Assembly (NCBI GenBank): GCA_021847015.1
Contig: JAJZVW010000002.1
Span: 62,001 to 126,000, forward strand
Origin: Pseudomonadota bacterium
Lineage (GTDB): Bacteria > Pseudomonadota > Alphaproteobacteria > Rhodospirillales > Magnetospirillaceae
Direction: 5' to 3'
DNA length: 64,000 nucleotides
This document shows, piece after piece, positions 1 through 64,000 of this stretch; position 1 is the first letter of the stretch, and each line of letters starts with the position of its first letter. Made by a program: the position numbers and the translations under genes. The notes beneath the pieces are model-generated. The model saw nothing but the letters and a program-made list of their open reading frames with translations. It was not told the DNA's origin and did not search any database.

Positions 1-1274
1 GGCGTGGCGATGCTGGGGCCGATGAGGCTGTTCATCCCCACCGACGGCGTGAGGAAGCCGCTTTGGCGTTTCACCGTCGGGTCCGGATGGGAAAGGTAGG
101 GGGTGTACGCGATCGGCACCCCTTCGAATTCGAGCCACGCATCATGGTACTCGATGGTGTGATCCACCTTGTCATGGGTGACGGTGGCGGCCTTGGCCTG
201 CCATAGCGGGGTCCGCTCGGGGTGCTCGCGGCAGGGTTCGCAGGCCGTGTACGCGGCATCGTCGAAATCCGTCCGGTTGCTGTTGACGCGGGTCGCCGAG
301 GCCGCCACCAGCCGCGAATGGTCGGCCATGATCATGCGGATTTCCTGGGCGACCCCGTTCTTGAAGTCCCCGCTCAGCTCGACGTAATCGCTGTAGGTCA
401 CCTCGCCGGTCGGCTCGGTCAGCACCACATTGCCGGCGGCGCTGATGATGTCCTGCTTCAGGTTGTAGCTGACGGTATTCGCCGTGAGGGTGTTCCCGCC
501 CTGGACGATGACCACCTTGCCCTTGGCGGTGACGATGCCGAGGTCGCGGTCGTTGATGATCTGGTCGGCCGTCAACCGCACCGGCTGGTCGGGCTCGCCG
601 TTCGTGCCGGCCGGCGCGGAGATCGTCGTGGGGGTGGTATTCGTGGCCGGCCCGGCATGCCCGTTCGGGGACGGACTGAACGTCGGTGCTGCGGTCTGGG
701 CGGCGGCCGGCAGCGCCATGATCGGCGACGGCTGGAGGGAGGGCGCGGCGGCTTGCGGTACGAATGCGGGCGCAGGTGCCGATGCGGGTGCCGATGCCGG
801 AACAGGCGCGGCCTGAGGCTGGCCGGTGTCGGCGGTATCACCGGAATCGGCGGCGGAGGACGGTGCGTCGGGCTGCGGCGCGGCGGTCTGGGCGAACGTC
901 GGCGCCGTCACGATCGGCGACGGCTGGGGGGAGGGTGCGGCGCCTTGCGGTACGAATGCGGGCGCAGGTGCCGACGCGGTTGCCGATGCCGGAACAGACG
1001 CGGCCTGAGGCTGGCCGGTGTCGGCGGTGTCACTGGAATCGGCGGCGGAGGGCGGTGCTGCGGCTTGCGGCGCGGGCGGCGGAGGGGACGGCGCGGACCC
1101 GGTGGCCGTGCCTTGGTCGTCGTCGCTCCAGGCTTGCCCCCAACTTCCGGCCTCGGGCCATTGCTGCCCGAACAGGGTCGAATCCGCCGCCGCCGGGCGG
1201 GTTCCCTGCAATGCGGCAAGGACCACGGCCGGGACCAGGAAGGGGAGTTTGGCGCGCAACGAAAGCCCCCGCAT
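1..1274 (-). CDS. lptD: LPS-assembly protein LptD, N-terminal part (runs off the left edge)
   Basis: LptD is the outer-membrane beta-barrel that, with LptE, inserts lipopolysaccharide into the outer leaflet. About 424 residues are visible. A signal peptide ends near AAA-DS (residue 30), followed by a long Ala/Pro/Gln-rich linker of about 170 residues and then the OstA/jellyroll domain (GIVTAKGKVVIVQGG, AAGNVVLTEPTGEVTYSDY). The diagnostic stretch ACEPCREHPERTPLWQAKA, with HPDPTVKRQSGFLTPS after it, is typical of LptD and marks the approach to the barrel. The start ATG shares one base with the stop of lptF (TGATG), so the two are co-transcribed and probably translationally coupled. The linker is unusually long because of an in-frame 192-bp tandem duplication. 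The barrel and C-terminus lie outside the window. Confidence 0.9.
   Translation of the reverse strand, partial: MRGLSLRAKLPFLVPAVVLAALQGTRPAAADSTLFGQQWPEAGSWGQAWSDDDQGTATGSAPSPPPPAPQAAAPPSAADSSDTADTGQPQAASVPASATASAPAPAFVPQGAAPSPQPSPIVTAPTFAQTAAPQPDAPSSAADSGDTADTGQPQAAPVPASAPASAPAPAFVPQAAAPSLQPSPIMALPAAAQTAAPTFSPSPNGHAGPATNTTPTTISAPAGTNGEPDQPVRLTADQIINDRDLGIVTAKGKVVIVQGGNTLTANTVSYNLKQDIISAAGNVVLTEPTGEVTYSDYVELSGDFKNGVAQEIRMIMADHSRLVAASATRVNSNRTDFDDAAYTACEPCREHPERTPLWQAKAATVTHDKVDHTIEYHDAWLEFEGVPIAYTPYLSHPDPTVKRQSGFLTPSVGMNSLIGPSIAT
688..1071 (-). repeat. 192-bp in-frame tandem duplication in the lptD linker
   Basis: Two adjacent copies (about 688-879 and 880-1071) align at a fixed 192-base spacing. 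For example ATCGGCGACGGCTGG occurs at 721 and again at 913, and GGTACGAATGCGGGCGCAGG follows in both. The unit is 64 codons, so the frame is kept. It encodes Ala/Pro/Gln-rich low-complexity sequence (for example SPIVTAPTFAQTAAPQPDAP in one copy). The copies differ at a modest number of positions, so the duplication is not brand new. Confidence 0.85.
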
Positions 1275-2395
1275 CACGCCGGCGTCGGCAGGGCGACGCT
1301 GCGGCGGCGGAAGCGGAAGGTCTTTCCTGCCAGCATCCAGGCCCCGGCACAGCTCGGCAGCAGCGCCGAAATATACATGGTCGGCGTGAATGCCAGGTTG
1401 GCGGTGGAGAGGTTGGAGGTCCCCAGCGCCAACGCCTGGGCCCCCACCATCAGAGCGACCGCGGTCAGGATTCGTCCAGCCTGTCCGCGCCGGTTGAACG
1501 ACGCCGGCACCAGGGACGCCAAGGCGATGAATGCGAAGCCCAGGTTGTAGAAGGGCGAGGAGAAGCGCTGGTGGAGTTCCACCTTGGCTTTGCGGTACTC
1601 CGATGGGCCGAGTTGAGCTTCGGAAGCGTGGAGCAATTCCGAGAGGGGCATTTCCCGCGCGTCCCGCGCCCGCGGCTGGTTGGAGCCCGTCGCCGTAGCG
1701 AAATCGACGGTGTAGCTGTCGAAGTACAGGAGCGACAGCTTGCCCGAATTCCGGTCCAGTTGTTGACGGTTGCCGTTGACCATCAGGACCCGCGGCCCTG
1801 TACTGGTATAGACGAGGGCTCCCCGTTCGGCCATCAGCGTTATGGGCTTCTCGGGGTTTCGGCGGTCGTGCACCAGCAGTCCGAGCAGTTCGCCGTCGGG
1901 ACTGCGCGAACGCACGTAAATCATGACGCCGTCGCCGAAGCGGTTGAAGACGCCCTCCTGGAGCAGGACGCCGCTGATGTCGTTGCGGATGTTCCATTGC
2001 ATCTCGTGGAACGCCGCCATGGTGCGGGGAATGATCCACAAGGACAGGGCGAAGCCCATGATCGTGCTCGCCGTCGCCAGGATCAGCGCCGGGCGGGCCA
2101 GTGCCCAGTGGCTGAGCCCGACAGCCCGCATCACCACCAGTTCGCGGTCTGCGTTGAGCTTGTTGTAAGTGAAGAGAACGACCGCAAAAAGAGAAATGGG
2201 CATGATGATCACGAGGAAGCCCGGCATCAGCAGCGATGTCAGCTTCAGGAAGCCCAGGACCGACAGGCCCTTGCTCACGATCATCTCGACGAAACGCAGC
2301 GACTGCGTAAGCCACATGACGCAAACGAGCGCGGCGGAGACGAATAGCATCCCCACCGCCAACTGCCGCAACATATAGCGTGTTATCCCCAACAT
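1274..2395 (-). CDS. lptF: LPS export ABC transporter permease LptF
   Basis: This 373-residue inner-membrane permease belongs to the LptB2FG transporter, which extracts LPS and drives it along the periplasmic bridge. The N-terminus carries the alphaproteobacterial LptF pattern MWLTQSLRFVEMIVSKGLS. It continues with LMPGFLVIIMPISLFAVVLF, LNADRELVVMRAVGLSHWAL, the periplasmic GVLLQEGVFNRFGDGVMIYV and VNGNRQQLDRNSGKLSLLYF. Three C-terminal membrane segments follow (FAFIALASLVPASF onward). The gene runs straight into lptD with a one-base overlap. The usual lptG between lptF and lptD is absent here. Upstream lies a 383-base intergenic stretch with a palindromic repeat. Confidence 0.9.
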   Translation of the reverse strand: MLGITRYMLRQLAVGMLFVSAALVCVMWLTQSLRFVEMIVSKGLSVLGFLKLTSLLMPGFLVIIMPISLFAVVLFTYNKLNADRELVVMRAVGLSHWALARPALILATASTIMGFALSLWIIPRTMAAFHEMQWNIRNDISGVLLQEGVFNRFGDGVMIYVRSRSPDGELLGLLVHDRRNPEKPITLMAERGALVYTSTGPRVLMVNGNRQQLDRNSGKLSLLYFDSYTVDFATATGSNQPRARDAREMPLSELLHASEAQLGPSEYRKAKVELHQRFSSPFYNLGFAFIALASLVPASFNRRGQAGRILTAVALMVGAQALALGTSNLSTANLAFTPTMYISALLPSCAGAWMLAGKTFRFRRRSVALPTPA

Positions 2396-2610
2396 CGGCG
2401 GGGATCATACACGCCGCGCCCAGGGCAGACCAAAGGGAAAACGGAAGCGCCGCCACGTCAAAACTGGGGCTGGGAGAGCATCGTGACACCGCCTGCTCCA
2501 GGCTTCCACCGAAGCGGGCAAAACCCGTGTCTTCAGCAGAATGCAAGGAGCATGGACGCCCGCGATGGCGATCGTCGATTTCAGGACATCGGGCGACGCC
2601 TGGCGGCCTG

Positions 2611-2694
2611 CTTATCCCCGAAATTCATGGGATGAATTTCGGGGATAAGAAGGCCGATAATTTGTTGAATTGTATGGTGATTTCGAAATCGTCA
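2611..2694. repeat. Composite palindromic repeat, copy 1 (hairpin, linker, half palindrome)
   Basis: A perfect 18-bp stem, CTTATCCCCGAAATTCAT (2611-2628) with its complement at 2632-2649, encloses a GGG loop. A linker follows containing AATTTGTTGAATTGTATGG, then the palindrome GATTTCGAAATC (2679-2690). The same parts recur in inverted orientation at 27003-27107, which makes this a dispersed element and not just a terminator. It sits in the 2396-2778 intergenic stretch between two minus-strand genes. I see nothing else there apart from GC-rich unclassified sequence. It could also act as a terminator for the upstream gene. Confidence 0.75.
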
Positions 2695-2778
2695 TACTGG
2701 GCCGGTCCCGGTGATGCTCATCCACCGCCAAGAATTCCCCTCGGCGGCAATTGCCACGGCGTCTCCGCGGGGGCTGGT

Positions 2779-4185
2779 CTACACCAGTACCTTTCCCGGA
2801 TTCATGATGCCGTCCGGATCGAGGGCCGCCTTGATGCGGCGCATCAGGTCCATCTCCACGTCCGATTTCGTGCGAGCCAGTTCCGCCGCCTTGAGCCGGC
2901 CGATCCCATGCTCGGCGGCGATGCTGCCGTCCATGGCGACCACGATGTCGTGGACCAGCCGGTTCATCCGTCCCCAGCCGTCGAGGAAGGCCTGCCGGTC
3001 GGCCCCCTTGGGCTGGGTGAGATTGAAATGGATGTTGCCGTCGCCGAGATGCCCGAAGGGGACCACGCGCACGCCCGGAAGTGCCTTTTCGACGGCCGCG
3101 GTGGCACGCCGTATCAGTTCCGGGACACGCGAGGTGGCGACCGCGATGTCGTGCTTGATGCTGCCGCCTTCTTTCTTCTGCGCTTCGGGAATGCCCTCGC
3201 GCAGGCGCCACAGGGCCCTGCGCTGATCCTCCGACTGGGCGATCACCGCGTCGGCGGCCCGCCCTTCCTCCAGGGAAGCGGCCAGGATTTCCTCCAGGGC
3301 GGCGCGCAGCCCGCCCGGACGCGATGAGGACAGTTCCAGCAGCAAATACCAGGGATGGGCCCGGTCGAAGGGATCGCGGGCGCCGGCCACATGGGCGAGG
3401 TCGAGGTCGATGGCGGCGCGCGGCATGAGTTCGCAGGCGGTGACCGCGTCGCCGCTGGCCTGGCGCGCCCGGAACAGGATGTCGAGTGCCGCCTGGGGAT
3501 CGGGAACGGCCACCAGCGCGGTGGCGATTTCGCGCGGCTTGGGGAAAAGCTCCAGCACCGCCGCGGTGATGATCCCGAGGGTGCCCTCGGCGCCGATGAA
3601 CAGGTGTTCCAGCGCATAGCCGGTGTTGTCCTTGCGCAATCCCTTCAGCCCGTTCCACACGCGCCCGTCGGGGAGGACCACTTCCAGCCCCAGCGCCAGC
3701 TTGCGGGCATTGCCGTAGCGCAGCACGTTGACCCCGCCGGCATTGGTGGAAAGGTTGCCGCCGATGCGGCAGCTTCCCTCGGCGGCCAGGCTCAACGGGA
3801 ACAGGCAGCCCGCCGCGTCGGCGGCCTGTTGGACGGAGGCCAGCACACAGCCGGCCTCGACGGTGATGGTGAAGTTGACGGCATCGACGGCGCGGATGCG
3901 GTCGAGCCGTTCCGTGGAGACCACCACGGCGCGGCCGTGTTCGGGCGGGACGCCGCCGCCGCACAGGCCGGTGTTGCCGCCCTGGGGCACGATGGCGATG
4001 CGCTCGGCGGCGCATTCGCGGACCACCGCCGCCACCTCGGCGGTCGAGGCGGGGCGCACTACGCAGAGCGCGGCGCCGTGATAAAGGCCGCGTTCCTCGA
4101 CCAGATAACGGGTGACATCCTCGGCGGCGGTCAGGCAGTTGCCGGCGCCGACGATGGCCGCAAGGCGCTCCCTCAAACCGCTCAT
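2779..4185 (-). CDS. FAD-linked 2-hydroxyacid dehydrogenase (D-2-hydroxyglutarate/D-lactate dehydrogenase-like)
   Basis: A 468-residue flavoenzyme of the GlcD/D2HGDH type that oxidises a D-2-hydroxyacid and passes electrons on through FAD. The PCMH FAD-binding loop is clear (IVPQGGNTGLCGGGVP, then EGSCRIGGNLSTNAGG and GAEGTLGIITAAVLELFPKP). The C-terminal FAD-oxidase half carries the metal/substrate motif PFGHLGDGNIHFNLTQP, then AAEHGIGRLK and the terminal IMNPGKVLV. The substrate cannot be fixed; the C-terminal motifs are closest to D-2-hydroxyglutarate dehydrogenases. The chosen ATG overlaps the stop of the tsaC-like gene upstream (ATGA). A longer reading in the same frame would run through that gene and was rejected. 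Confidence 0.85.
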   Translation of the reverse strand: MSGLRERLAAIVGAGNCLTAAEDVTRYLVEERGLYHGAALCVVRPASTAEVAAVVRECAAERIAIVPQGGNTGLCGGGVPPEHGRAVVVSTERLDRIRAVDAVNFTITVEAGCVLASVQQAADAAGCLFPLSLAAEGSCRIGGNLSTNAGGVNVLRYGNARKLALGLEVVLPDGRVWNGLKGLRKDNTGYALEHLFIGAEGTLGIITAAVLELFPKPREIATALVAVPDPQAALDILFRARQASGDAVTACELMPRAAIDLDLAHVAGARDPFDRAHPWYLLLELSSSRPGGLRAALEEILAASLEEGRAADAVIAQSEDQRRALWRLREGIPEAQKKEGGSIKHDIAVATSRVPELIRRATAAVEKALPGVRVVPFGHLGDGNIHFNLTQPKGADRQAFLDGWGRMNRLVHDIVVAMDGSIAAEHGIGRLKAAELARTKSDVEMDLMRRIKAALDPDGIMNPGKVLV

Positions 4186-5168
4186 GATGCCTCGCGGGTG
4201 GCGGACGACCTCGGCGCGGCGGCGCGGCGCAAGCGGTCGTTGATGGCCCTGCCGAGCCCGCGGTCGGGGATGGACATGACGGCGATGCCGGTGAACTCGG
4301 GCCGGTCCAGGGCGCGCAGCATGGCGAAGAGGTTGGCGGCAGCCTCCTCCAAGTCTCCGGAGGGCGACAGGTTGAGGGTGGCGTCGGCCGGAGCCGCGCC
4401 GAACGCCAGCAGCGCCTCGCCGGGTCTTGGCGAACAGGCGCACAGGCGCACTGCCAAGCCGGGGGCGTAATGGCTTTCCAGCATTCCGGGCGAGCGCGGC
4501 GCGTCGCCGCCGTGGCCCGACGTCAGGGGAGGCTCGCCCAGGGCGTCGGCGAGCGCTTCCATGGGGATGCCGCCGGGCCGGAGAATCGCCGGGCGCTCAT
4601 GGCAAAGATCGAGCACGGTGGATTCGACCCCGACCCGGCAGGGCCCCCCGTCCAGGATCATCGCCACCCGGTCGCCCAGCGACTGGGCCACGTGGGCGGC
4701 GGTCGTCGGGCTCACGGCGCCCGAGCGATTGGCGGAAGGCGCGGCGACTGGGCGCCCCGCCGCGCGGATCAGAGCGCGGGCCACCTCATGATCGGGCAGG
4801 CGCACGGCCACGCTGTCGAGTCCGGCCGAAACCAACAGCGAGACGGGCGAATCGGCGCGGCGCGGCAACACCAGCGTCAAGGCGCCGGGCCAGAACCGCG
4901 CCATCAGCGCCCGCGCCCGCGCGTCCACCACCACCAGCCGCTCGGCGTCGGCCGGATCGGCGACATGGACGATGAGGGGGTTGAAGCTGGGACGGCCCTT
5001 GGCCGCGAATACCGCCGCCACCGCGCGGTCGCTAGTGGAATCCGCACCCAGGCCGTAGACCGTCTCGGTCGGAAAGGCCACCAGATGGCCCTCGGCCAGC
5101 AGGCGGCCGGCTTCGGCGATGGCGGCGGCGGTGGCCGGGTGGATGGGGGCGGCGGACGGTGGCGTCAT
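4182..5168 (-). CDS. L-threonylcarbamoyladenylate synthase (TsaC/Sua5 type)
   Basis: Makes threonylcarbamoyl-AMP from Thr, bicarbonate and ATP for the t6A37 modification of ANN-decoding tRNAs. The YrdC core includes GHLVAFPTETVYGLGADST, AAKGRPSFNPLIVHV, FWPGALTLVLPR, VAVRLPDHEVARALI and GRPVAAPSANRSGAVSPT. A C-terminal Sua5 extension follows (PGMLESHYAPG), giving 328 residues, so this is the longer Sua5 form. The start is taken at MTPPS (5168); an in-frame start six codons upstream is possible. It is the first gene of a two-gene unit, ending in ATGA overlap with the FAD dehydrogenase. Confidence 0.9.
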   Translation of the reverse strand: MTPPSAAPIHPATAAAIAEAGRLLAEGHLVAFPTETVYGLGADSTSDRAVAAVFAAKGRPSFNPLIVHVADPADAERLVVVDARARALMARFWPGALTLVLPRRADSPVSLLVSAGLDSVAVRLPDHEVARALIRAAGRPVAAPSANRSGAVSPTTAAHVAQSLGDRVAMILDGGPCRVGVESTVLDLCHERPAILRPGGIPMEALADALGEPPLTSGHGGDAPRSPGMLESHYAPGLAVRLCACSPRPGEALLAFGAAPADATLNLSPSGDLEEAAANLFAMLRALDRPEFTGIAVMSIPDRGLGRAINDRLRRAAAPRSSATREAS

Positions 5169-5246
5169 AAGGCGAAGATAGTGCAATCCGGGGGCGAGGT
5201 GGAGTGCGGTGGCAAGAAAACCCCGGCACCGCCTGGCGGGCGGCGA

Positions 5247-5708
5247 TCAGGCCGGGGATATTTTGCCTTCCTTGGCGAGGCTTCCCAGCAATTGGCTGTC
5301 GCCGATGATCAGTTCGGCGAGGGTGTCGATGGTGAGGCGGTAGTGCGGCTGGACGGCCTCGGCGCTCGCGCTCGTCCGGTCTGCGAAGTTGACCAGCATG
5401 AGGAACCCGTTCAGCAGGCGGTCATGCCCACGCTTGTGGTCTTCCACCTCCTTGGCGTAGCGCTCGCGGGGCAGAAGATCCATGAGGTCCTCTTCGAAGA
5501 CGCAATGCTCCGTCAACATGGCGTAGAGCCGATTGAGCTTGGTCCGCAACGCCTCGATGGAACATCTCCCCGTCAGGTCGCGGTCTATGTCATGGGCGAG
5601 GCTTATGATGGCCTCGTGATCGGCGTCCAACTTTTCGTGGCCTAGCTTCAACGCTTCAGTCCATTCCAGACGTTCTAGACCGCGCCGATGCTCAGACAAA
5701 AATCCCAC
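5247..5708 (-). CDS. Bacteriohemerythrin
   Basis: A single-domain hemerythrin of about 150 residues, a four-helix bundle that holds a non-haem di-iron site and binds O2 reversibly. It may buffer or sense oxygen or iron in a microaerophile. Visible ligand motifs are DADHEAIISLAHD, HCVFEEDLM (HxxxE) and HKRGHDRLL (HxxxH). The last helix reads LAELIIGDSQLLGSL, where the usual HxxxxD would be expected; the Asp is there but Glu occupies the His position. The start is uncertain. GTG at 5708 avoids overlap with cysQ, a TTG lies three codons inside, and neither has a strong Shine-Dalgarno. It follows cysQ on the same strand after a 94-base gap. Confidence 0.8.
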   Translation of the reverse strand: MGFLSEHRRGLERLEWTEALKLGHEKLDADHEAIISLAHDIDRDLTGRCSIEALRTKLNRLYAMLTEHCVFEEDLMDLLPRERYAKEVEDHKRGHDRLLNGFLMLVNFADRTSASAEAVQPHYRLTIDTLAELIIGDSQLLGSLAKEGKISPA

Positions 5709-5802
5709 CGCCGCCGTTGGGGAAAGCCGGCAGGATAGCCCTTCGCGGCACGGCGCACAATGGCTCCCGCGCTGGGCTGAACGGGCGGGACCTGGGCGGC
5801 GG

Positions 5803-6579
5803 TCAGCCGCGCGCCCGTGCCAGGTAATCCGGATTGCGGAATCTGGGCTTCCGATAACCGAGGGGGGCGCCGTCGAAGGTGACCAGTTCGCCGCCCGCCG
5901 CCAGAAGCACCGCATGGGCGGCGGCGACGTCCCATTCGTTGGTGGGGCCGAACCGCGGGTAATAATCGGCGCTGCCTTCGGCCACCCGGCAGAACTTCAG
6001 GGACGACCCCGAAAATTCCAGGACCGGCTCGGCCAGAGGCGCCATCCACGCCCGGAGAGCGTCGGGTTCGTTGTGCGAACGGCTGGTGAGCACCACCGCG
6101 CTCGTGGCGGGCGGACGGCGGCAGGCGATGGGCCTGCGGCTGCCATCGGCCTCGACGGCGGCGGCCGTACCTGGGCCGGCCGCCGACCACATCTGCCCGA
6201 GTGCCGGCGCCAGCACCACTCCGGCCACCGGCACGTCACCGACGATCAGGCCGATGTTGACGGTGAACTCCCCGTTGCGCTTGACGAATTCCTTGGTGCC
6301 GTCGAGGGGGTCGACCAGCCAGAACGGCCGGTTCTCCACATCGGGAATGCGCCCGGCCGCCACTTCCTCCTCGGCGACCACCGGGATTCCGGGGGTGAGC
6401 GACGCGAGCCCGGCCAGGATCACCGCCTCGGCCTGGCGGTCGGCCTCGGTGACCGGGGAATCGTCCCGTTTGCGCTCGACCGAGAAATCGGCGTGGTAGA
6501 CATCGAGGATCACGCTCCCGGCTCGGCGTGCCAGGTCTTCCAACGCGGGCAGCAGGGACAGCGGCTGTTCCAGGGTCAT
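5803..6579 (-). CDS. cysQ: 3'(2'),5'-bisphosphate nucleotidase CysQ
   Basis: Hydrolyses 3'-phosphoadenosine 5'-phosphate (PAP) to AMP, clearing the inhibitory by-product of sulfate assimilation. A 258-residue member of the inositol-monophosphatase superfamily. The metal motifs are VVAEEEV, then FWLVDPLDGTKEFVKRNGEF (the DPxDGT motif) and, near the C-terminus, GPTNEWDVAAAHAVLLAAGG (the WDxAA motif). The start MTLEQ overlaps the stop of the molybdopterin dehydrogenase gene (ATGA), so the two are one transcript. An in-frame start eleven codons upstream lies inside that gene. Confidence 0.92.
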   Translation of the reverse strand: MTLEQPLSLLPALEDLARRAGSVILDVYHADFSVERKRDDSPVTEADRQAEAVILAGLASLTPGIPVVAEEEVAAGRIPDVENRPFWLVDPLDGTKEFVKRNGEFTVNIGLIVGDVPVAGVVLAPALGQMWSAAGPGTAAAVEADGSRRPIACRRPPATSAVVLTSRSHNEPDALRAWMAPLAEPVLEFSGSSLKFCRVAEGSADYYPRFGPTNEWDVAAAHAVLLAAGGELVTFDGAPLGYRKPRFRNPDYLARARG

Positions 6580-8846
6580 GGCTCGGCTTTCATTCGGCTG
6601 AGGAGAGTCCACACCGCGAGCGGCGTGGCCGGCATGTCCACATGCCGTACGGCGAGCGCGTCCGCAAGGGCGTTCATCACCGCCGGCGGTGCGCCCATGG
6701 CGCCCGCCTCGCCCGCGCCCTTGACGCCCAGCGGGTTGCCGGCGCAGGGGATGTCCACGGTGCTGAAATCGATCTTCGGCGCATGGACCGCGTGGGGCAG
6801 CGCGTATTCCGTCAGGCTGGCGGTGCGCAGCCGGCCGCTTTCCCGGTCGTAAACCACCCCTTCGAAAAGCGCTTGGGCGATCCCTTGAACGGCGCCGCCG
6901 ACGATCTGCCCTTTCAGCAGCAGGGGATTGAGGACGGTGCCGACATCGTCGACGATGGTGTAGCGGACGATGGCGGTCTGGCCTGTTTCCGGGTCCACGT
7001 CCGCCTCGCAGACGTGGCAGCCGTTGGGAAACGTGGCCCGTTTCGGCTTGAACCGCAGGCGCGCGGCCAGCGGCGCGCCCGCGTCGGCGGCGGCGCGGGC
7101 GACCGTGGCGAACGGTACGGCGCCCACGCCAGCGATATATCGGCCGTCCGCGAAGGCCACCTCGTCCTCCGGCGCGCCCAGCAGGCGGGCGGCGGTGGGC
7201 CGGCCTTGGGCGATCACCGTATCCAGCGCGCGGGCCAGCGCGCCACCCTGTTGAACCAGAGAGCGCGAGCCCGCCGTGCCTCCGCCCGAGCGGATGCGGA
7301 CGCTGTCTCCCTGGATCACCCGGATGGCGTCGATGGACAAGCCAAGTTCGGTGGCGACCATCTGGGCGTAGGCCGTCTCATGGCCTTGGCCGGTGGATTG
7401 GGTGCCCACCAGCACGGTGGCGGTGCCGTCGCCGCCGATGGAGAGATCGGCGCGTTCACCCCCCGTGCCGCCGGAGATTTCGACGTAATAGGCCAGGCCG
7501 ATGCCGCGGAGCCTCCCTCGCGCCGCGGATTGGGCGCGCCGGGCGGGGAAGTCCGGCCAATCGGAACGGGCCAGGGCATCGTCGAGGACGCGGGCGAAGT
7601 CGCCGGAATCGTAAGTATGGCCGCCGGCCGTGCGGTAGGGCATGGCCTCCGTGCGGATGAAATTGCGTCGGCGCAGCTCGACGCGGTCGATGCCCAGGTC
7701 CCGTGCCGCCACGTCCACCAGGCGCTCGATCAGATAGGCCGCCTCCGGGCGGCCGGCGCCCCGGTAGGAATCGACCGGGGTGGTGTTGGTGAGGACGCCC
7801 CGAACGCGGACGGACAGGGCCGGGACGGCGTAGGCCCCGGTCAGCATGCCCGCGTAACCGAGGGTGGGGACGAAGGCGCCGTATTGGGACAGATAGGCGC
7901 CCATATTAGCCAGGGTGGAGACCCGCAGCGCCAGGAACCGGCCGTCGCGGTCGAGCGCCAGTTCGGCGTGGCTGGCGTGGGCGCGGCCATGGGTATCGGA
8001 CAGGAACGACTCGCGACGGGTCGCGATCCATTTCACCGGCCGCCCCAGCCGGCGGGCGGCGGCGAGCACCAGCGCATGCTCCGGGAACGGCGCGATCTTG
8101 AGGCCGAACCCGCCGCCCACGTCGGGAGTGACCACCGTCAGGTCCTTCTTGGCCAGTCCCAGGATCGCGCACAACGCATCCCGCACGCCGTGGACACCCT
8201 GGCTGCCGGTGATGAGGGTCAGCCCGTGTCCCTCGGGCTTGGCCAGGGCGCCGCGCGGCTCCAGGGTGGTGGGCGCCACCCGGTTGTTGACGAGATCGAG
8301 GGCGACGCGGACGGGAGCCGCCGCGAAGGCAGCCTCGACATCCGGCGCGCTGCCCAGGGTCCAATCGAAGGCGACGTTGCCGGGGTGGGACGGAAAAAGC
8401 TCGGGCGCATGGAGCGCGCGGGCGGTATCCCCGTTGGCGGCCAGCGCGGTTGCGTCCAGGACCACCGACGCGGCGGCCGCCTCGGCCTGCTCGAGGGTTT
8501 CCGCGACCACGAAGGCCAGGGCCTCGCCCTCGTAGCGTGCCCGCGAGCCGGCCAGCACCGGGCGCATCGGCGGCGGTGGTGCCCCGTCGGGAACGAAATC
8601 GCAGGGCATGGGCCCGACTCCGAACGCCTCCAGTTCGGCGGCGGTCAGGACCAGCAGGACACCGGGGGCGTTCCGCGCCGCGTCGGTGTCCAGCCTGCGG
8701 ATGTCGGCATGGGCGAACGGTGAACGCACCACTGCGCCCCAAGCCTGGCCGGGCAGCGTGATATCGTCGGTGTACCGGCCGTGGCCGGTCAGAAAGCGGA
8801 CATCCTCGGTTCGCCGGAAGGGCTGGCCGATGCCGAAGCGGTGCAT
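6576..8846 (-). CDS. Molybdopterin-binding dehydrogenase large subunit (xanthine oxidase/CoxL-like family)
   Basis: A 756-residue molybdenum-hydroxylase large subunit, normally partnered by an FAD subunit and a 2Fe-2S subunit. It starts with the typical GIGQPFRRTEDVRFLTGHGRY. It shows TPDVGGGFGLKIAPFPEHAL, the Moco region TQSTGQGHETAYAQMVATELG and the catalytic-Glu motif NPLGVKGAGEAGAMGAPPAV near the end. The position of the CO-dehydrogenase AYxCSFR loop reads SYRGAGRPEAAY, which argues against a true form I CO dehydrogenase; the substrate is unknown. No medium- or small-subunit gene is adjacent: cysQ follows with ATGA overlap and a small unknown gene precedes. Confidence 0.88.
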   Translation of the reverse strand: MHRFGIGQPFRRTEDVRFLTGHGRYTDDITLPGQAWGAVVRSPFAHADIRRLDTDAARNAPGVLLVLTAAELEAFGVGPMPCDFVPDGAPPPPMRPVLAGSRARYEGEALAFVVAETLEQAEAAAASVVLDATALAANGDTARALHAPELFPSHPGNVAFDWTLGSAPDVEAAFAAAPVRVALDLVNNRVAPTTLEPRGALAKPEGHGLTLITGSQGVHGVRDALCAILGLAKKDLTVVTPDVGGGFGLKIAPFPEHALVLAAARRLGRPVKWIATRRESFLSDTHGRAHASHAELALDRDGRFLALRVSTLANMGAYLSQYGAFVPTLGYAGMLTGAYAVPALSVRVRGVLTNTTPVDSYRGAGRPEAAYLIERLVDVAARDLGIDRVELRRRNFIRTEAMPYRTAGGHTYDSGDFARVLDDALARSDWPDFPARRAQSAARGRLRGIGLAYYVEISGGTGGERADLSIGGDGTATVLVGTQSTGQGHETAYAQMVATELGLSIDAIRVIQGDSVRIRSGGGTAGSRSLVQQGGALARALDTVIAQGRPTAARLLGAPEDEVAFADGRYIAGVGAVPFATVARAAADAGAPLAARLRFKPKRATFPNGCHVCEADVDPETGQTAIVRYTIVDDVGTVLNPLLLKGQIVGGAVQGIAQALFEGVVYDRESGRLRTASLTEYALPHAVHAPKIDFSTVDIPCAGNPLGVKGAGEAGAMGAPPAVMNALADALAVRHVDMPATPLAVWTLLSRMKAEP

Positions 8847-8905
8847 GGAGACCTCATTCGCCGAGCGGGTGTCTCAGGCGCAAGATGGGAATGGGCAACG
8901 CCCGA

Positions 8906-9148
8906 TCACAGGCGCCACGGCTCCCCCGCCATGTCCTCGACAACGGCCAGCAACTGGTCGCGCTCGCGCTCCGAGATGCTGTGGCACGTACAGAATCCGG
9001 TGATCCGCTGACGATAGAAGTCCTTGGTGCGCTCCAGCGCCTCCTCGTAGGACCAGGGGCCACCGGCCCGCTGCCGCCGGGCGTCATCCAGGGCGCGGAT
9101 GTCGGCGATGATCTCGTTGCGGAATTCCTCCACCCAGAACTCGGCCAT
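8906..9148 (-). CDS. Small hypothetical protein (80 aa)
   Basis: I do not recognise a family. An 80-residue soluble, charged protein with a predicted helical N-terminus (VEEFRNEIIADIRALDDARR), a central YEEALERTKDFYRQRITGF and a CTCH motif near residue 53. A good Shine-Dalgarno (GAGGAGA) sits about six bases before the ATG. It lies between the Memo-AMMECR1 gene (15-base gap) and the molybdopterin dehydrogenase (59-base gap), all on one strand, so it may be co-transcribed with either. Confidence 0.6.
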   Translation of the reverse strand: MAEFWVEEFRNEIIADIRALDDARRQRAGGPWSYEEALERTKDFYRQRITGFCTCHSISERERDQLLAVVEDMAGEPWRL

Positions 9149-9163
9149 GCGGTTCTCCTCAGT

Positions 9164-10561
9164 CTAACCCTTCACCTCGATAGCGCGAAACCGGCTGGCG
9201 CGGAAGGCTGGGGACCAGTGGCCGGCGTCCAGGCCCGCCTTGCGCTTGAGGTGGTCGAGGAAGCCGCGGGGGTTGGGAAGCTGCGCCCATACCGCCGGCA
9301 GGAACAGGGCGCGGCAGTGGCCGTCCTCGATGATCAGGCCGTCCACTCCCGGGGTGAGCTGTTCCAACAGGGCGGATTCGTCGGCGAAGGTCATCGGCTC
9401 GGGTGCCGTCAGCACCGATACGGACACCTCCAGCCCGTCGGCTTCCCGGGGCGCCAGGGGCACAAAACGGGAGTCGCGGAAGGCCGCCCTGAAGGCATTG
9501 TCCGTCACGTCCTCCGCCAGCGGCCGCCATGCCGCGGCCGAGCCGATGCATCCCCGCAATCCGCCCCGCCGCATCAGGGTGACGAAGGCCGCGCCGGGCT
9601 TGCGCAGGGTTTCCTGCATGTCCTGGGTCGTCGGGGCCGGCGCCGGGCGGCCCGTGGCCAGCCCGCATTCGATGGAGGCCCGCGCAAGCGCGATCAGCGT
9701 CGGCCCGACCGCCCGAACCGTTTCCTCGGCATCCTCGGCCGGCGCCCGTTCGGCGGCGGGGTGTTCATAGAAGGCCCAGCTCCCATAGCCGACCACCCGG
9801 TCCTTGGGGCCGGCGGTATCGCCGGAATTGCGAAGATCGAGGGGCACGACCGTCATGCCGCGTCGCTGGGCCGTCAACAGCAATCCTCCCACCGGGACGC
9901 GCCCGCACGCGCCGTGGCGGTCGATGGCGCCGGGATCGAGAGCCTGGATGGCGGCGGCGGTCCGCCGGTCCGCATCCTGGCACGAGCGGTAGTCCAGATA
10001 ATGGGAGAGGTCCGAGGAGACCACGACCAGCGTTTCCGGTCCGCCCCACACCGCGTCCAGCGCTTCGGCAACCATTTCGGGGGACGTATCCCCGGCGACG
10101 ATCGGGATCAGGCGGAACGCGCCCAGCACGTCTTGCAGGAAGGGGACGTGGACTTCCAGCGCGTGCTCGCGGACATGGGCGGAGTCGGCGGTCACGACCG
10201 CCGGCAGCCGCCGTAGACGCTCGACCGCGTCGCCATCGACCGGCACCGTTCCCAGCGGCGTTTGCCAGGCATCGGCGGTCCCGACCGCCAAGCCTTGGAA
10301 CGCGACCCAGTGCGACGGGCCGATCAGGACCACGCGCTCCACCATGCCGCGCACCGGCGCGAGGAGAACGTAGGCGGACGCGGCGATGGGACCGGAATAG
10401 ACGTAGCCCGCATGGGGGACGATGATCGCCTTGGGTATGGCCGCCCGGGCCGGCGGCCGGGTCGATGCCTGGTTCAGCAGGGCCCCGAGCTGACGATGAA
10501 GCTCGGCGGGTTCCGCGGGATAGAAGGAACCGGCGACGGAGGCGGGACGGATGCCGCTCAC
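9164..10561 (-). CDS. AmmeMemoRadiSam system protein B/A fusion (Memo domain + AMMECR1 domain)
   Basis: A 465-residue two-domain protein. Residues about 1-270 are a Memo domain, a fold related to extradiol dioxygenases: VAGSFYPAEPAEL, KAIIVPHAGYVYSGPIAASAY, LIGPSHW, REHALEVHVPFLQ, VVVSSDLSHYLDY. Residues about 285-465 are an AMMECR1 domain with the hallmark GGLRGCIGSAAAWRPLAEDV, RDSRFVPLAPREADGLEVSV and LPNPRGFLDHLKRKAGL. The biochemical role is not established. The partner radical SAM gene is divergent 165 bases away. The GTG at 10561 was chosen because AAGGAG lies seven bases upstream; reading further upstream would enter the facing gene. Confidence 0.88.
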   Translation of the reverse strand: MSGIRPASVAGSFYPAEPAELHRQLGALLNQASTRPPARAAIPKAIIVPHAGYVYSGPIAASAYVLLAPVRGMVERVVLIGPSHWVAFQGLAVGTADAWQTPLGTVPVDGDAVERLRRLPAVVTADSAHVREHALEVHVPFLQDVLGAFRLIPIVAGDTSPEMVAEALDAVWGGPETLVVVSSDLSHYLDYRSCQDADRRTAAAIQALDPGAIDRHGACGRVPVGGLLLTAQRRGMTVVPLDLRNSGDTAGPKDRVVGYGSWAFYEHPAAERAPAEDAEETVRAVGPTLIALARASIECGLATGRPAPAPTTQDMQETLRKPGAAFVTLMRRGGLRGCIGSAAAWRPLAEDVTDNAFRAAFRDSRFVPLAPREADGLEVSVSVLTAPEPMTFADESALLEQLTPGVDGLIIEDGHCRALFLPAVWAQLPNPRGFLDHLKRKAGLDAGHWSPAFRASRFRAIEVKG

Positions 10562-10726
10562 GGCGGACTCCTTGCGGCCAGAGGCAGACCGAGGGATAGC
10601 TAACCCGCCGAATCGCACCGTGTAAAGCTCCCCCGTAACACTCCAACGGGGTAAGGCCTTTCGAGGGAGAAGGAAGGCGGGGCCACGGCGTTGAAGCGGT
10701 GGGCGGGGCGGGAGTACCCTGGGCCG

Positions 10727-11818
10727 ATGGAACAGGACGCGCAGGGTTCGCATTTCCCGGCACGCTACTGGCACCGGCTCGACGACGGCCGCCTGCAGTG
10801 CGACGTGTGTCCCCGATTCTGCAAGCTTCATGATGGCCAACGGGGCTTGTGCTTCGTGCGCGCCCGCGAGGGCGAGCGGATGGTGCTGACCACCTACGGG
10901 CGGTCGTCGGGGTTTTGCGTCGATCCCATCGAAAAGAAGCCTCTGCACCACTTCCTGCCGGGTACGCCGGTCCTGTCCTTCGGGACCGCCGGCTGCAATC
11001 TGACATGCAAGTTCTGCCAGAACTGGGACATCTCGAAGGCGCGCGAAAGCGACCTGCTCAACGAGCGGGCCGAGCCCGAGGCCATCGCCCGCGCCGCATC
11101 CCGTCTGGGTTGCCGGTCGGTGGCCTTCACCTACAACGATCCGGTCATCTTCCTGGAATATGCGGTGGACACCGCCAAGGCGTGCCATGCCGCCGGGCTG
11201 AAGACCGTGGCCGTCACGGCGGGCTACGTGACCGGCGAGGCGCGTCGGGAATTTTTCGCGCACATGGATGCCGCCAACGTCGACCTGAAGGCGTTCACCG
11301 AAGATTTCTATCATCGCATCTGCGGCGGGCACCTCGACGCCGTTCTCGATACCCTGGTTTACCTCAAGACTGAAACGGAAGTATGGCTGGAGATCACGAC
11401 ACTGCTCATCCCGGGAGAGAACGATACCGACGGCGAGATCGACGCGCTCAGCCGCTGGGTGGTTTCATCTCTCGGCCCCGACGTGCCGTTACATTTCACA
11501 GCTTTCCATCCCGCCTGGAAGATGTGCGAAAAGCCCCCCACGGCATCCTCGACACTGTCGCGCGCCCGGTCGATCGCCCGAGCCAACGGCATCCGTCACG
11601 TCTATACCGGAAACATCCAAGACACCGCCGGCGGCAGTACCTGGTGCCACGCCTGCGGGGCCCTTCTCATCGGCCGTGACTGGTATGAGCTGACGGCGTG
11701 GAACCTGGACGTCCAAGGGAGATGCCGCGCGTGCGGCACGCCGCTGCCCGGCGTGTTCGACGCCTCCCCCGGCGCATGGGGGCGCAAACGCCAGCCGGTG
11801 AGCATCGGCGCGGAGTGA
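10727..11818 (+). CDS. amrS: AmmeMemoRadiSam system radical SAM enzyme (AmrS)
   Basis: A 363-residue radical SAM protein, related to pyruvate-formate-lyase activating enzymes, and the third component of the AmmeMemoRadiSam set. The N-terminal cysteine module reads CDVCPRFCKLHDGQRGLC. The 4Fe-4S/SAM motif is GTAGCNLTCKFCQNWDISK (Cys 90, 94, 97). The core continues with SVAFTYNDPVIFLEYA and HFTAFHPAWKM. A C-terminal zinc-ribbon-like pair, WCHACG and CRACG, closes the protein. Its substrate is unknown; the divergent Memo-AMMECR1 fusion is the obvious partner. ATG 10727 is preferred; a TTG twelve codons upstream (10691) has a purine-rich AGGGAGAAGGAAGG about 14 bases before it and is a real alternative. 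Confidence 0.88.
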   Translation: MEQDAQGSHFPARYWHRLDDGRLQCDVCPRFCKLHDGQRGLCFVRAREGERMVLTTYGRSSGFCVDPIEKKPLHHFLPGTPVLSFGTAGCNLTCKFCQNWDISKARESDLLNERAEPEAIARAASRLGCRSVAFTYNDPVIFLEYAVDTAKACHAAGLKTVAVTAGYVTGEARREFFAHMDAANVDLKAFTEDFYHRICGGHLDAVLDTLVYLKTETEVWLEITTLLIPGENDTDGEIDALSRWVVSSLGPDVPLHFTAFHPAWKMCEKPPTASSTLSRARSIARANGIRHVYTGNIQDTAGGSTWCHACGALLIGRDWYELTAWNLDVQGRCRACGTPLPGVFDASPGAWGRKRQPVSIGAE

Positions 11819-11821
11819 GGC

Positions 11822-11836
11822 CGCGCCGAAGGCGCG
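11822..11836 (+). terminator. Hairpin directly after amrS, possible terminator
   Basis: CGCGCC GAA GGCGCG forms a perfect six-base-pair stem four bases after the stop codon of amrS. There is no U-run behind it, so intrinsic termination is only a guess. Confidence 0.4.
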
Positions 11837-11910
11837 CCGGCGTATCCACTGTCCACCGATTTGTGCTAATGCTTCCCGCCTCCGGAACGGGCTGTGGATG
11901 CAGGATGGTC

Positions 11911-11983
11911 AACCCGCATTTCTCACACCCCTGCCGGCGGATTTTCCGCCGTCAAACCGGCAGGGGTGTGAGAAATGCGGGTT
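11911..11983. repeat. Perfect 27-bp inverted repeat overlapping a start codon
   Basis: The left arm 11911-11937 (begins AACCCGCATTTCTCACACCC) is exactly complementary to the right arm 11957-11983 (ends GTGTGAGAAATGCGGGTT), with a 19-base loop. The ATG of the downstream membrane-protein gene (11975-11977) lies within the right arm, so a transcript entering from upstream would bury the start codon in a very stable stem. A related palindrome with the same ATTTCTCACA and CCGTCAAA blocks lies at 59339-59402, which suggests a dispersed family. Confidence 0.85.
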
Positions 11984-12937
11984 AAGCGCTGGTTGCCCTG
12001 GCTTCTCAAGGGCGCTGTCTCGGCCGGGCTGATCTGGTGGGTTTTGTCCAAGGTCGATATCGCCGATGCCTGGCGGACGGCCCGGGGCATGGACCTCGGA
12101 ATGCTGGCCGCCGCCGCCGGCCTTTGGCTCGTCCAGATCGTTCTCGGGGCGGTGCGCTGGGGCGTGGTGCTGCGCGCCCTGTCGGGGCGGTTCACCGCGT
12201 GGCAGACCCTGGGGGCGTACTATATCGGCGTGTTTTTCTCGGCCGTCCACGTGCTCGGCGGCGACGCGATGCGCATGTGGTATTCGCGGCGGGCCGGGCT
12301 GTCGCTTCAGACCTCCGTCAATTCGGTGATGCTGGAGCGGGCGGTGACGGTGCTGGGGCTGGTGCTGCTGGTGGCGCTGATGCAGCCGCTGCTCCTGGCC
12401 CGGCTTCCGGCTCTTTCCGGCGCCTGGGTGTTCCCGCTTTTGTCGCTGCTGGGCTGCGCGGGGCTTGTCGTGCTCGGTTTGCTCGACCGCCTTCCGGCGG
12501 CCTTGCGCCGCTGGCGTGTGGTGCAGGGATTGGCGCTGCTGGCCGCCGACACCCGGCGGGTGTTTTTCCGCCTTCGCTTCGGGGTGCCGGCTCTGGCCGT
12601 GGCCATCTTCGGCCACGTCAACCTGTCCCTGGCGGTCTATTGTCTCGCCCGTGGCCTCGGCATCGCCGTGACCGCGACCGATTGCCTGGTGCTGGTGCCT
12701 CCAGTCATCCTGGTCCAGACGGTGCCCATCACCATCTTCGGCTTCGGGGTAAGGGAAAAGGCGATGATCACCGCGTTCGGGCTTGTCGGCGTGCCGAACG
12801 AATCCGCCCTGGTGCTTTCCTTCCTTTACTGGCTGGTCAGCACGGCGACGGCGCTGCCGGGGGGGCTGGTCTTTTTCCTCTCCGGGGAACGCCGCCTTGC
12901 GCCCGATGTGCTGAAGACGGATAAGGTCGGGGCCTGA
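11975..12937 (+). CDS. Lysylphosphatidylglycerol synthase TM-region/UPF0104 family membrane protein
   Basis: A 320-residue polytopic inner-membrane protein with about eight hydrophobic segments (for example GAVSAGLIWWVLSKV, VLGLVLLVALMQPLLLA, GAWVFPLLSLLGCAGLVVLG). It has the family signature blocks RWGVVLRAL, LGAYYIGVFFSAVHVLGGDA, NSVMLERAVTVLG, and QTVPITIFGFGVREKAM. Members act as flippase/anion-transporter-like domains in lipid metabolism, but this one lacks a catalytic C-terminal domain and no substrate can be named. ATG 11975 lies inside a long inverted repeat and has no clear Shine-Dalgarno; TTG at 11990 is an alternative. Confidence 0.82.
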   Translation: MRVKRWLPWLLKGAVSAGLIWWVLSKVDIADAWRTARGMDLGMLAAAAGLWLVQIVLGAVRWGVVLRALSGRFTAWQTLGAYYIGVFFSAVHVLGGDAMRMWYSRRAGLSLQTSVNSVMLERAVTVLGLVLLVALMQPLLLARLPALSGAWVFPLLSLLGCAGLVVLGLLDRLPAALRRWRVVQGLALLAADTRRVFFRLRFGVPALAVAIFGHVNLSLAVYCLARGLGIAVTATDCLVLVPPVILVQTVPITIFGFGVREKAMITAFGLVGVPNESALVLSFLYWLVSTATALPGGLVFFLSGERRLAPDVLKTDKVGA

Positions 12938-13001
12938 CAATTCCCGTTGCGCCCGGCTTTGCCCCGGGGCGATTCCGTTGGGACTTTTTGGAGTGGAACC
13001 G

Positions 13002-13202
13002 ATGAGCGGATGGGGATGCGCCCACGACGTCCGGGGGACATGCACCCGCGTGGCGGGACGTCCCTGCGATCCCGGCATGAAAGGCTGCGTTCTGGCCGGC
13101 CGCTTCCGCTTTTCGAACGAGGAAAAGAACCCTCCGTCCCGACGTTCGGCATCGGCCGGGAGCACCGACGAGTCCAGCCGGGATTTCGCATCCGAGGGGT
13201 GA
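13002..13202 (+). CDS. Small four-cysteine protein (66 aa)
   Basis: A 66-residue protein whose first half has four regularly spaced cysteines: C6, C14, C22 and C29, in MSGWGCAHDVRGTC and RPCDPGMKGCVLAGRF. The pattern CX7CX7CX6C looks like a metal or Fe-S site or a small disulfide fold. The second half is polar and low-complexity. GGAG lies eight bases before the ATG, and codon third positions are mostly G/C as in neighbouring genes. I believe similar small proteins occur in related Rhodospirillales but cannot verify this here. It stands alone between the flippase-like gene and an IS remnant. Confidence 0.55.
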   Translation: MSGWGCAHDVRGTCTRVAGRPCDPGMKGCVLAGRFRFSNEEKNPPSRRSASAGSTDESSRDFASEG

Positions 13203-13319
13203 TTCGCGCCACCGGTTCCGGGGTCGCGTCGCAGGTCTGGTGGAAATTCGGAGGAGGCGTAATCTCCTGAAATGCAACGCAAGCAACCGGCAGTTGGCGC
13301 TGCCGGAGGAGATCACGCC

Positions 13320-13483
13320 ATGACGAAGGATACCGCTATCGCCGACGAGGTTCCATTCCTGGGTGCGGACTGGTTCGACCCGCTGGAGGCGGGTGTGCGC
13401 CAGCAGGTCCGGGCCTTCATCGAGGGGATGCTGGAGGAGGAGCTGGCCGGGGCATTGGGACGGCGACGGTACGGTCGCCCGCC
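13320..13483 (+). mobile_element. IS256-family transposase remnant (N-terminal fragment)
   Basis: The reading from ATG 13320 gives DWFDPLEAGVRQQVRAFIEG followed by MLEEELAGALGRRRYGR. This is the conserved N-terminal region of IS256/mutator-type transposases, where a Gly/His-rich stretch and the DDE catalytic core should follow. Here the similarity stops at about residue 54 and the frame ends at 13514. The catalytic domain is gone, so the element is dead. What follows immediately is a truncated HlyD-type gene, so a deletion or recombination joined the two. Confidence 0.7.
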
Positions 13484-13489
13484 CGAACC

Positions 13490-14197
13490 CTGTTCCGGGA
13501 GGGACTGGAATTGAGGCCGCGCCTATTGGCCCTGGAGGGGGACGCCGAACGGCTTCAGGGCGAGCGGGATGATTTCGCCGCCCGTATTGCCCAAGTCCAG
13601 CAGGGAATCGCCAGCACTCAGCTCGAAATCGCCAACGTCGATTACCGTCACCTGGAGGAGGTTGCCAATACCCTGCGTGACGTCGAGGGCGACATACGCA
13701 AGGTCGAACAGGAGAGGGCGGCTATCCAGGACCAGTTGCGGCGGACGGTGATTCGCGCACCCCAGGACGGGGTGGTGGTCAACATGAAGATCCACACCGT
13801 GGGAGCGGTGGTCAGCGCCGGCGACAGCATCATGACGGTGGTTCCGGAGGCCGAGCGGCTGGTGGTGGTCGCCAGGGTCCGGCCGGAGGATATCGACCGG
13901 GTCCGCACGGGCCGGCGCGCCCAGGCCCGGTTCCGCACCTTCCTGCCCGGCATCACGCCGCCGGCTTACGGCAAGGTCACGCGCGTGTCGGCCGACCTGC
14001 TGCACGACGAGCGCACGGGCCAGGGCTACTACCGGGCGCGCGTCCGCCTCGATCCCAACTCGCTCCGGCGGTTGCCGGGACCGCCGTTGCCCGGCATGCA
14101 GGCGGACGTCCTCATCGACACGGGCGCGCGTACCGCCCTGGAATACCTGATCGACCCCTTGGCACGGGCGATGGCGCTGGCGATGCGGGAAAAATGA
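13490..14197 (+). pseudogene. 5'-truncated HlyD-family membrane fusion protein (type I secretion adaptor)
   Basis: About 235 codons of the C-terminal half of a type I secretion periplasmic adaptor. Coiled-coil: LFREGLELRPRLLALEGDAE to RKVEQERAAIQDQLRRT. Lipoyl/barrel part: VIRAPQDGVVVNMKIHTVGA, IMTVVPEAERLVVVARVRPE, and VLIDTGARTALEYLIDPLAR at the intact C-terminus. The cytoplasmic tail, transmembrane helix and first lipoyl half are missing, replaced by IS256-type sequence ending about 13483. In-frame homology extends upstream of the first possible start (TTG 13511), so this is a remnant. No ABC transporter or TolC gene is nearby. Confidence 0.75.
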
Positions 14198-14213
14198 GCG
14201 CCGGCCGGCGCTC

Positions 14214-14471
14214 TCATTCGGCGGCGGCGAGCGCCGGGCGGGTGGCGCCATCCAGCAGGTGGCCGATCTCGCGCAGGCTGCCGAACGCGAGCAACTGCGT
14301 CTCCGACAGGGTGCCCTCGCGGAACATCTCGACGATCAAAGCGGCCATCTCGACGGCGGTGCGGCTGTCGCCAAGACCCCAGGTCGGCGGGGCTTGGGGG
14401 GCGGTTTCAACCGTGGCCGCGCATGCGCATCGGCAGGATGTCCCGTTCGGTCCGAAGAAATCCAGGGTCAT
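14214..14471 (-). CDS. Small hypothetical protein (85 aa)
   Basis: An unrecognised 85-residue protein. The N-terminus holds three cysteines (TLDFFGPNGTSCRCACAATV), and the rest looks helical (SRTAVEMAALIVEMFREGTL, LLAFGSLREIGHLLDGA). A GGGAGA Shine-Dalgarno precedes the ATG at 14471. It converges on the HlyD remnant, 16 bases apart. Base composition matches the surroundings. Confidence 0.5.
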   Translation of the reverse strand: MTLDFFGPNGTSCRCACAATVETAPQAPPTWGLGDSRTAVEMAALIVEMFREGTLSETQLLAFGSLREIGHLLDGATRPALAAAE

Positions 14472-14692
14472 ACCCGTCTCCCGCAGCGCAATCGTCCGCT
14501 CTCCTTCGAGATGTCTGCAAGCGGCGTACCATGGGAAAAGGGCGGACCCCATGGGTTGACAAGGGGGGCGGACCGGCAGGGATTGCCTACCGACGGGCAT
14601 ATCTTGCCGGGCAAGAGGCAGAGTCGGCCGGGTGGCGGAAAGGCACTAAGGATGAGCGGGGTGCGAACCTCTGGTGGCGGGCGCAGCGCAAT

Positions 14693-14698
14693 GTATAA
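14693..14698 (+). promoter_or_regulatory. -10-like TATAAT upstream of eipB
   Basis: A consensus TATAAT lies 28 bases before the eipB start codon, inside otherwise GC-rich DNA. No convincing -35 box sits at 16-18 bases further upstream. TGGAGG, five bases before ATG 14726, is the ribosome-binding site. The 14472-14725 intergenic stretch shows nothing else clear. Confidence 0.4.
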
Positions 14699-14725
14699 TG
14701 GCGCCGCTTTTTCCTGGAGGACGTA

Positions 14726-15535
14726 ATGAAGCTCGGTTCCGGTCTGGCCGTTTCGGCGATCGCCGTCCTGCTCACGGCGCTTGCCGTGACGGGGGCGTGG
14801 GCCGGCGGTATCACGCTTGCGCCGCACCGTGCCATCTACGACATGGCGCTGGCCAGCACGAAGCCGGGCAGCGGCATCGTCGGTGCCAATGGCACCATGA
14901 GCTACGAGTTCGCCGACGCCTGCGACGGCTGGATCGTCGAGAATCGCATCGCCATCTCTTACGCGTATTCGGAAGGCGGCCAGGCCATGACCACCACGGA
15001 TTTCCTGACCTGGGAATCCAAGGACGGGCTCAAGTATCGCTTCCGCTTGCGCGACACCCGGGACGGCCAGATCACCGACGAGGTCGAAGGCACCGCCGAA
15101 CTCAGGGGAAAGGGGAAAGGCGGCGTGGCCCGCTATACGCGCCCGGAGGCGATGACCATCGCGCTGCCCAAGGGGACCTTGTTCCCCACGGAGCACACCG
15201 AGCGGCTGATCGCGGCCGCCCGTGCCGGGACCAGGACCTTCCTCCGCGTGGTCTTCGACGGATCGGACACCGAGGGCGCGTATGACGTCAGCGCTTTGAT
15301 CGGACGCCCGCACATCGTCGAGGCCAAGGTGTCCTCACCCTTGATCGACTCGCCGTCCTGGCCGATGCGGCTTGCCTACTTCCCTGTGGAGGGGACCGAA
15401 TCCACGCCGGACTTCGAGATGGCGCTGGACTATCACGCCAACGGCGTGGCCCAGAACATCGTCCAAAGCTTCAAGGATTTCAGTCTGGTGGGGAAATTGC
15501 GCAGCATCGAGGCCTTGCCGCGCCACCGCTGCTGA
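14726..15535 (+). CDS. eipB: EipB-family periplasmic cell-envelope integrity protein (DUF1849)
   Basis: A 269-residue secreted protein with a signal peptide ending AWA-GG near residue 26. EipB proteins form a spiral beta-fold in the alphaproteobacterial periplasm and support envelope integrity. Characteristic blocks are LAPHRAIYDMALA, ANGTMSYEFADACDGWIVEN, TTDFLTWESKDGLKYRFRLR, and LPKGTLFPTEHTERLIAAAR. The two cysteines that form the conserved disulfide in the family are present: C66 in ADACDGW, and C269 as the very last residue (LPRHRC). Expressed from its own promoter region; a TPR gene follows 91 bases downstream. Confidence 0.9.
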   Translation: MKLGSGLAVSAIAVLLTALAVTGAWAGGITLAPHRAIYDMALASTKPGSGIVGANGTMSYEFADACDGWIVENRIAISYAYSEGGQAMTTTDFLTWESKDGLKYRFRLRDTRDGQITDEVEGTAELRGKGKGGVARYTRPEAMTIALPKGTLFPTEHTERLIAAARAGTRTFLRVVFDGSDTEGAYDVSALIGRPHIVEAKVSSPLIDSPSWPMRLAYFPVEGTESTPDFEMALDYHANGVAQNIVQSFKDFSLVGKLRSIEALPRHRC

Positions 15536-15626
15536 ACCACCTTACTTTCGTGATACCTTCCCCCGATTTCCCCGCGGCTTCCTTCCGGTCGGTCGAGAGG
15601 ACGCGCCAGCCGAAAGGATCTTCCCC

Positions 15627-16709
15627 ATGAGCACCTCCTCGCACGACGAAACCATCGCCCAACTGAACGCGGTCATCGCCGATCATCGCGCCCTGCTCGA
15701 GGAAAACCCCGGCACCCTTTATCCCGCATTTGCCGACGCGCTGATGTCGCTGGCCGCCCATCTCGCCGAATCCGGGCAGACCGACGAGGCCTTGTCCGCC
15801 GCCATGGAAGGCGTCGAGCAGTTCCAGTCTCTGGCCGCGGCCGATGCGCCGGTTTTCGCGATCCATCTGGCGGCGGCGCTCAACAACCTGTCCAACCGTC
15901 TGTCCGAGGCGGGGCGCGACGAGCATGCGCATAGCGCCGGCGACGAGGCGGTAAAGATCGCCACCGCGCTTTTGGCGGGCGAGCCGCTTCAAGCCCGCTT
16001 CGTTCTCGTATCGGCGCTGATGAACCAGGCCGGGCGGTCGTGGCGCGGCGGCCAGGGCGGCAAAGCGCTGGACGAGATGCGGGAGGCGGTCGACGCCTTC
16101 CGCGCGGGCGGAGACGACATGGCCCCCTATCTGGGAGCGATCATCGAGGCCCTCCACCGCAACGCGCTCTCGCTGTCCGAAGCGGGGCTGTGGACCGAGG
16201 CGATCCGGGTTCGGCGCATGACCGCCCAGTGCTTCGCGGGACCGGTGCCGGCGCCGGTGCACCACCTGCTGGCGCTCAATCTCGAACAGGCCGCCCACGC
16301 GGTGGGTGCCGCCGGCCGTTGGGACGAGGCAATGCCGCTGATCGAGGAGGCCGTCACCATCGCTCGCGGTCTGGCGGGAGAGGATGCGGACCAATACCGC
16401 CTGTTCCTCGCCCAATCGCTCAGCAGCCTCGCCAGCCGCCGGCACGAGGCCGGACTGCACGCGATGGCCATGGATGCGGCGGTCGAGGCCATCAACCTCT
16501 TCCAGCAAGTGGCGATGACCGATGCGGACTCGGCGGTCCTTCCCCTGATCCTGACGCTGGAGACCTTCGCGTCGATCCTCAAATCCCTGGGGCACCACGA
16601 TCAGGCCGCCACCGTGCTGGACCAGCGCGATACGCTGGTGGCGGCGGCCCAAGCCATCGCCGAGGAGCATGGCGGCTCGTCGTGCGGCAGCGGGTGCGGT
16701 TGCCACTGA
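15627..16709 (+). CDS. Tetratricopeptide-repeat protein with a cysteine-rich C-terminal tail
   Basis: A 360-residue soluble alpha-helical repeat protein, with recurrent TPR-like units such as ALMSLAAHLAESGQTDEALS, NNLSNRLSEAGRDEHAH and SLSSLASRRHEAGLHAMAM. It probably scaffolds protein contacts; the partners are unknown. The chain ends in SSCGSGCGCH, a compact Cys/His tail that looks like a metal-binding site and is not part of the TPR fold. The start is the ATG at 15627; no signal peptide is visible. It converges on the ROK kinase gene, 11 bases away. Confidence 0.75.
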   Translation: MSTSSHDETIAQLNAVIADHRALLEENPGTLYPAFADALMSLAAHLAESGQTDEALSAAMEGVEQFQSLAAADAPVFAIHLAAALNNLSNRLSEAGRDEHAHSAGDEAVKIATALLAGEPLQARFVLVSALMNQAGRSWRGGQGGKALDEMREAVDAFRAGGDDMAPYLGAIIEALHRNALSLSEAGLWTEAIRVRRMTAQCFAGPVPAPVHHLLALNLEQAAHAVGAAGRWDEAMPLIEEAVTIARGLAGEDADQYRLFLAQSLSSLASRRHEAGLHAMAMDAAVEAINLFQQVAMTDADSAVLPLILTLETFASILKSLGHHDQAATVLDQRDTLVAAAQAIAEEHGGSSCGSGCGCH

Positions 16710-16720
16710 CGGGGGGGATG

Positions 16721-17629
16721 CTACTCCGCTTCGGCCGGCCATAGCCAGGCGGCGCCGCGCACGCCGGACGAGTCTCCGTGGACCGGGGGCAGCAGTCTCG
16801 TCTCCACGGCATCGGAGAACACGTGGCGGCCCCATAGGCGCGGGATCGTCGCGTAAAGGCGGTCCAGCTTGGACAATCCACCGCCAAGGACGACGACGTG
16901 GGGGTCGAGGATGTTGAGCACGCCGGCCAGGGCGCGGGCGAGGCGATCCTCGTAACGTTCCAGCGCGGCTTCGGCCGTCGCGTCGCCCGCCGCGGCGGCC
17001 GCTCTGATTTCGGCGGCGGACAGGCCGCCGCCATGGTCGCGGGCCAGTCCCGGTCCCGACAGGAACGTTTCGATGCAGCCCCGCTTGCCGCAGTAGCATT
17101 GCGGGCCCGGCCATTCCTCCCCGGCCGGCCAGGGCAAGGGGTTGTGTCCCCACTCCCCGGCGATGGCGTTGGGACCCGCGAGCGGACGCCCGTTGACCAC
17201 GATGCCGCCGCCGACCCCCGTGCCGAGGATGACCCCGAACACCGTCGATGCGCCGGCCCCGGCTCCGTCGGTCGCCTCCGACAGCGCGAAGCAATCGGCA
17301 TCATTGGCGAGCCGAACGGGCCGGCCCAAGGCTTCGGCGAGATCGCGGTCGAGCGGCCGCCCGATCAGCCATGTGGAGTTGGCGTTCTTGACGAGACCGG
17401 TCCGAGGGCTGATGGCGCCGGGAATCCCCACCCCGACGGTGCCGACGGCGGACAGTTCCGCTTCCAGGCCTTCGACCAGCGCCTTGATGGTGCGGATCGT
17501 GCCCTCGTAGCTGCCCCGTTCGGTGGCCACCCGGCGGCGTGCCAAATGCCGATGGCTGACGCGGTCGAGTGCGATCGCCTCGGTCTTGCTACCGCCGAGG
17601 TCGATGCCGATGCGAAGGGAAAGGGGCAT
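16721..17629 (-). CDS. ROK-family sugar kinase (fructokinase/N-acetylhexosamine kinase type)
   Basis: A 302-residue ATP-dependent hexose kinase. The N-terminal phosphate loop is IGIDLGGSKTEAIAL. The ROK signature block includes GVILGTGVGGGIVVNG, the substrate-binding EWGHNPLPWP, and the zinc motif CYCGKRGCIETFLSGPGL, typical of Mak-type fructokinases. The exact sugar is not determinable. It lies 24 bases downstream of the ArsR-type regulator gene on the same strand, so it may share its transcript. The ribosome-binding site is weak. Confidence 0.88.
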   Translation of the reverse strand: MPLSLRIGIDLGGSKTEAIALDRVSHRHLARRRVATERGSYEGTIRTIKALVEGLEAELSAVGTVGVGIPGAISPRTGLVKNANSTWLIGRPLDRDLAEALGRPVRLANDADCFALSEATDGAGAGASTVFGVILGTGVGGGIVVNGRPLAGPNAIAGEWGHNPLPWPAGEEWPGPQCYCGKRGCIETFLSGPGLARDHGGGLSAAEIRAAAAAGDATAEAALERYEDRLARALAGVLNILDPHVVVLGGGLSKLDRLYATIPRLWGRHVFSDAVETRLLPPVHGDSSGVRGAAWLWPAEAE

Positions 17630-17653
17630 GGGCGGTGGCGCGGGAGGGCGGTC

Positions 17654-17974
17654 TCACGCCGCGCAGATGCTCGTCTCCGGATTGCCGCAGTAAAGGGCGT
17701 AAAGCGTCCGGATCACGGCGTAGGCTTCGTTCCCCACCAGGGAATAATAGATCGTCTGGGCCTGCCGGCGGGTCTGCACCAGGCTGTCGCGGCGCAACCG
17801 CGCAAGGTGCTGCGACAGGGCGGATTGCGACAGGCCGATAACACGCTCCAGTTCCCCCACGGATTTCTCCCCGTGCAGCAGCTGGCACAGGATCATCAGG
17901 CGATGCTCGTTGCTCATCGCCTTCAGCAAGGTGCTCGCGCGGCGTGCACTATCATGAAGCCTGTCAAGTTCCAT
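17654..17974 (-). CDS. ArsR-family regulator, BigR/SqrR-like persulfide sensor
   Basis: A 106-residue winged-helix repressor. The recognition helix region is VIGLSQSALSQHLARLRRDS, followed by the wing LVQTRRQAQTIYYSL. Two cysteines, C30 (RLMILCQLL) and C96 (LYALYCGNP), are 66 residues apart, exactly the spacing of the redox pair in BigR and SqrR, which sense sulfide and persulfides through a tetrasulfide bridge. A third Cys is near the end. ATG 17974 is chosen because GGGAGG sits nine bases upstream; an ATG eleven codons earlier is possible. A palindromic operator candidate lies upstream. No sulfide-oxidation gene is visible; the ROK kinase follows. Confidence 0.85.
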   Translation of the reverse strand: MELDRLHDSARRASTLLKAMSNEHRLMILCQLLHGEKSVGELERVIGLSQSALSQHLARLRRDSLVQTRRQAQTIYYSLVGNEAYAVIRTLYALYCGNPETSICAA

Positions 17975-18006
17975 GGCTACCAGCCTCCCCAGGTGCGAGT
18001 GCCACA

Positions 18007-18033
18007 TATCATAACACTGATCTATGATAGATC
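18007..18033 (-). promoter_or_regulatory. Inverted-repeat operator candidate upstream of the BigR-like gene
   Basis: TATCATA (18007-18013) and TATGATA (18023-18029) form a perfect inverted repeat separated by nine bases. The right half is embedded in a second palindrome, GATCTA TGA TAGATC (18019-18033). The region is much more AT-rich than its surroundings, as expected for a promoter. It begins 33 bases before the start codon, so autorepression by the ArsR-type protein is plausible. Confidence 0.5.
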
Positions 18034-18157
18034 AATTTTACAACAGGCCAATACGCGAATGGGAAGGGGGATGGAATCCTAGCCCAGGAGTATTTTTTGA
18101 GGAGGAAGAAATCTCGGCGCCCAAAAATCATAAATATTCTAATTCGACCCCGCAAAA

Positions 18158-20086
18158 TCAGGCGTTGATGGCCGCCAACGGGTGTTTCAATGCACCGAGG
18201 ACGCAGGCGACAATGCTGGGCGACGTCAGACCCGCCTCCTCGTATTGCCCCTTGGGGGTGTTGTGCTCGATGAAGCGGTCGGGGAGCGCGAGCGGGCGGA
18301 TTTTCAATCCTCCGTCGAGGGCGCCTGTGTGGGCCAGGAACTGAAGGACGTGGCTGCCGAAGCCGCCCACCGATCCCTCTTCGACGGTCACCAGCACTTC
18401 ATGTTCGCGGGCCAGCCGCAGCACCAGATCCTCGTCCAGGGGTTTCATGAACCGGGCGTCCGCCACCGTCGTCGAGAACCCCCGCGCCGTCAATTCGTCG
18501 GCCGCGTGAAGGCATTCCGCCAGCCTTGTGCCGAGGGACAGCAGGGCGACGCGGCTTCCTTCGCGGAGCACGCGGCCTTTGCCGATGGGAAGGGCCGTGC
18601 CGCGTTCGGGCAGGTCGACGCCTACGCCCTCGCCCCTGGGGTAGCGGAACGCCGAGGGCCGGTCGCCGATGCCGGCCGCCGTGGCGACCATGTGCATCAG
18701 TTCCGCCTCGTTCGCGGGGGCCATAATCACGATGTCCGGGACGCAACCCAGGAAGGCGAGGTCGAACGCGCCCGCATGGGTGGCGCCATCGGCCCCGACC
18801 AGCCCGGCGCGGTCGATGGCGAAGCGGACCGGCAGGCGCTGCAAGGCGACGTCATGGATGACCTGGTCGTAGCCGCGCTGCAGGAAGCTGGAATAGATGG
18901 CGCAGAAGGGCTTGAAGCCTTCCGCGGCCAGACCGGCCGAGAAGGTTACCGCATGCTGCTCGGCGATGCCGACATCGAAACAGCGTTGGGGGTAGCGCTC
19001 GGCGAACTTGTCGAGTCCGGTGCCGCTGGGCATGGCGGCCGTCACGGCGACGACGCGGTCGTCGTGTCCGGCCTCCGCGACCAACGCCTTGCTGAAGACC
19101 GACGTGTAGCTGGGGGCGTTGGCCTTGACTTTGGCCATGGCGCCGGTGACGACGTCGAAGCGGCCGACGCCATGGTATTTGTCGGCGGCGGCTTCGGCGG
19201 GAGCGTAGCCGCGGCCCTTCTTGGTCACCACATGCACCAGGACCGCCTTCGGGTCCTCGCTGTCGCGCACGTTCTTCAGGACCGGCAGCAGATGGTCGAA
19301 ATTGTGACCGTCGATCGGGCCGACATAATAGAACCCGAGTTCCTCGAACAGGGTGCCGCCTCCGGAGACGAAACCGCGCGCGTATTCCTCGGCGCGCCGG
19401 GCCGCCCGTTCCAGCGGCGGCGGCAGCATGGCGGCCAGATCCTTGGCGAGGTGCCGCAAGTGGCGATAGGTGCCCGAGGACAGCAGTCGCGACAAATAGG
19501 CGCTCATCGCTCCCACCGGGGGGGCGATGGACATGTCGTTGTCGTTGAGGATGACCACCAGGCGCGAATTCAAGGCGCCCGCGTTGTTCAGCGCCTCGTA
19601 CGCCATGCCCGCGCTCATCGCGCCGTCGCCGATGACCGCGATCACGCAATTGTCGCGCCCGCCGAGGTCCCGCGCCACCGCCATGCCCAGAGCGGCGGAA
19701 ATCGACGTCGAGGAATGGCCGGCACCGAACGGGTCGTAGACGCTTTCCGAGCGCTTGGTGAAGCCCGACAGGCCGCCGGGCTGGCGCAGCGTGCGCATGC
19801 GGTCCTTGCGGCCGGTGAGAATCTTGTGGGGATAGGCCTGGTGGCCGACGTCCCAGATCAGGCGGTCGTTGGGCGTATCGAACACGTGGTGCAGGGCCAC
19901 AGTCAATTCCACCACCCCGAGGCCGGCGCCGAGATGGCCCCCGGTCAGCGATACCGCCTCGATCATCTCGCGGCGGACCTCGTCCGAAAGTTGCACAAGC
20001 TCCTCGACGGTGAGGTCGCGGAGATCCTGAGGTCCGCTGACGCGATCGAGGAGGCGTGTGTGCGGTTTCGGCGGTAAGCTGTTCAT
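18158..20086 (-). CDS. dxs: 1-deoxy-D-xylulose-5-phosphate synthase
   Basis: First enzyme of the MEP isoprenoid pathway: pyruvate plus glyceraldehyde 3-phosphate to DXP, with thiamine diphosphate. 642 residues, normal for the family. The TPP site is [20 protein letters not shown] with the metal Asn downstream. [20 protein letters not shown] near the N-terminus, and [20 protein letters not shown] plus [18 protein letters not shown] in the pyrimidine-binding domain, are diagnostic. ATG 20086 begins 14 bases after ispA on the same strand, so ispA-dxs form one operon feeding prenyl diphosphate synthesis (quinones, hopanoids or carotenoids). Confidence 0.96.
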
Positions 20087-20100
20087 ATTCTTCAGGTTCC

Positions 20101-21009
20101 TCAGGAGCGCCGGTCCACCACGAAGCTGGCTGTCGCGCGCAACAGATCCGCTTTGTCGCCGAAAACGTCGAGGTGGCGGACGGCCTGTTTGGCCAGCATG
20201 TCCGCCTGGGCTCGGGCCCGCTCGATGCCGAGCAGCGAAACGAAGGTCGCCTTGCCCGCCCCGGCATCCTTGCCGACCTTCTTGCCCACCTCGGACGCGT
20301 CGCCCTCGACGTCCAGCAGGTCGTCGGCGATCTGGAAGGCGAGCCCCAGATCGTGGGCATAATTGCGCAGGGCTTGGCGCATCACGCCGGGGGCCTTGCC
20401 GAGAACCGCGCCGGCCTCGCACGAAAAGCCGATCAGGCGGCCGGTCTTCATCTGCTGCAAACGGGTGATCGCCGCGACGTCCATGGCGAATTCGGCGGCG
20501 CGCAGGTCCACCATCTGGCCCCCGACCATGCCATCCGCCCCCGAGGCGTGGGCGAGTTCCCACACCAATTCGCAGCGGACGGCGGGGTCCGGGTGGGTCG
20601 CGGCCGCGGCCACCGTCTCGAAGGCCCGGGTCAGTAGCGCATCCCCAGCCAGCAGTGCGGTGGCCTCGTCGAATTGCCGATGGCAGGTGGGACGCCCCCG
20701 GCGCAGGTCATCGTCATCCATGCAAGGCAGGTCGTCATGAATCAACGAATAGCAATGGACCATTTCGATCGCGCAGGCGACCCTAAGGGAAGAACTTTCG
20801 GCGACGTTGAAAAGTCCCGCCGATTGCATCACCAGGAACGGCCGCAGACGCTTGCCGCCATCCAGGGACGCATAGCGCATGGCCTCGTGGACGCGGCTTT
20901 CGGGGCCGTCCGGCACGGCGAGAAGATGGTCCAGCTCGGCGTTGACGATCTCTGCGGTGTGCTTGAGCGCGTCGGCGAGGGGCGCCGAAGAGGCGGCGGC
21001 TTGGCTCAC
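20101..21009 (-). CDS. ispA: Short-chain polyprenyl (farnesyl/geranylgeranyl) diphosphate synthase
   Basis: Condenses isopentenyl diphosphate with allylic diphosphates. 302 residues, in the all-helical prenyltransferase fold. First aspartate-rich motif: [20 protein letters not shown]. Second: [31 protein letters not shown] is the IPP-binding lysine/arginine region and [18 protein letters not shown] is typical of the family. The product chain length (C15 or C20) cannot be read with confidence. It lies between xseB (14-base gap) and dxs on one strand. Confidence 0.93.
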
Positions 21010-21023
21010 GGTCGTCCTTTTAT

Positions 21024-21269
21024 TTACTGGATGTTGGCGGGTTCGACGGCGACGGCGCCATCCGGACCCAGCACGATGCGGTCGACGCGCGCCTGGGCTT
21101 CCTGCAATTTAGCCTCGCAGTGGCGCTTCAGCAGGGCCCCGCGTTCATAAGCGGCGATGGCGTCGTCCAATTTTGTGGTACCGCCCTCCAAAGCGCGGAC
21201 GATGCGGTCCAATTCGGACAGCGCCTCCTCGAAGCTCATGGCAGCCACGTCGTCCGGAATATCGGCCAT
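21024..21269 (-). CDS. xseB: Exodeoxyribonuclease VII small subunit
   Basis: An 81-residue small subunit of the single-strand-specific exonuclease XseAB. The conserved core is MSFEEALSELDRIVRALEGG followed by DDAIAAYERGALLKRHCEAK, a helical hairpin that coats the XseA coiled-coil. It heads the xseB-ispA-dxs operon, an order common in proteobacteria. xseA is not in the window. The 21270-21538 stretch upstream shows no supportable gene. Confidence 0.93.
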   Translation of the reverse strand: MADIPDDVAAMSFEEALSELDRIVRALEGGTTKLDDAIAAYERGALLKRHCEAKLQEAQARVDRIVLGPDGAVAVEPANIQ

Positions 21270-21538
21270 TATGATTCGAGGGCTCGACCAAAAAGTCTAA
21301 CAAGGGGCGGAAGTGTACGTTCGCCTCGTTCTAAAGGCAAGCTCCACCACTTCCTTGCGGCAATTCCCATTATTCGCCCTCGCTGGTGAGCCCATCCCAA
21401 GGGGGTGAAATCAATGAAAAATCGTTTATGCCATGCACCCAATCGACGCCTCGCTCTCGACTGGGAACGACATCGGGATGGGCGTGACGAGGGGGACTGA
21501 TATCGTCGGCCAGGCTTGCGGTGCGGCGGGACATTCTT

Positions 21539-22474
21539 TCATAGCCCCATCAGCGCCCGGACGTGCTCTCGTGCCGAGGCGGCCAGCGCCGCCAGGTCGT
21601 ATCCCCCTTCCAGCACCGAGACCACGCGGTGTTCGCAGCACTCGGCGGCGACATCCAGAATCCGGCGTGTGATCCAGCCGAAATCGGCGGCATTCAGCCT
21701 GAGATGCGCCAAGGGGTCGGCGGCGTGCGCGTCGAAGCCCGCCGATATGACGAGGAATTCCGGCCGGAATTCCCGAAGTTCCGGAATCAGCGCGGCGTTG
21801 AACGCGGTTCGGAACGCATCGGGGCCGGTGCCGGCCGGAAGCGGGATGTTGACGACGCGTCCGGCGCCCCCCGTCTCCCCGGCCAATCCGGTGTTGGGAT
21901 AGGCATGCTCCTGGTGGGTGGACGCATAGAACATGCCGGGTTCGTTCCAAAGGATGTTCTGGGTGCCGTTGCCGTGGTGGACGTCGAAATCCACCACGGC
22001 CACCCGAGCGAAGCCGTGCTGGTCGCGGGCGTGCAGGGCGCCGATGGCGGCGTTGTTGAAAATGCAAAAGCCCATGGCCGCCGCCCGTTCGGCGTGGTGG
22101 CCCGGCGGGCGCACCGCGCAGAAGGCATTGCGGGCCTGGCGGGACGCCACGGCGTCCACGGCTGCGACCACGGCGCCGGCGGCGCGCAACGCGGCCTCTC
22201 CGGACTGTCTGGAGACCACGGTGTCGGGATCCAGGTAGCGATGTTCGCCATCGGCCCGTGGCAGGCTGCCCAACACGTCCTCGATATACGAGTCGGGATG
22301 GGCGCGCAGCAGGTGCTGCCGGGATGCCCTGGGCGCCTCCTCGCGCAGGAGGGGGGCGAACTCCTCCGCCTCCAACGCCGCCAGCACGGCCCGCAGCCTG
22401 TCGGCGCATTCGGGATGGTAATCGCCGGTGTCGTGCTCCAGGCAGACGGGGTGCGTGTAAAGCAAGGTCGACAT
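21539..22474 (-). CDS. Histone deacetylase-like amidohydrolase family protein
   Basis: A 311-residue zinc hydrolase of the HDAC/AcuC/acetylpolyamine amidohydrolase superfamily, removing acyl groups from lysine or polyamine-like substrates. Motifs: TGDYHPECADRLRAVLAAL, CAVRPPGHHAERAAAMGFCI (catalytic His pair), VAVVDFDVHHGNGTQNILW (zinc ligands), and FLVISAGFDAHAADPLAHL. The substrate is unknown. It sits next to xseB-ispA-dxs as in many alphaproteobacteria, and is divergent from tlyA. Confidence 0.9.
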   Translation of the reverse strand: MSTLLYTHPVCLEHDTGDYHPECADRLRAVLAALEAEEFAPLLREEAPRASRQHLLRAHPDSYIEDVLGSLPRADGEHRYLDPDTVVSRQSGEAALRAAGAVVAAVDAVASRQARNAFCAVRPPGHHAERAAAMGFCIFNNAAIGALHARDQHGFARVAVVDFDVHHGNGTQNILWNEPGMFYASTHQEHAYPNTGLAGETGGAGRVVNIPLPAGTGPDAFRTAFNAALIPELREFRPEFLVISAGFDAHAADPLAHLRLNAADFGWITRRILDVAAECCEHRVVSVLEGGYDLAALAASAREHVRALMGL

Positions 22475-22569
22475 CGGATTCCCCGACAGCCAGCTTGGGA
22501 ATTTTCATTTATTCTCGGGGAAGGCGAACGCCAATTCCACACCCGATTCAGCAGCTCGCTTGAGGTGAT

Positions 22570-23328
22570 ATGGCTGTGCGTAAGAGAGTGGACCAGCTGT
22601 TGGTCGAGCGTGGCCTTGCGGAAAGCCGCGCGCGGGCGCAGGCGATGGTCATGGCCGGACTGGTGACGGCCGGTGGCCGGCGGGTCGACAAGGCGGGCGC
22701 GCAGCTCGCCGAGGGCACGGCGCTGGAGGTGAAGGGCCAGGATCATCCCTGGGTGTCGCGCGGCGGTCTGAAACTGGTCGAGGCGCTCGACCGGTTCGGT
22801 CTCGACGTGCGGGGCGCCGTATGCGTGGACGTGGGCGCCTCGACGGGGGGCTTCACGGACGTCCTGCTGTCGCGCGGCGCGGCCAAAGTCTACGCGGTCG
22901 ACGTCGGCCACGGGCAGCTTGCCTGGAAGTTGCGCCAGGATGGGCGGGTGGTAGTGATGGAGCGGACCAACGCCCGCTATCTCACTGCGGCTCAGGTGCC
23001 CGAGCCGATCGACGTCGTCGTCTGCGACGCGTCCTTTATCGGCCTCGAAACCGTGCTTCCGGCGGCGCTGGCCCTGGCGCGGGATGGGGCGACGCTGGTG
23101 GCGTTGATCAAGCCGCAATTCGAGGTCGGCAAGGGGCGCGTGGGGAAGGGCGGGGTGGTCCGCGAGCCTGAACTCCACGCCGAAGTCTGCCAGCGGATTT
23201 CCGATTGGCTCGGCGCCTTGCCGGGATGGTCGGTGGTGGGCTTGTGCGAAAGCCCGATCAAGGGGCCCGAGGGCAATAAGGAATTCCTTATCGTCGGCAG
23301 GAAGGCATGTGCTCCCGCTTCGAACTGA
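22570..23328 (+). CDS. tlyA: TlyA-family rRNA (cytidine-2'-O)-methyltransferase
   Basis: A 252-residue protein with an N-terminal S4 RNA-binding domain (KRVDQLLVERGLAESRARAQ) and a FtsJ-like methyltransferase domain. The SAM-binding motif is CVDVGASTGGFTDVLLSRGA, followed by YAVDVGHGQLAWKLRQD. VALIKPQFEVGKG is the typical catalytic-Lys block. TlyA enzymes 2'-O-methylate rRNA cytidines; in some species hemolysin-like activity was reported. The last 22 bases overlap the SRAP gene. Confidence 0.9.
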   Translation: MAVRKRVDQLLVERGLAESRARAQAMVMAGLVTAGGRRVDKAGAQLAEGTALEVKGQDHPWVSRGGLKLVEALDRFGLDVRGAVCVDVGASTGGFTDVLLSRGAAKVYAVDVGHGQLAWKLRQDGRVVVMERTNARYLTAAQVPEPIDVVVCDASFIGLETVLPAALALARDGATLVALIKPQFEVGKGRVGKGGVVREPELHAEVCQRISDWLGALPGWSVVGLCESPIKGPEGNKEFLIVGRKACAPASN

Positions 23329-23882
23329 GCGCGGCGTCCGGGACCGTGGCGGCGCGCTTCGGGCTGCGGGTGCCACCGCCGTTGCCGGAAAAGGCCGAGA
23401 TACGACCCACCGACGCGGCACTGGTCATCGGCCGGGACGGCGCGCGGCTGGCCCGGTGGGGGCTTGTGCCGGCGGGGGGTGGCCGGCCGCTCATAAACGC
23501 GCGGGCGGAAACCCTGACTACGCGTCCGACCTTCCGGCGCCTCTTGCGCTCGCGGGTGTTGATTCCGGCCACCGCCTGGTGGGAGTGGCGCAAGACGCCC
23601 GGTATCCGGAAGAGGACGCGCATGCGGATTGCCGCGTCCGGGGCCGGCGTGTTCGCTTTCGCCGGCCTGCTCGATGGCGATCGGTTCACCGTGGTTACCT
23701 GCGCCGCGGTGCCGGCAATCACCGGCATCCACGAGCGCATGTCGCTGGTCTTGCGGGCGGAGGGCGAAGCGCTGTGGCTGGACGCCGCCGCCGACGTCGC
23801 GGCCGCGCTCGTTCCTTATGACGGTGCGCTGGACAGCCGCGAAGAGGAAGGCCCTCGCCCGCCGGACCTCTTCGGCGGCTGA
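23307..23882 (+). CDS. SRAP (SOS response-associated peptidase)/YedK-like protein
   Basis: A 191-residue member of the HMCES/YedK family, which crosslinks through the N-terminal cysteine to abasic sites in single-stranded DNA and shields them. The start MCSRFEL exposes Cys2 after Met removal. Other active-site residues are visible in ATAWWEW (Glu) and TGIHERMSLVL (His). LARWGLVPA and INARAETLTTRPTFR are family blocks. It is shorter than the usual ~220 residues. The start overlaps the tlyA end by 22 bases; MC at the N-terminus strongly supports this start. Confidence 0.88.
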   Translation: MCSRFELSAASGTVAARFGLRVPPPLPEKAEIRPTDAALVIGRDGARLARWGLVPAGGGRPLINARAETLTTRPTFRRLLRSRVLIPATAWWEWRKTPGIRKRTRMRIAASGAGVFAFAGLLDGDRFTVVTCAAVPAITGIHERMSLVLRAEGEALWLDAAADVAAALVPYDGALDSREEEGPRPPDLFGG

Positions 23883-23886
23883 CCGT

Positions 23887-24144
23887 TCAGGCCATGGCGT
23901 GGTCGCGGTGGAATTCCTCGGCCGCTGCGCGCCAGGCCTCGGCGCAGGCCAAATGCTGGCGCCGGGCCAATAGGGCTTCCTCCACCAGCATCCGCTCGAC
24001 GTCCTCGCAGCCGCGCCGGGTTTCCAAGGCGTTTTCGGCCCATTCGGCCGCGAGTATCGTGGGCAAGTGCTTGAATCGGGCGATTGCGTCCAACTGATCG
24101 GGCGTCAGGCCGCTGAAAGCGATGCAATCTTCCAAGGACAACAT
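23887..24144 (-). CDS. Small hypothetical protein (85 aa)
   Basis: An unrecognised 85-residue helical protein: LSLEDCIAFSGLTPDQLDAI, KHLPTILAAEWAENALE, VERMLVEEALLARRQHLACA. A very strong GAGGAGG Shine-Dalgarno precedes ATG 24144, which supports expression. It is convergent with the SRAP gene, with 4 bases between stops. Confidence 0.65.
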   Translation of the reverse strand: MLSLEDCIAFSGLTPDQLDAIARFKHLPTILAAEWAENALETRRGCEDVERMLVEEALLARRQHLACAEAWRAAAEEFHRDHAMA

Positions 24145-24285
24145 GGGACACCTCCTCGACCGTTTCGGTCGTGGGCGGAAGCGCGGGTTTCTCCCGTGTC
24201 CTAAGGAAAATAATACCATGCGGCATGCGGCTATTTCGACCGCATCCTCGGTATGGGCGCCCGTTTCGCCACCTGCGCGCCGGTC

Positions 24286-24810
24286 TTATACCCCTAAGAC
24301 GTCCAACACATCCAGCAGGCGCGCGTTCGCGGCGTCGTTGACGGAAGGATCGTGGGTTCGGGGCGGCGGCGGCTGATCGAGGTGCGCCAGGATGCGCTTG
24401 CCCCAATGGCGAAAGCGCGGAGGCGAGAATTCGCCGCACACGTCCAGGCCGACGATGCGCCGCCGCCGGGCCAGCGCAGACAGGCAATCGGCGATGTGGT
24501 CGATCCGCATCTCCCCTTGGTTCCAGTTTGTCACCGCTTCACCCGGGTGAAGGACGTCCTTGTCGATGGTGACGTAAACGTTGGCCGTGGGCAGACGGTT
24601 CGCCAGATCCTCGATGAAATCGCGCCAATCGAGGCCCGCCAGGTTTCTCCACAGGATGGACCGGCCGCTGGTCCGGTGGTCTCGCCCCGGGGCGATCCGG
24701 CCGACGACCCGCGACGGCGGCAGGCGCCAGGGATGAAGCTCGAACCGGTCCGAGGCCAGGACGGCGAGGTTGGCCCCCTTGAACTGGGGCCATGTGGTGC
24801 CGGGCTCCGA
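24286..24810 (-). pseudogene. Arginase/ureohydrolase-like gene fragment, 5' end missing
   Basis: The frame 24286-24876 encodes a C-terminal half resembling arginase-family proteins. TANVYVTIDKDVLHPGEAVT then NWNQGEMRIDHIADCLSAL corresponds to the third metal-binding block, and IVGLDVCGEFSPPRF follows. The earlier GGDH-like and DxHxD metal blocks are absent. The first ~24 codons of the open frame use rare, A/T-ending codons (TTA, CTA, TTT, AGA) unlike the rest, so the homologous part seems to begin near 24810. No upstream continuation is visible in the other minus-strand frames. It most likely is a remnant. Confidence 0.5.
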
Positions 24811-24934
24811 TTCGGGATATCTCCCACGAAATAGCGCGACAGGGTTCGGCACCCGTAACCAAACGGTCATCCGCAAGCGGCGGGCGATCCGGTAACGTAG
24901 AGGACTGTGGCGGAGCGGGCAGGGATGAGGCGAG

Positions 24935-25234
24935 ATGGAACCGGGTGATGTCGTCGTCGATGCCAGTGACGTGACCGCGCTGGCATTTCCCCTGAACTGG
25001 CCGGGCCAGCCCGCGCCTCAACCGGCCGACGAGCCGAAAAATCCGTCGAAGCGGTCCCGCCGCGGAAGGAACCGCTTGGCCGCTTTGCTGGTGCCCCGTG
25101 CCTTGCGCCGCCGCTTCACGGCGAGAGGAGGGCAGCTTCTGGCCGGTTGGCCGGTGGCGTTGTCCGTTCCCTCGCCCGAATCCGGCCGTTTCCGGCTGCC
25201 GTCGGTGAAGCTGACCGGCCGGCCCCTGGACTGA
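24935..25234 (+). CDS. Hypothetical basic protein (99 aa)
   Basis: A 99-residue frame with an acidic/hydrophobic beginning (MEPGDVVVDASDVTALAFPL), a Pro-rich middle and a strongly basic stretch (SKRSRRGRNRLAALLVPRAL). GAGG stands four bases before the ATG and codon third positions are mainly G/C, which favours real coding. I do not recognise the family. It converges on phoB. Confidence 0.45.
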   Translation: MEPGDVVVDASDVTALAFPLNWPGQPAPQPADEPKNPSKRSRRGRNRLAALLVPRALRRRFTARGGQLLAGWPVALSVPSPESGRFRLPSVKLTGRPLD

Positions 25235-25248
25235 TCGGACTCCCTTTT

Positions 25249-25944
25249 TCAGGCCGCTTGACCGTTGTCGAGCGCGTAGCCGGCGGCGCGGACCGTGCGG
25301 ATGATGTCGGAATCGCTGTCCGTATTGAGCGCCTTGCGCAGCCGGCGGATATGCACGTCGACCGTGCGCGGCTCGACGTAGATGTCCGGTCCCCAAACCG
25401 CGTTCAGCACGTCCTCGCGCGAGAACACGTTGCCAGGATGCTGCATGAAGAACTGTAGCAGACGGAATTCGGTGGGACCGAGATGGATGGGGCGCTCGGC
25501 GCGAGTGACGCGGTGGGCATCCAAATCCATGGTGATGTCGTCGTAGGTGAGAAGGCCTTTCTGCGGCACCGGCTGGGCTCGGCGGAGCAGCGCCCGTACC
25601 CGCGCGGTGAGTTCGGGCAGTGAGAACGGCTTGCTCATGTAATCATCGGCGCCGGTGTTGAGGCCGCGGATCTTGTCGCCCTCCTCGCTCCGGGCGGTGA
25701 GCATGATGATCGGCAATTCGCGGGTCGCCGGTTTGCGGCGCAACTGGCGACAGACCTCGATCCCCGACAGGGACGGCAGCATCCAGTCGAGCAGCACGAG
25801 ATCCGGCTTGCGGTCGGCCACCAGGGCCAGCGCCTCCTCCCCGTTGCCGGCATCGCAGACGCGGTAGCCTTCCTTTTCGAGATTGTAGCGGAGCATGGTG
25901 ACGAGGGCGGCCTCGTCTTCGACGATCAGGATCAACGGCTTCAT
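25249..25944 (-). CDS. phoB: Phosphate regulon response regulator PhoB
   Basis: OmpR/PhoB-type transcription factor of the phosphate-starvation response. 231 residues. The receiver domain has ILIVEDEAALVTMLRYNLEK, phospho-acceptor Asp in PDLVLLDWMLPSLSGIEVCR, then IIMLTARSEEGDKIRGLNTG and DDYMSKPFS. The winged helix carries SREDVLNAVWGPDIYVEPRT and VDVHIRRLRKALN. ATG 25944 is chosen because GGGGGAAGGA precedes it; GTG 25965 would overlap phoU. It lies directly downstream of phoU. The histidine kinase gene phoR is not in the window. Confidence 0.94.
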   Translation of the reverse strand: MKPLILIVEDEAALVTMLRYNLEKEGYRVCDAGNGEEALALVADRKPDLVLLDWMLPSLSGIEVCRQLRRKPATRELPIIMLTARSEEGDKIRGLNTGADDYMSKPFSLPELTARVRALLRRAQPVPQKGLLTYDDITMDLDAHRVTRAERPIHLGPTEFRLLQFFMQHPGNVFSREDVLNAVWGPDIYVEPRTVDVHIRRLRKALNTDSDSDIIRTVRAAGYALDNGQAA

Positions 25945-25961
25945 CGGTCCTTCCCCCCCTT

Positions 25962-26669
25962 TCACGATTCGCCGCCGGCCTGGGCGTCGAGGTCGTTCCC
26001 CTTCGGCCGCGAGCCTTTGAGGGCGGTGCCGACGACCCCGAAGTGCAGGATCTCGGCGATGTTCGTCGCATGGTCCCCTATCCTCTCGATGTTCTTGGCC
26101 ATGAACATCAGGTGGGAACAGGCGGTAATGGTGCGCGGGTCTTCCATCATGTACGTGACGAGCTCGCGGAAGAGGCTAGTGTACATCGCGTCCACCTCTT
26201 CGTCGCGTATCCAGACCTGGATCGCCTTCTGGATGTCGCGCTCGATATAGGCATCGAACACGTCCTTAATGATTTCCTGCACCAAGCGCGCCAGATGCAG
26301 GATGGCGCCAACCGGCTCGACGGCCGGCATCTGGTTCAAGACGAGCGCCCGTTTGGCGACATTGGCGGCATAGTCGCCGATCCGTTCGATCTCGTTGGAT
26401 ATCTTGAGGGCGGCGATGATATGGCGGAGATCGCTGGCCACCGGCTGGCGCAACGCCAGCATGCGCACGGTCAGTTGCTGGACCTCGCGCTCCAACTCGT
26501 CGAGGCGCGCGTCCGCCGCCACCACGCGCGTGCCTAATTCGGTGTCCCGTTTTCCAAGTGCCTGGACCGCCGCGGCCAGTTGCGCCTCGGCCAATCCACC
26601 CATGCGGGCGATGATGGTGGTGAGGAGGGCCAGTTCCTGGTCGTAAGAACGCACCGTGTGCTCGGTCAT
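25962..26669 (-). CDS. phoU: Phosphate transport system regulator PhoU
   Basis: A 235-residue protein of two three-helix bundles that links the Pst transporter to PhoR and restrains phosphate uptake. Metal-binding-type motifs include IERIGDYAANVAKRALVL in the first bundle and KNIERIGDHATNIAEILHFG in the second. The start is MTEHTVRSYDQEL (26669); an in-frame ATG eight codons upstream is possible. phoU and phoB are transcribed together; pstSCAB is not adjacent. Confidence 0.94.
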   Translation of the reverse strand: MTEHTVRSYDQELALLTTIIARMGGLAEAQLAAAVQALGKRDTELGTRVVAADARLDELEREVQQLTVRMLALRQPVASDLRHIIAALKISNEIERIGDYAANVAKRALVLNQMPAVEPVGAILHLARLVQEIIKDVFDAYIERDIQKAIQVWIRDEEVDAMYTSLFRELVTYMMEDPRTITACSHLMFMAKNIERIGDHATNIAEILHFGVVGTALKGSRPKGNDLDAQAGGES

Positions 26670-27002
26670 CGTTTGCCCTGTCTCCGGCGTCATCGATCCG
26701 ATCCTCCCATGGACGAATACCCTTCGCCCGTGGTGACCAAGTCGTGTGAAGCGGCTCTATGGTAAAGGGGGTGGGAAGGGATGCCGACAGGTGGCGGGAG
26801 GCTCCATTCCATTGGCCTGCCGGCCTCAGCCTTTCGGTAGACCCGTTCCAAGAACATGGGTGGGGGGCTTGGCGGTCGGGAAGAGCGGATCTGGGCAAAG
26901 GCACTCGGCATCGCTGCACGCTTTGGACGGCGGGAGTACGACTCTAGCCCGAGAATGTTACGGGACGGCGACGGCCGGATGAATTTTGTATGACACCAGT
27001 GC

Positions 27003-27107
27003 GGCGATTTCGAAATTCACCCGACGGGGTGATTTTCGAAATCGCCATACAATTCAACAAATTAGTATCCTGCCCCGGAAATTCATGGGATGAATTCCCG
27101 GGGCGGG
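27003..27107. repeat. Composite palindromic repeat, copy 2 (two hairpins and a linker)
   Basis: Hairpin 1 (27069-27107) contains GAAATTCATGGGATGAATTC with the same GGG loop as copy 1 at 2611-2649. The linker (about 27047-27068) is, in reverse complement, AATTTGTTGAATTGTATGG, identical to copy 1. Hairpin 2 (27003-27046) pairs GGCGATTTCGAAATTCACCC with its complement at one mismatch. Copy 1 keeps only half of hairpin 2. The rest of the 26670-27175 intergenic stretch shows only a GCCCGGC/GCCGGGC hairpin near 27125-27155, possibly the rpe terminator. Confidence 0.75.
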
Positions 27108-27175
27108 ACACCAGGCAAGACGAAGCCCGGCCATCGGGGGCGATCGCCGGGCCGGGACTTGGGCCGCAACCGGCG

Positions 27176-27820
27176 TCAGGAACGGCGGATGGCGGCGATA
27201 TTGGCTGCGTAATCCTTGGTCTTGAACACGGCCGACCCGGCGACCAGGACGTTGGCGCCTGCGGCGATCACCTTGTGGGCGTTGTCCGCCGTCACCCCGC
27301 CATCGACCTCCAGGTCGATAGGCCGGTCGCCGATCATGCGGCGGATGCGGGCGATCTTCTCCAACTGGCTGTCGATGAAGCTCTGGCCGCCAAAACCCGG
27401 ATTGACGCTCATCACCAGCACCAGATCGAGCTTGTCGAGGAGGTACTCGATGACGTTTTCCGGCGTGGCCGGGTTAAGGGACAGGCCGGCCTTCTTGCCC
27501 AGCGAGCGGATGAGCTGGAGCGAGCGGTCGATGTGGGAATCCGCCTCGGCATGCACGGTGATGAGGTCGGCACCGGCCTTGGCATAGTCCTCGATGTAAG
27601 GCTGGGCGGGGTCGATCATCAGGTGGACGTCGAAAGTCTTCTTGGTCCAGGGCCGGATGGCCTTGATGATCGGCGGGCCGAAGGTGAGGTTGGGGACGAA
27701 GTGGCCGTCCATCACGTCGATGTGGACCCAATCGCAGCCGGCCTCGTCGATGGCCTTGACCTCTTCACCCAGGCGGGCGAAATCGGCGGACAGGATGCTG
27801 GGGGCGATCTTGACGGTCAT
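27176..27820 (-). CDS. rpe: Ribulose-phosphate 3-epimerase
   Basis: Interconverts ribulose 5-phosphate and xylulose 5-phosphate in the Calvin and pentose-phosphate cycles. A 214-residue TIM barrel starting [40 protein letters not shown] holds metal and catalytic residues, [20 protein letters not shown] the phosphate loop region, and [20 protein letters not shown] the second catalytic Asp. It is the last gene of tkt-fba-rpe, 71 bases after fba. AAGGAA precedes the start. Confidence 0.95.
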
Positions 27821-27891
27821 CTTCTCTGTTCCTTCACGTAAATCATCGCACGGGGACGGGCGGCCGAAAGCGTCCGGCCGCCCGGCTGCCC

Positions 27892-28956
27892 TCACACCAC
27901 CTTGGGGGCGAGTTCGCCCTTGCCGTATTTGCCGCTCATGCCTTCCAGCGACACGACCTTGATCTTGGAGGCCCTGCCGGCGGCGCCGAAGGCTTCGTAG
28001 CGGGCCTTGCAGATGCCGACCATGGCGTCCTGGGCCACCTTGAAGAACTTACGCGGATCGAAATCCTTGCGGTTCTCGGCCAGGAACTTGCGGATGGCGC
28101 CCGTGGAGGCCATGCGCAGGTCGGTGTCGATGTTGACCTTGCGCACGCCGTGCTTGATGCCCTCGACGATCTCTTCCACCGGCACGCCATAGGTCTGGCC
28201 CATGTCGCCGCCGTAATTGTTGATGATCTCCAGCCAGTCCTGCGGAACCGACGAGGAACCGTGCATCACCAGATGGGTGTTGGGGATGCGGGCGTGGATT
28301 TCCTTGACGCGGTCGATGCGCAGCACCGCGCCGGTCGGCTTCTTGGTGAATTTGTAGGCGCCGTGGCTGGTGCCGATGGCGATGGCCAACGCATCCACCT
28401 TGGTGGCCTTGACGAACTGGGCGGCCTCGTTGGGGTCGGTCAGCAGCTGCGAATGGTCGAGCGTGCCTTCGGCGCCGATGCCGTCTTCCTCGCCGGCCTG
28501 GCCGGTCTCCAGCGAGCCCAGGCAGCCCAGTTCGCCTTCCACCGACACGCCGCAGGCGTGGGCCATGTTCACCACGGTGGTGGTGACCGTGACGTTGTAG
28601 TCCCAGTCGGCCGGGGTCTTGCCGTCTTCCTTGAGGGAGCCGTCCATCATGACCGACGAGAAGCCCGACTGGATGGCGCGCACGCAGACGGCCGGCGACG
28701 TGCCGTGGTCCTGATGCATGCACACGGGGACCTGCGGGTAGGCTTCGAGGGCCGCCAGGATCAGGTGGCGCAGGAAGGGTTCGCCGGCATACTTGCGGGC
28801 GCCGGCCGAGCCCTGGAGGATGACCGGGCTGTCGGTGGCGGCAGCGGCCTCCATGATGGCCTTGACCTGCTCCATGTTATTCACGTTGAACGCCGGCAGA
28901 CCGTAGCCATTCTCGGCGGCGTGGTCGAGGAGCTGACGCAGGGAAACGAGAGCCAT
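27892..28956 (-). CDS. fba: Class II fructose-bisphosphate aldolase (Calvin-cycle CbbA type)
   Basis: A zinc-dependent aldolase of 354 residues that joins dihydroxyacetone phosphate with glyceraldehyde 3-phosphate (or erythrose 4-phosphate). Motifs: [20 protein letters not shown], the zinc His in [40 protein letters not shown], and [40 protein letters not shown] is the phosphate-binding block. Length and motifs fit the CbbA subgroup found in autotrophic operons. It lies 36 bases after tkt. Confidence 0.94.
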
Positions 28957-28992
28957 TGGTTTTCTCCCTCTTAAGGTTCTTGCCGGCCGGTC

Positions 28993-30987
28993 TCAGAGGC
29001 GAGTCATCGCCGCGTCGACCACCGCCTTGGCGGTGATGCCGAAATGCTCGTAGAGCTTCTCGGCCGGGGCCGAGGCGCCGAAACCCTTCATGCCGATGAC
29101 GGCGCCGTCGAGGCCGACGTAGCGCTCCCAGCCGAAGGTGCCGAGCGCCTCGACGGCGACGCGGACGCCCGAGCCCAGGGTGGCGTCGCGGTAGTCCTTG
29201 GGCTGTTGGTCGAACAGTTCCCAGCACGGCATGGAAACGACCGCCGTGCCGACGCCCTTCTCTTCGAGCATCTTCTGGGCCTCGATCGCCATGGACACTT
29301 CCGAGCCGGTGGCGATCAGGGTGACCTTGCGGGCGCCCTTGGCCGGGGAAATCACGTAGCCGCCCTTGGCCGTCAGATTCTCGGCGGTGTGCTCGGTGCG
29401 GATCGTGGGCAGGTTCTGGCGCGACAGGGCGAAGGCGCTCGGGCCCTTGTCGTTCAGCAGTGCCACCTCGTAGGCCTCGATCGTCTCGACCGGGTCGCAG
29501 GGACGGAACACCAGCACGTTCGGGGTGGCGCGAAGCGCCGCCAGGGTTTCGATCGGCTGGTGGGTGGGGCCGTCTTCGCCGAGACCGATGGAATCGTGGG
29601 TCAGCACGTACAGCACGCGCAGCCCCATCAGCGCCGACATGCGGAGCGCGGGCCACAGGTAGTTGGCGAAAATCAGGAAGGTGCCGCCGTAGGGAATGAA
29701 CCCGCCGTGCAGCGCCATGCCGTTCATCACGGCGGCCATGCCGTGTTCGCGGATGCCGTAGTGGATGTAGCGTCCGCCGAACTCGCCCGGCTTCACCGAC
29801 GGCTTGCAGGCCTTGGTGTCGGTGAGGTTGGAGTGGGTGAGGTCGGCCGAGCCGGCGATCATTTCCGGGATCGCGGCGGTCAGCACTTCCAGGGCTTCCT
29901 GGCTGGCCTTGCGGGTGGCGATCTTCGGTTTCTCGGCCGACATCTTGGCCTTGAAGTCCTGCACGGCCTTCTGCCACCCCTCGGGCAGGCGGCCATCGTT
30001 GGTGCGGGTGAACTCGCCCTTCTTGCCGGCGTCCATGGCCGCGAAGCGGCCTTCCCAGGCCTTGCGGTCGGCGGCGCCACGGCTGCCGGCGGTGCGCCAG
30101 GCGCCGAGGACGTGCTCGGGGATCACGAACGGCTCGTGGGGCCAGTTGGCGGCGGCGCGGGCGGCGGCGATTTCGTCGGCACCCAGAGGAGCACCATGGG
30201 TCTTCTCGCTGCCCTGCTTGGAGGGCGCGCCGCAGCCGATGACCGTGCGGCAGGCGATCAGGGTCGGGCGGTCGCTCTTGCGGGCGGCCTCGATGGCGGC
30301 GGCGATGGCGTCATGGTCGTGACCATCGACCTTGATGGTGTTCCACTTGGCGGCGGCGAAGCGGGCGCACTGGTCTTCCGAAGTGGTCAGGCTGGTGTTG
30401 CCGTCGATGCAGATGCTGTTGTCGTCCCACATCACGATCAGCTTGTTCAGCTTCAGGTGGCCGGCCATGGAAATGGCTTCCTGGCTGATGCCTTCCATCA
30501 GGCAGCCGTCGCCGGCGATCACATAGGTGTAGTGATCGACGATGTCCTTGCCGTAGCGGGCGGCCTGCATGGCCTCGGCCAGCGCGAAGCCGACGGCGTT
30601 GGTGATGCCCTGGCCGAGCGGGCCGGTGGTGGTTTCGGCCAGCGAGACGTGGCCGAACTCCGGGTGGCCGGCGGTGCGGAAACCGAGCTGGCGGAAGTTC
30701 TTGATCTGCTCGATATCGAGGTCCTCGTATCCGGTCAGATAGCCCAGCGCGTAAAGCAGCATGGAGCCGTGGCCGGCCGACAGGACGAAGCGGTCGCGGT
30801 CGGCCCAGCGGGGGGCCTTGGCGTCGAACTTGAGGAAGCGGGTGAACAGCACGGTGGCGACATCGGCCATGCCCATCGGCATGCCGGGATGGCCCGACTT
30901 GGCCTTTTCCACCGCATCCATGGTGAGGAAGCGGATGGCGTTGGCCATCTCGGCGTGGGAAGCAACGGCCTTTGTCGCAGCGGTCAT
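28993..30987 (-). CDS. tkt: Transketolase
   Basis: Thiamine-diphosphate enzyme of 664 residues transferring two-carbon units among sugar phosphates. MANAIRFLTMDAVEKAKSGH then PGMPMGMADVATVLF opens the protein. The TPP site is TYVIAGDGCLMEGISQEAIS. LTHDSIGLGEDGPTHQPIET and YIHYGIREHGMAAVMNGMAL lie in the pyrimidine domain. ATG 30987 has GAGG about eight bases upstream. First gene of tkt-fba-rpe; the set would serve carbon fixation if RuBisCO is encoded elsewhere, but it equally serves pentose-phosphate flux. Confidence 0.95.
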   Translation of the reverse strand: MTAATKAVASHAEMANAIRFLTMDAVEKAKSGHPGMPMGMADVATVLFTRFLKFDAKAPRWADRDRFVLSAGHGSMLLYALGYLTGYEDLDIEQIKNFRQLGFRTAGHPEFGHVSLAETTTGPLGQGITNAVGFALAEAMQAARYGKDIVDHYTYVIAGDGCLMEGISQEAISMAGHLKLNKLIVMWDDNSICIDGNTSLTTSEDQCARFAAAKWNTIKVDGHDHDAIAAAIEAARKSDRPTLIACRTVIGCGAPSKQGSEKTHGAPLGADEIAAARAAANWPHEPFVIPEHVLGAWRTAGSRGAADRKAWEGRFAAMDAGKKGEFTRTNDGRLPEGWQKAVQDFKAKMSAEKPKIATRKASQEALEVLTAAIPEMIAGSADLTHSNLTDTKACKPSVKPGEFGGRYIHYGIREHGMAAVMNGMALHGGFIPYGGTFLIFANYLWPALRMSALMGLRVLYVLTHDSIGLGEDGPTHQPIETLAALRATPNVLVFRPCDPVETIEAYEVALLNDKGPSAFALSRQNLPTIRTEHTAENLTAKGGYVISPAKGARKVTLIATGSEVSMAIEAQKMLEEKGVGTAVVSMPCWELFDQQPKDYRDATLGSGVRVAVEALGTFGWERYVGLDGAVIGMKGFGASAPAEKLYEHFGITAKAVVDAAMTRL

Positions 30988-31474
30988 CGTCTGGTCCTCT
31001 TTCAGGTGGCGGTGCGGCCGAAGGCGGCCTTTTCGAATTGGCGGGCGGCGCGCCGCCGGGGGCGCGCCGCATAATACAGCGATGTCCCGCGGCGAAGGAA
31101 TAAGCGCGGCCGTGTCGGCGAACGTTCGTTGGACCCCGATGGGGGCGACGCTGCCACAAAGGAGGAGGGAACCGGGATCGGTACCGCGTTCGCGGGCGGA
31201 TGAGCGGCAAACGCAAATGCGCCCGCGCACGAATCATGCGCGAACGCGGGCCGTTCCGACTTGACGTCGCGCCACACCGTCATCCTACCCTTGTCCTCCC
31301 GTGGGCTCTTTCTTTTTCGCCGATAGTGGCGGGCGGGGTCAAGGCATGGAACACCCACCCGGAGTGACCTTGAACATCTTGTGGACGGGCTTGAACCCCC
31401 GCAAAGGGGTGGGGGCGCGTCAGCGCCCAACGGCGAAGGGGACATGGGCGGGGTGGTCCCCGCCCGCTCCGTTG
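30988..31474. other. Intergenic region upstream of tkt (487 bases)
   Basis: It separates tkt from the cytochrome b561 gene, both on the minus strand. It should hold the tkt-fba-rpe promoter. I see GC-rich sequence with several imperfect repeats of GCGAACGCGGGC/GCGTTCGCGGGC type (about 31188-31250), but no confident regulator box and no supportable gene. Confidence 0.4.
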
Positions 31475-32020
31475 TCAGGAGACGGTGCCGGGAAGCATCC
31501 GCTTCATCACGTCGTCCCGCAGCTGATAGTGATGCCTCAGGGCCGCGGCGGCGTGGACGAACACCAGGACCGCGAGCACCCATCCGAGCGCACCGTGGGT
31601 GTCCTCGAACATTTCGTGCAGACCGGGGTCCTTGCCGATGAGATTGGGGATATCGACCCCGAGCAGGGCGACGGGATGGCCGCCCGCCTGGGACATGAGG
31701 ATGCCCGCCAGAGGCATTGCGATCATCAGCACGTAAAGGGCCAGGTGCATGAGGTGCCCCACCCGCTGTTCTGCGGGCGTCAACGAGGCCGGCGCCGCCG
31801 GGGCGCCCGCCGTCAGCCGCCAGCCGATCCGGGCCAAGGCGAGAAGGAGGGCGACCACGCCTATGGCCTTGTGGATCGTGAAGGCTTCCAGCCGGAGGTC
31901 CGTTCCCTTGGGGATTTCCTCCATGAAATGCCCAAGGACCAGCAGGCCGATGATCAGGGCGGCCATTCCCCAATGAAGAATCTTCGCGATCGGGTGGTAA
32001 GATTGGACCTCGCCCTTCAT
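31475..32020 (-). CDS. Cytochrome b561-family di-haem membrane protein
   Basis: A 181-residue inner-membrane protein with four hydrophobic helices and paired histidines for two b haems: SYHPIAKILHWGMAALIIGL, FTIHKAIGVVALLLALARIG, GHLMHLALYVLMIAMPLAGI, and HGALGWVLAVLVFVHAAAAL followed by RHHY. This YceJ/CybB type shuttles electrons between quinol and periplasmic acceptors. ATG 32020 has GGGAG nearby; an upstream start in frame is less likely. It follows the LuxR-type gene on the same strand after 90 bases. Confidence 0.88.
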   Translation of the reverse strand: MKGEVQSYHPIAKILHWGMAALIIGLLVLGHFMEEIPKGTDLRLEAFTIHKAIGVVALLLALARIGWRLTAGAPAAPASLTPAEQRVGHLMHLALYVLMIAMPLAGILMSQAGGHPVALLGVDIPNLIGKDPGLHEMFEDTHGALGWVLAVLVFVHAAAALRHHYQLRDDVMKRMLPGTVS

Positions 32021-32110
32021 GGCGTTCTCCCAGGCAATATGACGCAAGCACGGCCAACCTATGGCCGTGGACATGAACGGCGGCTGAACGGATAGGGGAT
32101 GCGGAACGCG

Positions 32111-32740
32111 TCAGCGGCTCTCGCGGCCCTTCAGATAAAAGGCGACCGCCTGCGCCCGATTACCCACCCCCAATTTATCGTAAAGGTTCTTCAAATGGAA
32201 CTTTACCGTGTTAAGAGAAATGTCCAGCTGGCTGGCCATTTGTTGGTTGGTCAGGCCGCCGGCCAGGGCCGCAAGCAGCTCGCGTTCGCGCGGGGTCAGC
32301 CCCGCCAACGGGTCCGAGGCAAGGCTGGAGACGTCGATGAAGGGGAACACCATGCGCCCGGACGCCACCGCGAGGATGGTGTCGAGCAATTGTTCGGGCG
32401 ACTCCCGCTTGGAGCAGAAACCCGCCGCCCCCAGGGTCATCGCCTGGCGGGGAACGTCCGGATTGGGGCTGCCGGTGTAGACGATCACGCGCGGGGCGTC
32501 GGGGCGTCCCCGCAAGGACTGGAGTACGCTCCGGCCATCGACGCCCGGCATTTCCCAGCCGATCACGCCGACATCGAAGGAAAGACGGTCCACGGCACTG
32601 AGAAAACGGTCGCCATCCGCAGCGATCTCAAGAAGGCGGAACCGGTCGTCTCCGCCGAACAACTTGACCAGGCTGCTTTGCAACAACGGGTTCTTTTCCG
32701 CGATGACGATGTCGATCGCGCGGCTACCATGCACGCCCAT
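32111..32740 (-). CDS. LuxR/NarL-type regulator with a degenerate receiver domain
   Basis: A 209-residue protein with a receiver-like N-terminus and a C-terminal LuxR helix-turn-helix (LTPRERELLAALAGGLTNQQ then MASQLDISLNTVKFHLKNLY). In the receiver the phospho-acceptor Asp is replaced: SFDVGVIGWEMPGVDG has Gly61 where Asp is expected. The acidic pair is replaced by E15-K16 (IVIAEKNPLL). The conserved Thr (T89) and Lys (K111) remain. It should therefore work without phosphorylation, perhaps through ligand or partner binding. No cognate kinase is adjacent; cytochrome b561 lies downstream. Confidence 0.85.
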   Translation of the reverse strand: MGVHGSRAIDIVIAEKNPLLQSSLVKLFGGDDRFRLLEIAADGDRFLSAVDRLSFDVGVIGWEMPGVDGRSVLQSLRGRPDAPRVIVYTGSPNPDVPRQAMTLGAAGFCSKRESPEQLLDTILAVASGRMVFPFIDVSSLASDPLAGLTPRERELLAALAGGLTNQQMASQLDISLNTVKFHLKNLYDKLGVGNRAQAVAFYLKGRESR

Positions 32741-32831
32741 ACTTTGCTTCCTCCCGCGCGGGCTGTTATGGTCCTACCCGCAAGTAGGGGCGATGATAAC
32801 CGGTATGCAAAAAAGCGCAATTAAATAAAGT

Positions 32832-32846
32832 GTGGGTTTTTCCCAC
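32832..32846 (-). terminator. Hairpin with T-rich tail after the CHAP gene
   Basis: Read on the minus strand, GTGGG AAAAA CCCAC is followed by ACTTTATTTAATT. It lies about 95 bases downstream of the CHAP-protein stop and about 90 bases before the LuxR-type start. It is short (5 bp), so a weak intrinsic terminator is the best reading. Confidence 0.4.
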
Positions 32847-32941
32847 CCGAGTCTTTTAGTCCGGCTAAACGGGAGGAGCGGCCGGCCATGGCTTGCGGGA
32901 ATGTGGGCCGGCGGGGAGGTGCCGGCAACGCCCGAACCGGG

Positions 32942-33724
32942 TCAGATGCCTCGGGAATGGTGGGGTTTGGAACCGATGGCCGCGGCGACCTGCGTCGGCC
33001 GCGGGCGCGGATGGAAGGCATAGTTGCCCACCGTGACCAGGCCCGCCATGGAGGGCCGCCCGTTGAGATGGTCGCCGCCACGGGCGTTGAGATGGTCGCC
33101 GCCACGGGCGTTGAGATGGTCGCCGCCATGGGCGTTGAGATGATCGCCGCCATGGGCGTTGAGATGATCGCCGCCATGGGCGTTCAACGGCCGGGGCAGG
33201 GGGGCGTGCGGGAGACCGCCGCCGTGCAGGGACGCCATGCGGATCGCGCCGTGGGGCTTGCGGCTGCCGGGGGAGCCGTAGACGAATCCCTCGGTGCGGT
33301 AGACCCGGTTGCCGTACTGGCCGACCGGGCGGTACCAGACGCGCACCTGGCTCCAGTCGTTATGGGGCGACACGTCGAGGATCGGTACCGCGTGGGAGAC
33401 CTTGCCGCGCCCGTTGCCCCGCGCAGGCGCCCAGTTCGCGTGATCCACCAGCACCATGCGGTTGCTGATCACCTTGGTGACGACGGAGACATGCCCATGC
33501 GACATGCGGCCCTGCCGGGAAAACACCAGGACGGCCCCAACCCGGGGTGCCGAGCCGCGGGCATAGACGCCGGCGGCGGCGTCCCACCATTGCCAGGCGT
33601 CCCCTTTCAGGTGGATGCCCGAGACCTCGCGTGCGTAAGGAACGCATTGGATGGCCGAGGCTGGCGCCATGGGGAGGACCGCAAGCGCGAAAACGGAGAA
33701 GACAAGGAACAGGACTTTCCTCAC
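32942..33724 (-). CDS. Secreted CHAP-domain (NlpC/P60-like) protein with His-rich octapeptide repeats
   Basis: A 260-residue exported protein. The signal peptide ends ASA-IQ (residue 24). The CHAP amidase/peptidase domain shows the nucleophile Cys27 (IQCVPYAREVSGIHLKGDAW), then GAVLVFSRQGRMSHGHVSVV with His78, and LVDHANW; it should cut peptidoglycan amide bonds. The C-terminal region (about residues 182-221) has five tandem octapeptides of the form LNAHGGDH/LNARGGDH, then PRPRPTQ. The GTG at 33724 is preferred because GGAGGGAG lies directly upstream; ATG 33736 overlaps that site. Confidence 0.82.
   Translation of the reverse strand: MRKVLFLVFSVFALAVLPMAPASAIQCVPYAREVSGIHLKGDAWQWWDAAAGVYARGSAPRVGAVLVFSRQGRMSHGHVSVVTKVISNRMVLVDHANWAPARGNGRGKVSHAVPILDVSPHNDWSQVRVWYRPVGQYGNRVYRTEGFVYGSPGSRKPHGAIRMASLHGGGLPHAPLPRPLNAHGGDHLNAHGGDHLNAHGGDHLNARGGDHLNARGGDHLNGRPSMAGLVTVGNYAFHPRPRPTQVAAAIGSKPHHSRGI
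33061..33180 (-). repeat. Five-copy 24-bp tandem repeat inside the CHAP gene
   Basis: Units of 24 bases start at 33061, 33085, 33109, 33133 and 33157; the plus-strand unit begins CGTTGAGATGGTCGCCGCCA. They differ by two substitutions only (C/T at one site, G/A at another), so the array is recent. The period is eight codons, so copy-number change would keep the frame. Confidence 0.92.
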
Positions 33725-33973
33725 GGCTCCCTCCATGATCTCCCTAGGCGCACCAGCCGTCTATCGGCACGGCCGATTGTGGCGATTTGGAAACCCGATG
33801 GCAACCCGATTTAGCGCAAATCCCACACGAATTCGCATGATCATTCGGGCGAGGATGAACGCGCGAATGGGGCACCTCTTCCGGCGGGTCTTGCGCGGGA
33901 CTATCATCCCGCCTTCCCGACGAAGGACGCCGATGGGTCCGGGTCGGGCACTATCGAAGGTCAGGAGGACAGG

Positions 33974-34936
33974 GTGAGGAAGCTGGCTGTGGTGGCGGTT
34001 GCGGCGATCGCGGTTCTGGCGGTCGACTCGGCATCGGCGGGCGAACGGCGGGAACTGGTCATCGCGTCCGGCGAGGTCACCGGCTATTACTACCCGGTGG
34101 CGGGCGCACTCTGCCGGGTGCTCAACAAGGACAAGCCGCATGGCTACACCTGCGTCGTGGCGCCGACGTCGGGGTCCGCCGCCAACGTGGCCGCGCTGCG
34201 GTCGGGCGAGGCCGATCTCGCCATCCTCCAGTCGCGTGCGGCGAGCTTGGCGGCGACCGGCGGCGAAGGGTTCAAGGACGGCCCGTTCCCCGAATTGCGG
34301 GCGGTGATGAGCCTGCATGACGAGTCCGCGCTCGCATTGACGCGGTCGGGCTCGGGGGTCGAGCAATTGCGCGATCTCAAGGGCAAGCGGGTGAATCTGG
34401 GGCGTCCCGGCTCGTTCCAGCGCACCATGGCCGACGCGGTCCTGGCGGCCGGTGGCCTTTCCGAAGGGGACATGGCGCCGGTGGTGGAGCTGGACACCGC
34501 CGACGCGGCACAGGAATTGTGCGACGGGAACATCGACGCCGCGTTCTTCTCCGGCGTCCACCCGATGACGGAAGCGGCCTCGGCCATCGAGCAATGCGGC
34601 GCCGTCCCGGTGCCGCTGGGCGGAAAGAGTCTCGAGACCACCCTCAAGCAGTCGCCGTGGCTGGCGAAGACGGTGATCAAGGGCGATACCTATGACGGTC
34701 TGCGGGAGGATCGGCCGGCTCTGGCCGTCACGGCGGTTCTTGTCGCCACCACCCGCCTGCCGGCCGACGAGGTTTACGATATCCTCAAGGAGATCCACGC
34801 CAATTTTCCCGCGCTCGTGCGTCTGCATCCGGTGCTGAACGGACTGACGAAAAAACGATCGGCGCGGGACGGCATCGCCATTCCCCTGCATGAGGGCGCG
34901 GCGAAATTCTATGCGGATTCCGGTCTCGCCAAGTAG
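33974..34936 (+). CDS. TAXI-family TRAP transporter solute-binding protein
   Basis: A 320-residue periplasmic protein with a signal peptide (MRKLAVVAVAAIAVLAVDSA, cleavage after SAG or nearby). It shows the TAXI pattern LVIASGEVTGYYYPVAGALC, APTSGSAANVAALRSGEADL, LRDLKGKRVNLGRPGSFQRT and IDAAFFSGVHPMTEAA. TAXI proteins deliver dicarboxylates or amino acids to a fused TRAP permease, but no permease gene is adjacent. The start is GTG, with AGGACAG just upstream. It converges on the cytochrome c gene. Confidence 0.85.
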   Translation: MRKLAVVAVAAIAVLAVDSASAGERRELVIASGEVTGYYYPVAGALCRVLNKDKPHGYTCVVAPTSGSAANVAALRSGEADLAILQSRAASLAATGGEGFKDGPFPELRAVMSLHDESALALTRSGSGVEQLRDLKGKRVNLGRPGSFQRTMADAVLAAGGLSEGDMAPVVELDTADAAQELCDGNIDAAFFSGVHPMTEAASAIEQCGAVPVPLGGKSLETTLKQSPWLAKTVIKGDTYDGLREDRPALAVTAVLVATTRLPADEVYDILKEIHANFPALVRLHPVLNGLTKKRSARDGIAIPLHEGAAKFYADSGLAK

Positions 34937-34951
34937 CGGCCGGGATCGGGA

Positions 34952-34978
34952 CGCCGCCGCCCGGTGGGGGCGGCGGCG
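34952..34978. terminator. Bidirectional hairpin between convergent genes
   Basis: A perfect 11-bp GC stem (CGCCGCCGCCC with GGGCGGCGGCG, 5-base loop) sits 15 bases after the TAXI-gene stop and 10 bases from the cytochrome c stop. No U-tract is present, so it may block read-through by structure alone. Confidence 0.5.
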
Positions 34979-34988
34979 CACGCGAATC

Positions 34989-35351
34989 TTACTTCAGGGT
35001 CGCCAGGTACTCGGCGACGGCCTTGGCGTCTTCAGGCTTCTTCAGTCCGGCGAAGGGCATTTTGTTGCCGGGAACCACGGCCTTGGGGTCGCCGATGTAC
35101 TGGGTCAGCTTGGCAACGTCCCAGACCCAGCCGGCGTTCTTCATGGCCGGCGAGTAGTTGAAGCCCTCAAGCGAGCCGGCCTTGCGGCCGACGACGCCGA
35201 ACAGGCTCGGACCAATGCCGTTCTTCCCCGCTTCGGTCTTGTGGCAGGCCTTGCAGGCGTTGAAGGCGGCCGGCGGCTCCGCGGCACCGGCGGCGACCGG
35301 GGCGATGATAGCGGCGGCCACGGCGAGGCCGAGCACATTGGTGAACTTCAT
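34989..35351 (-). CDS. Class I soluble cytochrome c (c2/c-550 type)
   Basis: A 120-residue periplasmic electron carrier. The signal peptide ends AGA-AE (residue 23). Haem is bound by FNACKACHKTEAGKNGIGPS (C33, C36, His37) and the Met ligand lies in VVPGNKMPFAGL (M98). LFGVVGRKAGSLEGFNYSPA is the family loop. It probably carries electrons between the bc1 complex and an oxidase or reductase. Monocistronic, converging on the TAXI gene. Confidence 0.93.
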   Translation of the reverse strand: MKFTNVLGLAVAAAIIAPVAAGAAEPPAAFNACKACHKTEAGKNGIGPSLFGVVGRKAGSLEGFNYSPAMKNAGWVWDVAKLTQYIGDPKAVVPGNKMPFAGLKKPEDAKAVAEYLATLK

Positions 35352-35592
35352 CTTCTTCTCCTTGGACTAGTTTTCCAACGAACTAATCGGTTGGGTCCGC
35401 CCCGACTGCCGGGGCGGTGGATGGGGGCACCGATAGAATGATGTCCTGCATCCAAATAACAGGCGTCAATGGCAGAACTTTGTCCGAAATGCAATCCGTC
35501 CCATGCTTTCGATGGTCAGGAAATCGCTCTTCGGCGGGTTCCTGCCCGGGGCCGGCTCGCTCCGCCGGCCGGTTTGGTGTAAGGAGGGCGCC

Positions 35593-38097
35593 ATGAATGC
35601 CCTTCCCATCGCCGCGATGCTGCCCCGGATCCGCCGCGTCCTTGCGGCTGGAAACGGCATGGTGCTGCAAGCGCCGCCCGGCGCCGGCAAGAGCACCGGC
35701 GTGCCGCCAGCGCTGCTGGACCAGGACTGGCTTGGGGGGCGCAAGGTGGTGATGCTGGAACCCCGGCGCCTCGCCGCCCGCTCGGCCGCCGCCCGCATCG
35801 CCGAAATGCTAGGGGAACCGGTGGGGCGGACGGTGGGCTACCGCATCCGCTTCGAGGCCAAGGTCGGTCCCGACACCCGCATCGAGGTGGTCACCGAAGG
35901 CGTCCTTACCCGCATGCTCCAGGACGATCCCGAATTGGCGGGCGTCGGCGCGGTGATTTTCGACGAATTCCACGAGCGCAGCCTGAACGCCGATTTCGGC
36001 CTCGCCCTGTGCCTGGAGGTGCGCGCGGCGCTCAGGCCCGATCTCAGGCTGGTGGTGATGTCGGCGACCATCGACGGGGCGCCCGTGTCGCGCCTGATGG
36101 GGGATTGCCCGGTCGTCACCAGCGAAGGGCGCGCGTTCCCGGTGGAGACCCGGTTCCTCGGCCGCGCGGATTCCCAACGCTTTCCCGATGCGGTGGCCGC
36201 GGCGGTGGTCCGTGCCCTGGACGACGAGGCCGAGGGCGACGTGCTGGTTTTCCTGCCTGGTGCCGGGGAAATCCGCCGCGTCGAAGGGCTCCTTGCCGAT
36301 AGCCCGGCGTTGGGGGACGCGGTGGTCGCGCCCCTCTACGGCGATCTGTCTCAGGAGGCGCAGGACCGTGCGCTCCGGCCGCTGCGCGACGGCCGGCGGA
36401 AGATCGTGCTTGCCACCGGCATCGCCGAAACCAGCCTCACCATCGAAGGCGTTCGGGTGGTGGTGGACGGCGGTCTGATGCGGCTGCCGCGCTTCGATCC
36501 GGGTTCGGGCATGACCCGCCTGGTCACCCTGCCGGTCAGCCGGGCTTCCGCCGACCAGCGCCGGGGCCGCGCGGGGCGCCTGGGGCCGGGCGTGTGCTAC
36601 CGCCTGTGGTCCGAGGCCGAGGATCGCGCGCTGGCGCCGTTCACGGCGCCGGAGATAGTGGAAGCGGATCTGGCGCCGCTCGCCCTCGACCTGGCGCAGT
36701 GGGGGAATGGCGATTTGGCGTGGCTCGATCCCCCGCCGGCCGCGTCCTTGGCCGGCGCCCGCGAGTTGCTGTCCGAATTGGGGGCCGTCGATCCCCAGGG
36801 AAGGATCACCGCTCACGGCCGCGCCATGAACCGGCTGTCCTTCCATCCCCGCCTTGCGCACATGATCCTGAAGGCGCGCGATCTGGGGTTGGGGGGGCTG
36901 GCCTGTGACCTGGCGGCGCTGCTGTCCGAGCGCGACGTGCTCAAGGCCGAGCGGGGCTGCCGGGATGCCGACATCCGCTTGAGGATCGACGCCCTGCGCA
37001 CCGGACAGGGGTTCGCGCCGCACCACGGATTGGCCATCGACCGCGGCGCGCTGGTTCGTGTCCGCCAGGCGGCAGGGGACGGACGGCGGCGGTTGGGGCT
37101 GACGGCGGGCGAGGAGGGGGGCGGTAGCGCCGACAGCGGCCTCGTCCTCGCCTTCGCCTATCCCGACCGTATCGCCCGGCGGCGGGGCGGCGAGCGGCGT
37201 TATGCGCTGGCGGGCGGCGGCGGTGCCTTTTTCGCCGATCCCGAGCCGCTCTCGGCCGAGGATTGGCTGGTGGCCGCCGAACTGGATGGCGACCGGCGCG
37301 AGGCGCGCATCTTCCTGGCCGCGCCGTTGGCCAAGGCCGAGATCGAACGTCATTTCGCCGAGGACATCGCCACCGTCGAGGCGGTGGAATGGAACGCGCG
37401 GGACGAGGCGGTGTCCACACGCCGCCAGCGCCGCCTGTGGCGGCTCGTCCTCGATGACCGGCCGTTGCCGGCCCCCGATCCCGCCGCCGTGGCGGCGGCG
37501 ATGGCCGACGGCGTGCGGGGCATGGGGCTGGGAAGCCTTCCGTGGACGGGCGATCTGGAAAACCTGCGCCGCCGCGTGGCGTTCCTGGCCGGCGTCGAAC
37601 CCGACGGCGGCTGGCCGGACCTGTCGGATGCCGCGCTCCTGACGACGCTGGAGGATTGGCTCGGGCCCTATCTGACGGGGGTTACCCGCCGGGCCCATCT
37701 CGCCCGCGTCGATCTGGCCGGCGCGCTGGGGAACCGTCTCGATTGGGAGCGCCGCCGCCGGCTCGACGAGCTTGCCCCCACCCATGTGGTGGTGCCCTCC
37801 GGCAGCCGCGTCCCGCTCGATTATTCCGGGGAAATCCCGGTGCTCGCCGTGCGCTTGCAGGAAATGTTCGGCTGCGCCGACACCCCCCGGATCGCTGCCG
37901 GCACGGTGCCGGTGCTGCTCCATCTGCTCTCGCCGGCGCGCCGGCCGGTGCAGGTGACCCGCGACCTTGCCAGCTTCTGGGCCAACGCCTATCGCGCGGT
38001 GAAGGCCGATCTCAAGGGCCAGTACCCAAAGCATTGGTGGCCGGACGATCCCATGCAGGCCGAACCCACCGCGCGGGCCAAACCGCGAGGCCGGTGA
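35593..38097 (+). CDS. hrpB: ATP-dependent RNA helicase HrpB
   Basis: An 834-residue DEAH-type helicase. Walker A: LQAPPGAGKSTGVPPALL (residues about 25-42). The DEAH box reads IFDEFHERSLNADFGLALCL, the DEFH form usual for HrpB. Motif III is VVMSATIDG, and motif VI is SRASADQRRGRAGRLGPGVC. HA2 and the HrpB C-terminal domain follow, ending with DLASFWANAYRAVKADLKGQ and YPKHWWPDDP. ATG 35593 follows a perfect AAGGAGG; an in-frame ATG 30 codons upstream lacks support. Role: RNA remodelling, exact target unknown. Confidence 0.93.
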   Translation: MNALPIAAMLPRIRRVLAAGNGMVLQAPPGAGKSTGVPPALLDQDWLGGRKVVMLEPRRLAARSAAARIAEMLGEPVGRTVGYRIRFEAKVGPDTRIEVVTEGVLTRMLQDDPELAGVGAVIFDEFHERSLNADFGLALCLEVRAALRPDLRLVVMSATIDGAPVSRLMGDCPVVTSEGRAFPVETRFLGRADSQRFPDAVAAAVVRALDDEAEGDVLVFLPGAGEIRRVEGLLADSPALGDAVVAPLYGDLSQEAQDRALRPLRDGRRKIVLATGIAETSLTIEGVRVVVDGGLMRLPRFDPGSGMTRLVTLPVSRASADQRRGRAGRLGPGVCYRLWSEAEDRALAPFTAPEIVEADLAPLALDLAQWGNGDLAWLDPPPAASLAGARELLSELGAVDPQGRITAHGRAMNRLSFHPRLAHMILKARDLGLGGLACDLAALLSERDVLKAERGCRDADIRLRIDALRTGQGFAPHHGLAIDRGALVRVRQAAGDGRRRLGLTAGEEGGGSADSGLVLAFAYPDRIARRRGGERRYALAGGGGAFFADPEPLSAEDWLVAAELDGDRREARIFLAAPLAKAEIERHFAEDIATVEAVEWNARDEAVSTRRQRRLWRLVLDDRPLPAPDPAAVAAAMADGVRGMGLGSLPWTGDLENLRRRVAFLAGVEPDGGWPDLSDAALLTTLEDWLGPYLTGVTRRAHLARVDLAGALGNRLDWERRRRLDELAPTHVVVPSGSRVPLDYSGEIPVLAVRLQEMFGCADTPRIAAGTVPVLLHLLSPARRPVQVTRDLASFWANAYRAVKADLKGQYPKHWWPDDPMQAEPTARAKPRGR

Positions 38098-38354
38098 GCG
38101 GAGACGGGCGTCCATCGCGGGGCGGCCGAAAGCGGTTCGCCACCATGGCGGACGTCATCCCGCGAACGCCCAGGGATCGAAACCGCCCCCGGAGAGATGC
38201 TCAGGAATTCAATCGCCTGGAGCCGCCCCGGGCCGACGTGCCGGCGGCACTGACGGCCGAGGTCGCGGTTGGGCGCCTCTTGCCCTCATCGCGTCTTGCT
38301 TATATACGCCTAACAGTGGTGTTTCCGATAAGGAATCGTCTCGTGGAGAGGAGA

Positions 38355-39087
38355 ATGCGACTCGGTAGCATCGGGGCAATGCTGGCCGCTTCCATCCTGT
38401 TGACGGGCTGCGCGGCCACCCAGACCGCGCTCAGCCACCATGACCTCTCGGTACAGACGAAAATGACCGATTCGATCTTCCTTGACCCGGTTCCGCCCAA
38501 CGAGCACACGATATTCGTGCAGGTGCGGAATACCACCGATCAGCCGCAATTCACGATCGAAGGCGACTTGCGGGACGCGCTGGTGGCCAAGGGCTATACC
38601 GTGGTCGCCGATCCCTCCGCCGCGCATTACCTTCTCCAGGTCAATGTCCTCTCGGTCGGCAAGGCGAACCCGTCGGCGGCGCAAAAGTCGTTCCTGGGCG
38701 GTTACGGCAGCGCCATAGCGGGTGCCGCCGCCGGTGCCGCCATCGGCGTGGTCGGGGGGGGGATCCGCCGGTGCCGGGCTGGCGGGAGGCCTTCTCGGCG
38801 GTGCCGCTTCGCTGCTGGCGGATTCGCTCGTCAAGGACGTCACCTATGCGGTGATCACCGATGTGCAGATCAGTGAAAAGAGCGGCGCCGCCGTGTCGGA
38901 GACCTCCGAGTCCCATGTCAAGCAGGGGCGGACCGCGACGAAACAGCAATTCGTGTCCGAATCGACCCATCGGAAGACGTGGCAGACGCGGGTGATGTCC
39001 ACCGCGGACCAGGTCAACCTTGACTTCGCCGATGCGATGCCCGCTCTGGAAAAGGGGCTGACGACGTCGATCTCGGGACTCTTCTGA
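38355..39087 (+). pseudogene. traT: TraT-like outer-membrane lipoprotein, frameshifted at a G9 tract
   Basis: Frame 1 from ATG 38355 gives a lipoprotein signal (AASILLTGCAATQ, acylated Cys19) and TraT sequence (VQTKMTDSIFLDPVPPNEHT, AHYLLQVNVLSVGKANPSAA) up to the Gly-rich membrane-inserting region. Coding then jumps to another frame (AGGLLGGAASLLADSLVKDV, TYAVITDVQISEKSGAAVSE), ending ALEKGLTTSISGLF at 39087. The switch coincides with nine G at 38754-38762. With eight G the two halves join to one 243-residue protein, the usual TraT length. TraT mediates surface exclusion and serum resistance on plasmids; chromosomal homologues are less studied. Phase-variable gene, real mutation, or sequencing error. 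Confidence 0.8.
38754..38762 (+). repeat. Poly-G9 tract at the traT frameshift
   Basis: Nine consecutive G lie within the Gly-rich coding region, exactly where the reading frame breaks. Such tracts slip during replication. G8 or G11 would restore the frame; G9 and G10 would not. Confidence 0.85.
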
Positions 39088-39355
39088 TCGCGCCGAGGCG
39101 GGAATCCATCCCGCAACCCGATGGTGGGTGCGGCATCGGAACAACGGCGCCGCGCTCGCCCGTTCGCCCGCTTTTCCCGGACGTGCGGGCGGGGCTTGGG
39201 CGTTCGGTTCCGCGCTCGGCCTGGGTTCTCCAATGACGACAGGCGGCTTTTGTGCAATGCCGCAAAACGCGCCCGACCGCCCTTGACCACCGGATGGGCG
39301 GTGGTTAGGGTTGGTTCAAAGTCCTTTCGGCAATCTCATATCAGAGCGGATCTCC

Positions 39356-40249
39356 ATGGCTCAGAGCGGCGCGGCCAAGCCCAGCTTTCAGCAGCTCATT
39401 CTCACCCTTCAGAACTTCTGGGCGGAGCAGGGGTGCCTGATACTGCAACCTTACGACATGGAGGTCGGCGCCGGCACCTTCCATCCCGCGACCACGTTGC
39501 GCGCGCTGGGGCCCGAGCCGTGGCGCTGCGCCTATGTGCAGCCGTCGCGCCGGCCCAAGGACGGGCGTTACGGCGAGAACCCCAACCGTCTTCAACACTA
39601 TTACCAGTTTCAGGTGCTGCTGAAGCCCTCGCCGCAGAATTCCCAGGAGCTTTACCTGGAAAGCCTGCGCCGGCTCGGCATCGATCCTTTGGCCCACGAC
39701 ATCCGCTTCGTCGAGGACGACTGGGAAAGCCCGACTCTGGGCGCCTGGGGTCTTGGCTGGGAGGTGTGGTGCGACGGCATGGAGGTGACCCAGTTCACGT
39801 ACTTCCAGCAGGTGGGCGGCATCGAATGCGATCCCGTCGCCGTGGAACTGACCTACGGCCTGGAACGGCTCGCCATGTACATCCAGGGGGTCGAGAACGT
39901 GTACGACCTCGACTTCAACGGCCGGGGCGTCCGCTACGGCGACGTTTTCCTTCAGGCGGAGCGCGAATATTCCGCCCACAATTTCGAGTACGCGAACACC
40001 GACATGCTCCTGCGCCACTTCCTGGACGCCGAGAAGGAGTGCGAGAGCCTGCTCGCCGCCGGTCTGGCGCTGCCGGCTTACGACCAGTGCATCAAGGCCA
40101 GCCACCGCTTCAATCTGCTCGACGCGCGGGGGGTGATCTCGGTGACCGAGCGGCAGGCTTACATCGGCCGCGTGCGCGCCCTGGCCAAGGCCTGCTGCGA
40201 AGGCTGGCTGGCGTCGCGCACGCCGCATCCTGCGGGCGGGGAGGCTTAA
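39356..40249 (+). CDS. glyQ: Glycine-tRNA ligase alpha subunit
   Basis: Catalytic alpha subunit of the heterotetrameric bacterial glycyl-tRNA synthetase, 297 residues. [20 protein letters not shown] and [20 protein letters not shown] form motif-like blocks. Further on are [20 protein letters not shown] and [23 protein letters not shown] 39356 matches the usual start; an in-frame start 15 codons upstream is unlikely. glyS starts 4 bases after it. Confidence 0.96.
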
Positions 40250-40253
40250 GACC

Positions 40254-42323
40254 ATGGCCGAACTGCTTCTGGAAATCCTGTCCGAGGAAATTCCGGCGCG
40301 CATGCAGGCCCGCGCCGCCGAGGACCTGCACCGGCTGGTCACCGAGGGGTTGACCGCCAACGGCCTGACCTTCGATGCGGCCCGCGCCTATGTCAGCCCG
40401 CGCCGGCTGTCGCTGGTGGTCGAGGGTCTTCCCATCGCCCAGCCCGACGTGGCCGAGGAACGGCGCGGCCCGCGTGTTGGCGCTCCCGCCCAGGCCATGG
40501 ACGGTTTCCTGAACTCCACAGGCCTTACGCCCGACCGGCTGGAGAAGCGCGATACCGGCAAAGGCGAGTTCTGGTTCGCCGTGATCTCCCGCAAGGGCCG
40601 TCCCGCCGCCGACGTCCTCAAGGAGGTGATCGAGGCGGCGATGGCCGGCTTCCCCTGGCCCAAATCCATGCGCTGGGGCGCCAATGCCGTGCGCTGGGTG
40701 CGCCCGGTTCAGGGCATCGTCTGCCTGTTCGACGGCAGGGTGGTCCCCGTCGTTTTTGGGCCGATCGCGGCCGGCGATACCACCACCGGCCACCGTTTCC
40801 TGGCGCCCTATCCGTTGCAGGTCCACGGGTTCACCGATTACTTCGCCAAGCTGAACGATTCCCGGGTGATGCTCGATCCCACCGAGCGGCGCCATTCCAT
40901 CCTCCGCCAGGCCGAAGCCGCCGCCGCGGCCGAGGGGTATACCCTGCGCCAGGATGAAGGCCTGCTGGCCGAGGTCACCGGGCTGGTGGAGTGGCCGGTG
41001 GTGCTGGCCGGGTCCATCGACGAGGCCTTCATGGCGGTGCCGCAGGAGGTGCTGATCACCTCCATGCGCGCGCATCAGAAGTATTTCTCGCTGCTCAAGG
41101 CGGACGGCAGTCTGGCACCCCGCTTCCTGGTGGTCTCCAATATGGAGGCCGAGGACGGGGGCAAGGCTATCGTCGCCGGCAACGAGCGGGTGCTGCGGGC
41201 GCGGCTGTCGGATGCGAAGTTCTTCTGGGATACCGACCGCAAGCACACCCTGGCATCGCGCCTGCCCAAGCTGGCGGAGCGGCTGTACTACGCCAAACTG
41301 GGGTCCGTGCTCGACAAGGCCGGGCGCGTGATGGCGCTGGCCCGCCATCTGGCCGCCGTGGTCCCCGGCGCCGATCCGGCCAAGGCGGAACGGGCCGCCG
41401 AGCTTGCCAAGGCCGACCTGTCGTCCGAGATGGTCGGCGAATTTCCCGAACTCCAGGGAGTCATGGGGCGTTACTATGCCCTGGGCGACGGCGAGGCCCC
41501 CGAAGTCGCCGACGCCATCGCCGAGCATTATTCGCCGTTGGGTCCATCCGACCGGGTTCCATCCGCCCCCGTCAGCGTTTGCGTGGCGCTGGCGGACAAG
41601 ATCGACTCGCTGGTCGGTTTCTTCGCCATCGACGAAAAGCCCACCGGCTCCAAGGACCCGTTCGCGTTGCGCCGGGCGGCCCTTGGCGTCATCCGCCTTG
41701 TGGTCGAAAACACGCTGCGCCTCCCCCTGGCCGAGGCGTTCCGCTTCGTCCACGGCTTGTTCGCCCAGCCGCCGGGACGGAGTGCCGAGGATACCTCCCG
41801 GGATCTGCTCGACTTCTTCGCCGACCGCCTCAAGGTTCACCTCAAGGAGCAGGGCGTCCGCCACGACCTCATCGGCGCCGTGTTCGCCCTGGGCGGCGAG
41901 GACGATCTCGTGCGCCTGCTGGCGCGGGTGGCCGCCCTGGCGGATTTCCTGGGCAGCGACGACGGCGGGAATCTGCTTGTCGCCTACCGCCGGGCCGCCA
42001 ACATCGTCCGTATCGAGGAGAAGAAGGACGGAATCGCCTATGCCGGGCTGGTGGACACCGCGCTGCTGCGCCAGCCGGAAGAGCGCGAACTGGCCGCCGC
42101 CCTCGCCTCGGTCCGCCCTGCCGCCGCCGAGGCATTGCGGGCGGAGCGCTTCGCCGAGGCGATGGCGGCCCTGGCCCATCTGCGCCGGCCGGTGGATGCC
42201 TTCTTCGATGCCGTGACCGTCAATGCCGAGGAGCCGGCATTGCGGGCGAACCGCTTGAATCTGCTTGCCGAAATCGGAATCGCCATGGGTGCGGTGGCCG
42301 ATTTCGCCAAGATCGAGGGATAG
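40254..42323 (+). CDS. glyS: Glycine-tRNA ligase beta subunit
   Basis: A 689-residue beta subunit that binds tRNA-Gly. It begins [20 protein letters not shown], includes [40 protein letters not shown] and [20 protein letters not shown], with an HD-like [20 protein letters not shown] and a C-terminal anticodon-binding region. Length is normal. It forms a two-gene operon with glyQ. Confidence 0.96.
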
Positions 42324-42439
42324 CCTGCCGGGCTGGGACCATCACATCCCGCCAGGGGTGCATCCCGAGTTTCTCCGGAACCGTGCTCGGAGCGAGGACG
42401 GGCCCGGGGGTCTGTGAAACCGGGTAAGAGGGAACGGCC

Positions 42440-45124
<2,685 letters not shown>

Positions 45125-45496
45125 CGCCGTCGCGGGGGGCGGGGGAGACTATCTCCCCTGATCCGCTCCCCGCTACGGCATGGGGCGAACGCGGTAAATG
45201 CGGAAGACGGATCCACCGAGGGAGTCGTCCGGACGGAATGGCGGCGACGGACAGCAACGCAACCAGGATCGGCGGGCGGGTGTCCACCATCAGGCCGCCA
45301 TGACGATCGACACGGCAGCATCGCTTTTCACCCCCCAGGAACGCCCCGAACAGCAGCCACCGGACATGCGGCTCCCAATCGCCCCAGACGACGAGCGGGG
45401 TAACGGTACTCCGGTCGCCGGGAGGCAACCATTCTTCCCCGGCGGGCGCGCTGTTTCCCCTTTCCTTGTGCGCCAAGGGCGTTAAAGTCCGCGCCT
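45125..45496. other. Intergenic region between ppdK and the TonB-like gene (372 bases)
   Basis: No gene is supportable. A minus-strand frame from about 45476 and a plus-strand frame from 45198 exist but match nothing I know and have no good ribosome-binding site. GGGGAG/CTCCCC-type short repeats near 45145-45170 may form the ppdK terminator. Confidence 0.4.
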
Positions 45497-46330
45497 ATGG
45501 ACAGGGTGACGCGGGTTGACGATCGGCTGATGGATGTGTCGGGAGCGGCTGTGCTGCTCTCGATCCTTCTGCACGTGCTTCTCGCTCTCCTGCTGATGGC
45601 GACGTTCTTTCTCCATTTGCACCCGAAAGAACCGCAATCCGTCACCGTCGACGTGGTCGCCGAGCCCCCGCCGAAACCGCGCGTGGCGCCGAAACCGCCC
45701 GAGCCGCCCAAACCACCGGAACCGCCAAAGCCGATCGAACCGCCCAAGCCGCCGCCACCGGCGCCGCATTCCGAGGCCAAGCCTCCTCCGCCCATGCCGC
45801 TGCCGCCGAAGCCGCTCCTGGAGCGCGGCAAGTTGGCGAAGACGTCCCATCTCGGCGGTTCCCCCCGGGAAGGCAAGAAGGACCAGGCCGCTCCCGCCGA
45901 GCTTGCGCCCGTCGCCCTGCCTACCCCGCACCGCACCGAGGCGATGACCTTTTCCTCGGGCGCGTCGAAGGTGCATAGCAGCGGCGTCGGCGAGGCGACC
46001 CAGAGCGAGCGGGACTTCATCCTCGGCCAGGTCTTGAGCAAGTGGCCGAAGCCCGATCTCGGCGATACCGACGGGGTTGTCCATCTCCGGGTCGAGATCG
46101 AGCCCGACGGTTCGCTGGGACCGCCGTTTTCGGCCGCCGCGCCGTGGGCGCCCCAAGACGCCATCGCCGATTATGCCGATCTTGTGCCGGGCGATCCCCG
46201 GCTGTCCTTGCTGCTGTCCATCTATTCGGCGGTCCGACTGGCGCAACCGCTGAGCCTGCCGCCGGAACTCAAGGCCAAAGCGCCATTTCTGGCTGTACTC
46301 GACTTCCGCCTCAACGACGTCCGCAACTGA
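45497..46330 (+). CDS. TonB/TolA-like energy-transducer protein
   Basis: A 277-residue protein with a single N-terminal membrane anchor (AAVLLSILLHVLLALLLMAT), then a Pro/Lys-rich periplasmic arm (PPEPPKPPEPPKPIEPPKPP) and a small C-terminal domain (QSERDFILGQVLSKWPKPDL, VVHLRVEIEPDGSLGPPFSA). This architecture is that of TolA/TonB proteins, which transmit proton-motive force to the outer membrane. No exbBD, tolQR, pal or receptor gene is adjacent, so the partner system is unknown. A perfect hairpin (46333-46351) follows the stop. Confidence 0.7.
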   Translation: MDRVTRVDDRLMDVSGAAVLLSILLHVLLALLLMATFFLHLHPKEPQSVTVDVVAEPPPKPRVAPKPPEPPKPPEPPKPIEPPKPPPPAPHSEAKPPPPMPLPPKPLLERGKLAKTSHLGGSPREGKKDQAAPAELAPVALPTPHRTEAMTFSSGASKVHSSGVGEATQSERDFILGQVLSKWPKPDLGDTDGVVHLRVEIEPDGSLGPPFSAAAPWAPQDAIADYADLVPGDPRLSLLLSIYSAVRLAQPLSLPPELKAKAPFLAVLDFRLNDVRN

Positions 46331-46332
46331 AA

Positions 46333-46351
46333 GGAAGCAAAGCTTGCTTCC
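46333..46351 (+). terminator. Hairpin after the TonB-like gene
   Basis: GGAAGCAA AGC TTGCTTCC is a perfect 8-bp stem with a 3-base loop, two bases after the stop codon. No U-tract follows. A smaller GCGGA/TCCGC hairpin lies about 20 bases further. Confidence 0.5.
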
Positions 46352-46488
46352 GGAAAGTAGATAATATTTGCGGATTGCTTTCCGCGAATGGATTCGAAAT
46401 GTGTCAATTTCCGGGCACAGGGCGGCGATCGTTGCTTTGCCAGACATCTTAAGAGGTATGCTTGTCGCATCTTCGGTAGGAGGGTGCG

Positions 46489-47040
46489 ATGGCAAAGGAA
46501 TGGTGTCGGCGTTCTCGCCCCATGGCCGTGTTGCTCACCCTATTCGCGGGAGCATGCTCCAACACCTGCGAGGTGGCGAGTTTGCCCCCGCCCCAGCCGG
46601 TTCCCCCACCGCCCCAAGTGCATTCGGTGAAGCCCAAAGGCGCCTACAAGATCGGCGACCCCTACCGCATCGGCGGCGTGGTTTATGTTCCGCGCGTCGA
46701 TTACCACTACGACCGGGTGGGAGTGGCGTCTTGGTATGGCAAGCCCTTCCACGGACGGCGCACCGCCAACGGTGAGCGTTACGATCAAAACGCCTTGACG
46801 GCCGCCCACCAGACGTTGCCGCTGCCCTCCGTCATTCGGGTCACCAACCTGGAAAACGGACGTTCCCTGATTCTGCGGGTCAACGACCGGGGGCCGTTCG
46901 TGCGGGGGCGCATTCTCGACGTGTCCCGCAAGGCGGCAAAGCTCTTGCGGTTCCGCGAAAAGGGCACCACGCGCGTGCGGGTCCAGGTGCTGGAACGCGA
47001 AAGCCGCCAGGCGGCCGCCGAACTCGGGGGGCTTGGCTAG
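46489..47040 (+). CDS. rlpA: RlpA-family septal ring lytic transglycosylase (lipoprotein)
   Basis: A 183-residue double-psi beta-barrel protein that cleaves denuded peptidoglycan strands at division sites. The N-terminus is a lipoprotein-type signal (LLTLFAGACSNTCEV). Core: VGVASWYGKPFHGRRTANGE, ALTAAHQTLPLPSVIRVTNL and LILRVNDRGPFVRGRILDVS, with the catalytic Asp in NDRGPF. No SPOR domain is present. AGGAGGG precedes the ATG. Monocistronic. Confidence 0.9.
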   Translation: MAKEWCRRSRPMAVLLTLFAGACSNTCEVASLPPPQPVPPPPQVHSVKPKGAYKIGDPYRIGGVVYVPRVDYHYDRVGVASWYGKPFHGRRTANGERYDQNALTAAHQTLPLPSVIRVTNLENGRSLILRVNDRGPFVRGRILDVSRKAAKLLRFREKGTTRVRVQVLERESRQAAAELGGLG

Positions 47041-47294
47041 ACCGGTTTCCGATCGATCCGAATCCGGTCCAGGTTTGTCTTGCCCTCGGCCTACGCGCAG
47101 GCTCCGCCTGCTTGGGTGCCGCCTCAACGGCGGCAGAGCATGATCCGAATTGATCGGATCACACTCTAGAGCCGTTCGCGTTCAGACGCGATCGCCTCCA
47201 GGTTCTTGTGCGTGAAAAAGCTCCGCTTTTTCAATGCTCAAACGCCGCTCCGGCTTGCGAGCGCGATTCGATGTGACCGCATCGCGCTCCAGCC
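47041..47294. repeat. Hairpin-rich intergenic segment, probable dispersed repeat
   Basis: Between two convergent genes lie several stems: GATCCGA/TCGGATC (about 47141-47160, within CATGATCCGAATTGATCGG), GAAAAAGC TCC GCTTTTTC (near 47210-47230) and GAGCGCGAT/ATCGCGCTC (about 47258-47288). The CATGATCCGAA...TCGGATCA block resembles short palindromes repeated in many alphaproteobacterial genomes. No second copy occurs in this window. No gene is supportable. Confidence 0.5.
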
Positions 47295-48647
47295 TCAGAC
47301 CGCCTTCGAATGGCGCTGTTCGCCCCGCCGCAGGTAACGGTCGAAGGCGGCGCAGGCGGCGCGCACCAGGGTACGGCCGTCCTCGGTCACGGTGATGCGC
47401 CGGCCTTCGACGTTCACCAAACCGTCGGCCTGCATGGGGGCCAGGGACGCCAGTTCTTCGGCGAACTGGCCGCCATCCTGGCCGAAACGGGCGGCCACCG
47501 CGTCCAGGTCGACGGCGAGGTCGCACATCAGGCGCTCGATGATTGCGCGGCGCAGCCGGTCGTCGTCGTTGATGGCGATGCCCCGCTGGGTGGCCAGCCG
47601 GCCCTCGGCGATGGCCTGCTGGTAGAAGTGGATCTCGCCGACATTGGCCACGTAGCCTTGCGGCAGCGAGCCGATGCCCGAGGCGCCGAACCCGATCAGG
47701 ACCGAGGCGGTGTCGGTGGTGTAGCCCTGGAAGTTGCGGTGGAGGTTGCGGGCTTTCAGCGCCACCGCCATCTCGTCGTCGGGCGCGGCGAAATGGTCGA
47801 GCCCGATCTGGACGTAACCGTGCTCTTCGGCCAGCCGGCGGCAGCCTTCCTCGTACTGGCGCCAGCGGGTTTCGGTGTCGGGCAGCGTCTCCTCGGGGAT
47901 CAGGCGCTGGTGCTTCTTCATCCACGGCACATGGGCATAGCCGAACAGGGCGATGCGGCGCGGCCGGAACCCCACCGCCCGGTCGATGGTGGAGAGCAGC
48001 CCCGTGACGGTCTGGTGGGGCAGGCCGTAGACCAGATCCATGTTGATTTCGGGCACCCCGTATTGGCGCAGCCAGCCGATCACCCGCTCCGTCACCTCGT
48101 AGGGCTGGATGCGGTTGATCGCCTGCTGGACCTTGGGGTCGAAATCCTGCACGCCGATGGAGGCGCGGGTGACGCCGGCCCTGGCCATGGCGGCGACATA
48201 GGCTTCGTCGGCGGTGCGGGGGTCCAGTTCCACCGCGATCTCGGCATCCGGCTTGACCAGGAACCGCTCGCGCAGCGTGGCGATGATGCGGACGAAATCC
48301 TCGGCGGACAGGATGGTGGGGCTGCCGCCGCCGAAATGGATGTGGCGGGCCGGCATGCGCCCGGGAAGGGCATCGGCGACCAGGGCGATTTCGCCGAACA
48401 GCGCCTCCAGATAGGCCGCCACCGGCGTGTAGCGCTTGGTGATCTTGGTGTGGCAGCCGCAGAACCAGCACATCTCGGCGCAATAGGCGATGTGCAGATA
48501 GAGCGACAATTCCGTCGCCGGATCCAGTTCGCCAAGCCAGCGGCCATACGTCTCGGCGCCTACCCCGGGATGGAAGTGAGGGGCGGTGGGATACGAGGTG
48601 TAGCGCGGAACGCGCAGATCGTATTTGGCCGCTAGTTCGGGACGCAT
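47295..48647 (-). CDS. hemN: Oxygen-independent coproporphyrinogen III oxidase
   Basis: A radical SAM enzyme of 450 residues that decarboxylates coproporphyrinogen III to protoporphyrinogen IX without O2. The RYTSYPTAPHF opening is typical of HemN. The 4Fe-4S cluster motif is LHIAYCAEMCWFCGCHTKIT (CX3CX2C). HFGGGSPTIL, RASIGVQDFDPKVQQAINRI, and NMDLVYGLPHQTVTG follow. The start is ATG 48647 (MRPELAAKYD); a TTG six codons upstream is possible. It is divergent from the Sel1 gene. No clear FNR box was found in the spacer. Confidence 0.94.
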   Translation of the reverse strand: MRPELAAKYDLRVPRYTSYPTAPHFHPGVGAETYGRWLGELDPATELSLYLHIAYCAEMCWFCGCHTKITKRYTPVAAYLEALFGEIALVADALPGRMPARHIHFGGGSPTILSAEDFVRIIATLRERFLVKPDAEIAVELDPRTADEAYVAAMARAGVTRASIGVQDFDPKVQQAINRIQPYEVTERVIGWLRQYGVPEINMDLVYGLPHQTVTGLLSTIDRAVGFRPRRIALFGYAHVPWMKKHQRLIPEETLPDTETRWRQYEEGCRRLAEEHGYVQIGLDHFAAPDDEMAVALKARNLHRNFQGYTTDTASVLIGFGASGIGSLPQGYVANVGEIHFYQQAIAEGRLATQRGIAINDDDRLRRAIIERLMCDLAVDLDAVAARFGQDGGQFAEELASLAPMQADGLVNVEGRRITVTEDGRTLVRAACAAFDRYLRRGEQRHSKAV

Positions 48648-48879
48648 CGGCGCTCGCGGGGTCAAGGGGCGGAAGGCGAACCCTACTCCTTACCGCCTGG
48701 GCATTTCAATGATGGCCGCTGGTGGCGCGCTCCCGGTGGTCCGCAGTCGGGGAGAGAAAGGCGTAACCCCCCTGGCTGGAAGCGTCTCGCCGCAAGGGTG
48801 GTGGGGCTCGGCCCGGCAAGGGGCGTAGCGTTCTTCCGTCGCCGGCCCTCGCTGGCCGGCCAGGTGGAGGATGATCGCG

Positions 48880-49662
48880 ATGACGGGCGTCTTGCGGTTT
48901 ACCGTCGCGGGCCTGCTCGTCGCCGGCCTTGGGGTGGCTCACGGCCGGGCGGACGAACTATCCTTCACACCCCAACGCGACGGTCGGCCCGTGCCGATAA
49001 AGACGCTGCTGGCGACCGTCCATGCCGACAACGCCGAAGCCGAATATCTGCTGGGAATATCCGAACTGTCGCGCCGGGACCATCCCAACCCGGTGAAGGC
49101 CGCGATATGGTTGAGGAAGGCGGCTATGGCCGGCCATCGGGCGGCGAAGGTGACGTTGGCCGGCTTGTACCTGCGGGGGATTGGCGTCGCCGCCGATCCG
49201 CACCGTGCCGCGGCGCTCTTGAAAGGGCCGGCCAGCGGCGGCGATCCCCAGGCCCAAGCCACGCTGGGCGAGCTTTACCGCGACGGGCTCGGAGTGAGGC
49301 GCAATGCCCGGGCGGCCGCACGATGGACCAGGCTGGCCGCCTATAACGGGGCACCCCGGGCGGCCCTCGACCTTGGCCTGCTTCTGGCGCAATCCGGGAA
49401 CGCCGTCCGGGCGGCGAAGTGGCTGACGGTCGCCGCGGCCAGGGGGGACGGCGCTGTCAAGAGGCAGGCCGACGGCAAGATCGCGGAATTGTCGGCGCAG
49501 GGCGCGGATGCGGTCGTGGCCGAGGGCATGCGGTTGGCCCGTGACTGGATGGCCGGGCATCCATCCCGCCCTTCCGCGTATGGCGTGGGCCAGCCGATGG
49601 GGACGGAAGTCGGGGACGGCACTTCGGCACTAGGCGAAAACGCCCGGCTTGATCGGCGCTGA
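48880..49662 (+). CDS. Secreted Sel1-repeat protein
   Basis: A 260-residue protein with a signal peptide (VLRFTVAGLLVAGLGVAHGR, cleavage near GRA-DE) and at least four Sel1 units: AEYLLGISELSRRDHPNPVK, AKVTLAGLYLRGIGVAADPH, AQATLGELYRDGLGVRRNAR, AALDLGLLLAQSGNAVRAA. These short helical repeats act as protein-interaction scaffolds. ATG 48880 is chosen since GGTGGAGG is nine bases upstream; ATG 48871 would abut it. Confidence 0.82.
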   Translation: MTGVLRFTVAGLLVAGLGVAHGRADELSFTPQRDGRPVPIKTLLATVHADNAEAEYLLGISELSRRDHPNPVKAAIWLRKAAMAGHRAAKVTLAGLYLRGIGVAADPHRAAALLKGPASGGDPQAQATLGELYRDGLGVRRNARAAARWTRLAAYNGAPRAALDLGLLLAQSGNAVRAAKWLTVAAARGDGAVKRQADGKIAELSAQGADAVVAEGMRLARDWMAGHPSRPSAYGVGQPMGTEVGDGTSALGENARLDRR

Positions 49663-49704
49663 TCCGGGGGAATCTAGCAGGGCGGATGGAGGCCGCCGCC
49701 CGCC

Positions 49705-50742
49705 ATGCGCGTTCCGCCTGAACAGTCTGCCGTCGCTCCCTTATCCGGCCTGTCGCGCGCGCCTTTCGGCAAAGCGCACCTCCCTGACCGCCAGGCCGCA
49801 CGCCTGTTTCGGGAAATGACCATCCTTCTGCGCGCCGGTTTGACGCCGGCGGCCGCGCTCGACGCCATGGCGAAGCTCCCCGATTGTGCCCGTATGCGGC
49901 GCGTTGCCGCCGATCTTTGCCGGCGGGTCCGGGCCGGCGTCCCCCTTGCCGACGCCATGGCGGCGCAGGGCCCGGTGTTTCGGCATTCCGCCATCCGCAT
50001 GGTGGGGGCGGGCGAGCGCGCGGGAGCGCTCGACGTGGTGACCTCGCGCCTCGCCGAGCTCGGCGAGTGCAAGGCCATGATGCGCGGGGGGATGGCCCTG
50101 GCGATGCTTTACCCGGTGCTGATGCTGCTGATATCGATGGCAGCGACGGCCGTACTGCTGGGGGTGGTTCGCCACCGCGTCCAGCCGCTTCCCCAGGATG
50201 CGGGCGCGAACCTGTCCCAAGTGGTTCATGCGGCGCTCGGGGTGGGCGGGACGGGCGTTCTCGGCGGGTCGCTCGTGCTGCTGGCGGTGTTTGCCGGTGC
50301 TGCCGCGGCCGCGCGCCGTTCCGCCGAACCGGGGTTCCGTCTGGCCTCGATGCTCCCCGGCATCGGCCGGCTGCTGGCCGAAAACGATGCGGTCCGGCTG
50401 TTGCGGGGGGTGGAGGTGCTGCTGGCCACCGGGGTTCCGGCCCGGGCGGCGCTGGCGCTCCTGTCCCACTCCGCGCGCAACGTGGCGATCGCGCAGGCAC
50501 TGCGGCGGGGCGCCGCCGCTCTCGGGCCGACGCGGGGAACGGGACCGCCGCCTGCGGGTCAGAGTTGGTTTTCTTCGCGTGCCGCCCGCGGCATGGCGAT
50601 GGGGGAGGAGACGGGCCGCCTGGCCGAAATGGCGCGCCGCGCCGACGAGGCTCCCGACGGCGGGTCCCGCCGTGCCGCTGCCTGGGCGCTTCTCCTTGCT
50701 GTTCTCGGCAGGCACGATCTCGACGCGCGAGGGTCATCATGA
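49705..50742 (+). CDS. gspF: Type II secretion inner-membrane protein GspF-like
   Basis: A 345-residue polytopic protein with two T2SSF domains: ARLFREMTILLRAGLTPAAA with FRHSAIRMVGAGERAGALDV, and AVRLLRGVEVLLATGVPARA with RGMAMGEETGRLAEMARRAD. Membrane helices lie near MALAMLYPVLMLLISMAATA and VLGGSLVLLAVFAGAAAAAR. It is the platform of the pseudopilus machine. The C-terminus is shorter than usual (family ~400 residues) and ends in a poor last helix, so function may be reduced. Stop overlaps the pseudopilin start (ATGA). Confidence 0.8.
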   Translation: MRVPPEQSAVAPLSGLSRAPFGKAHLPDRQAARLFREMTILLRAGLTPAAALDAMAKLPDCARMRRVAADLCRRVRAGVPLADAMAAQGPVFRHSAIRMVGAGERAGALDVVTSRLAELGECKAMMRGGMALAMLYPVLMLLISMAATAVLLGVVRHRVQPLPQDAGANLSQVVHAALGVGGTGVLGGSLVLLAVFAGAAAAARRSAEPGFRLASMLPGIGRLLAENDAVRLLRGVEVLLATGVPARAALALLSHSARNVAIAQALRRGAAALGPTRGTGPPPAGQSWFSSRAARGMAMGEETGRLAEMARRADEAPDGGSRRAAAWALLLAVLGRHDLDARGSS

Positions 50743-51215
50743 CGGACGGCGCCGCTCCTTTCCGGTCTCCCCGCCGCGACAAGGCCGAGGGGGGCTTCAC
50801 CTTGCTGGAATTGCTGGTGGTCGTCGCCGTGGTCGCGCTGCTGGTGACGGTGGTGGTGCCGTGGTTCGCCGGCGCGTTGAACCGCCTCCAAGCCGACGAG
50901 GCCGCCGACGATATCGTCGCCGCCATGACGGAGGCGCGGGACCTGGCGGCCGGGCGGCACCGCACCGTCAAGGTCATGGTGGACGAGAAGGCGGGCACCA
51001 TCGAGGTCGAGGGCGGCCGTTACCGCCGCCTGCCGGCGGGCGTGGCGCTGTCGGGTCCGCCCAGTGGCTACGACGGCAAGGGCATCATCCTCTTCCATCC
51101 CGACGGCACGTCGGACGGAGGCCAGGTGGTGGCGTCCCGCGGGGACGTCGCCTGGGCTGTCTCGGTCGAACTGCTCACCGGTCAAATCCGGCGCGTCTAT
51201 GCCGGCGCCCGTTGA
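50739..51215 (+). CDS. GspH-type pseudopilin
   Basis: A 158-residue type IV pilin-like protein. The prepilin cleavage/methylation motif KAEGGFTLLELLVVVAVVAL lies at residues about 16-35, cut after the Gly pair. The hydrophobic helix continues VTVVVPWFAG. The rest, KGIILFHPDGTSDGG and VELLTGQIRRV, fits minor pseudopilin GspH/FimT. It overlaps gspF by four bases and the prepilin peptidase gene by 17. Confidence 0.83.
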   Translation: MTDGAAPFRSPRRDKAEGGFTLLELLVVVAVVALLVTVVVPWFAGALNRLQADEAADDIVAAMTEARDLAAGRHRTVKVMVDEKAGTIEVEGGRYRRLPAGVALSGPPSGYDGKGIILFHPDGTSDGGQVVASRGDVAWAVSVELLTGQIRRVYAGAR

Positions 51216-51645
51216 TCTTGGCGCCGCCGCCCTCGGCGTGAGCTTGCTGCTGCTCGCCGCGATCGACGTTCGGACGCAACGGCTGCCGGACCGGCTCACC
51301 CTGCCGCTGTTAGCGGCCGGATTGGCGCTGGCGGCCACGGAGGGGCCGGGCGTTCTCGCCGACCGCGCCGCCGCCGCGGCTCTGGCCTGGGGCGTTTTTA
51401 CTGCGCTGGCGGCGGGTTACCGGCGCCAGCGGGGGTGTGATGGATTGGGGGGCGGCGACATCAAGCTGTTCGCCGCCGCGGGCGCCTGGGTGGGATTGGC
51501 GCGGCTTCCGGAGGTCGCGCTTCTGGCGGCGTCGGGCGCTTTGGCAGCCATCGCCTTGGCGGCCCTGACCACAGGCTGGACGGTTCGCCGCCGCATCCCC
51601 TTCGGGCCGTTCGTGGCCGCGGCGCTGTGGCTGGTGTGGCGATGA
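51199..51645 (+). CDS. Prepilin peptidase (A24 family, methylase domain absent)
   Basis: A 148-residue membrane aspartyl protease that cleaves prepilin leaders, presumably of the neighbouring pseudopilin. First catalytic Asp in LLAAIDVRTQRLPDRLTLPL, second in GLGGGDIKLFAAAGAWVG. The cysteine-rich N-methyltransferase domain of full GspO/PilD is missing, as in CpaA/TadV types. ATG 51199 lies inside the end of the pseudopilin gene. Confidence 0.83.
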   Translation: MPAPVDLGAAALGVSLLLLAAIDVRTQRLPDRLTLPLLAAGLALAATEGPGVLADRAAAAALAWGVFTALAAGYRRQRGCDGLGGGDIKLFAAAGAWVGLARLPEVALLAASGALAAIALAALTTGWTVRRRIPFGPFVAAALWLVWR

Positions 51646-51649
51646 CACG

Positions 51650-52411
51650 TTACGGCTTGCGTGGCATCCGGCGGGAAATCCGGTCGGCCAGCGCGTCGGG
51701 GAGGGCGGCGAACAGCCGCACGAGCGCGAGCATCACAAAGGGGAAAGCGATGCGCCCGCGATTCCGCGCCAAGCTCCTGATGACGATGCGGGCCGCCCGT
51801 CCGCCATCCATCAAGAAGGGCATCGGGAACCGGTTGTCCGCGGTCATACGGGTGGTGACGAAGCCGGGACAGATCACCGACACGTGGATTCCCGACGGGG
51901 CCAGCCAGCCCCGCAACCCTTCGCCCCAGACCCGCACCGCCGCTTTCGACGCGCAATAGGCCGGTGCGCCGGGCATGCCGCGGAACGAGGCCAGCGAACT
52001 CATGATGGCGATCTGGCCGCGTCCCCGCGCCTGCATTCCCGGCAGGGCGGGAAGCACCGTGTTGACGACGCCGTCGATGTTGGTGGCGAGGATGGCGCGA
52101 ACCTGATCCCCGGATTCCCCCAGCATGCCCGAGCCCGCCGAAATGCCGGCATTGGCGACGACCAGGTCGAGGGGCGCCCGGGCGTCCGCCGCCGTCACCC
52201 AGGCCGCCATGGCCTCGCGGTCGGCCACGTCGATCGCCATGCTTTCGACCCTGGCGCCCAAATCCCGGCAAGCCGCCGCCACCGTCTCCAGCCGCGCTTC
52301 ATCGCGGCCCGACAGGAACAGGGTGGCGCCGGGGCGGGAATAGGCGCGGGCCAGGGCTTCGCCGATCCCCGACGACGCCCCGGTGATGAGGACGGAGGAC
52401 GGCGCCGTCAT
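51650..52411 (-). CDS. Short-chain dehydrogenase/reductase
   Basis: A 253-residue classical SDR. Cofactor loop: VLITGASSGIGEALARAYSR. NAG motif: VVANAGISAGSG. Catalytic Ser and Tyr/Lys: QIAIMSSLASFRG and APAYCASKAAVRVWGEGLRG. The substrate is unknown; the C-terminus has a hydrophobic segment (GRIAFPFVMLALVRLFAALP), suggesting membrane association. The start overlaps the hepT stop (ATGA), so it is transcribed with the toxin-antitoxin pair. Confidence 0.88.
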   Translation of the reverse strand: MTAPSSVLITGASSGIGEALARAYSRPGATLFLSGRDEARLETVAAACRDLGARVESMAIDVADREAMAAWVTAADARAPLDLVVANAGISAGSGMLGESGDQVRAILATNIDGVVNTVLPALPGMQARGRGQIAIMSSLASFRGMPGAPAYCASKAAVRVWGEGLRGWLAPSGIHVSVICPGFVTTRMTADNRFPMPFLMDGGRAARIVIRSLARNRGRIAFPFVMLALVRLFAALPDALADRISRRMPRKP

Positions 52412-52758
52412 TCGCCGTCCGCGTCGCCCAGCATGGCGCGGAGCGGCCCCACCAGCGGCGGAAGGTCGTTGCGGGCGGCGTCGAGGATGATGTCGGGATC
52501 GACCGAATGGTATTCGTGGACCAGGATGTTGCGCATGTCGCCGATGCGCGACCAGGGAATTTCGGGATGGCGGCTGATGACATGGAAGGGAATCCGCTTC
52601 GACGCCTCGCCGATGACTTCCAGGTTGCGGATGACCGCATCCTGGGTGCGCGGGTCCGCCGAGAACCGGATCGCGGTGACGCCGTCCGTGTAGCGGGCAA
52701 TGCGTTCGATGGCCTCCAGCATGTCCTCCACCCGGACTTTCCAATCCTTAAACGACAC
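52408..52758 (-). CDS. hepT: HepT-like ribonuclease toxin (DUF86)
   Basis: A 116-residue HEPN toxin of the HepT/MntA (type VII) system. The HEPN active site Rx4HxY is intact: GDMRNILVHEYHSVDPDIIL (R76, H81, Y83). Y83 is the site that MntA AMPylates to silence the RNase. AVIRNLEVIGEASKRIP is the family core. It overlaps mntA by 11 bases and the SDR gene by four. Confidence 0.9.
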   Translation of the reverse strand: MSFKDWKVRVEDMLEAIERIARYTDGVTAIRFSADPRTQDAVIRNLEVIGEASKRIPFHVISRHPEIPWSRIGDMRNILVHEYHSVDPDIILDAARNDLPPLVGPLRAMLGDADGE

Positions 52759-53170
52759 GCACGCACTCCTGCGCTATGCGCTGCTTGAGGCGCGGCTTGA
52801 TGTGGCCGGCGGTGATCAGATCCACGGGCCGGCCCAGCAGCCCTTCCAGCGCGTGCTTCAATTCCACGTAACGGAAAAGCCCGCCCGGTTGGCCGGGATG
52901 GAATTCCACCATCAGGTCGATGTCGGAATGGGGTTTGGCCTGGTCCCGGACCACGGAACCGAAAAGCGACGCCGACCTGACGCCGAAGCGTGCGAACAGA
53001 TCCAGATGGGATCGCAGCTTGGACAAGATTTCGTCCCGTCCCGCCGGGGGACGCATTCTGGAAATCCGGGCGGCGTAGGCTTTCAGGGCCTCCACCTTGT
53101 CGGCGGGGACCCTGAGCGTGACCTCGACGACATTGGTTCGGCCCCGGCCGGGCCTCCGTCTGTCTTCCAT
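52748..53170 (-). CDS. mntA: MntA-like nucleotidyltransferase antitoxin with an N-terminal extension
   Basis: A 140-residue minimal nucleotidyltransferase that neutralises HepT by adding AMP groups. The catalytic motif ASLFGSVVRDQAKPHSDIDL gives GS (71-72) and DxD (83, 85); the third Asp lies in GRPVDLITAG (117). Ahead of the NTase is a 40-residue extension, VVEVTLRVPADKVEALKAYA, reminiscent of ribbon-helix-helix antitoxin DNA-binding segments, which might provide autoregulation. First gene of mntA-hepT-SDR, divergent from yicC (about 80-100 bases apart). Confidence 0.88.
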   Translation of the reverse strand: MEDRRRPGRGRTNVVEVTLRVPADKVEALKAYAARISRMRPPAGRDEILSKLRSHLDLFARFGVRSASLFGSVVRDQAKPHSDIDLMVEFHPGQPGGLFRYVELKHALEGLLGRPVDLITAGHIKPRLKQRIAQECVRVV

Positions 53171-53252
53171 AGCCCGAAGGATAGTCTTTGCCGAGGCCGA
53201 GAGGAAGGACGGTTGTTGCGGCGGCGGCCTGGGGCTATAACTCGCGCGACCG

Positions 53253-54164
53253 ATGAAGGAGGTTGTCCTGACCGTCGCCAGCATGACCGGCTATGCCCGC
53301 GCCGAAGGGTGCGATGCCCAGGTGTCCTGGCTGTGGGAGGCGAAGAGCGTCAACGGCCGCGGCCTCGATGTGCGCCTGCGCCTGCCGCCCGGCCACGATG
53401 GCCTGGAACCCCTGGCGCGGGAAGCCGCCGCCCGCCACCTCAAGCGCGGGAACGTGCAGCTGTCTCTGACGGTCACGCGGACCGGGGAGGCGCCCGCGGT
53501 GCGGCTGAATACGCCGCTTCTGGAACAAATCCTGACCGTCTGCCGGGAATGGGAACGCAAGCATCCCAATATCGCGCCGGCCCGCTGGGACGGGTTGCTG
53601 GCGGTGAAAGGCGTGCTTGAGCCGGCCGAGGCGGAGGAGGCGGATGCCGAAGCGGTTCGCCACGGGCGGGAGACGGCGATGAAAGCCTCGTTGGACGACG
53701 CGCTGGCGGCCCTGGTGTCCATGCGCCGTTCGGAGGGGGCGCGGCTGGCGGCCGTCCTGGGGGCTCAACTCGACGAGATGGGGGCTCTCGCCAAGCGGGC
53801 CGAAGCCGCCGCGGTTCTGCGTCCCGAAGCGGTGCGCGAGCGGATGCGGGCGCAGGTGGCGGCCCTGCTCGATGCCGCGCCGGCTCTTCCCGAGGAGCGG
53901 ATCGCCCAGGAACTGGCCGTGATGGCGGTGAAAGGCGACGTCCGCGAGGAACTCGACCGCCTGGCCGCCCATATCGACGCGGCGAGGGAGCTGCTCCAGG
54001 CCGGCGGCGCGGTGGGGCGGAAACTCGACTTCCTGTCCCAGGAATTCAACCGCGAAGCCAATACGCTTTGCTCGAAATCGGCCGATGTGGAGCTGACCCG
54101 GGTCGGTTTGGACCTCAAGGCGGTCATCGACCAGTTTCGCGAGCAGGTCCAGAACATCGAATAG
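53253..54164 (+). CDS. yicC: YicC-family protein (putative endoribonuclease)
   Basis: About 300 residues. N-terminal VASMTGYARAEGCDAQVSWL, WEAKSVNGRGLDVRLRLPPG, and C-terminal DUF1732 sequence (RKLDFLSQEFNREANTLCSK, ELTRVGLDLKAVIDQFREQV). YicC proteins act on RNA in E. coli and Bacillus relatives. The start is unusual: AAGGAGG lies just behind ATG 53253 and five bases before CTG 53268, and family members begin M-T-x-x-SMTG. The CTG may be the true start. gmk follows 47 bases later. Confidence 0.9.
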   Translation: MKEVVLTVASMTGYARAEGCDAQVSWLWEAKSVNGRGLDVRLRLPPGHDGLEPLAREAAARHLKRGNVQLSLTVTRTGEAPAVRLNTPLLEQILTVCREWERKHPNIAPARWDGLLAVKGVLEPAEAEEADAEAVRHGRETAMKASLDDALAALVSMRRSEGARLAAVLGAQLDEMGALAKRAEAAAVLRPEAVRERMRAQVAALLDAAPALPEERIAQELAVMAVKGDVREELDRLAAHIDAARELLQAGGAVGRKLDFLSQEFNREANTLCSKSADVELTRVGLDLKAVIDQFREQVQNIE

Positions 54165-54211
54165 CGCCCGCCGCCGCCGGCGGCCGCGACGAGACGGAGG
54201 CTGTCCCGACC

Positions 54212-54862
54212 ATGACCATTCCGCCCGCAAACCTCCCCGCCGTGCAGCGCCGGGGCCTGATGCTGGTGCTGTCCTCGCCTTCGGGGGCGGGGAAGACGAC
54301 CATTTCGCGCCTGCTCCTGGAGCGCGATCCCAACATCGTCATGTCGGTGTCCGCCACTACCCGCGCGCCGCGCCCGGGCGAGATCGACGGGAGGGACTAC
54401 CACTTCGTCGGCGTCGAGCGGTTCCGGACGATGGAAGCGGCGGGGGAATTCCTCGAACATGCCCGGGTCTTCGACAATTTCTACGGCACGCCCCGGCACG
54501 CGGTCGAAGACGCGCTGACCGGCGGCAAGGACGTGCTGTTCGATATCGACTGGCAAGGCACCCAGCAGCTCGCCCACAACGCCCGCGCCGATCTGGTCTC
54601 GGTGTTCATCCTTCCCCCGTCGGTCGGGGAACTGGAACGCCGGCTCACCACCCGGGCCCAGGACAGCACCGAGGTGGTGGCCAAGCGCATGGCCAAGGCC
54701 GGCGACGAGATGAGCCATTGGCGCGAGTACGAGTACATCCTGGTCAACAGCGACGTGGAACGCTCGGTGGCGGCGGTCATGGCCATCCTTGCCGCCGAAC
54801 GCCTCAAACGCGACCGCCAAGTGGGCATGCACGATTTCGTCAGCCGGCTCAGGGGCGAATGA
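54212..54862 (+). CDS. gmk: Guanylate kinase
   Basis: Phosphorylates GMP to GDP. 216 residues. P-loop: LVLSSPSGAGKTTISRLLLE. GMP-binding block: VSATTRAPRPGEIDGRDYHF, with EFLEHARVFDNFYGTPRHAV and DVLFDIDWQGTQQL. The yicC-gmk order is widely conserved. The stop overlaps the GT9 gene (ATGA). Confidence 0.96.
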   Translation: MTIPPANLPAVQRRGLMLVLSSPSGAGKTTISRLLLERDPNIVMSVSATTRAPRPGEIDGRDYHFVGVERFRTMEAAGEFLEHARVFDNFYGTPRHAVEDALTGGKDVLFDIDWQGTQQLAHNARADLVSVFILPPSVGELERRLTTRAQDSTEVVAKRMAKAGDEMSHWREYEYILVNSDVERSVAAVMAILAAERLKRDRQVGMHDFVSRLRGE

Positions 54863-55851
54863 CGGAGCCGTCCAGCATCCTCGTCTATGTCGGATTGGAT
54901 GCCGTCGGTGACGGGTTGATGAAGCTCCCCTTCGTCCGCGCCCTTCGCGCGGCCTTTCCCGCTGCCCATATCACCTGGATGGCCGGCAAGGGGCACAGCG
55001 TCTATGCGGGCTCACTGGCGCCGCTGGTGACGGGGCTGATCGACGAGGTGCTGGACGATGCCGGAATCGGCAGCCGGGCAGTCGAGCTGATCGGCCGGCG
55101 GCCGCTTGCCGGCCGGGCCTTCGATCTCGTCATCGACACCCAGCGCCGCGTCCTGACGACCCTGATCCTCCGCCGGCTGTCTCATCGCCGGTTCGTGTCG
55201 GCAGCGGCCGATTTCCTGTTGTCCGACGTCAAGCCGGCCGCTTGGCGCAAACCCCCGTCGATGGTGGCGCAGATGATGGCCCTCGTGGAACTGGCCAGCG
55301 GCCGGCCGGTACAGGCCGGCGCCCCGCTGCCGCGGGACGTGTCCGCCGAAGGCGAGGCCGACGCCCTGCTTCCGGCCGGCCCGTGCTATGTCGGCTTCGC
55401 TCCCGGAGCGGGCGGGCGGCACAAATGCTGGCCGCTTGAGCGGTTCATCGCCGTGGCGCGAGGCCAAGCGGCCCTGGGGCGGGTCCCGGTGTTCCTCCTG
55501 GGGCCCAATGAGGCCGGATGGGCCGACGCGATCCGCGCCGCCTTTCCCGATGCGCTCCTGCCACTGCAAGCCGCCGTCTCCCCGACGCCGGTTCTGACCA
55601 TCGCCCTGGCGCGGCGCCTGACGGCGGCGGTGGCCAACGATTCGGGCACCGGTCACATGCTGGCGGCCGCCGATGCGCCGCTGGTGTCGCTGTTCGGCCC
55701 CACGCCGCCGGAAAAATTCGCCCCCGCCACGTCACGCCTTGCCATCCTGCGGGCGCAGGATTGGGGAGGCGCCAGCATGGATCTGATCCCGGCGGAGGCG
55801 GTCGCGGACGCGCTCGAACCTTTTTTTGACCCGGTTTCGGGCAGCGGATAG
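54859..55851 (+). CDS. Glycosyltransferase family 9 (heptosyltransferase-like)
   Basis: A 330-residue GT-B enzyme resembling LPS core heptosyltransferases: ILVYVGLDAVGDGLMKLPFV near the start, YVGFAPGAGGRHKCWPLERF, AVANDSGTGHMLAAADAPLV and SLFGPTPPEKFAP in the donor domain. The acceptor sugar is unknown. It is coupled to gmk by ATGA overlap; apt follows after 63 bases. Confidence 0.87.
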   Translation: MTEPSSILVYVGLDAVGDGLMKLPFVRALRAAFPAAHITWMAGKGHSVYAGSLAPLVTGLIDEVLDDAGIGSRAVELIGRRPLAGRAFDLVIDTQRRVLTTLILRRLSHRRFVSAAADFLLSDVKPAAWRKPPSMVAQMMALVELASGRPVQAGAPLPRDVSAEGEADALLPAGPCYVGFAPGAGGRHKCWPLERFIAVARGQAALGRVPVFLLGPNEAGWADAIRAAFPDALLPLQAAVSPTPVLTIALARRLTAAVANDSGTGHMLAAADAPLVSLFGPTPPEKFAPATSRLAILRAQDWGGASMDLIPAEAVADALEPFFDPVSGSG

Positions 55852-55914
55852 GATGCCGCGTCCGCTCATCCGGACTGGTTATCCTGGCAATCGGCAGACG
55901 GGGGATCGAGGATC

Positions 55915-56439
55915 ATGGACATCAAGGATCATATTCGCGGCATTCCGGATTTTCCCAAGCCCGGCATCCTGTTCTACGACATCTCGACCCTGCTGGCCCA
56001 CGCCGACGCCTGGCAAGTCGCCATGGGACGATTGGCCCGCGCCGTTCGCGACTTTCATCCGGATGTTCTGGCCGGCATCGAATCCCGCGGCTTCCTGGTC
56101 GCGGCGCCGCTGGCGCTGAAGCTGGGGTGCGGCTTCGTCATGCTGCGCAAGAAGGGCAAGCTTCCGGGCAGGACCATTCGCCACGATTACACGCTGGAAT
56201 ACGGCACGGACAGCATCGAGATCCAGGAAGACGCCGTGCCGCCGGGCAGCCGCGTGGTCGTTCTCGACGACCTGCTGGCGACCGGCGGGACGATGGCGGC
56301 GGGCGTGGAATTGTTGCGGAAAGTGGGGGCCGAGGTTACCGGCACGGCGGCGATCATCGAGCTTGCCTTCCTTCAGGGGCGCAAGCGGCTGCATGACCTC
56401 GACGTGCCGGTGACATCGCTGGTGTCCTACGACGAGTGA
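55915..56439 (+). CDS. apt: Adenine phosphoribosyltransferase
   Basis: Salvages adenine with PRPP to AMP. 174 residues. Opening [20 protein letters not shown], then [40 protein letters not shown], and the PRPP loop [20 protein letters not shown]. All are typical for Apt. Confidence 0.96.
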
Positions 56440-56470
56440 CGGCGAACCCGGACGGGGCGGGGAAGAGGAA

Positions 56471-56998
56471 ATGCTCAACAACAAGATTTTTCTCGGGCCG
56501 CTGCTCGCCGAGGACGCCGCTCCGATGTTCGAGTGGGCCAACGACGTTTCCCTGGCCCACCTGAACGGCCCCTACCGTCCCATAAGCTGGGTGGATCATG
56601 CCAACGCCTTCTCGCAGGTGGGCAAGGATCCGTCGAAAGTGGTGTTCTCGATCCGCAGGACGAGCGACCGCCGGCTCGTCGGCTATCTGCAGATCGTCAA
56701 CATTCATCCCGCGTTCCGCTCGGCCGATATCGGCATCCTGATCGGCGACGAGCGGGAGCGCGGCAAGGGGTACGGAACGGAGGCCATGCGCCGCGCGCTG
56801 GCCTTCTGCTGGAACGAGCTCAACCTGATCCGCGTCGCGCTGTTGGTGTTCGGTGATAATCCGCATGCGGTCGCGCTCTATCGCAAGGTCGGGTTCGAGC
56901 ACGAGGGGACCCTGCGGCAAGCCGCCTACGTGAACGGCCGTCACGTGGACATCACCCTCATGGCGGCTCTGCGCCCGGAATTCGTGCCGCCACGCTGA
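56471..56998 (+). CDS. GNAT-family N-acetyltransferase (RimJ/RimL type)
   Basis: A 175-residue acetyltransferase. The acetyl-CoA pyrophosphate loop is IGDERERGKGYGTEAMRRAL. FGDNPHAVALYRKVGFEHEG and TLRQAAYVNGRHVDITLMA form the C-terminal half typical of RimJ/L-like enzymes and of amino-sugar acetyltransferases. The substrate cannot be told. GAGGAA precedes the ATG. Convergent with the zinc-ribbon gene. Confidence 0.87.
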   Translation: MLNNKIFLGPLLAEDAAPMFEWANDVSLAHLNGPYRPISWVDHANAFSQVGKDPSKVVFSIRRTSDRRLVGYLQIVNIHPAFRSADIGILIGDERERGKGYGTEAMRRALAFCWNELNLIRVALLVFGDNPHAVALYRKVGFEHEGTLRQAAYVNGRHVDITLMAALRPEFVPPR

Positions 56999-57006
56999 AT
57001 CCCTGC

Positions 57007-57267
57007 TTATCGGCGCGGCCGGCCGGGCCTGTGGGCCCAGCGGTCGTCGTCGTGGCCGGTCTGGATATGCGGCGACGGGACGTCCGGCGGAGGTGCGGAC
57101 GGAACATCCATCCGTTCCGGCTGCGGCGGGCCGAGAATGTGCTCCAGCACGCCGGCCTCGATCCATGCGCCGCCGCAGGTGGGGCAGGAATCGAGGATGT
57201 GTCCGCGCCGTGGGGTGCGGATGAGCGGGGTGGCGCAGCGCGGGCACAGCATGGCGGGCTTCCCCAT
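57007..57267 (-). CDS. Zinc-ribbon (TFIIB-type) small protein
   Basis: An 86-residue protein with a CPRC...CPTC zinc ribbon: MLCPRCATPLIRTPRRGHIL and DSCPTCGGAWIEAGVLEHIL, the zf-TFIIB pattern in which CPxCGGxW is diagnostic. The C-terminal half is Pro/Asp/His-rich. Function unknown. Starts at ATG 57267 (GGTGG upstream) or five codons earlier at 57282. Confidence 0.78.
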   Translation of the reverse strand: MGKPAMLCPRCATPLIRTPRRGHILDSCPTCGGAWIEAGVLEHILGPPQPERMDVPSAPPPDVPSPHIQTGHDDDRWAHRPGRPRR

Positions 57268-57314
57268 GGCGTTTCCACCCATTTGGGGTGTCGGAACGGA
57301 AAGCAAAACGGCCC

Positions 57315-58106
<792 letters not shown>

Positions 58107-58207
58107 CTACGCCGCAGGATGGAAATTCGCTACGGCCGCCGCCCTTTGCGTGCCGGCTGTGACATCCGCCGAGTCCGGCTCCGTCCGGGACGGGCGGCGA
58201 ATGCCGC

Positions 58208-58990
58208 TCAGATCAGGAACAGGTCGTCCAGCGCCTTGAAAAGGTCGTCGGCGAAACTGGGCCCCTTGTGAAGCACGGGGATCTTTCGCGGCAGCAGCCT
58301 CAGCCGCTCGTCGTCGGGGTCCAGGCTGGTGATCACCGCCATGGGAATGTTCCGGGTCGATGGCATCGACGCCAGGGCGATGGCCAGGTCGATCCCGTCC
58401 AAAGCCGGCATGACGGCGGACACGATGATCAGGTCCGGCTTCGTCTGGGTGACGAGGGCGAAGGCCAGGATCGTGTCGGGCACGATGGAGACGCGGTAGC
58501 CGCATTGCTGGAGTTCCCGTTCGACGAAGCGGGTTTGCGCCCCTTGGGGCATCACCAGCATGACCTCCACATTGCGGATTTCGATGTCGCCCAGATCGAA
58601 GCCCAGCTTGGGTGGCAGACCGCGCACGAGATCGGCGGGGTTGGCGTCGGGGGGCTGGCGCTCGGCCAGTTCCAGCATAAGGTCCAGGAAGGCTTGCAGG
58701 TCCTGCCACGTCCTGGGCGGCAGGATTTTCGGCGCTCCCGTCAGATATTCGTCCAGGCGGTGGGCGACGGCCGACAGGGCGCCCATGCCGAAATTGGCGG
58801 CCTGCCCCCGCAGCGTCAGCGCCGCCCGCCGGAAAGCGGTGACGATGTCGCCGTGGCCGACCCGTCCCTTGCGCCCGCCATCGAGAGCGAGATCGAGCGA
58901 TTGCAGCGACTCGACGGTTTCATCGATGAATTCCTGCCGAAGCTGGTCGGGGATCTCGTTCGGGTGTGTGGCCAGACTGTCGTCGGTCAT
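58208..58990 (-). CDS. HPt-like plus receiver-like protein with both phosphorylation sites lost
   Basis: A 260-residue two-domain protein. Residues about 15-110 look like an HPt bundle, but the phospho-His of the HTLKG motif is Leu58 (FRRAALTLRGQAANFGMG). Residues about 140-260 look like a receiver, but the phospho-Asp is Ser191 (KPDLIIVSAVMPALDGID) and the N-terminal acidic pair is absent (VEVMLVMPQGAQ); Thr and Lys are kept (AVITSLD, PVLHKGPSF). It seems to be a phosphorylation-independent scaffold or adaptor. Monocistronic, divergent from the small zinc-finger gene. Confidence 0.8.
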   Translation of the reverse strand: MTDDSLATHPNEIPDQLRQEFIDETVESLQSLDLALDGGRKGRVGHGDIVTAFRRAALTLRGQAANFGMGALSAVAHRLDEYLTGAPKILPPRTWQDLQAFLDLMLELAERQPPDANPADLVRGLPPKLGFDLGDIEIRNVEVMLVMPQGAQTRFVERELQQCGYRVSIVPDTILAFALVTQTKPDLIIVSAVMPALDGIDLAIALASMPSTRNIPMAVITSLDPDDERLRLLPRKIPVLHKGPSFADDLFKALDDLFLI

Positions 58991-59121
58991 TGCGGGCCAT
59001 CCGGTTGGGCTTTCGCAAGTCTACTCCGCACGCGCATCCGCACCAACCGTTTTGCCCGGCTGCGGAACACCTGCTGAAGTTTACTGTCTATCTGAAAGTA
59101 TTAAGACGATAAGGGAGGCAA

Positions 59122-59316
59122 ATGATGCCAGACCCCCAACGCTACGGCATCCCCGGACAGCCGGGACTTGCTCCTGGCGATGACGCCCGCCGCGGCGCGC
59201 CGGCGACCGGCGAGAATGTCTGCCGCAAATGCCGCGGTAGCGGCATGATCGCGGGGCGCCGCTGTGAGGAATGCGACGGCACGGGACGGGTGGTCGCGGG
59301 AATAGGCGGTGGATGA
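59122..59316 (+). CDS. Small DnaJ-type zinc-finger protein (64 aa)
   Basis: A 64-residue protein whose second half carries the CxxCxGxG repeats of the DnaJ zinc finger: NVCRKCRGSGMIAGRRCEEC then DGTGRVVAG. Such short proteins bind one zinc and may help protein folding or RNA contacts. GGGAGG precedes tandem ATG codons (59122, 59125). Followed by strong palindromes. Confidence 0.78.
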   Translation: MMPDPQRYGIPGQPGLAPGDDARRGAPATGENVCRKCRGSGMIAGRRCEECDGTGRVVAGIGGG

Positions 59317-59338
59317 CGCCGAAAAAACGGGGCCGGAG

Positions 59339-59402
59339 CTAGCCTGGATTTCTCACATGGGCACCGAATTCGTCTCCGTCAAATGTGGGAAATCCAGGCT
59401 AG
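59339..59402. repeat. 20-bp inverted repeat related to the one at 11911
   Basis: Left arm CTAGCCTGGATTTCTCACAT (59339-59358) pairs with the right arm at 59383-59402 with one mismatch (G-U in RNA). GATTTCTCACA in the left arm and CCGTCAAA just before the right arm are shared with the 11911-11983 element. Located in the convergent spacer 59317-59558. Confidence 0.75.
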
Positions 59403-59411
59403 TTGTGGAAA

Positions 59412-59448
59412 AAATCCAACGTTCGCGCCCGGCGCGAACGTTGGATTT
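59412..59448. terminator. Near-perfect 18-bp palindrome with flanking A/T runs
   Basis: AAATCCAACGTTCGCGCC and its exact complement are separated by one base. A-run on the left and GTTTTC on the right give it terminator character in both directions, fitting its place between two convergent genes. Pairing extends imperfectly outward to TGTG/CACA (59405-59457). Confidence 0.65.
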
Positions 59449-59558
59449 GTTTTCACAGTTCAATGAGTTGGTGGGCCGGCTTATCCAGACGATTGGGAAC
59501 CAAGCGTCCGGGTCGGACCACTGGCGGCCCCGGCCCTATGGCCTCGCTTGGGCATCGG

Positions 59559-60038
59559 CTACATCAGCGCGACGGTCATGACGGTGCCGGCCAGGACGAT
59601 CGCCCCGGTCAGCGAAGCCCAAAGCTGCGGGCGCAGGATGTCATAGAGGGGGCGGGCCTCGTCCCGCACGCGCGAGGCGACTTCGCTTGCGGTCATGCGG
59701 CCGCCGTAGTGGCAGTCGCACAGCAGCCAATGGGCCTGCCGGTCCGAGAGGCCGAAATAATCCATCGCGTCGCCGAGGCGGTCACTTGCCAGTCCGTCGG
59801 CACGGAGCACCGGGTCGGCGAAGGCGACCGCCAGCGGGGAATCGTCCTTGCGCATGTCGCGGCGCACCCCGGGGGTCACATACTCGACGTCCTCCAGGGC
59901 GGGCAACGGGCGGCCCGCCTGGGATTCAAGCAGGTCCGCCCAGCGGTTCAGACGCTCGGCGCGGGAAAGCTTTTGTCTGACGAACATGGGATCAAGGCTT
60001 TTGGCCCCCCTGATGCGGTCGAGGTCTTGATGCTGCAT
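59559..60038 (-). CDS. Hypothetical protein with a C-terminal membrane anchor (159 aa)
   Basis: An unrecognised protein. The cytoplasmic part has LDRIRGAKSLDPMFVRQKLS, RAERLNRWADLLESQAGRPL and a CDCHYGG motif in QAHWLLCDCHYGGRMTASEV. The end is a hydrophobic helix (WASLTGAIVLAGTVMTVALM). GGAGG lies a few bases before ATG 60038. Monocistronic. Confidence 0.65.
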   Translation of the reverse strand: MQHQDLDRIRGAKSLDPMFVRQKLSRAERLNRWADLLESQAGRPLPALEDVEYVTPGVRRDMRKDDSPLAVAFADPVLRADGLASDRLGDAMDYFGLSDRQAHWLLCDCHYGGRMTASEVASRVRDEARPLYDILRPQLWASLTGAIVLAGTVMTVALM

Positions 60039-60380
60039 GGCGTCCTCCGGTCTCGATGTCGTCAAAGGCTTGGGGTTCGACGGGGCGGCACTCGCCCGCC
60101 ACCGGCAGGCCGCCCCCGCGATCGGTCGTGTCCCGCGTGTTCTCGCGAAAGGCCGGTGGCCCGCCTTTGACGATAACGATCCCACAGGGGAAATTGTTCG
60201 GACCCCTCGGGGATGCGTTTGTGTCCTTGAGTTCCCCTTTTCGGCGCTATGTCCATGCGCTATTCTCCTACCCGCATGGGCGGCAGGCATGCCATCGCCT
60301 GTTGGAGTTACGGTGGCGCGCAAATGGCGGGGCGCGCTGCAATTTGGTAATGGATGCGCCACTCCGAGGCAGGTAGGGTG
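60039..60380. other. Divergent intergenic region (342 bases)
   Basis: Between the membrane-anchored hypothetical gene and the GGDEF-EAL gene. I see no gene, no clear operator and no strong promoter. Short plus-strand frames here lack ribosome-binding sites and known similarity. Confidence 0.4.
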
Positions 60381-62927
60381 ATGCCGTTGGGAACGACATC
60401 GGGACCGTTGTTCTTGGGTTCGCATCACGCCATCGAGCGCATCGTTCATAAGCAGATTCTGGCCTGCCCCGGCGATACGCCCATCATCGAGGCGGCCCGG
60501 CGGATGGTGGATACCCGTTGCAGTTCCATCATCGTCGTCGAGGACGGCAACCCGGTCGGGATCTGGACCGAACGCGACGCGCTGGCCACCGATTTCAGCG
60601 ATCCGTCATGCTTCGGCGGCGCCATCGCCGACGTGATGAGTTCCCCGGTCAAGACGATCGAGGGCAGCGCCTCGATCGGCGAAGCGGGGATGCGTTTCCA
60701 GGTCGAAGGCGTCCGCCATTTCGTCGTGGTGGACGCGTCGGGGCGGCCTATCGGCGTCATCAGCCAGAGCGACGTCATCTTGAACCATGGGGTCGAGCAC
60801 TTCCTGGTGCTGCGCAACGTGGGGTCGTCGATGTCGCGGCCGCTGGTCACGGTGGCCGGCGATTGCCCTCTCGGCGAGGCTGTGGCGCAATTGCGCGCCG
60901 CCCATGCCGATGCTGCCGTGGTGATCGGTCCGGGGGACCACGAGCCGGGCATCATCACCGAACGCGACGTCGTCCGTCTGATCGCTCAGGGGACGGCGTC
61001 GGCGACCCCGGTGTGGGACGTGGCCTCGCGGCCGCTGATCTCGGTCGAGGAAGGGGACAGCCTCCTCAACGCCCGGCAGATCCTGGACAGCCGGCAAATC
61101 CGCCATATCGGCGTCAAGGGCGAGGACGGCCGGTTGAAGGGGCTGTTGTCCTTCGCGGACATCCTTGCCGCGCTCCAATACGAATACGTGCAGCGATTGG
61201 ACGAGGCGTTGCGCGAACGGGACGAGGCCCTGTTGCAGTCGCGCCGGGATCTTTATCTGGCCCGCAAGGTGATCGAGGCGACGGTCGATGCGATCATGAT
61301 CGTCAATCCCCGAAAGCAAATCGAGTTCGTCAATCCGGCATTCACCGCGATCACCGGCTACACCGCGGACGAGGCCATCGGCCAAAGCCCGGGCCTGTTG
61401 CACTCGGGGCGCCACGGCGCCGAATTCTACGCCGCGATGTGGGAGTCCTTGGATCGGGTCGGAACCTGGCAGGGCGAGGTGTGGGATCGCCGCAAGAACG
61501 GCGACGTTTTTCCCGTATGGCTGACCATCAACACCATCTCCGACGACGATGGGAACGTCACCCAGTTCGCCGGGGTCTTCGCCGACATCACCGAGCGCAA
61601 GAAGACCGAGGAAAAGATCAAGAATCTCGCGTACTTCGATGTGCTCACGGGCTTGCCGAACCGGCGGCTTTTCACCGATCGCCTGCTTGTGGCCATGGCC
61701 AATGCGCATCGGCACGGCGCCCGGCTGGCGATCATGTTCCTCGACCTCGACCTGTTCAAACGCATCAACGATTCCCTTGGCCATGGGATCGGCGACATGG
61801 TTCTGATCGAATCGGCGCGGCGGCTGTCGGCGTCCGTGCGCGAAGGCGACACCACCGCGCGCCTGGGGGGCGACGAGTTCGTGGTGCTCCTGCCGGAGGT
61901 CGCGCGGATCGAAGACGTGGTCCACCTCGCCGAGCGCATCATCGGAAAGGTGCGCCAGCCCTTCGTGGTGGACGATCACGAACTCTACGTCACCACATCC
62001 ATCGGCATCGCCGTCTATCCCGAGGACGGGACGACGGTCGAGGACCTGATCCGCAACGCGGACACCGCCATGTACCGGGCCAAGGAGGTGGGGCGCAACG
62101 CCTTCCAGCTTTATGCCGCGGCGATGAACGCGGGGTCGTTCGAGCGCCTGGCGATGGAATCGAGCCTGCGCCATGCCCTGGAAAGGGAGGAGCTCCATCT
62201 CGCCTACCAGGTCAAGGTGGACCTCGCCTCGGGCCGCATGTCCGGGGTCGAGGCGCTGGTGCGCTGGCTTCACCCCGAGATGGGACCGATATCGCCGATC
62301 GAGTTCATTCCCCTGGCCGAGAACATGGGGCTGATCTCGGAAATCGGCGCCTGGGTCATGGAAACGGCCTGCCGCCAGTGCAAGAGCTGGCATGAGTTGG
62401 GCCTTCCCAAGGTGAGGGTGGCGGTGAACGTTTCCGCCCTGCAATTCCACGAAAGCGACGTCCCGGCGGTGGTGCGCCGGGCGCTGGCGGTGAGCGGGCT
62501 GGAGCCCTGCTACCTGGAACTGGAGCTGACCGAATCGGTGCTGATGAAGCGCGTCGAGGAGGTGGCCGGAATCCTCGACGACATCCGCGCCCTGGGCGTT
62601 CGCATATCCATTGACGATTTCGGGACGGGCTATTCCTCGCTCAGCTATCTGAAGCGCATTCCCATCGACGCCCTCAAGATCGACCGCTCGTTCGTGCGCG
62701 ACATCACCGGGAACGGGGAGGGCGACGAAATCGTTTCGACCATCATCAACCTCGCGCACAACCTCAAGCTCAAGGCCATCGCCGAAGGTGTCGAAACCCA
62801 GGCCCAGGCCGATTTCCTGCGGAGCAAGGGGTGCGACGAGATCCAGGGCTATCTGGTCTCGCGGCCGGTTTCGCCCGAGGATCTGGTCAGCCTGTTCGAC
62901 CGGGATCTCCTGCCGGCCGATCCGTGA
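60381..62927 (+). CDS. CBS-CBS-PAS-GGDEF-EAL cyclic-di-GMP signalling protein
   Basis: An 848-residue soluble protein. Four CBS repeats in two pairs (residues about 20-275: MVDTRCSSIIVVEDGNPVGI, GRPIGVISQSDVIL, EPGIITERDVVRLIAQG, LKGLLSFADILAAL) probably bind adenine nucleotides. A coiled linker, a PAS domain (about 305-415: IEFVNPAFTAITGYTADEAI), GGDEF (intact at about 495, ARLGGDEFVVLLPE) and EAL (intact at about 623, MSGVEALVRWLHPE, with DDFGTGYSSLSYLKRIPIDA) follow. Both catalytic motifs are intact, so synthesis and hydrolysis of c-di-GMP are possible. ATG 60381 chosen for its GGTAGGG; 60354 possible. Confidence 0.93.
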   Translation: MPLGTTSGPLFLGSHHAIERIVHKQILACPGDTPIIEAARRMVDTRCSSIIVVEDGNPVGIWTERDALATDFSDPSCFGGAIADVMSSPVKTIEGSASIGEAGMRFQVEGVRHFVVVDASGRPIGVISQSDVILNHGVEHFLVLRNVGSSMSRPLVTVAGDCPLGEAVAQLRAAHADAAVVIGPGDHEPGIITERDVVRLIAQGTASATPVWDVASRPLISVEEGDSLLNARQILDSRQIRHIGVKGEDGRLKGLLSFADILAALQYEYVQRLDEALRERDEALLQSRRDLYLARKVIEATVDAIMIVNPRKQIEFVNPAFTAITGYTADEAIGQSPGLLHSGRHGAEFYAAMWESLDRVGTWQGEVWDRRKNGDVFPVWLTINTISDDDGNVTQFAGVFADITERKKTEEKIKNLAYFDVLTGLPNRRLFTDRLLVAMANAHRHGARLAIMFLDLDLFKRINDSLGHGIGDMVLIESARRLSASVREGDTTARLGGDEFVVLLPEVARIEDVVHLAERIIGKVRQPFVVDDHELYVTTSIGIAVYPEDGTTVEDLIRNADTAMYRAKEVGRNAFQLYAAAMNAGSFERLAMESSLRHALEREELHLAYQVKVDLASGRMSGVEALVRWLHPEMGPISPIEFIPLAENMGLISEIGAWVMETACRQCKSWHELGLPKVRVAVNVSALQFHESDVPAVVRRALAVSGLEPCYLELELTESVLMKRVEEVAGILDDIRALGVRISIDDFGTGYSSLSYLKRIPIDALKIDRSFVRDITGNGEGDEIVSTIINLAHNLKLKAIAEGVETQAQADFLRSKGCDEIQGYLVSRPVSPEDLVSLFDRDLLPADP

Positions 62928-62930
62928 CCC

Positions 62931-63200
62931 TCACCGGTCCTTCGGCCGCTTTCGCCCTCCGGCGGGAGACTCACCCTCCAGCCTGATTTCCCTAAGGAGA
63001 TCGGCGGGATGGGTCCCCAAGGCCATCGCGAGATCGGCGAGCAGGGTCAGCGACGGGCTGGAGCGGCCCCGTTCGATATCGCTGAGGTATGTGACGTTCA
63101 TCCCGGCCCGGAAGGCCAGCTCCTCCTGGGTGAGCCCCTTGCTGATCCGCATATCGCGGAGCAGGCGACCGAATTGACCCCGAATGTCCATAGAGGACAT
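62931..63200 (-). CDS. XRE-family helix-turn-helix regulator
   Basis: An 89-residue single-domain DNA-binding protein: FGRLLRDMRISKGLTQEELA, FRAGMNVTYLSDIERGRSSP, SLTLLADLAMALGTHPADLL. It resembles SinR/HipB-like repressors. ATG 63200 or ATG 63191 (MDIRGQF) may be the start; neither has a strong Shine-Dalgarno. Convergent with the GGDEF-EAL gene, 3 bases apart. Confidence 0.87.
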   Translation of the reverse strand: MSSMDIRGQFGRLLRDMRISKGLTQEELAFRAGMNVTYLSDIERGRSSPSLTLLADLAMALGTHPADLLREIRLEGESPAGGRKRPKDR

Positions 63201-63295
63201 CACGGACGTATTGTTACAATCATCGCCATCGGATATATACGATGACACCCTCGGAAGTACGGAGGGGCCTCGGATGGGCCGGAGGGAGCGGGATC

Positions 63296-63511
63296 GTGGT
63301 TCTCGTATCGGTGACGGTTCTGTTGGAGCCCGACGCTACGGTGGAGATGGCCAAGTCCGAGGCGGCGCGGCTCGCCGACGCGATCGCCGCCTTGAAAAAC
63401 AGCCTGGCCTACATGGCCGAGGTGACGGTGGGCGTACCCGGTCGCGCGGAACCGGTTCACCGGCAGATCATCCGCCGCGGCAGCCTTGCGAAAGCCGAGG
63501 GCCCGGACTGA
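63296..63511 (+). CDS. Small hypothetical protein (71 aa)
   Basis: An unrecognised protein, VLVSVTVLLEPDATVEMAKS then EAARLADAIAALKNSLAYMA and EVTVGVPGRAEPVHR. GTG 63296 has GGAGGGAG upstream; ATG 63242 in the same frame is an alternative without a site. Divergent from the XRE gene. Confidence 0.45.
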   Translation: MVLVSVTVLLEPDATVEMAKSEAARLADAIAALKNSLAYMAEVTVGVPGRAEPVHRQIIRRGSLAKAEGPD

Positions 63512-63666
63512 CGGTGCGAGCCCGTTTCCTGCCCCGTCGTGGAAAAGGGAAAACCGGTCACCTTCCGCAGCATTTTTCATCGTGCCCCTCCCGCAGTGCC
63601 GTGATCGCGAACGAAGGACGGCGCGCACTCCCCCGCGACTCCGCCCGGTCGGCTCCCTGGGAAGAG

Positions 63667-63883
63667 CCGGCATCGAGCAGGGCTCCGAACTCAGGTTTCG
63701 AATTGGTCAATGTCATCGTCCACCCCCCCTGTCATCCCGACAGAGCGACAGCGACGAGGGATCCTTCAGCCGCTGGCGGCTGCCGTTCGTGCCTGAACGA
63801 TCCCTCTCTCCGCTCGGGATGACACCATCACTCGCGGGGGCGTCAAGGATTCAGTCATCTGAGTTCGGAGCCCGGCATCGAGC
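63667..63883. mobile_element. MITE-like palindromic insertion with direct repeats
   Basis: GGGCTCCGAACTCAG (63680-63694) and its complement (63859-63873) are terminal inverted repeats. They are flanked by the same 12-mer, CCGGCATCGAGC, at 63667-63678 and 63872-63883, like a target-site duplication. Inside lies a second inverted repeat, TGTCATCCCGA (63730) with TCGGGATGACA (63814), plus GGGATCCTTCAG with CTGAACGATCCC. No coding capacity. It occupies the 63512-63960 spacer, which otherwise shows nothing clear. Confidence 0.6.
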
Positions 63884-63960
63884 GTTGCGCTGGAATTATG
63901 CGTTGGCGAGTCGTATAGAGAGCGTTTCGCTCCGCCCGCTTCTAAGAGAACGAGGACCTG

Positions 63961-64000
63961 ATGGCCGAGAATTGGGCGCCGGACAGCTGGCGCGCGAAAT
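63961..64000 (+). CDS. Class II 3-deoxy-7-phosphoheptulonate (DAHP) synthase, first 13 codons
   Basis: ATG 63961 opens MAENWAPDSWRAK, the characteristic N-terminus of plant-type (class II) DAHP synthases, the entry enzyme of the shikimate pathway. GAGGA lies six bases before the ATG. Only 40 bases are in the window, so identity rests on this short match. Confidence 0.6.
   Translation, partial: MAENWAPDSWRAK

Follow-up and report, generated by a model that had tools for sequence, protein, structure and literature searches.

The TraT-family (PF05818) outer-membrane lipoprotein gene described here, traT, is interrupted at nine consecutive G, which raises the question of whether the interruption is a contingency switch of a surface protein, as the original prediction proposed, or a frame break of a more ordinary kind. 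We approached this question through the structure of the gene, its distribution, the conservation of its two halves, and the G/C runs of the window (the whole 64-kb stretch of DNA that was analysed) and of the genome to which it belongs.

Two halves of traT meeting at a G9 run

The ATG at position 38355 opens the frame of the N-terminal half of the lipoprotein, which runs to the G9 tract at 38754-38762 of the window sequence. The reading frame changes exactly there, and the C-terminal half continues in the next frame to a stop at 39087 (Table 1). Over 180 nt, a codon-usage score trained on the genes of the window reached +17.9 upstream and +13.7 downstream of the tract, in different frames, both of them strongly coding. 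The Pfam TraT profile PF05818 matched two adjoining frames, at profile positions 1-104 (E = 9.6e-40) and 106-214 (E = 4.4e-33), and the two halves together cover it over the whole family length, with about one profile position absent at the joint. A lipoprotein signal peptide with a lipidated cysteine (LTG-C) is present, the alignment to the solved TraT structure 9fs5 begins at this cysteine, and the structures 9fs5, 9fsm and 9e2v all align to both halves. The original prediction had placed the two halves in different frames meeting exactly at the tract, had assigned them to a TraT-like lipoprotein and had described both as being in good codon use; the sequence and codon scores, the profile matches together with the lipobox, and the codon scores again, respectively, bear these claims out.

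The codons of the G run correspond to the few residues between the pieces aligned to 9fs5 and 9fsm. A short periplasmic turn joins the two membrane helices of TraT (PMC12658005), and by these alignments the glycines encoded by the tract fall at this turn. Since its frame is broken at the tract, the gene was filed as a broken TraT gene and not as a working TraT, for which a single open reading frame gives a decameric surface protein. As it stands, the frame of the 5′ half, which is that of the open reading frame 37542-38876, stops at 38874-38876 after about 173 codons, the last of which form a meaningless out-of-frame tail. The present product should accordingly be read as a predicted protein of about 173 residues without the second helix, the β-hairpin and half of the core, and we infer that this truncated TraT is non-functional.

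Table 1. Coordinates of traT, its parts and its neighbours in the window.
Feature	Coordinates	Strand	Basis
Upstream neighbour HrpB, ATP-dependent helicase	35503..38097	+	PF08482, PF00270, PF00271
5′ half of traT: signal peptide and lipobox (LTG-C), first part of extracellular core, first membrane helix	38355..38753	+	PF05818 positions 1-104
G9 run, frame change, codons of the short inter-helix turn	38754..38762	+	Sequence, frame switch, 9fs5/9fsm position, loop (PMC12658005)
3′ half of traT, in the next frame to the stop: second membrane helix, β-hairpin, end of core	38763..39087	+	PF05818 positions 106-214
Out-of-frame tail from the present frame	38763..38876	+	Open reading frame 37542-38876
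Downstream neighbour glyQ, glycyl-tRNA synthetase alpha	39359..40249	+	PF02091 (E = 3.6e-150)

A simple gene-finding pass over the 64-kb window revealed no second true frame break, leaving traT as the sole case. The places flagged at 6580, 50725 and 52409 were rejected as overlaps of starts and stops, and anything else flagged was the edge of the window.

Distribution of traT and conservation of its halves

This traT is the only TraT in its own genome, and TraH (PF06122) of the F-type transfer system, the sole marker tested, was not found in the genome. A plasmid surface-exclusion TraT belongs to a transfer operon; here that one F-type marker was not found, and the neighbours are hrpB and glyQ. 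The copy is a chromosomal, non-plasmid homologue, and such homologues occur in several phyla and in varied surroundings, with a function that is unknown (PMC11733297). Synteny was tested through glyQ in 29 loci of the same family, whose glyQ genes are about 89-94% identical. The results showed that traT is absent upstream of glyQ in all 28 loci holding about 1.5 kb of upstream sequence; the 29th (L174) was left out as it starts too near a contig end to be judged. At this site traT thus occurs only sporadically, and it is probably dispensable here.

The most similar loci (a single-protein query, eight loci) reached at best 59% identity, and none came from the same species. The closest matches were a metagenome-assembled genome (MAG) titled Rhodospirillales bacterium (59%), a Geminicoccaceae MAG and several gammaproteobacteria, and a search with the C-terminal half among 317 genomes of the order yielded four genomes besides its own. 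The same-order match L089 is the same gene as L078, the Rhodospirillales MAG copy. Seventeen homologous loci were read. One of them ends with its contig short of the site and two represent one gene, which leaves 15 distinct homologues that span the site, all outside the genus of the present genome. The original prediction had called for the length of the tract to be compared in related strains. None of these 15 homologues carries a G/C run of at least 6 within the gene, nor is any of them broken at the site equivalent to G9. The tract is thus not conserved, and, as far as these sequences indicate, neither the tract nor the split frame is common to the TraT family.

A family search of 385 genomes of the class found one other TraT copy that looks damaged. 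This locus (L136:1501-1782, genome G528), in a small AT-rich alphaproteobacterial genome, holds the C-terminal half of TraT without the N-terminal half; it is decayed, and not at a G run.

Comparison with nine homologues revealed that 17 of 17 invariant residues are kept in the N-terminal half and 14 of 15 in the C-terminal half, and that the terminal branch lengths of both halves lie within the range of intact genes. By these measures the C-terminal half looks undecayed and both halves look still constrained, so the break should be recent, or exist only in the assembly, or be reversible. Slippage of RNA polymerase or of the ribosome on the G run would be a further way of reconciling a broken frame with a 3′ half that is still conserved, in that some full-length TraT could be made from the broken gene, and G9 is a plausible slippery site. 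We regard such recoding as extremely unlikely: a 121-nt segment across the tract folds no more stably than shuffled sequences do (z = −0.70), and the tract and split frame are conserved in no homologue, whereas programmed sites usually are.

The explanation to which we lean, giving it about an even chance, is a recent and real slippage indel. Nearly all invariant residues are kept and the branch lengths are as in intact genes, and the break is therefore judged to be young. In a GC-rich genome, the codons of the glycine turn would have become GGG by drift and so formed the G run, and a one-base change in its length would recently have broken the frame of traT. The sequenced copy would then yield only a truncated lipoprotein, consisting of the N-terminal part and the first membrane helix followed by the out-of-frame tail, and the change would be a simple slippage indel, with no maintained switch, in a gene that is sporadic and probably dispensable. 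On this explanation the indel is presumably real in the cell, recent and unselected for switching; it would be an ordinary pseudogene event, mainly useful for correct annotation, as one split gene and not two. The same combination, a young break and conserved halves, would be shown by a switching gene as well.

G/C runs in the window and in the genome

In the window, seven G/C runs of at least 7 were observed versus 30 expected under a first-order model, and one of at least 9 versus 3.1 expected; GGGGGGG matched nine times versus 43 in shuffled sequences. The G9 tract is not beyond chance, and G/C runs are rarer than expected in this GC-rich sequence. GGG accounts for 22.5% of the Gly codons in the window, any Gly triplet has a chance of about 5% of starting GGGGGG, and the proteins of the window contain 13 runs of at least three Gly. 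With such codon use, a long G run at a Gly triplet should turn up occasionally.

Genome-wide, 18 distinct G/C runs of at least 9 were found, and each was read with its flanks. The run in traT was the only one among them found to break a frame. At least five runs of 9-10 lie in frame inside Pfam domains, namely those of FixH (C9), PepA cytosol aminopeptidase (G10), a short-chain dehydrogenase (C10), a ParA/BcsQ-like ATPase (C9) and a PCuAC copper chaperone (C9); the other runs of at least 9 are in frame at other places in genes, or else lie at gene junctions or in intergenic sequence. Shorter runs were also examined, 59 of length 8 (among the matches listed) and 26 of length 7, and no frame break was recognised at these further runs, about 85 in all, among which the apparent shifts all proved on inspection to be gene junctions, and the runs whose coding signal was confined to one side were inspected in part. 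Candidate frame shifts at L051, L058, L125, L067 and window position 25953 were rejected by eye as gene junctions, for example psd/pss and phoU/phoB.

Several runs deserve mention in their own right. The longest G run of the genome is a G13 (L066:1570-1582, contig C35), which lies close to where a coding stretch ends, on a contig of only 5.9 kb; compared with the traT run, it would be the stronger candidate for variable length. Ten-base G/C runs are in frame within two genes, one of the leucyl-aminopeptidase type and one for a short-chain dehydrogenase (L068:1999-2008 and L070:2003-2012), and these would be useful as internal controls for read errors. An intergenic C11 (L008, contig C32:91067-91077) lies inside an inverted repeat (gcgggtcatcct ... 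aatcggatgacccgc), which is possibly a REP-like element or a terminator.

These counts bear on the second way of having two constrained halves, namely that the broken frame arose in sequencing or assembly and that the living strain has an intact traT. The genome is a draft in 77 contigs, both halves look fully constrained, and the lengths of G tracts in reference genomes can be wrong (PMC9187656); single BLAST-validated frame breaks are expected to be mostly sequencing errors (PMC3711429). Such errors also seem to occur in related drafts, since a draft genome from the same family has the essential glyQ apparently divided between two frames (G035:C60:159323-160151). On the other side, at least five other runs of 9-10 in the same assembly are read in frame through their Pfam domains, and no other frame break was found in the window. 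An error at the tract is in our estimate somewhat unlikely, and the original prediction was apt in cautioning that decay or error would give an identical picture.

The contingency reading and known systems

The third way is that the locus is a true contingency locus, in which replication slippage at the G run toggles a surface TraT at high frequency and the tract is kept by selection. The layout agrees with this: a surface lipoprotein gene, otherwise intact, is broken exactly at a simple repeat, and a comparable layout is a proven switch in Bifidobacterium breve, whose pilus genes are interrupted at G10 and G11 tracts (PMC9187656). The repeat is, however, found in no homologue, and it is neither longer nor commoner than chance, given that G/C runs are depleted and that several of the 18 long runs lie in ordinary genes. 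Runs of equal or greater length in housekeeping genes mean that there is no repertoire confined to surface genes, and the glycines have a structural reason in the turn between the helices. Moreover, mutS is present, so that mismatch repair is probably working, and in B. breve cultures G10 slips far less than the strongly switching G11 (PMC9187656). Of the contingency claim, then, the layout stood, with intact halves and a break at a G tract, whereas the meaning attached to it found no positive support, in view of the tract being absent from homologues, the depletion of runs, the in-frame runs in housekeeping genes, the glycine turn and the sporadic occurrence of the gene.

We therefore consider a maintained switch improbable, and a poly-G switch of a chromosomal TraT in an alphaproteobacterium that controls, for example, resistance to phages, predators or conjugation very unlikely. 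A limited literature search found nothing pertinent on phase variation in TraT, Azospirillum or Brucella. If switching were true, it would provide a contingency gene of the poly-G type for a bacterial group in which that search found none, as well as a handle on the role of chromosomal TraT beyond plasmid exclusion, which was left open by PMC11733297. Overall, the locus is probably a traT gene with an ordinary frameshift at a G run, and the contingency reading is possible but unsupported.

The gene was also compared with known systems. It resembles the TraT family, including the TraT of F and of pKpQIL (9fs5, 9fsm, 9e2v), in its full-length match, its lipobox and its two helices with a short turn, and differs in that its frame is broken at the codons of that turn. 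Its chromosomal position, remote from transfer genes, is shared with the chromosomal TraT lineages of many environmental bacteria (PMC11733297). With B. breve bbr_0113 (G11) and bbr_1889 (G10) it shares two open reading frames of one surface-protein gene that meet at a G run, and B. breve is likewise a fairly GC-rich bacterium; length variation was measured there by maximum depth sequencing, whereas the run here is shorter and known from one assembly (PMC9187656). In the GeneTack analysis, a call of phase variation needs clusters of at least five frame breaks with a nearby repeat, and single frame breaks supported by Pfam and BLAST are assigned to recent indels or sequencing errors (PMC3711429). 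The traT case, one broken gene with family matches on both sides and no conserved break site in its homologues, fits this class of singleton frameshifted genes with no difference noted.
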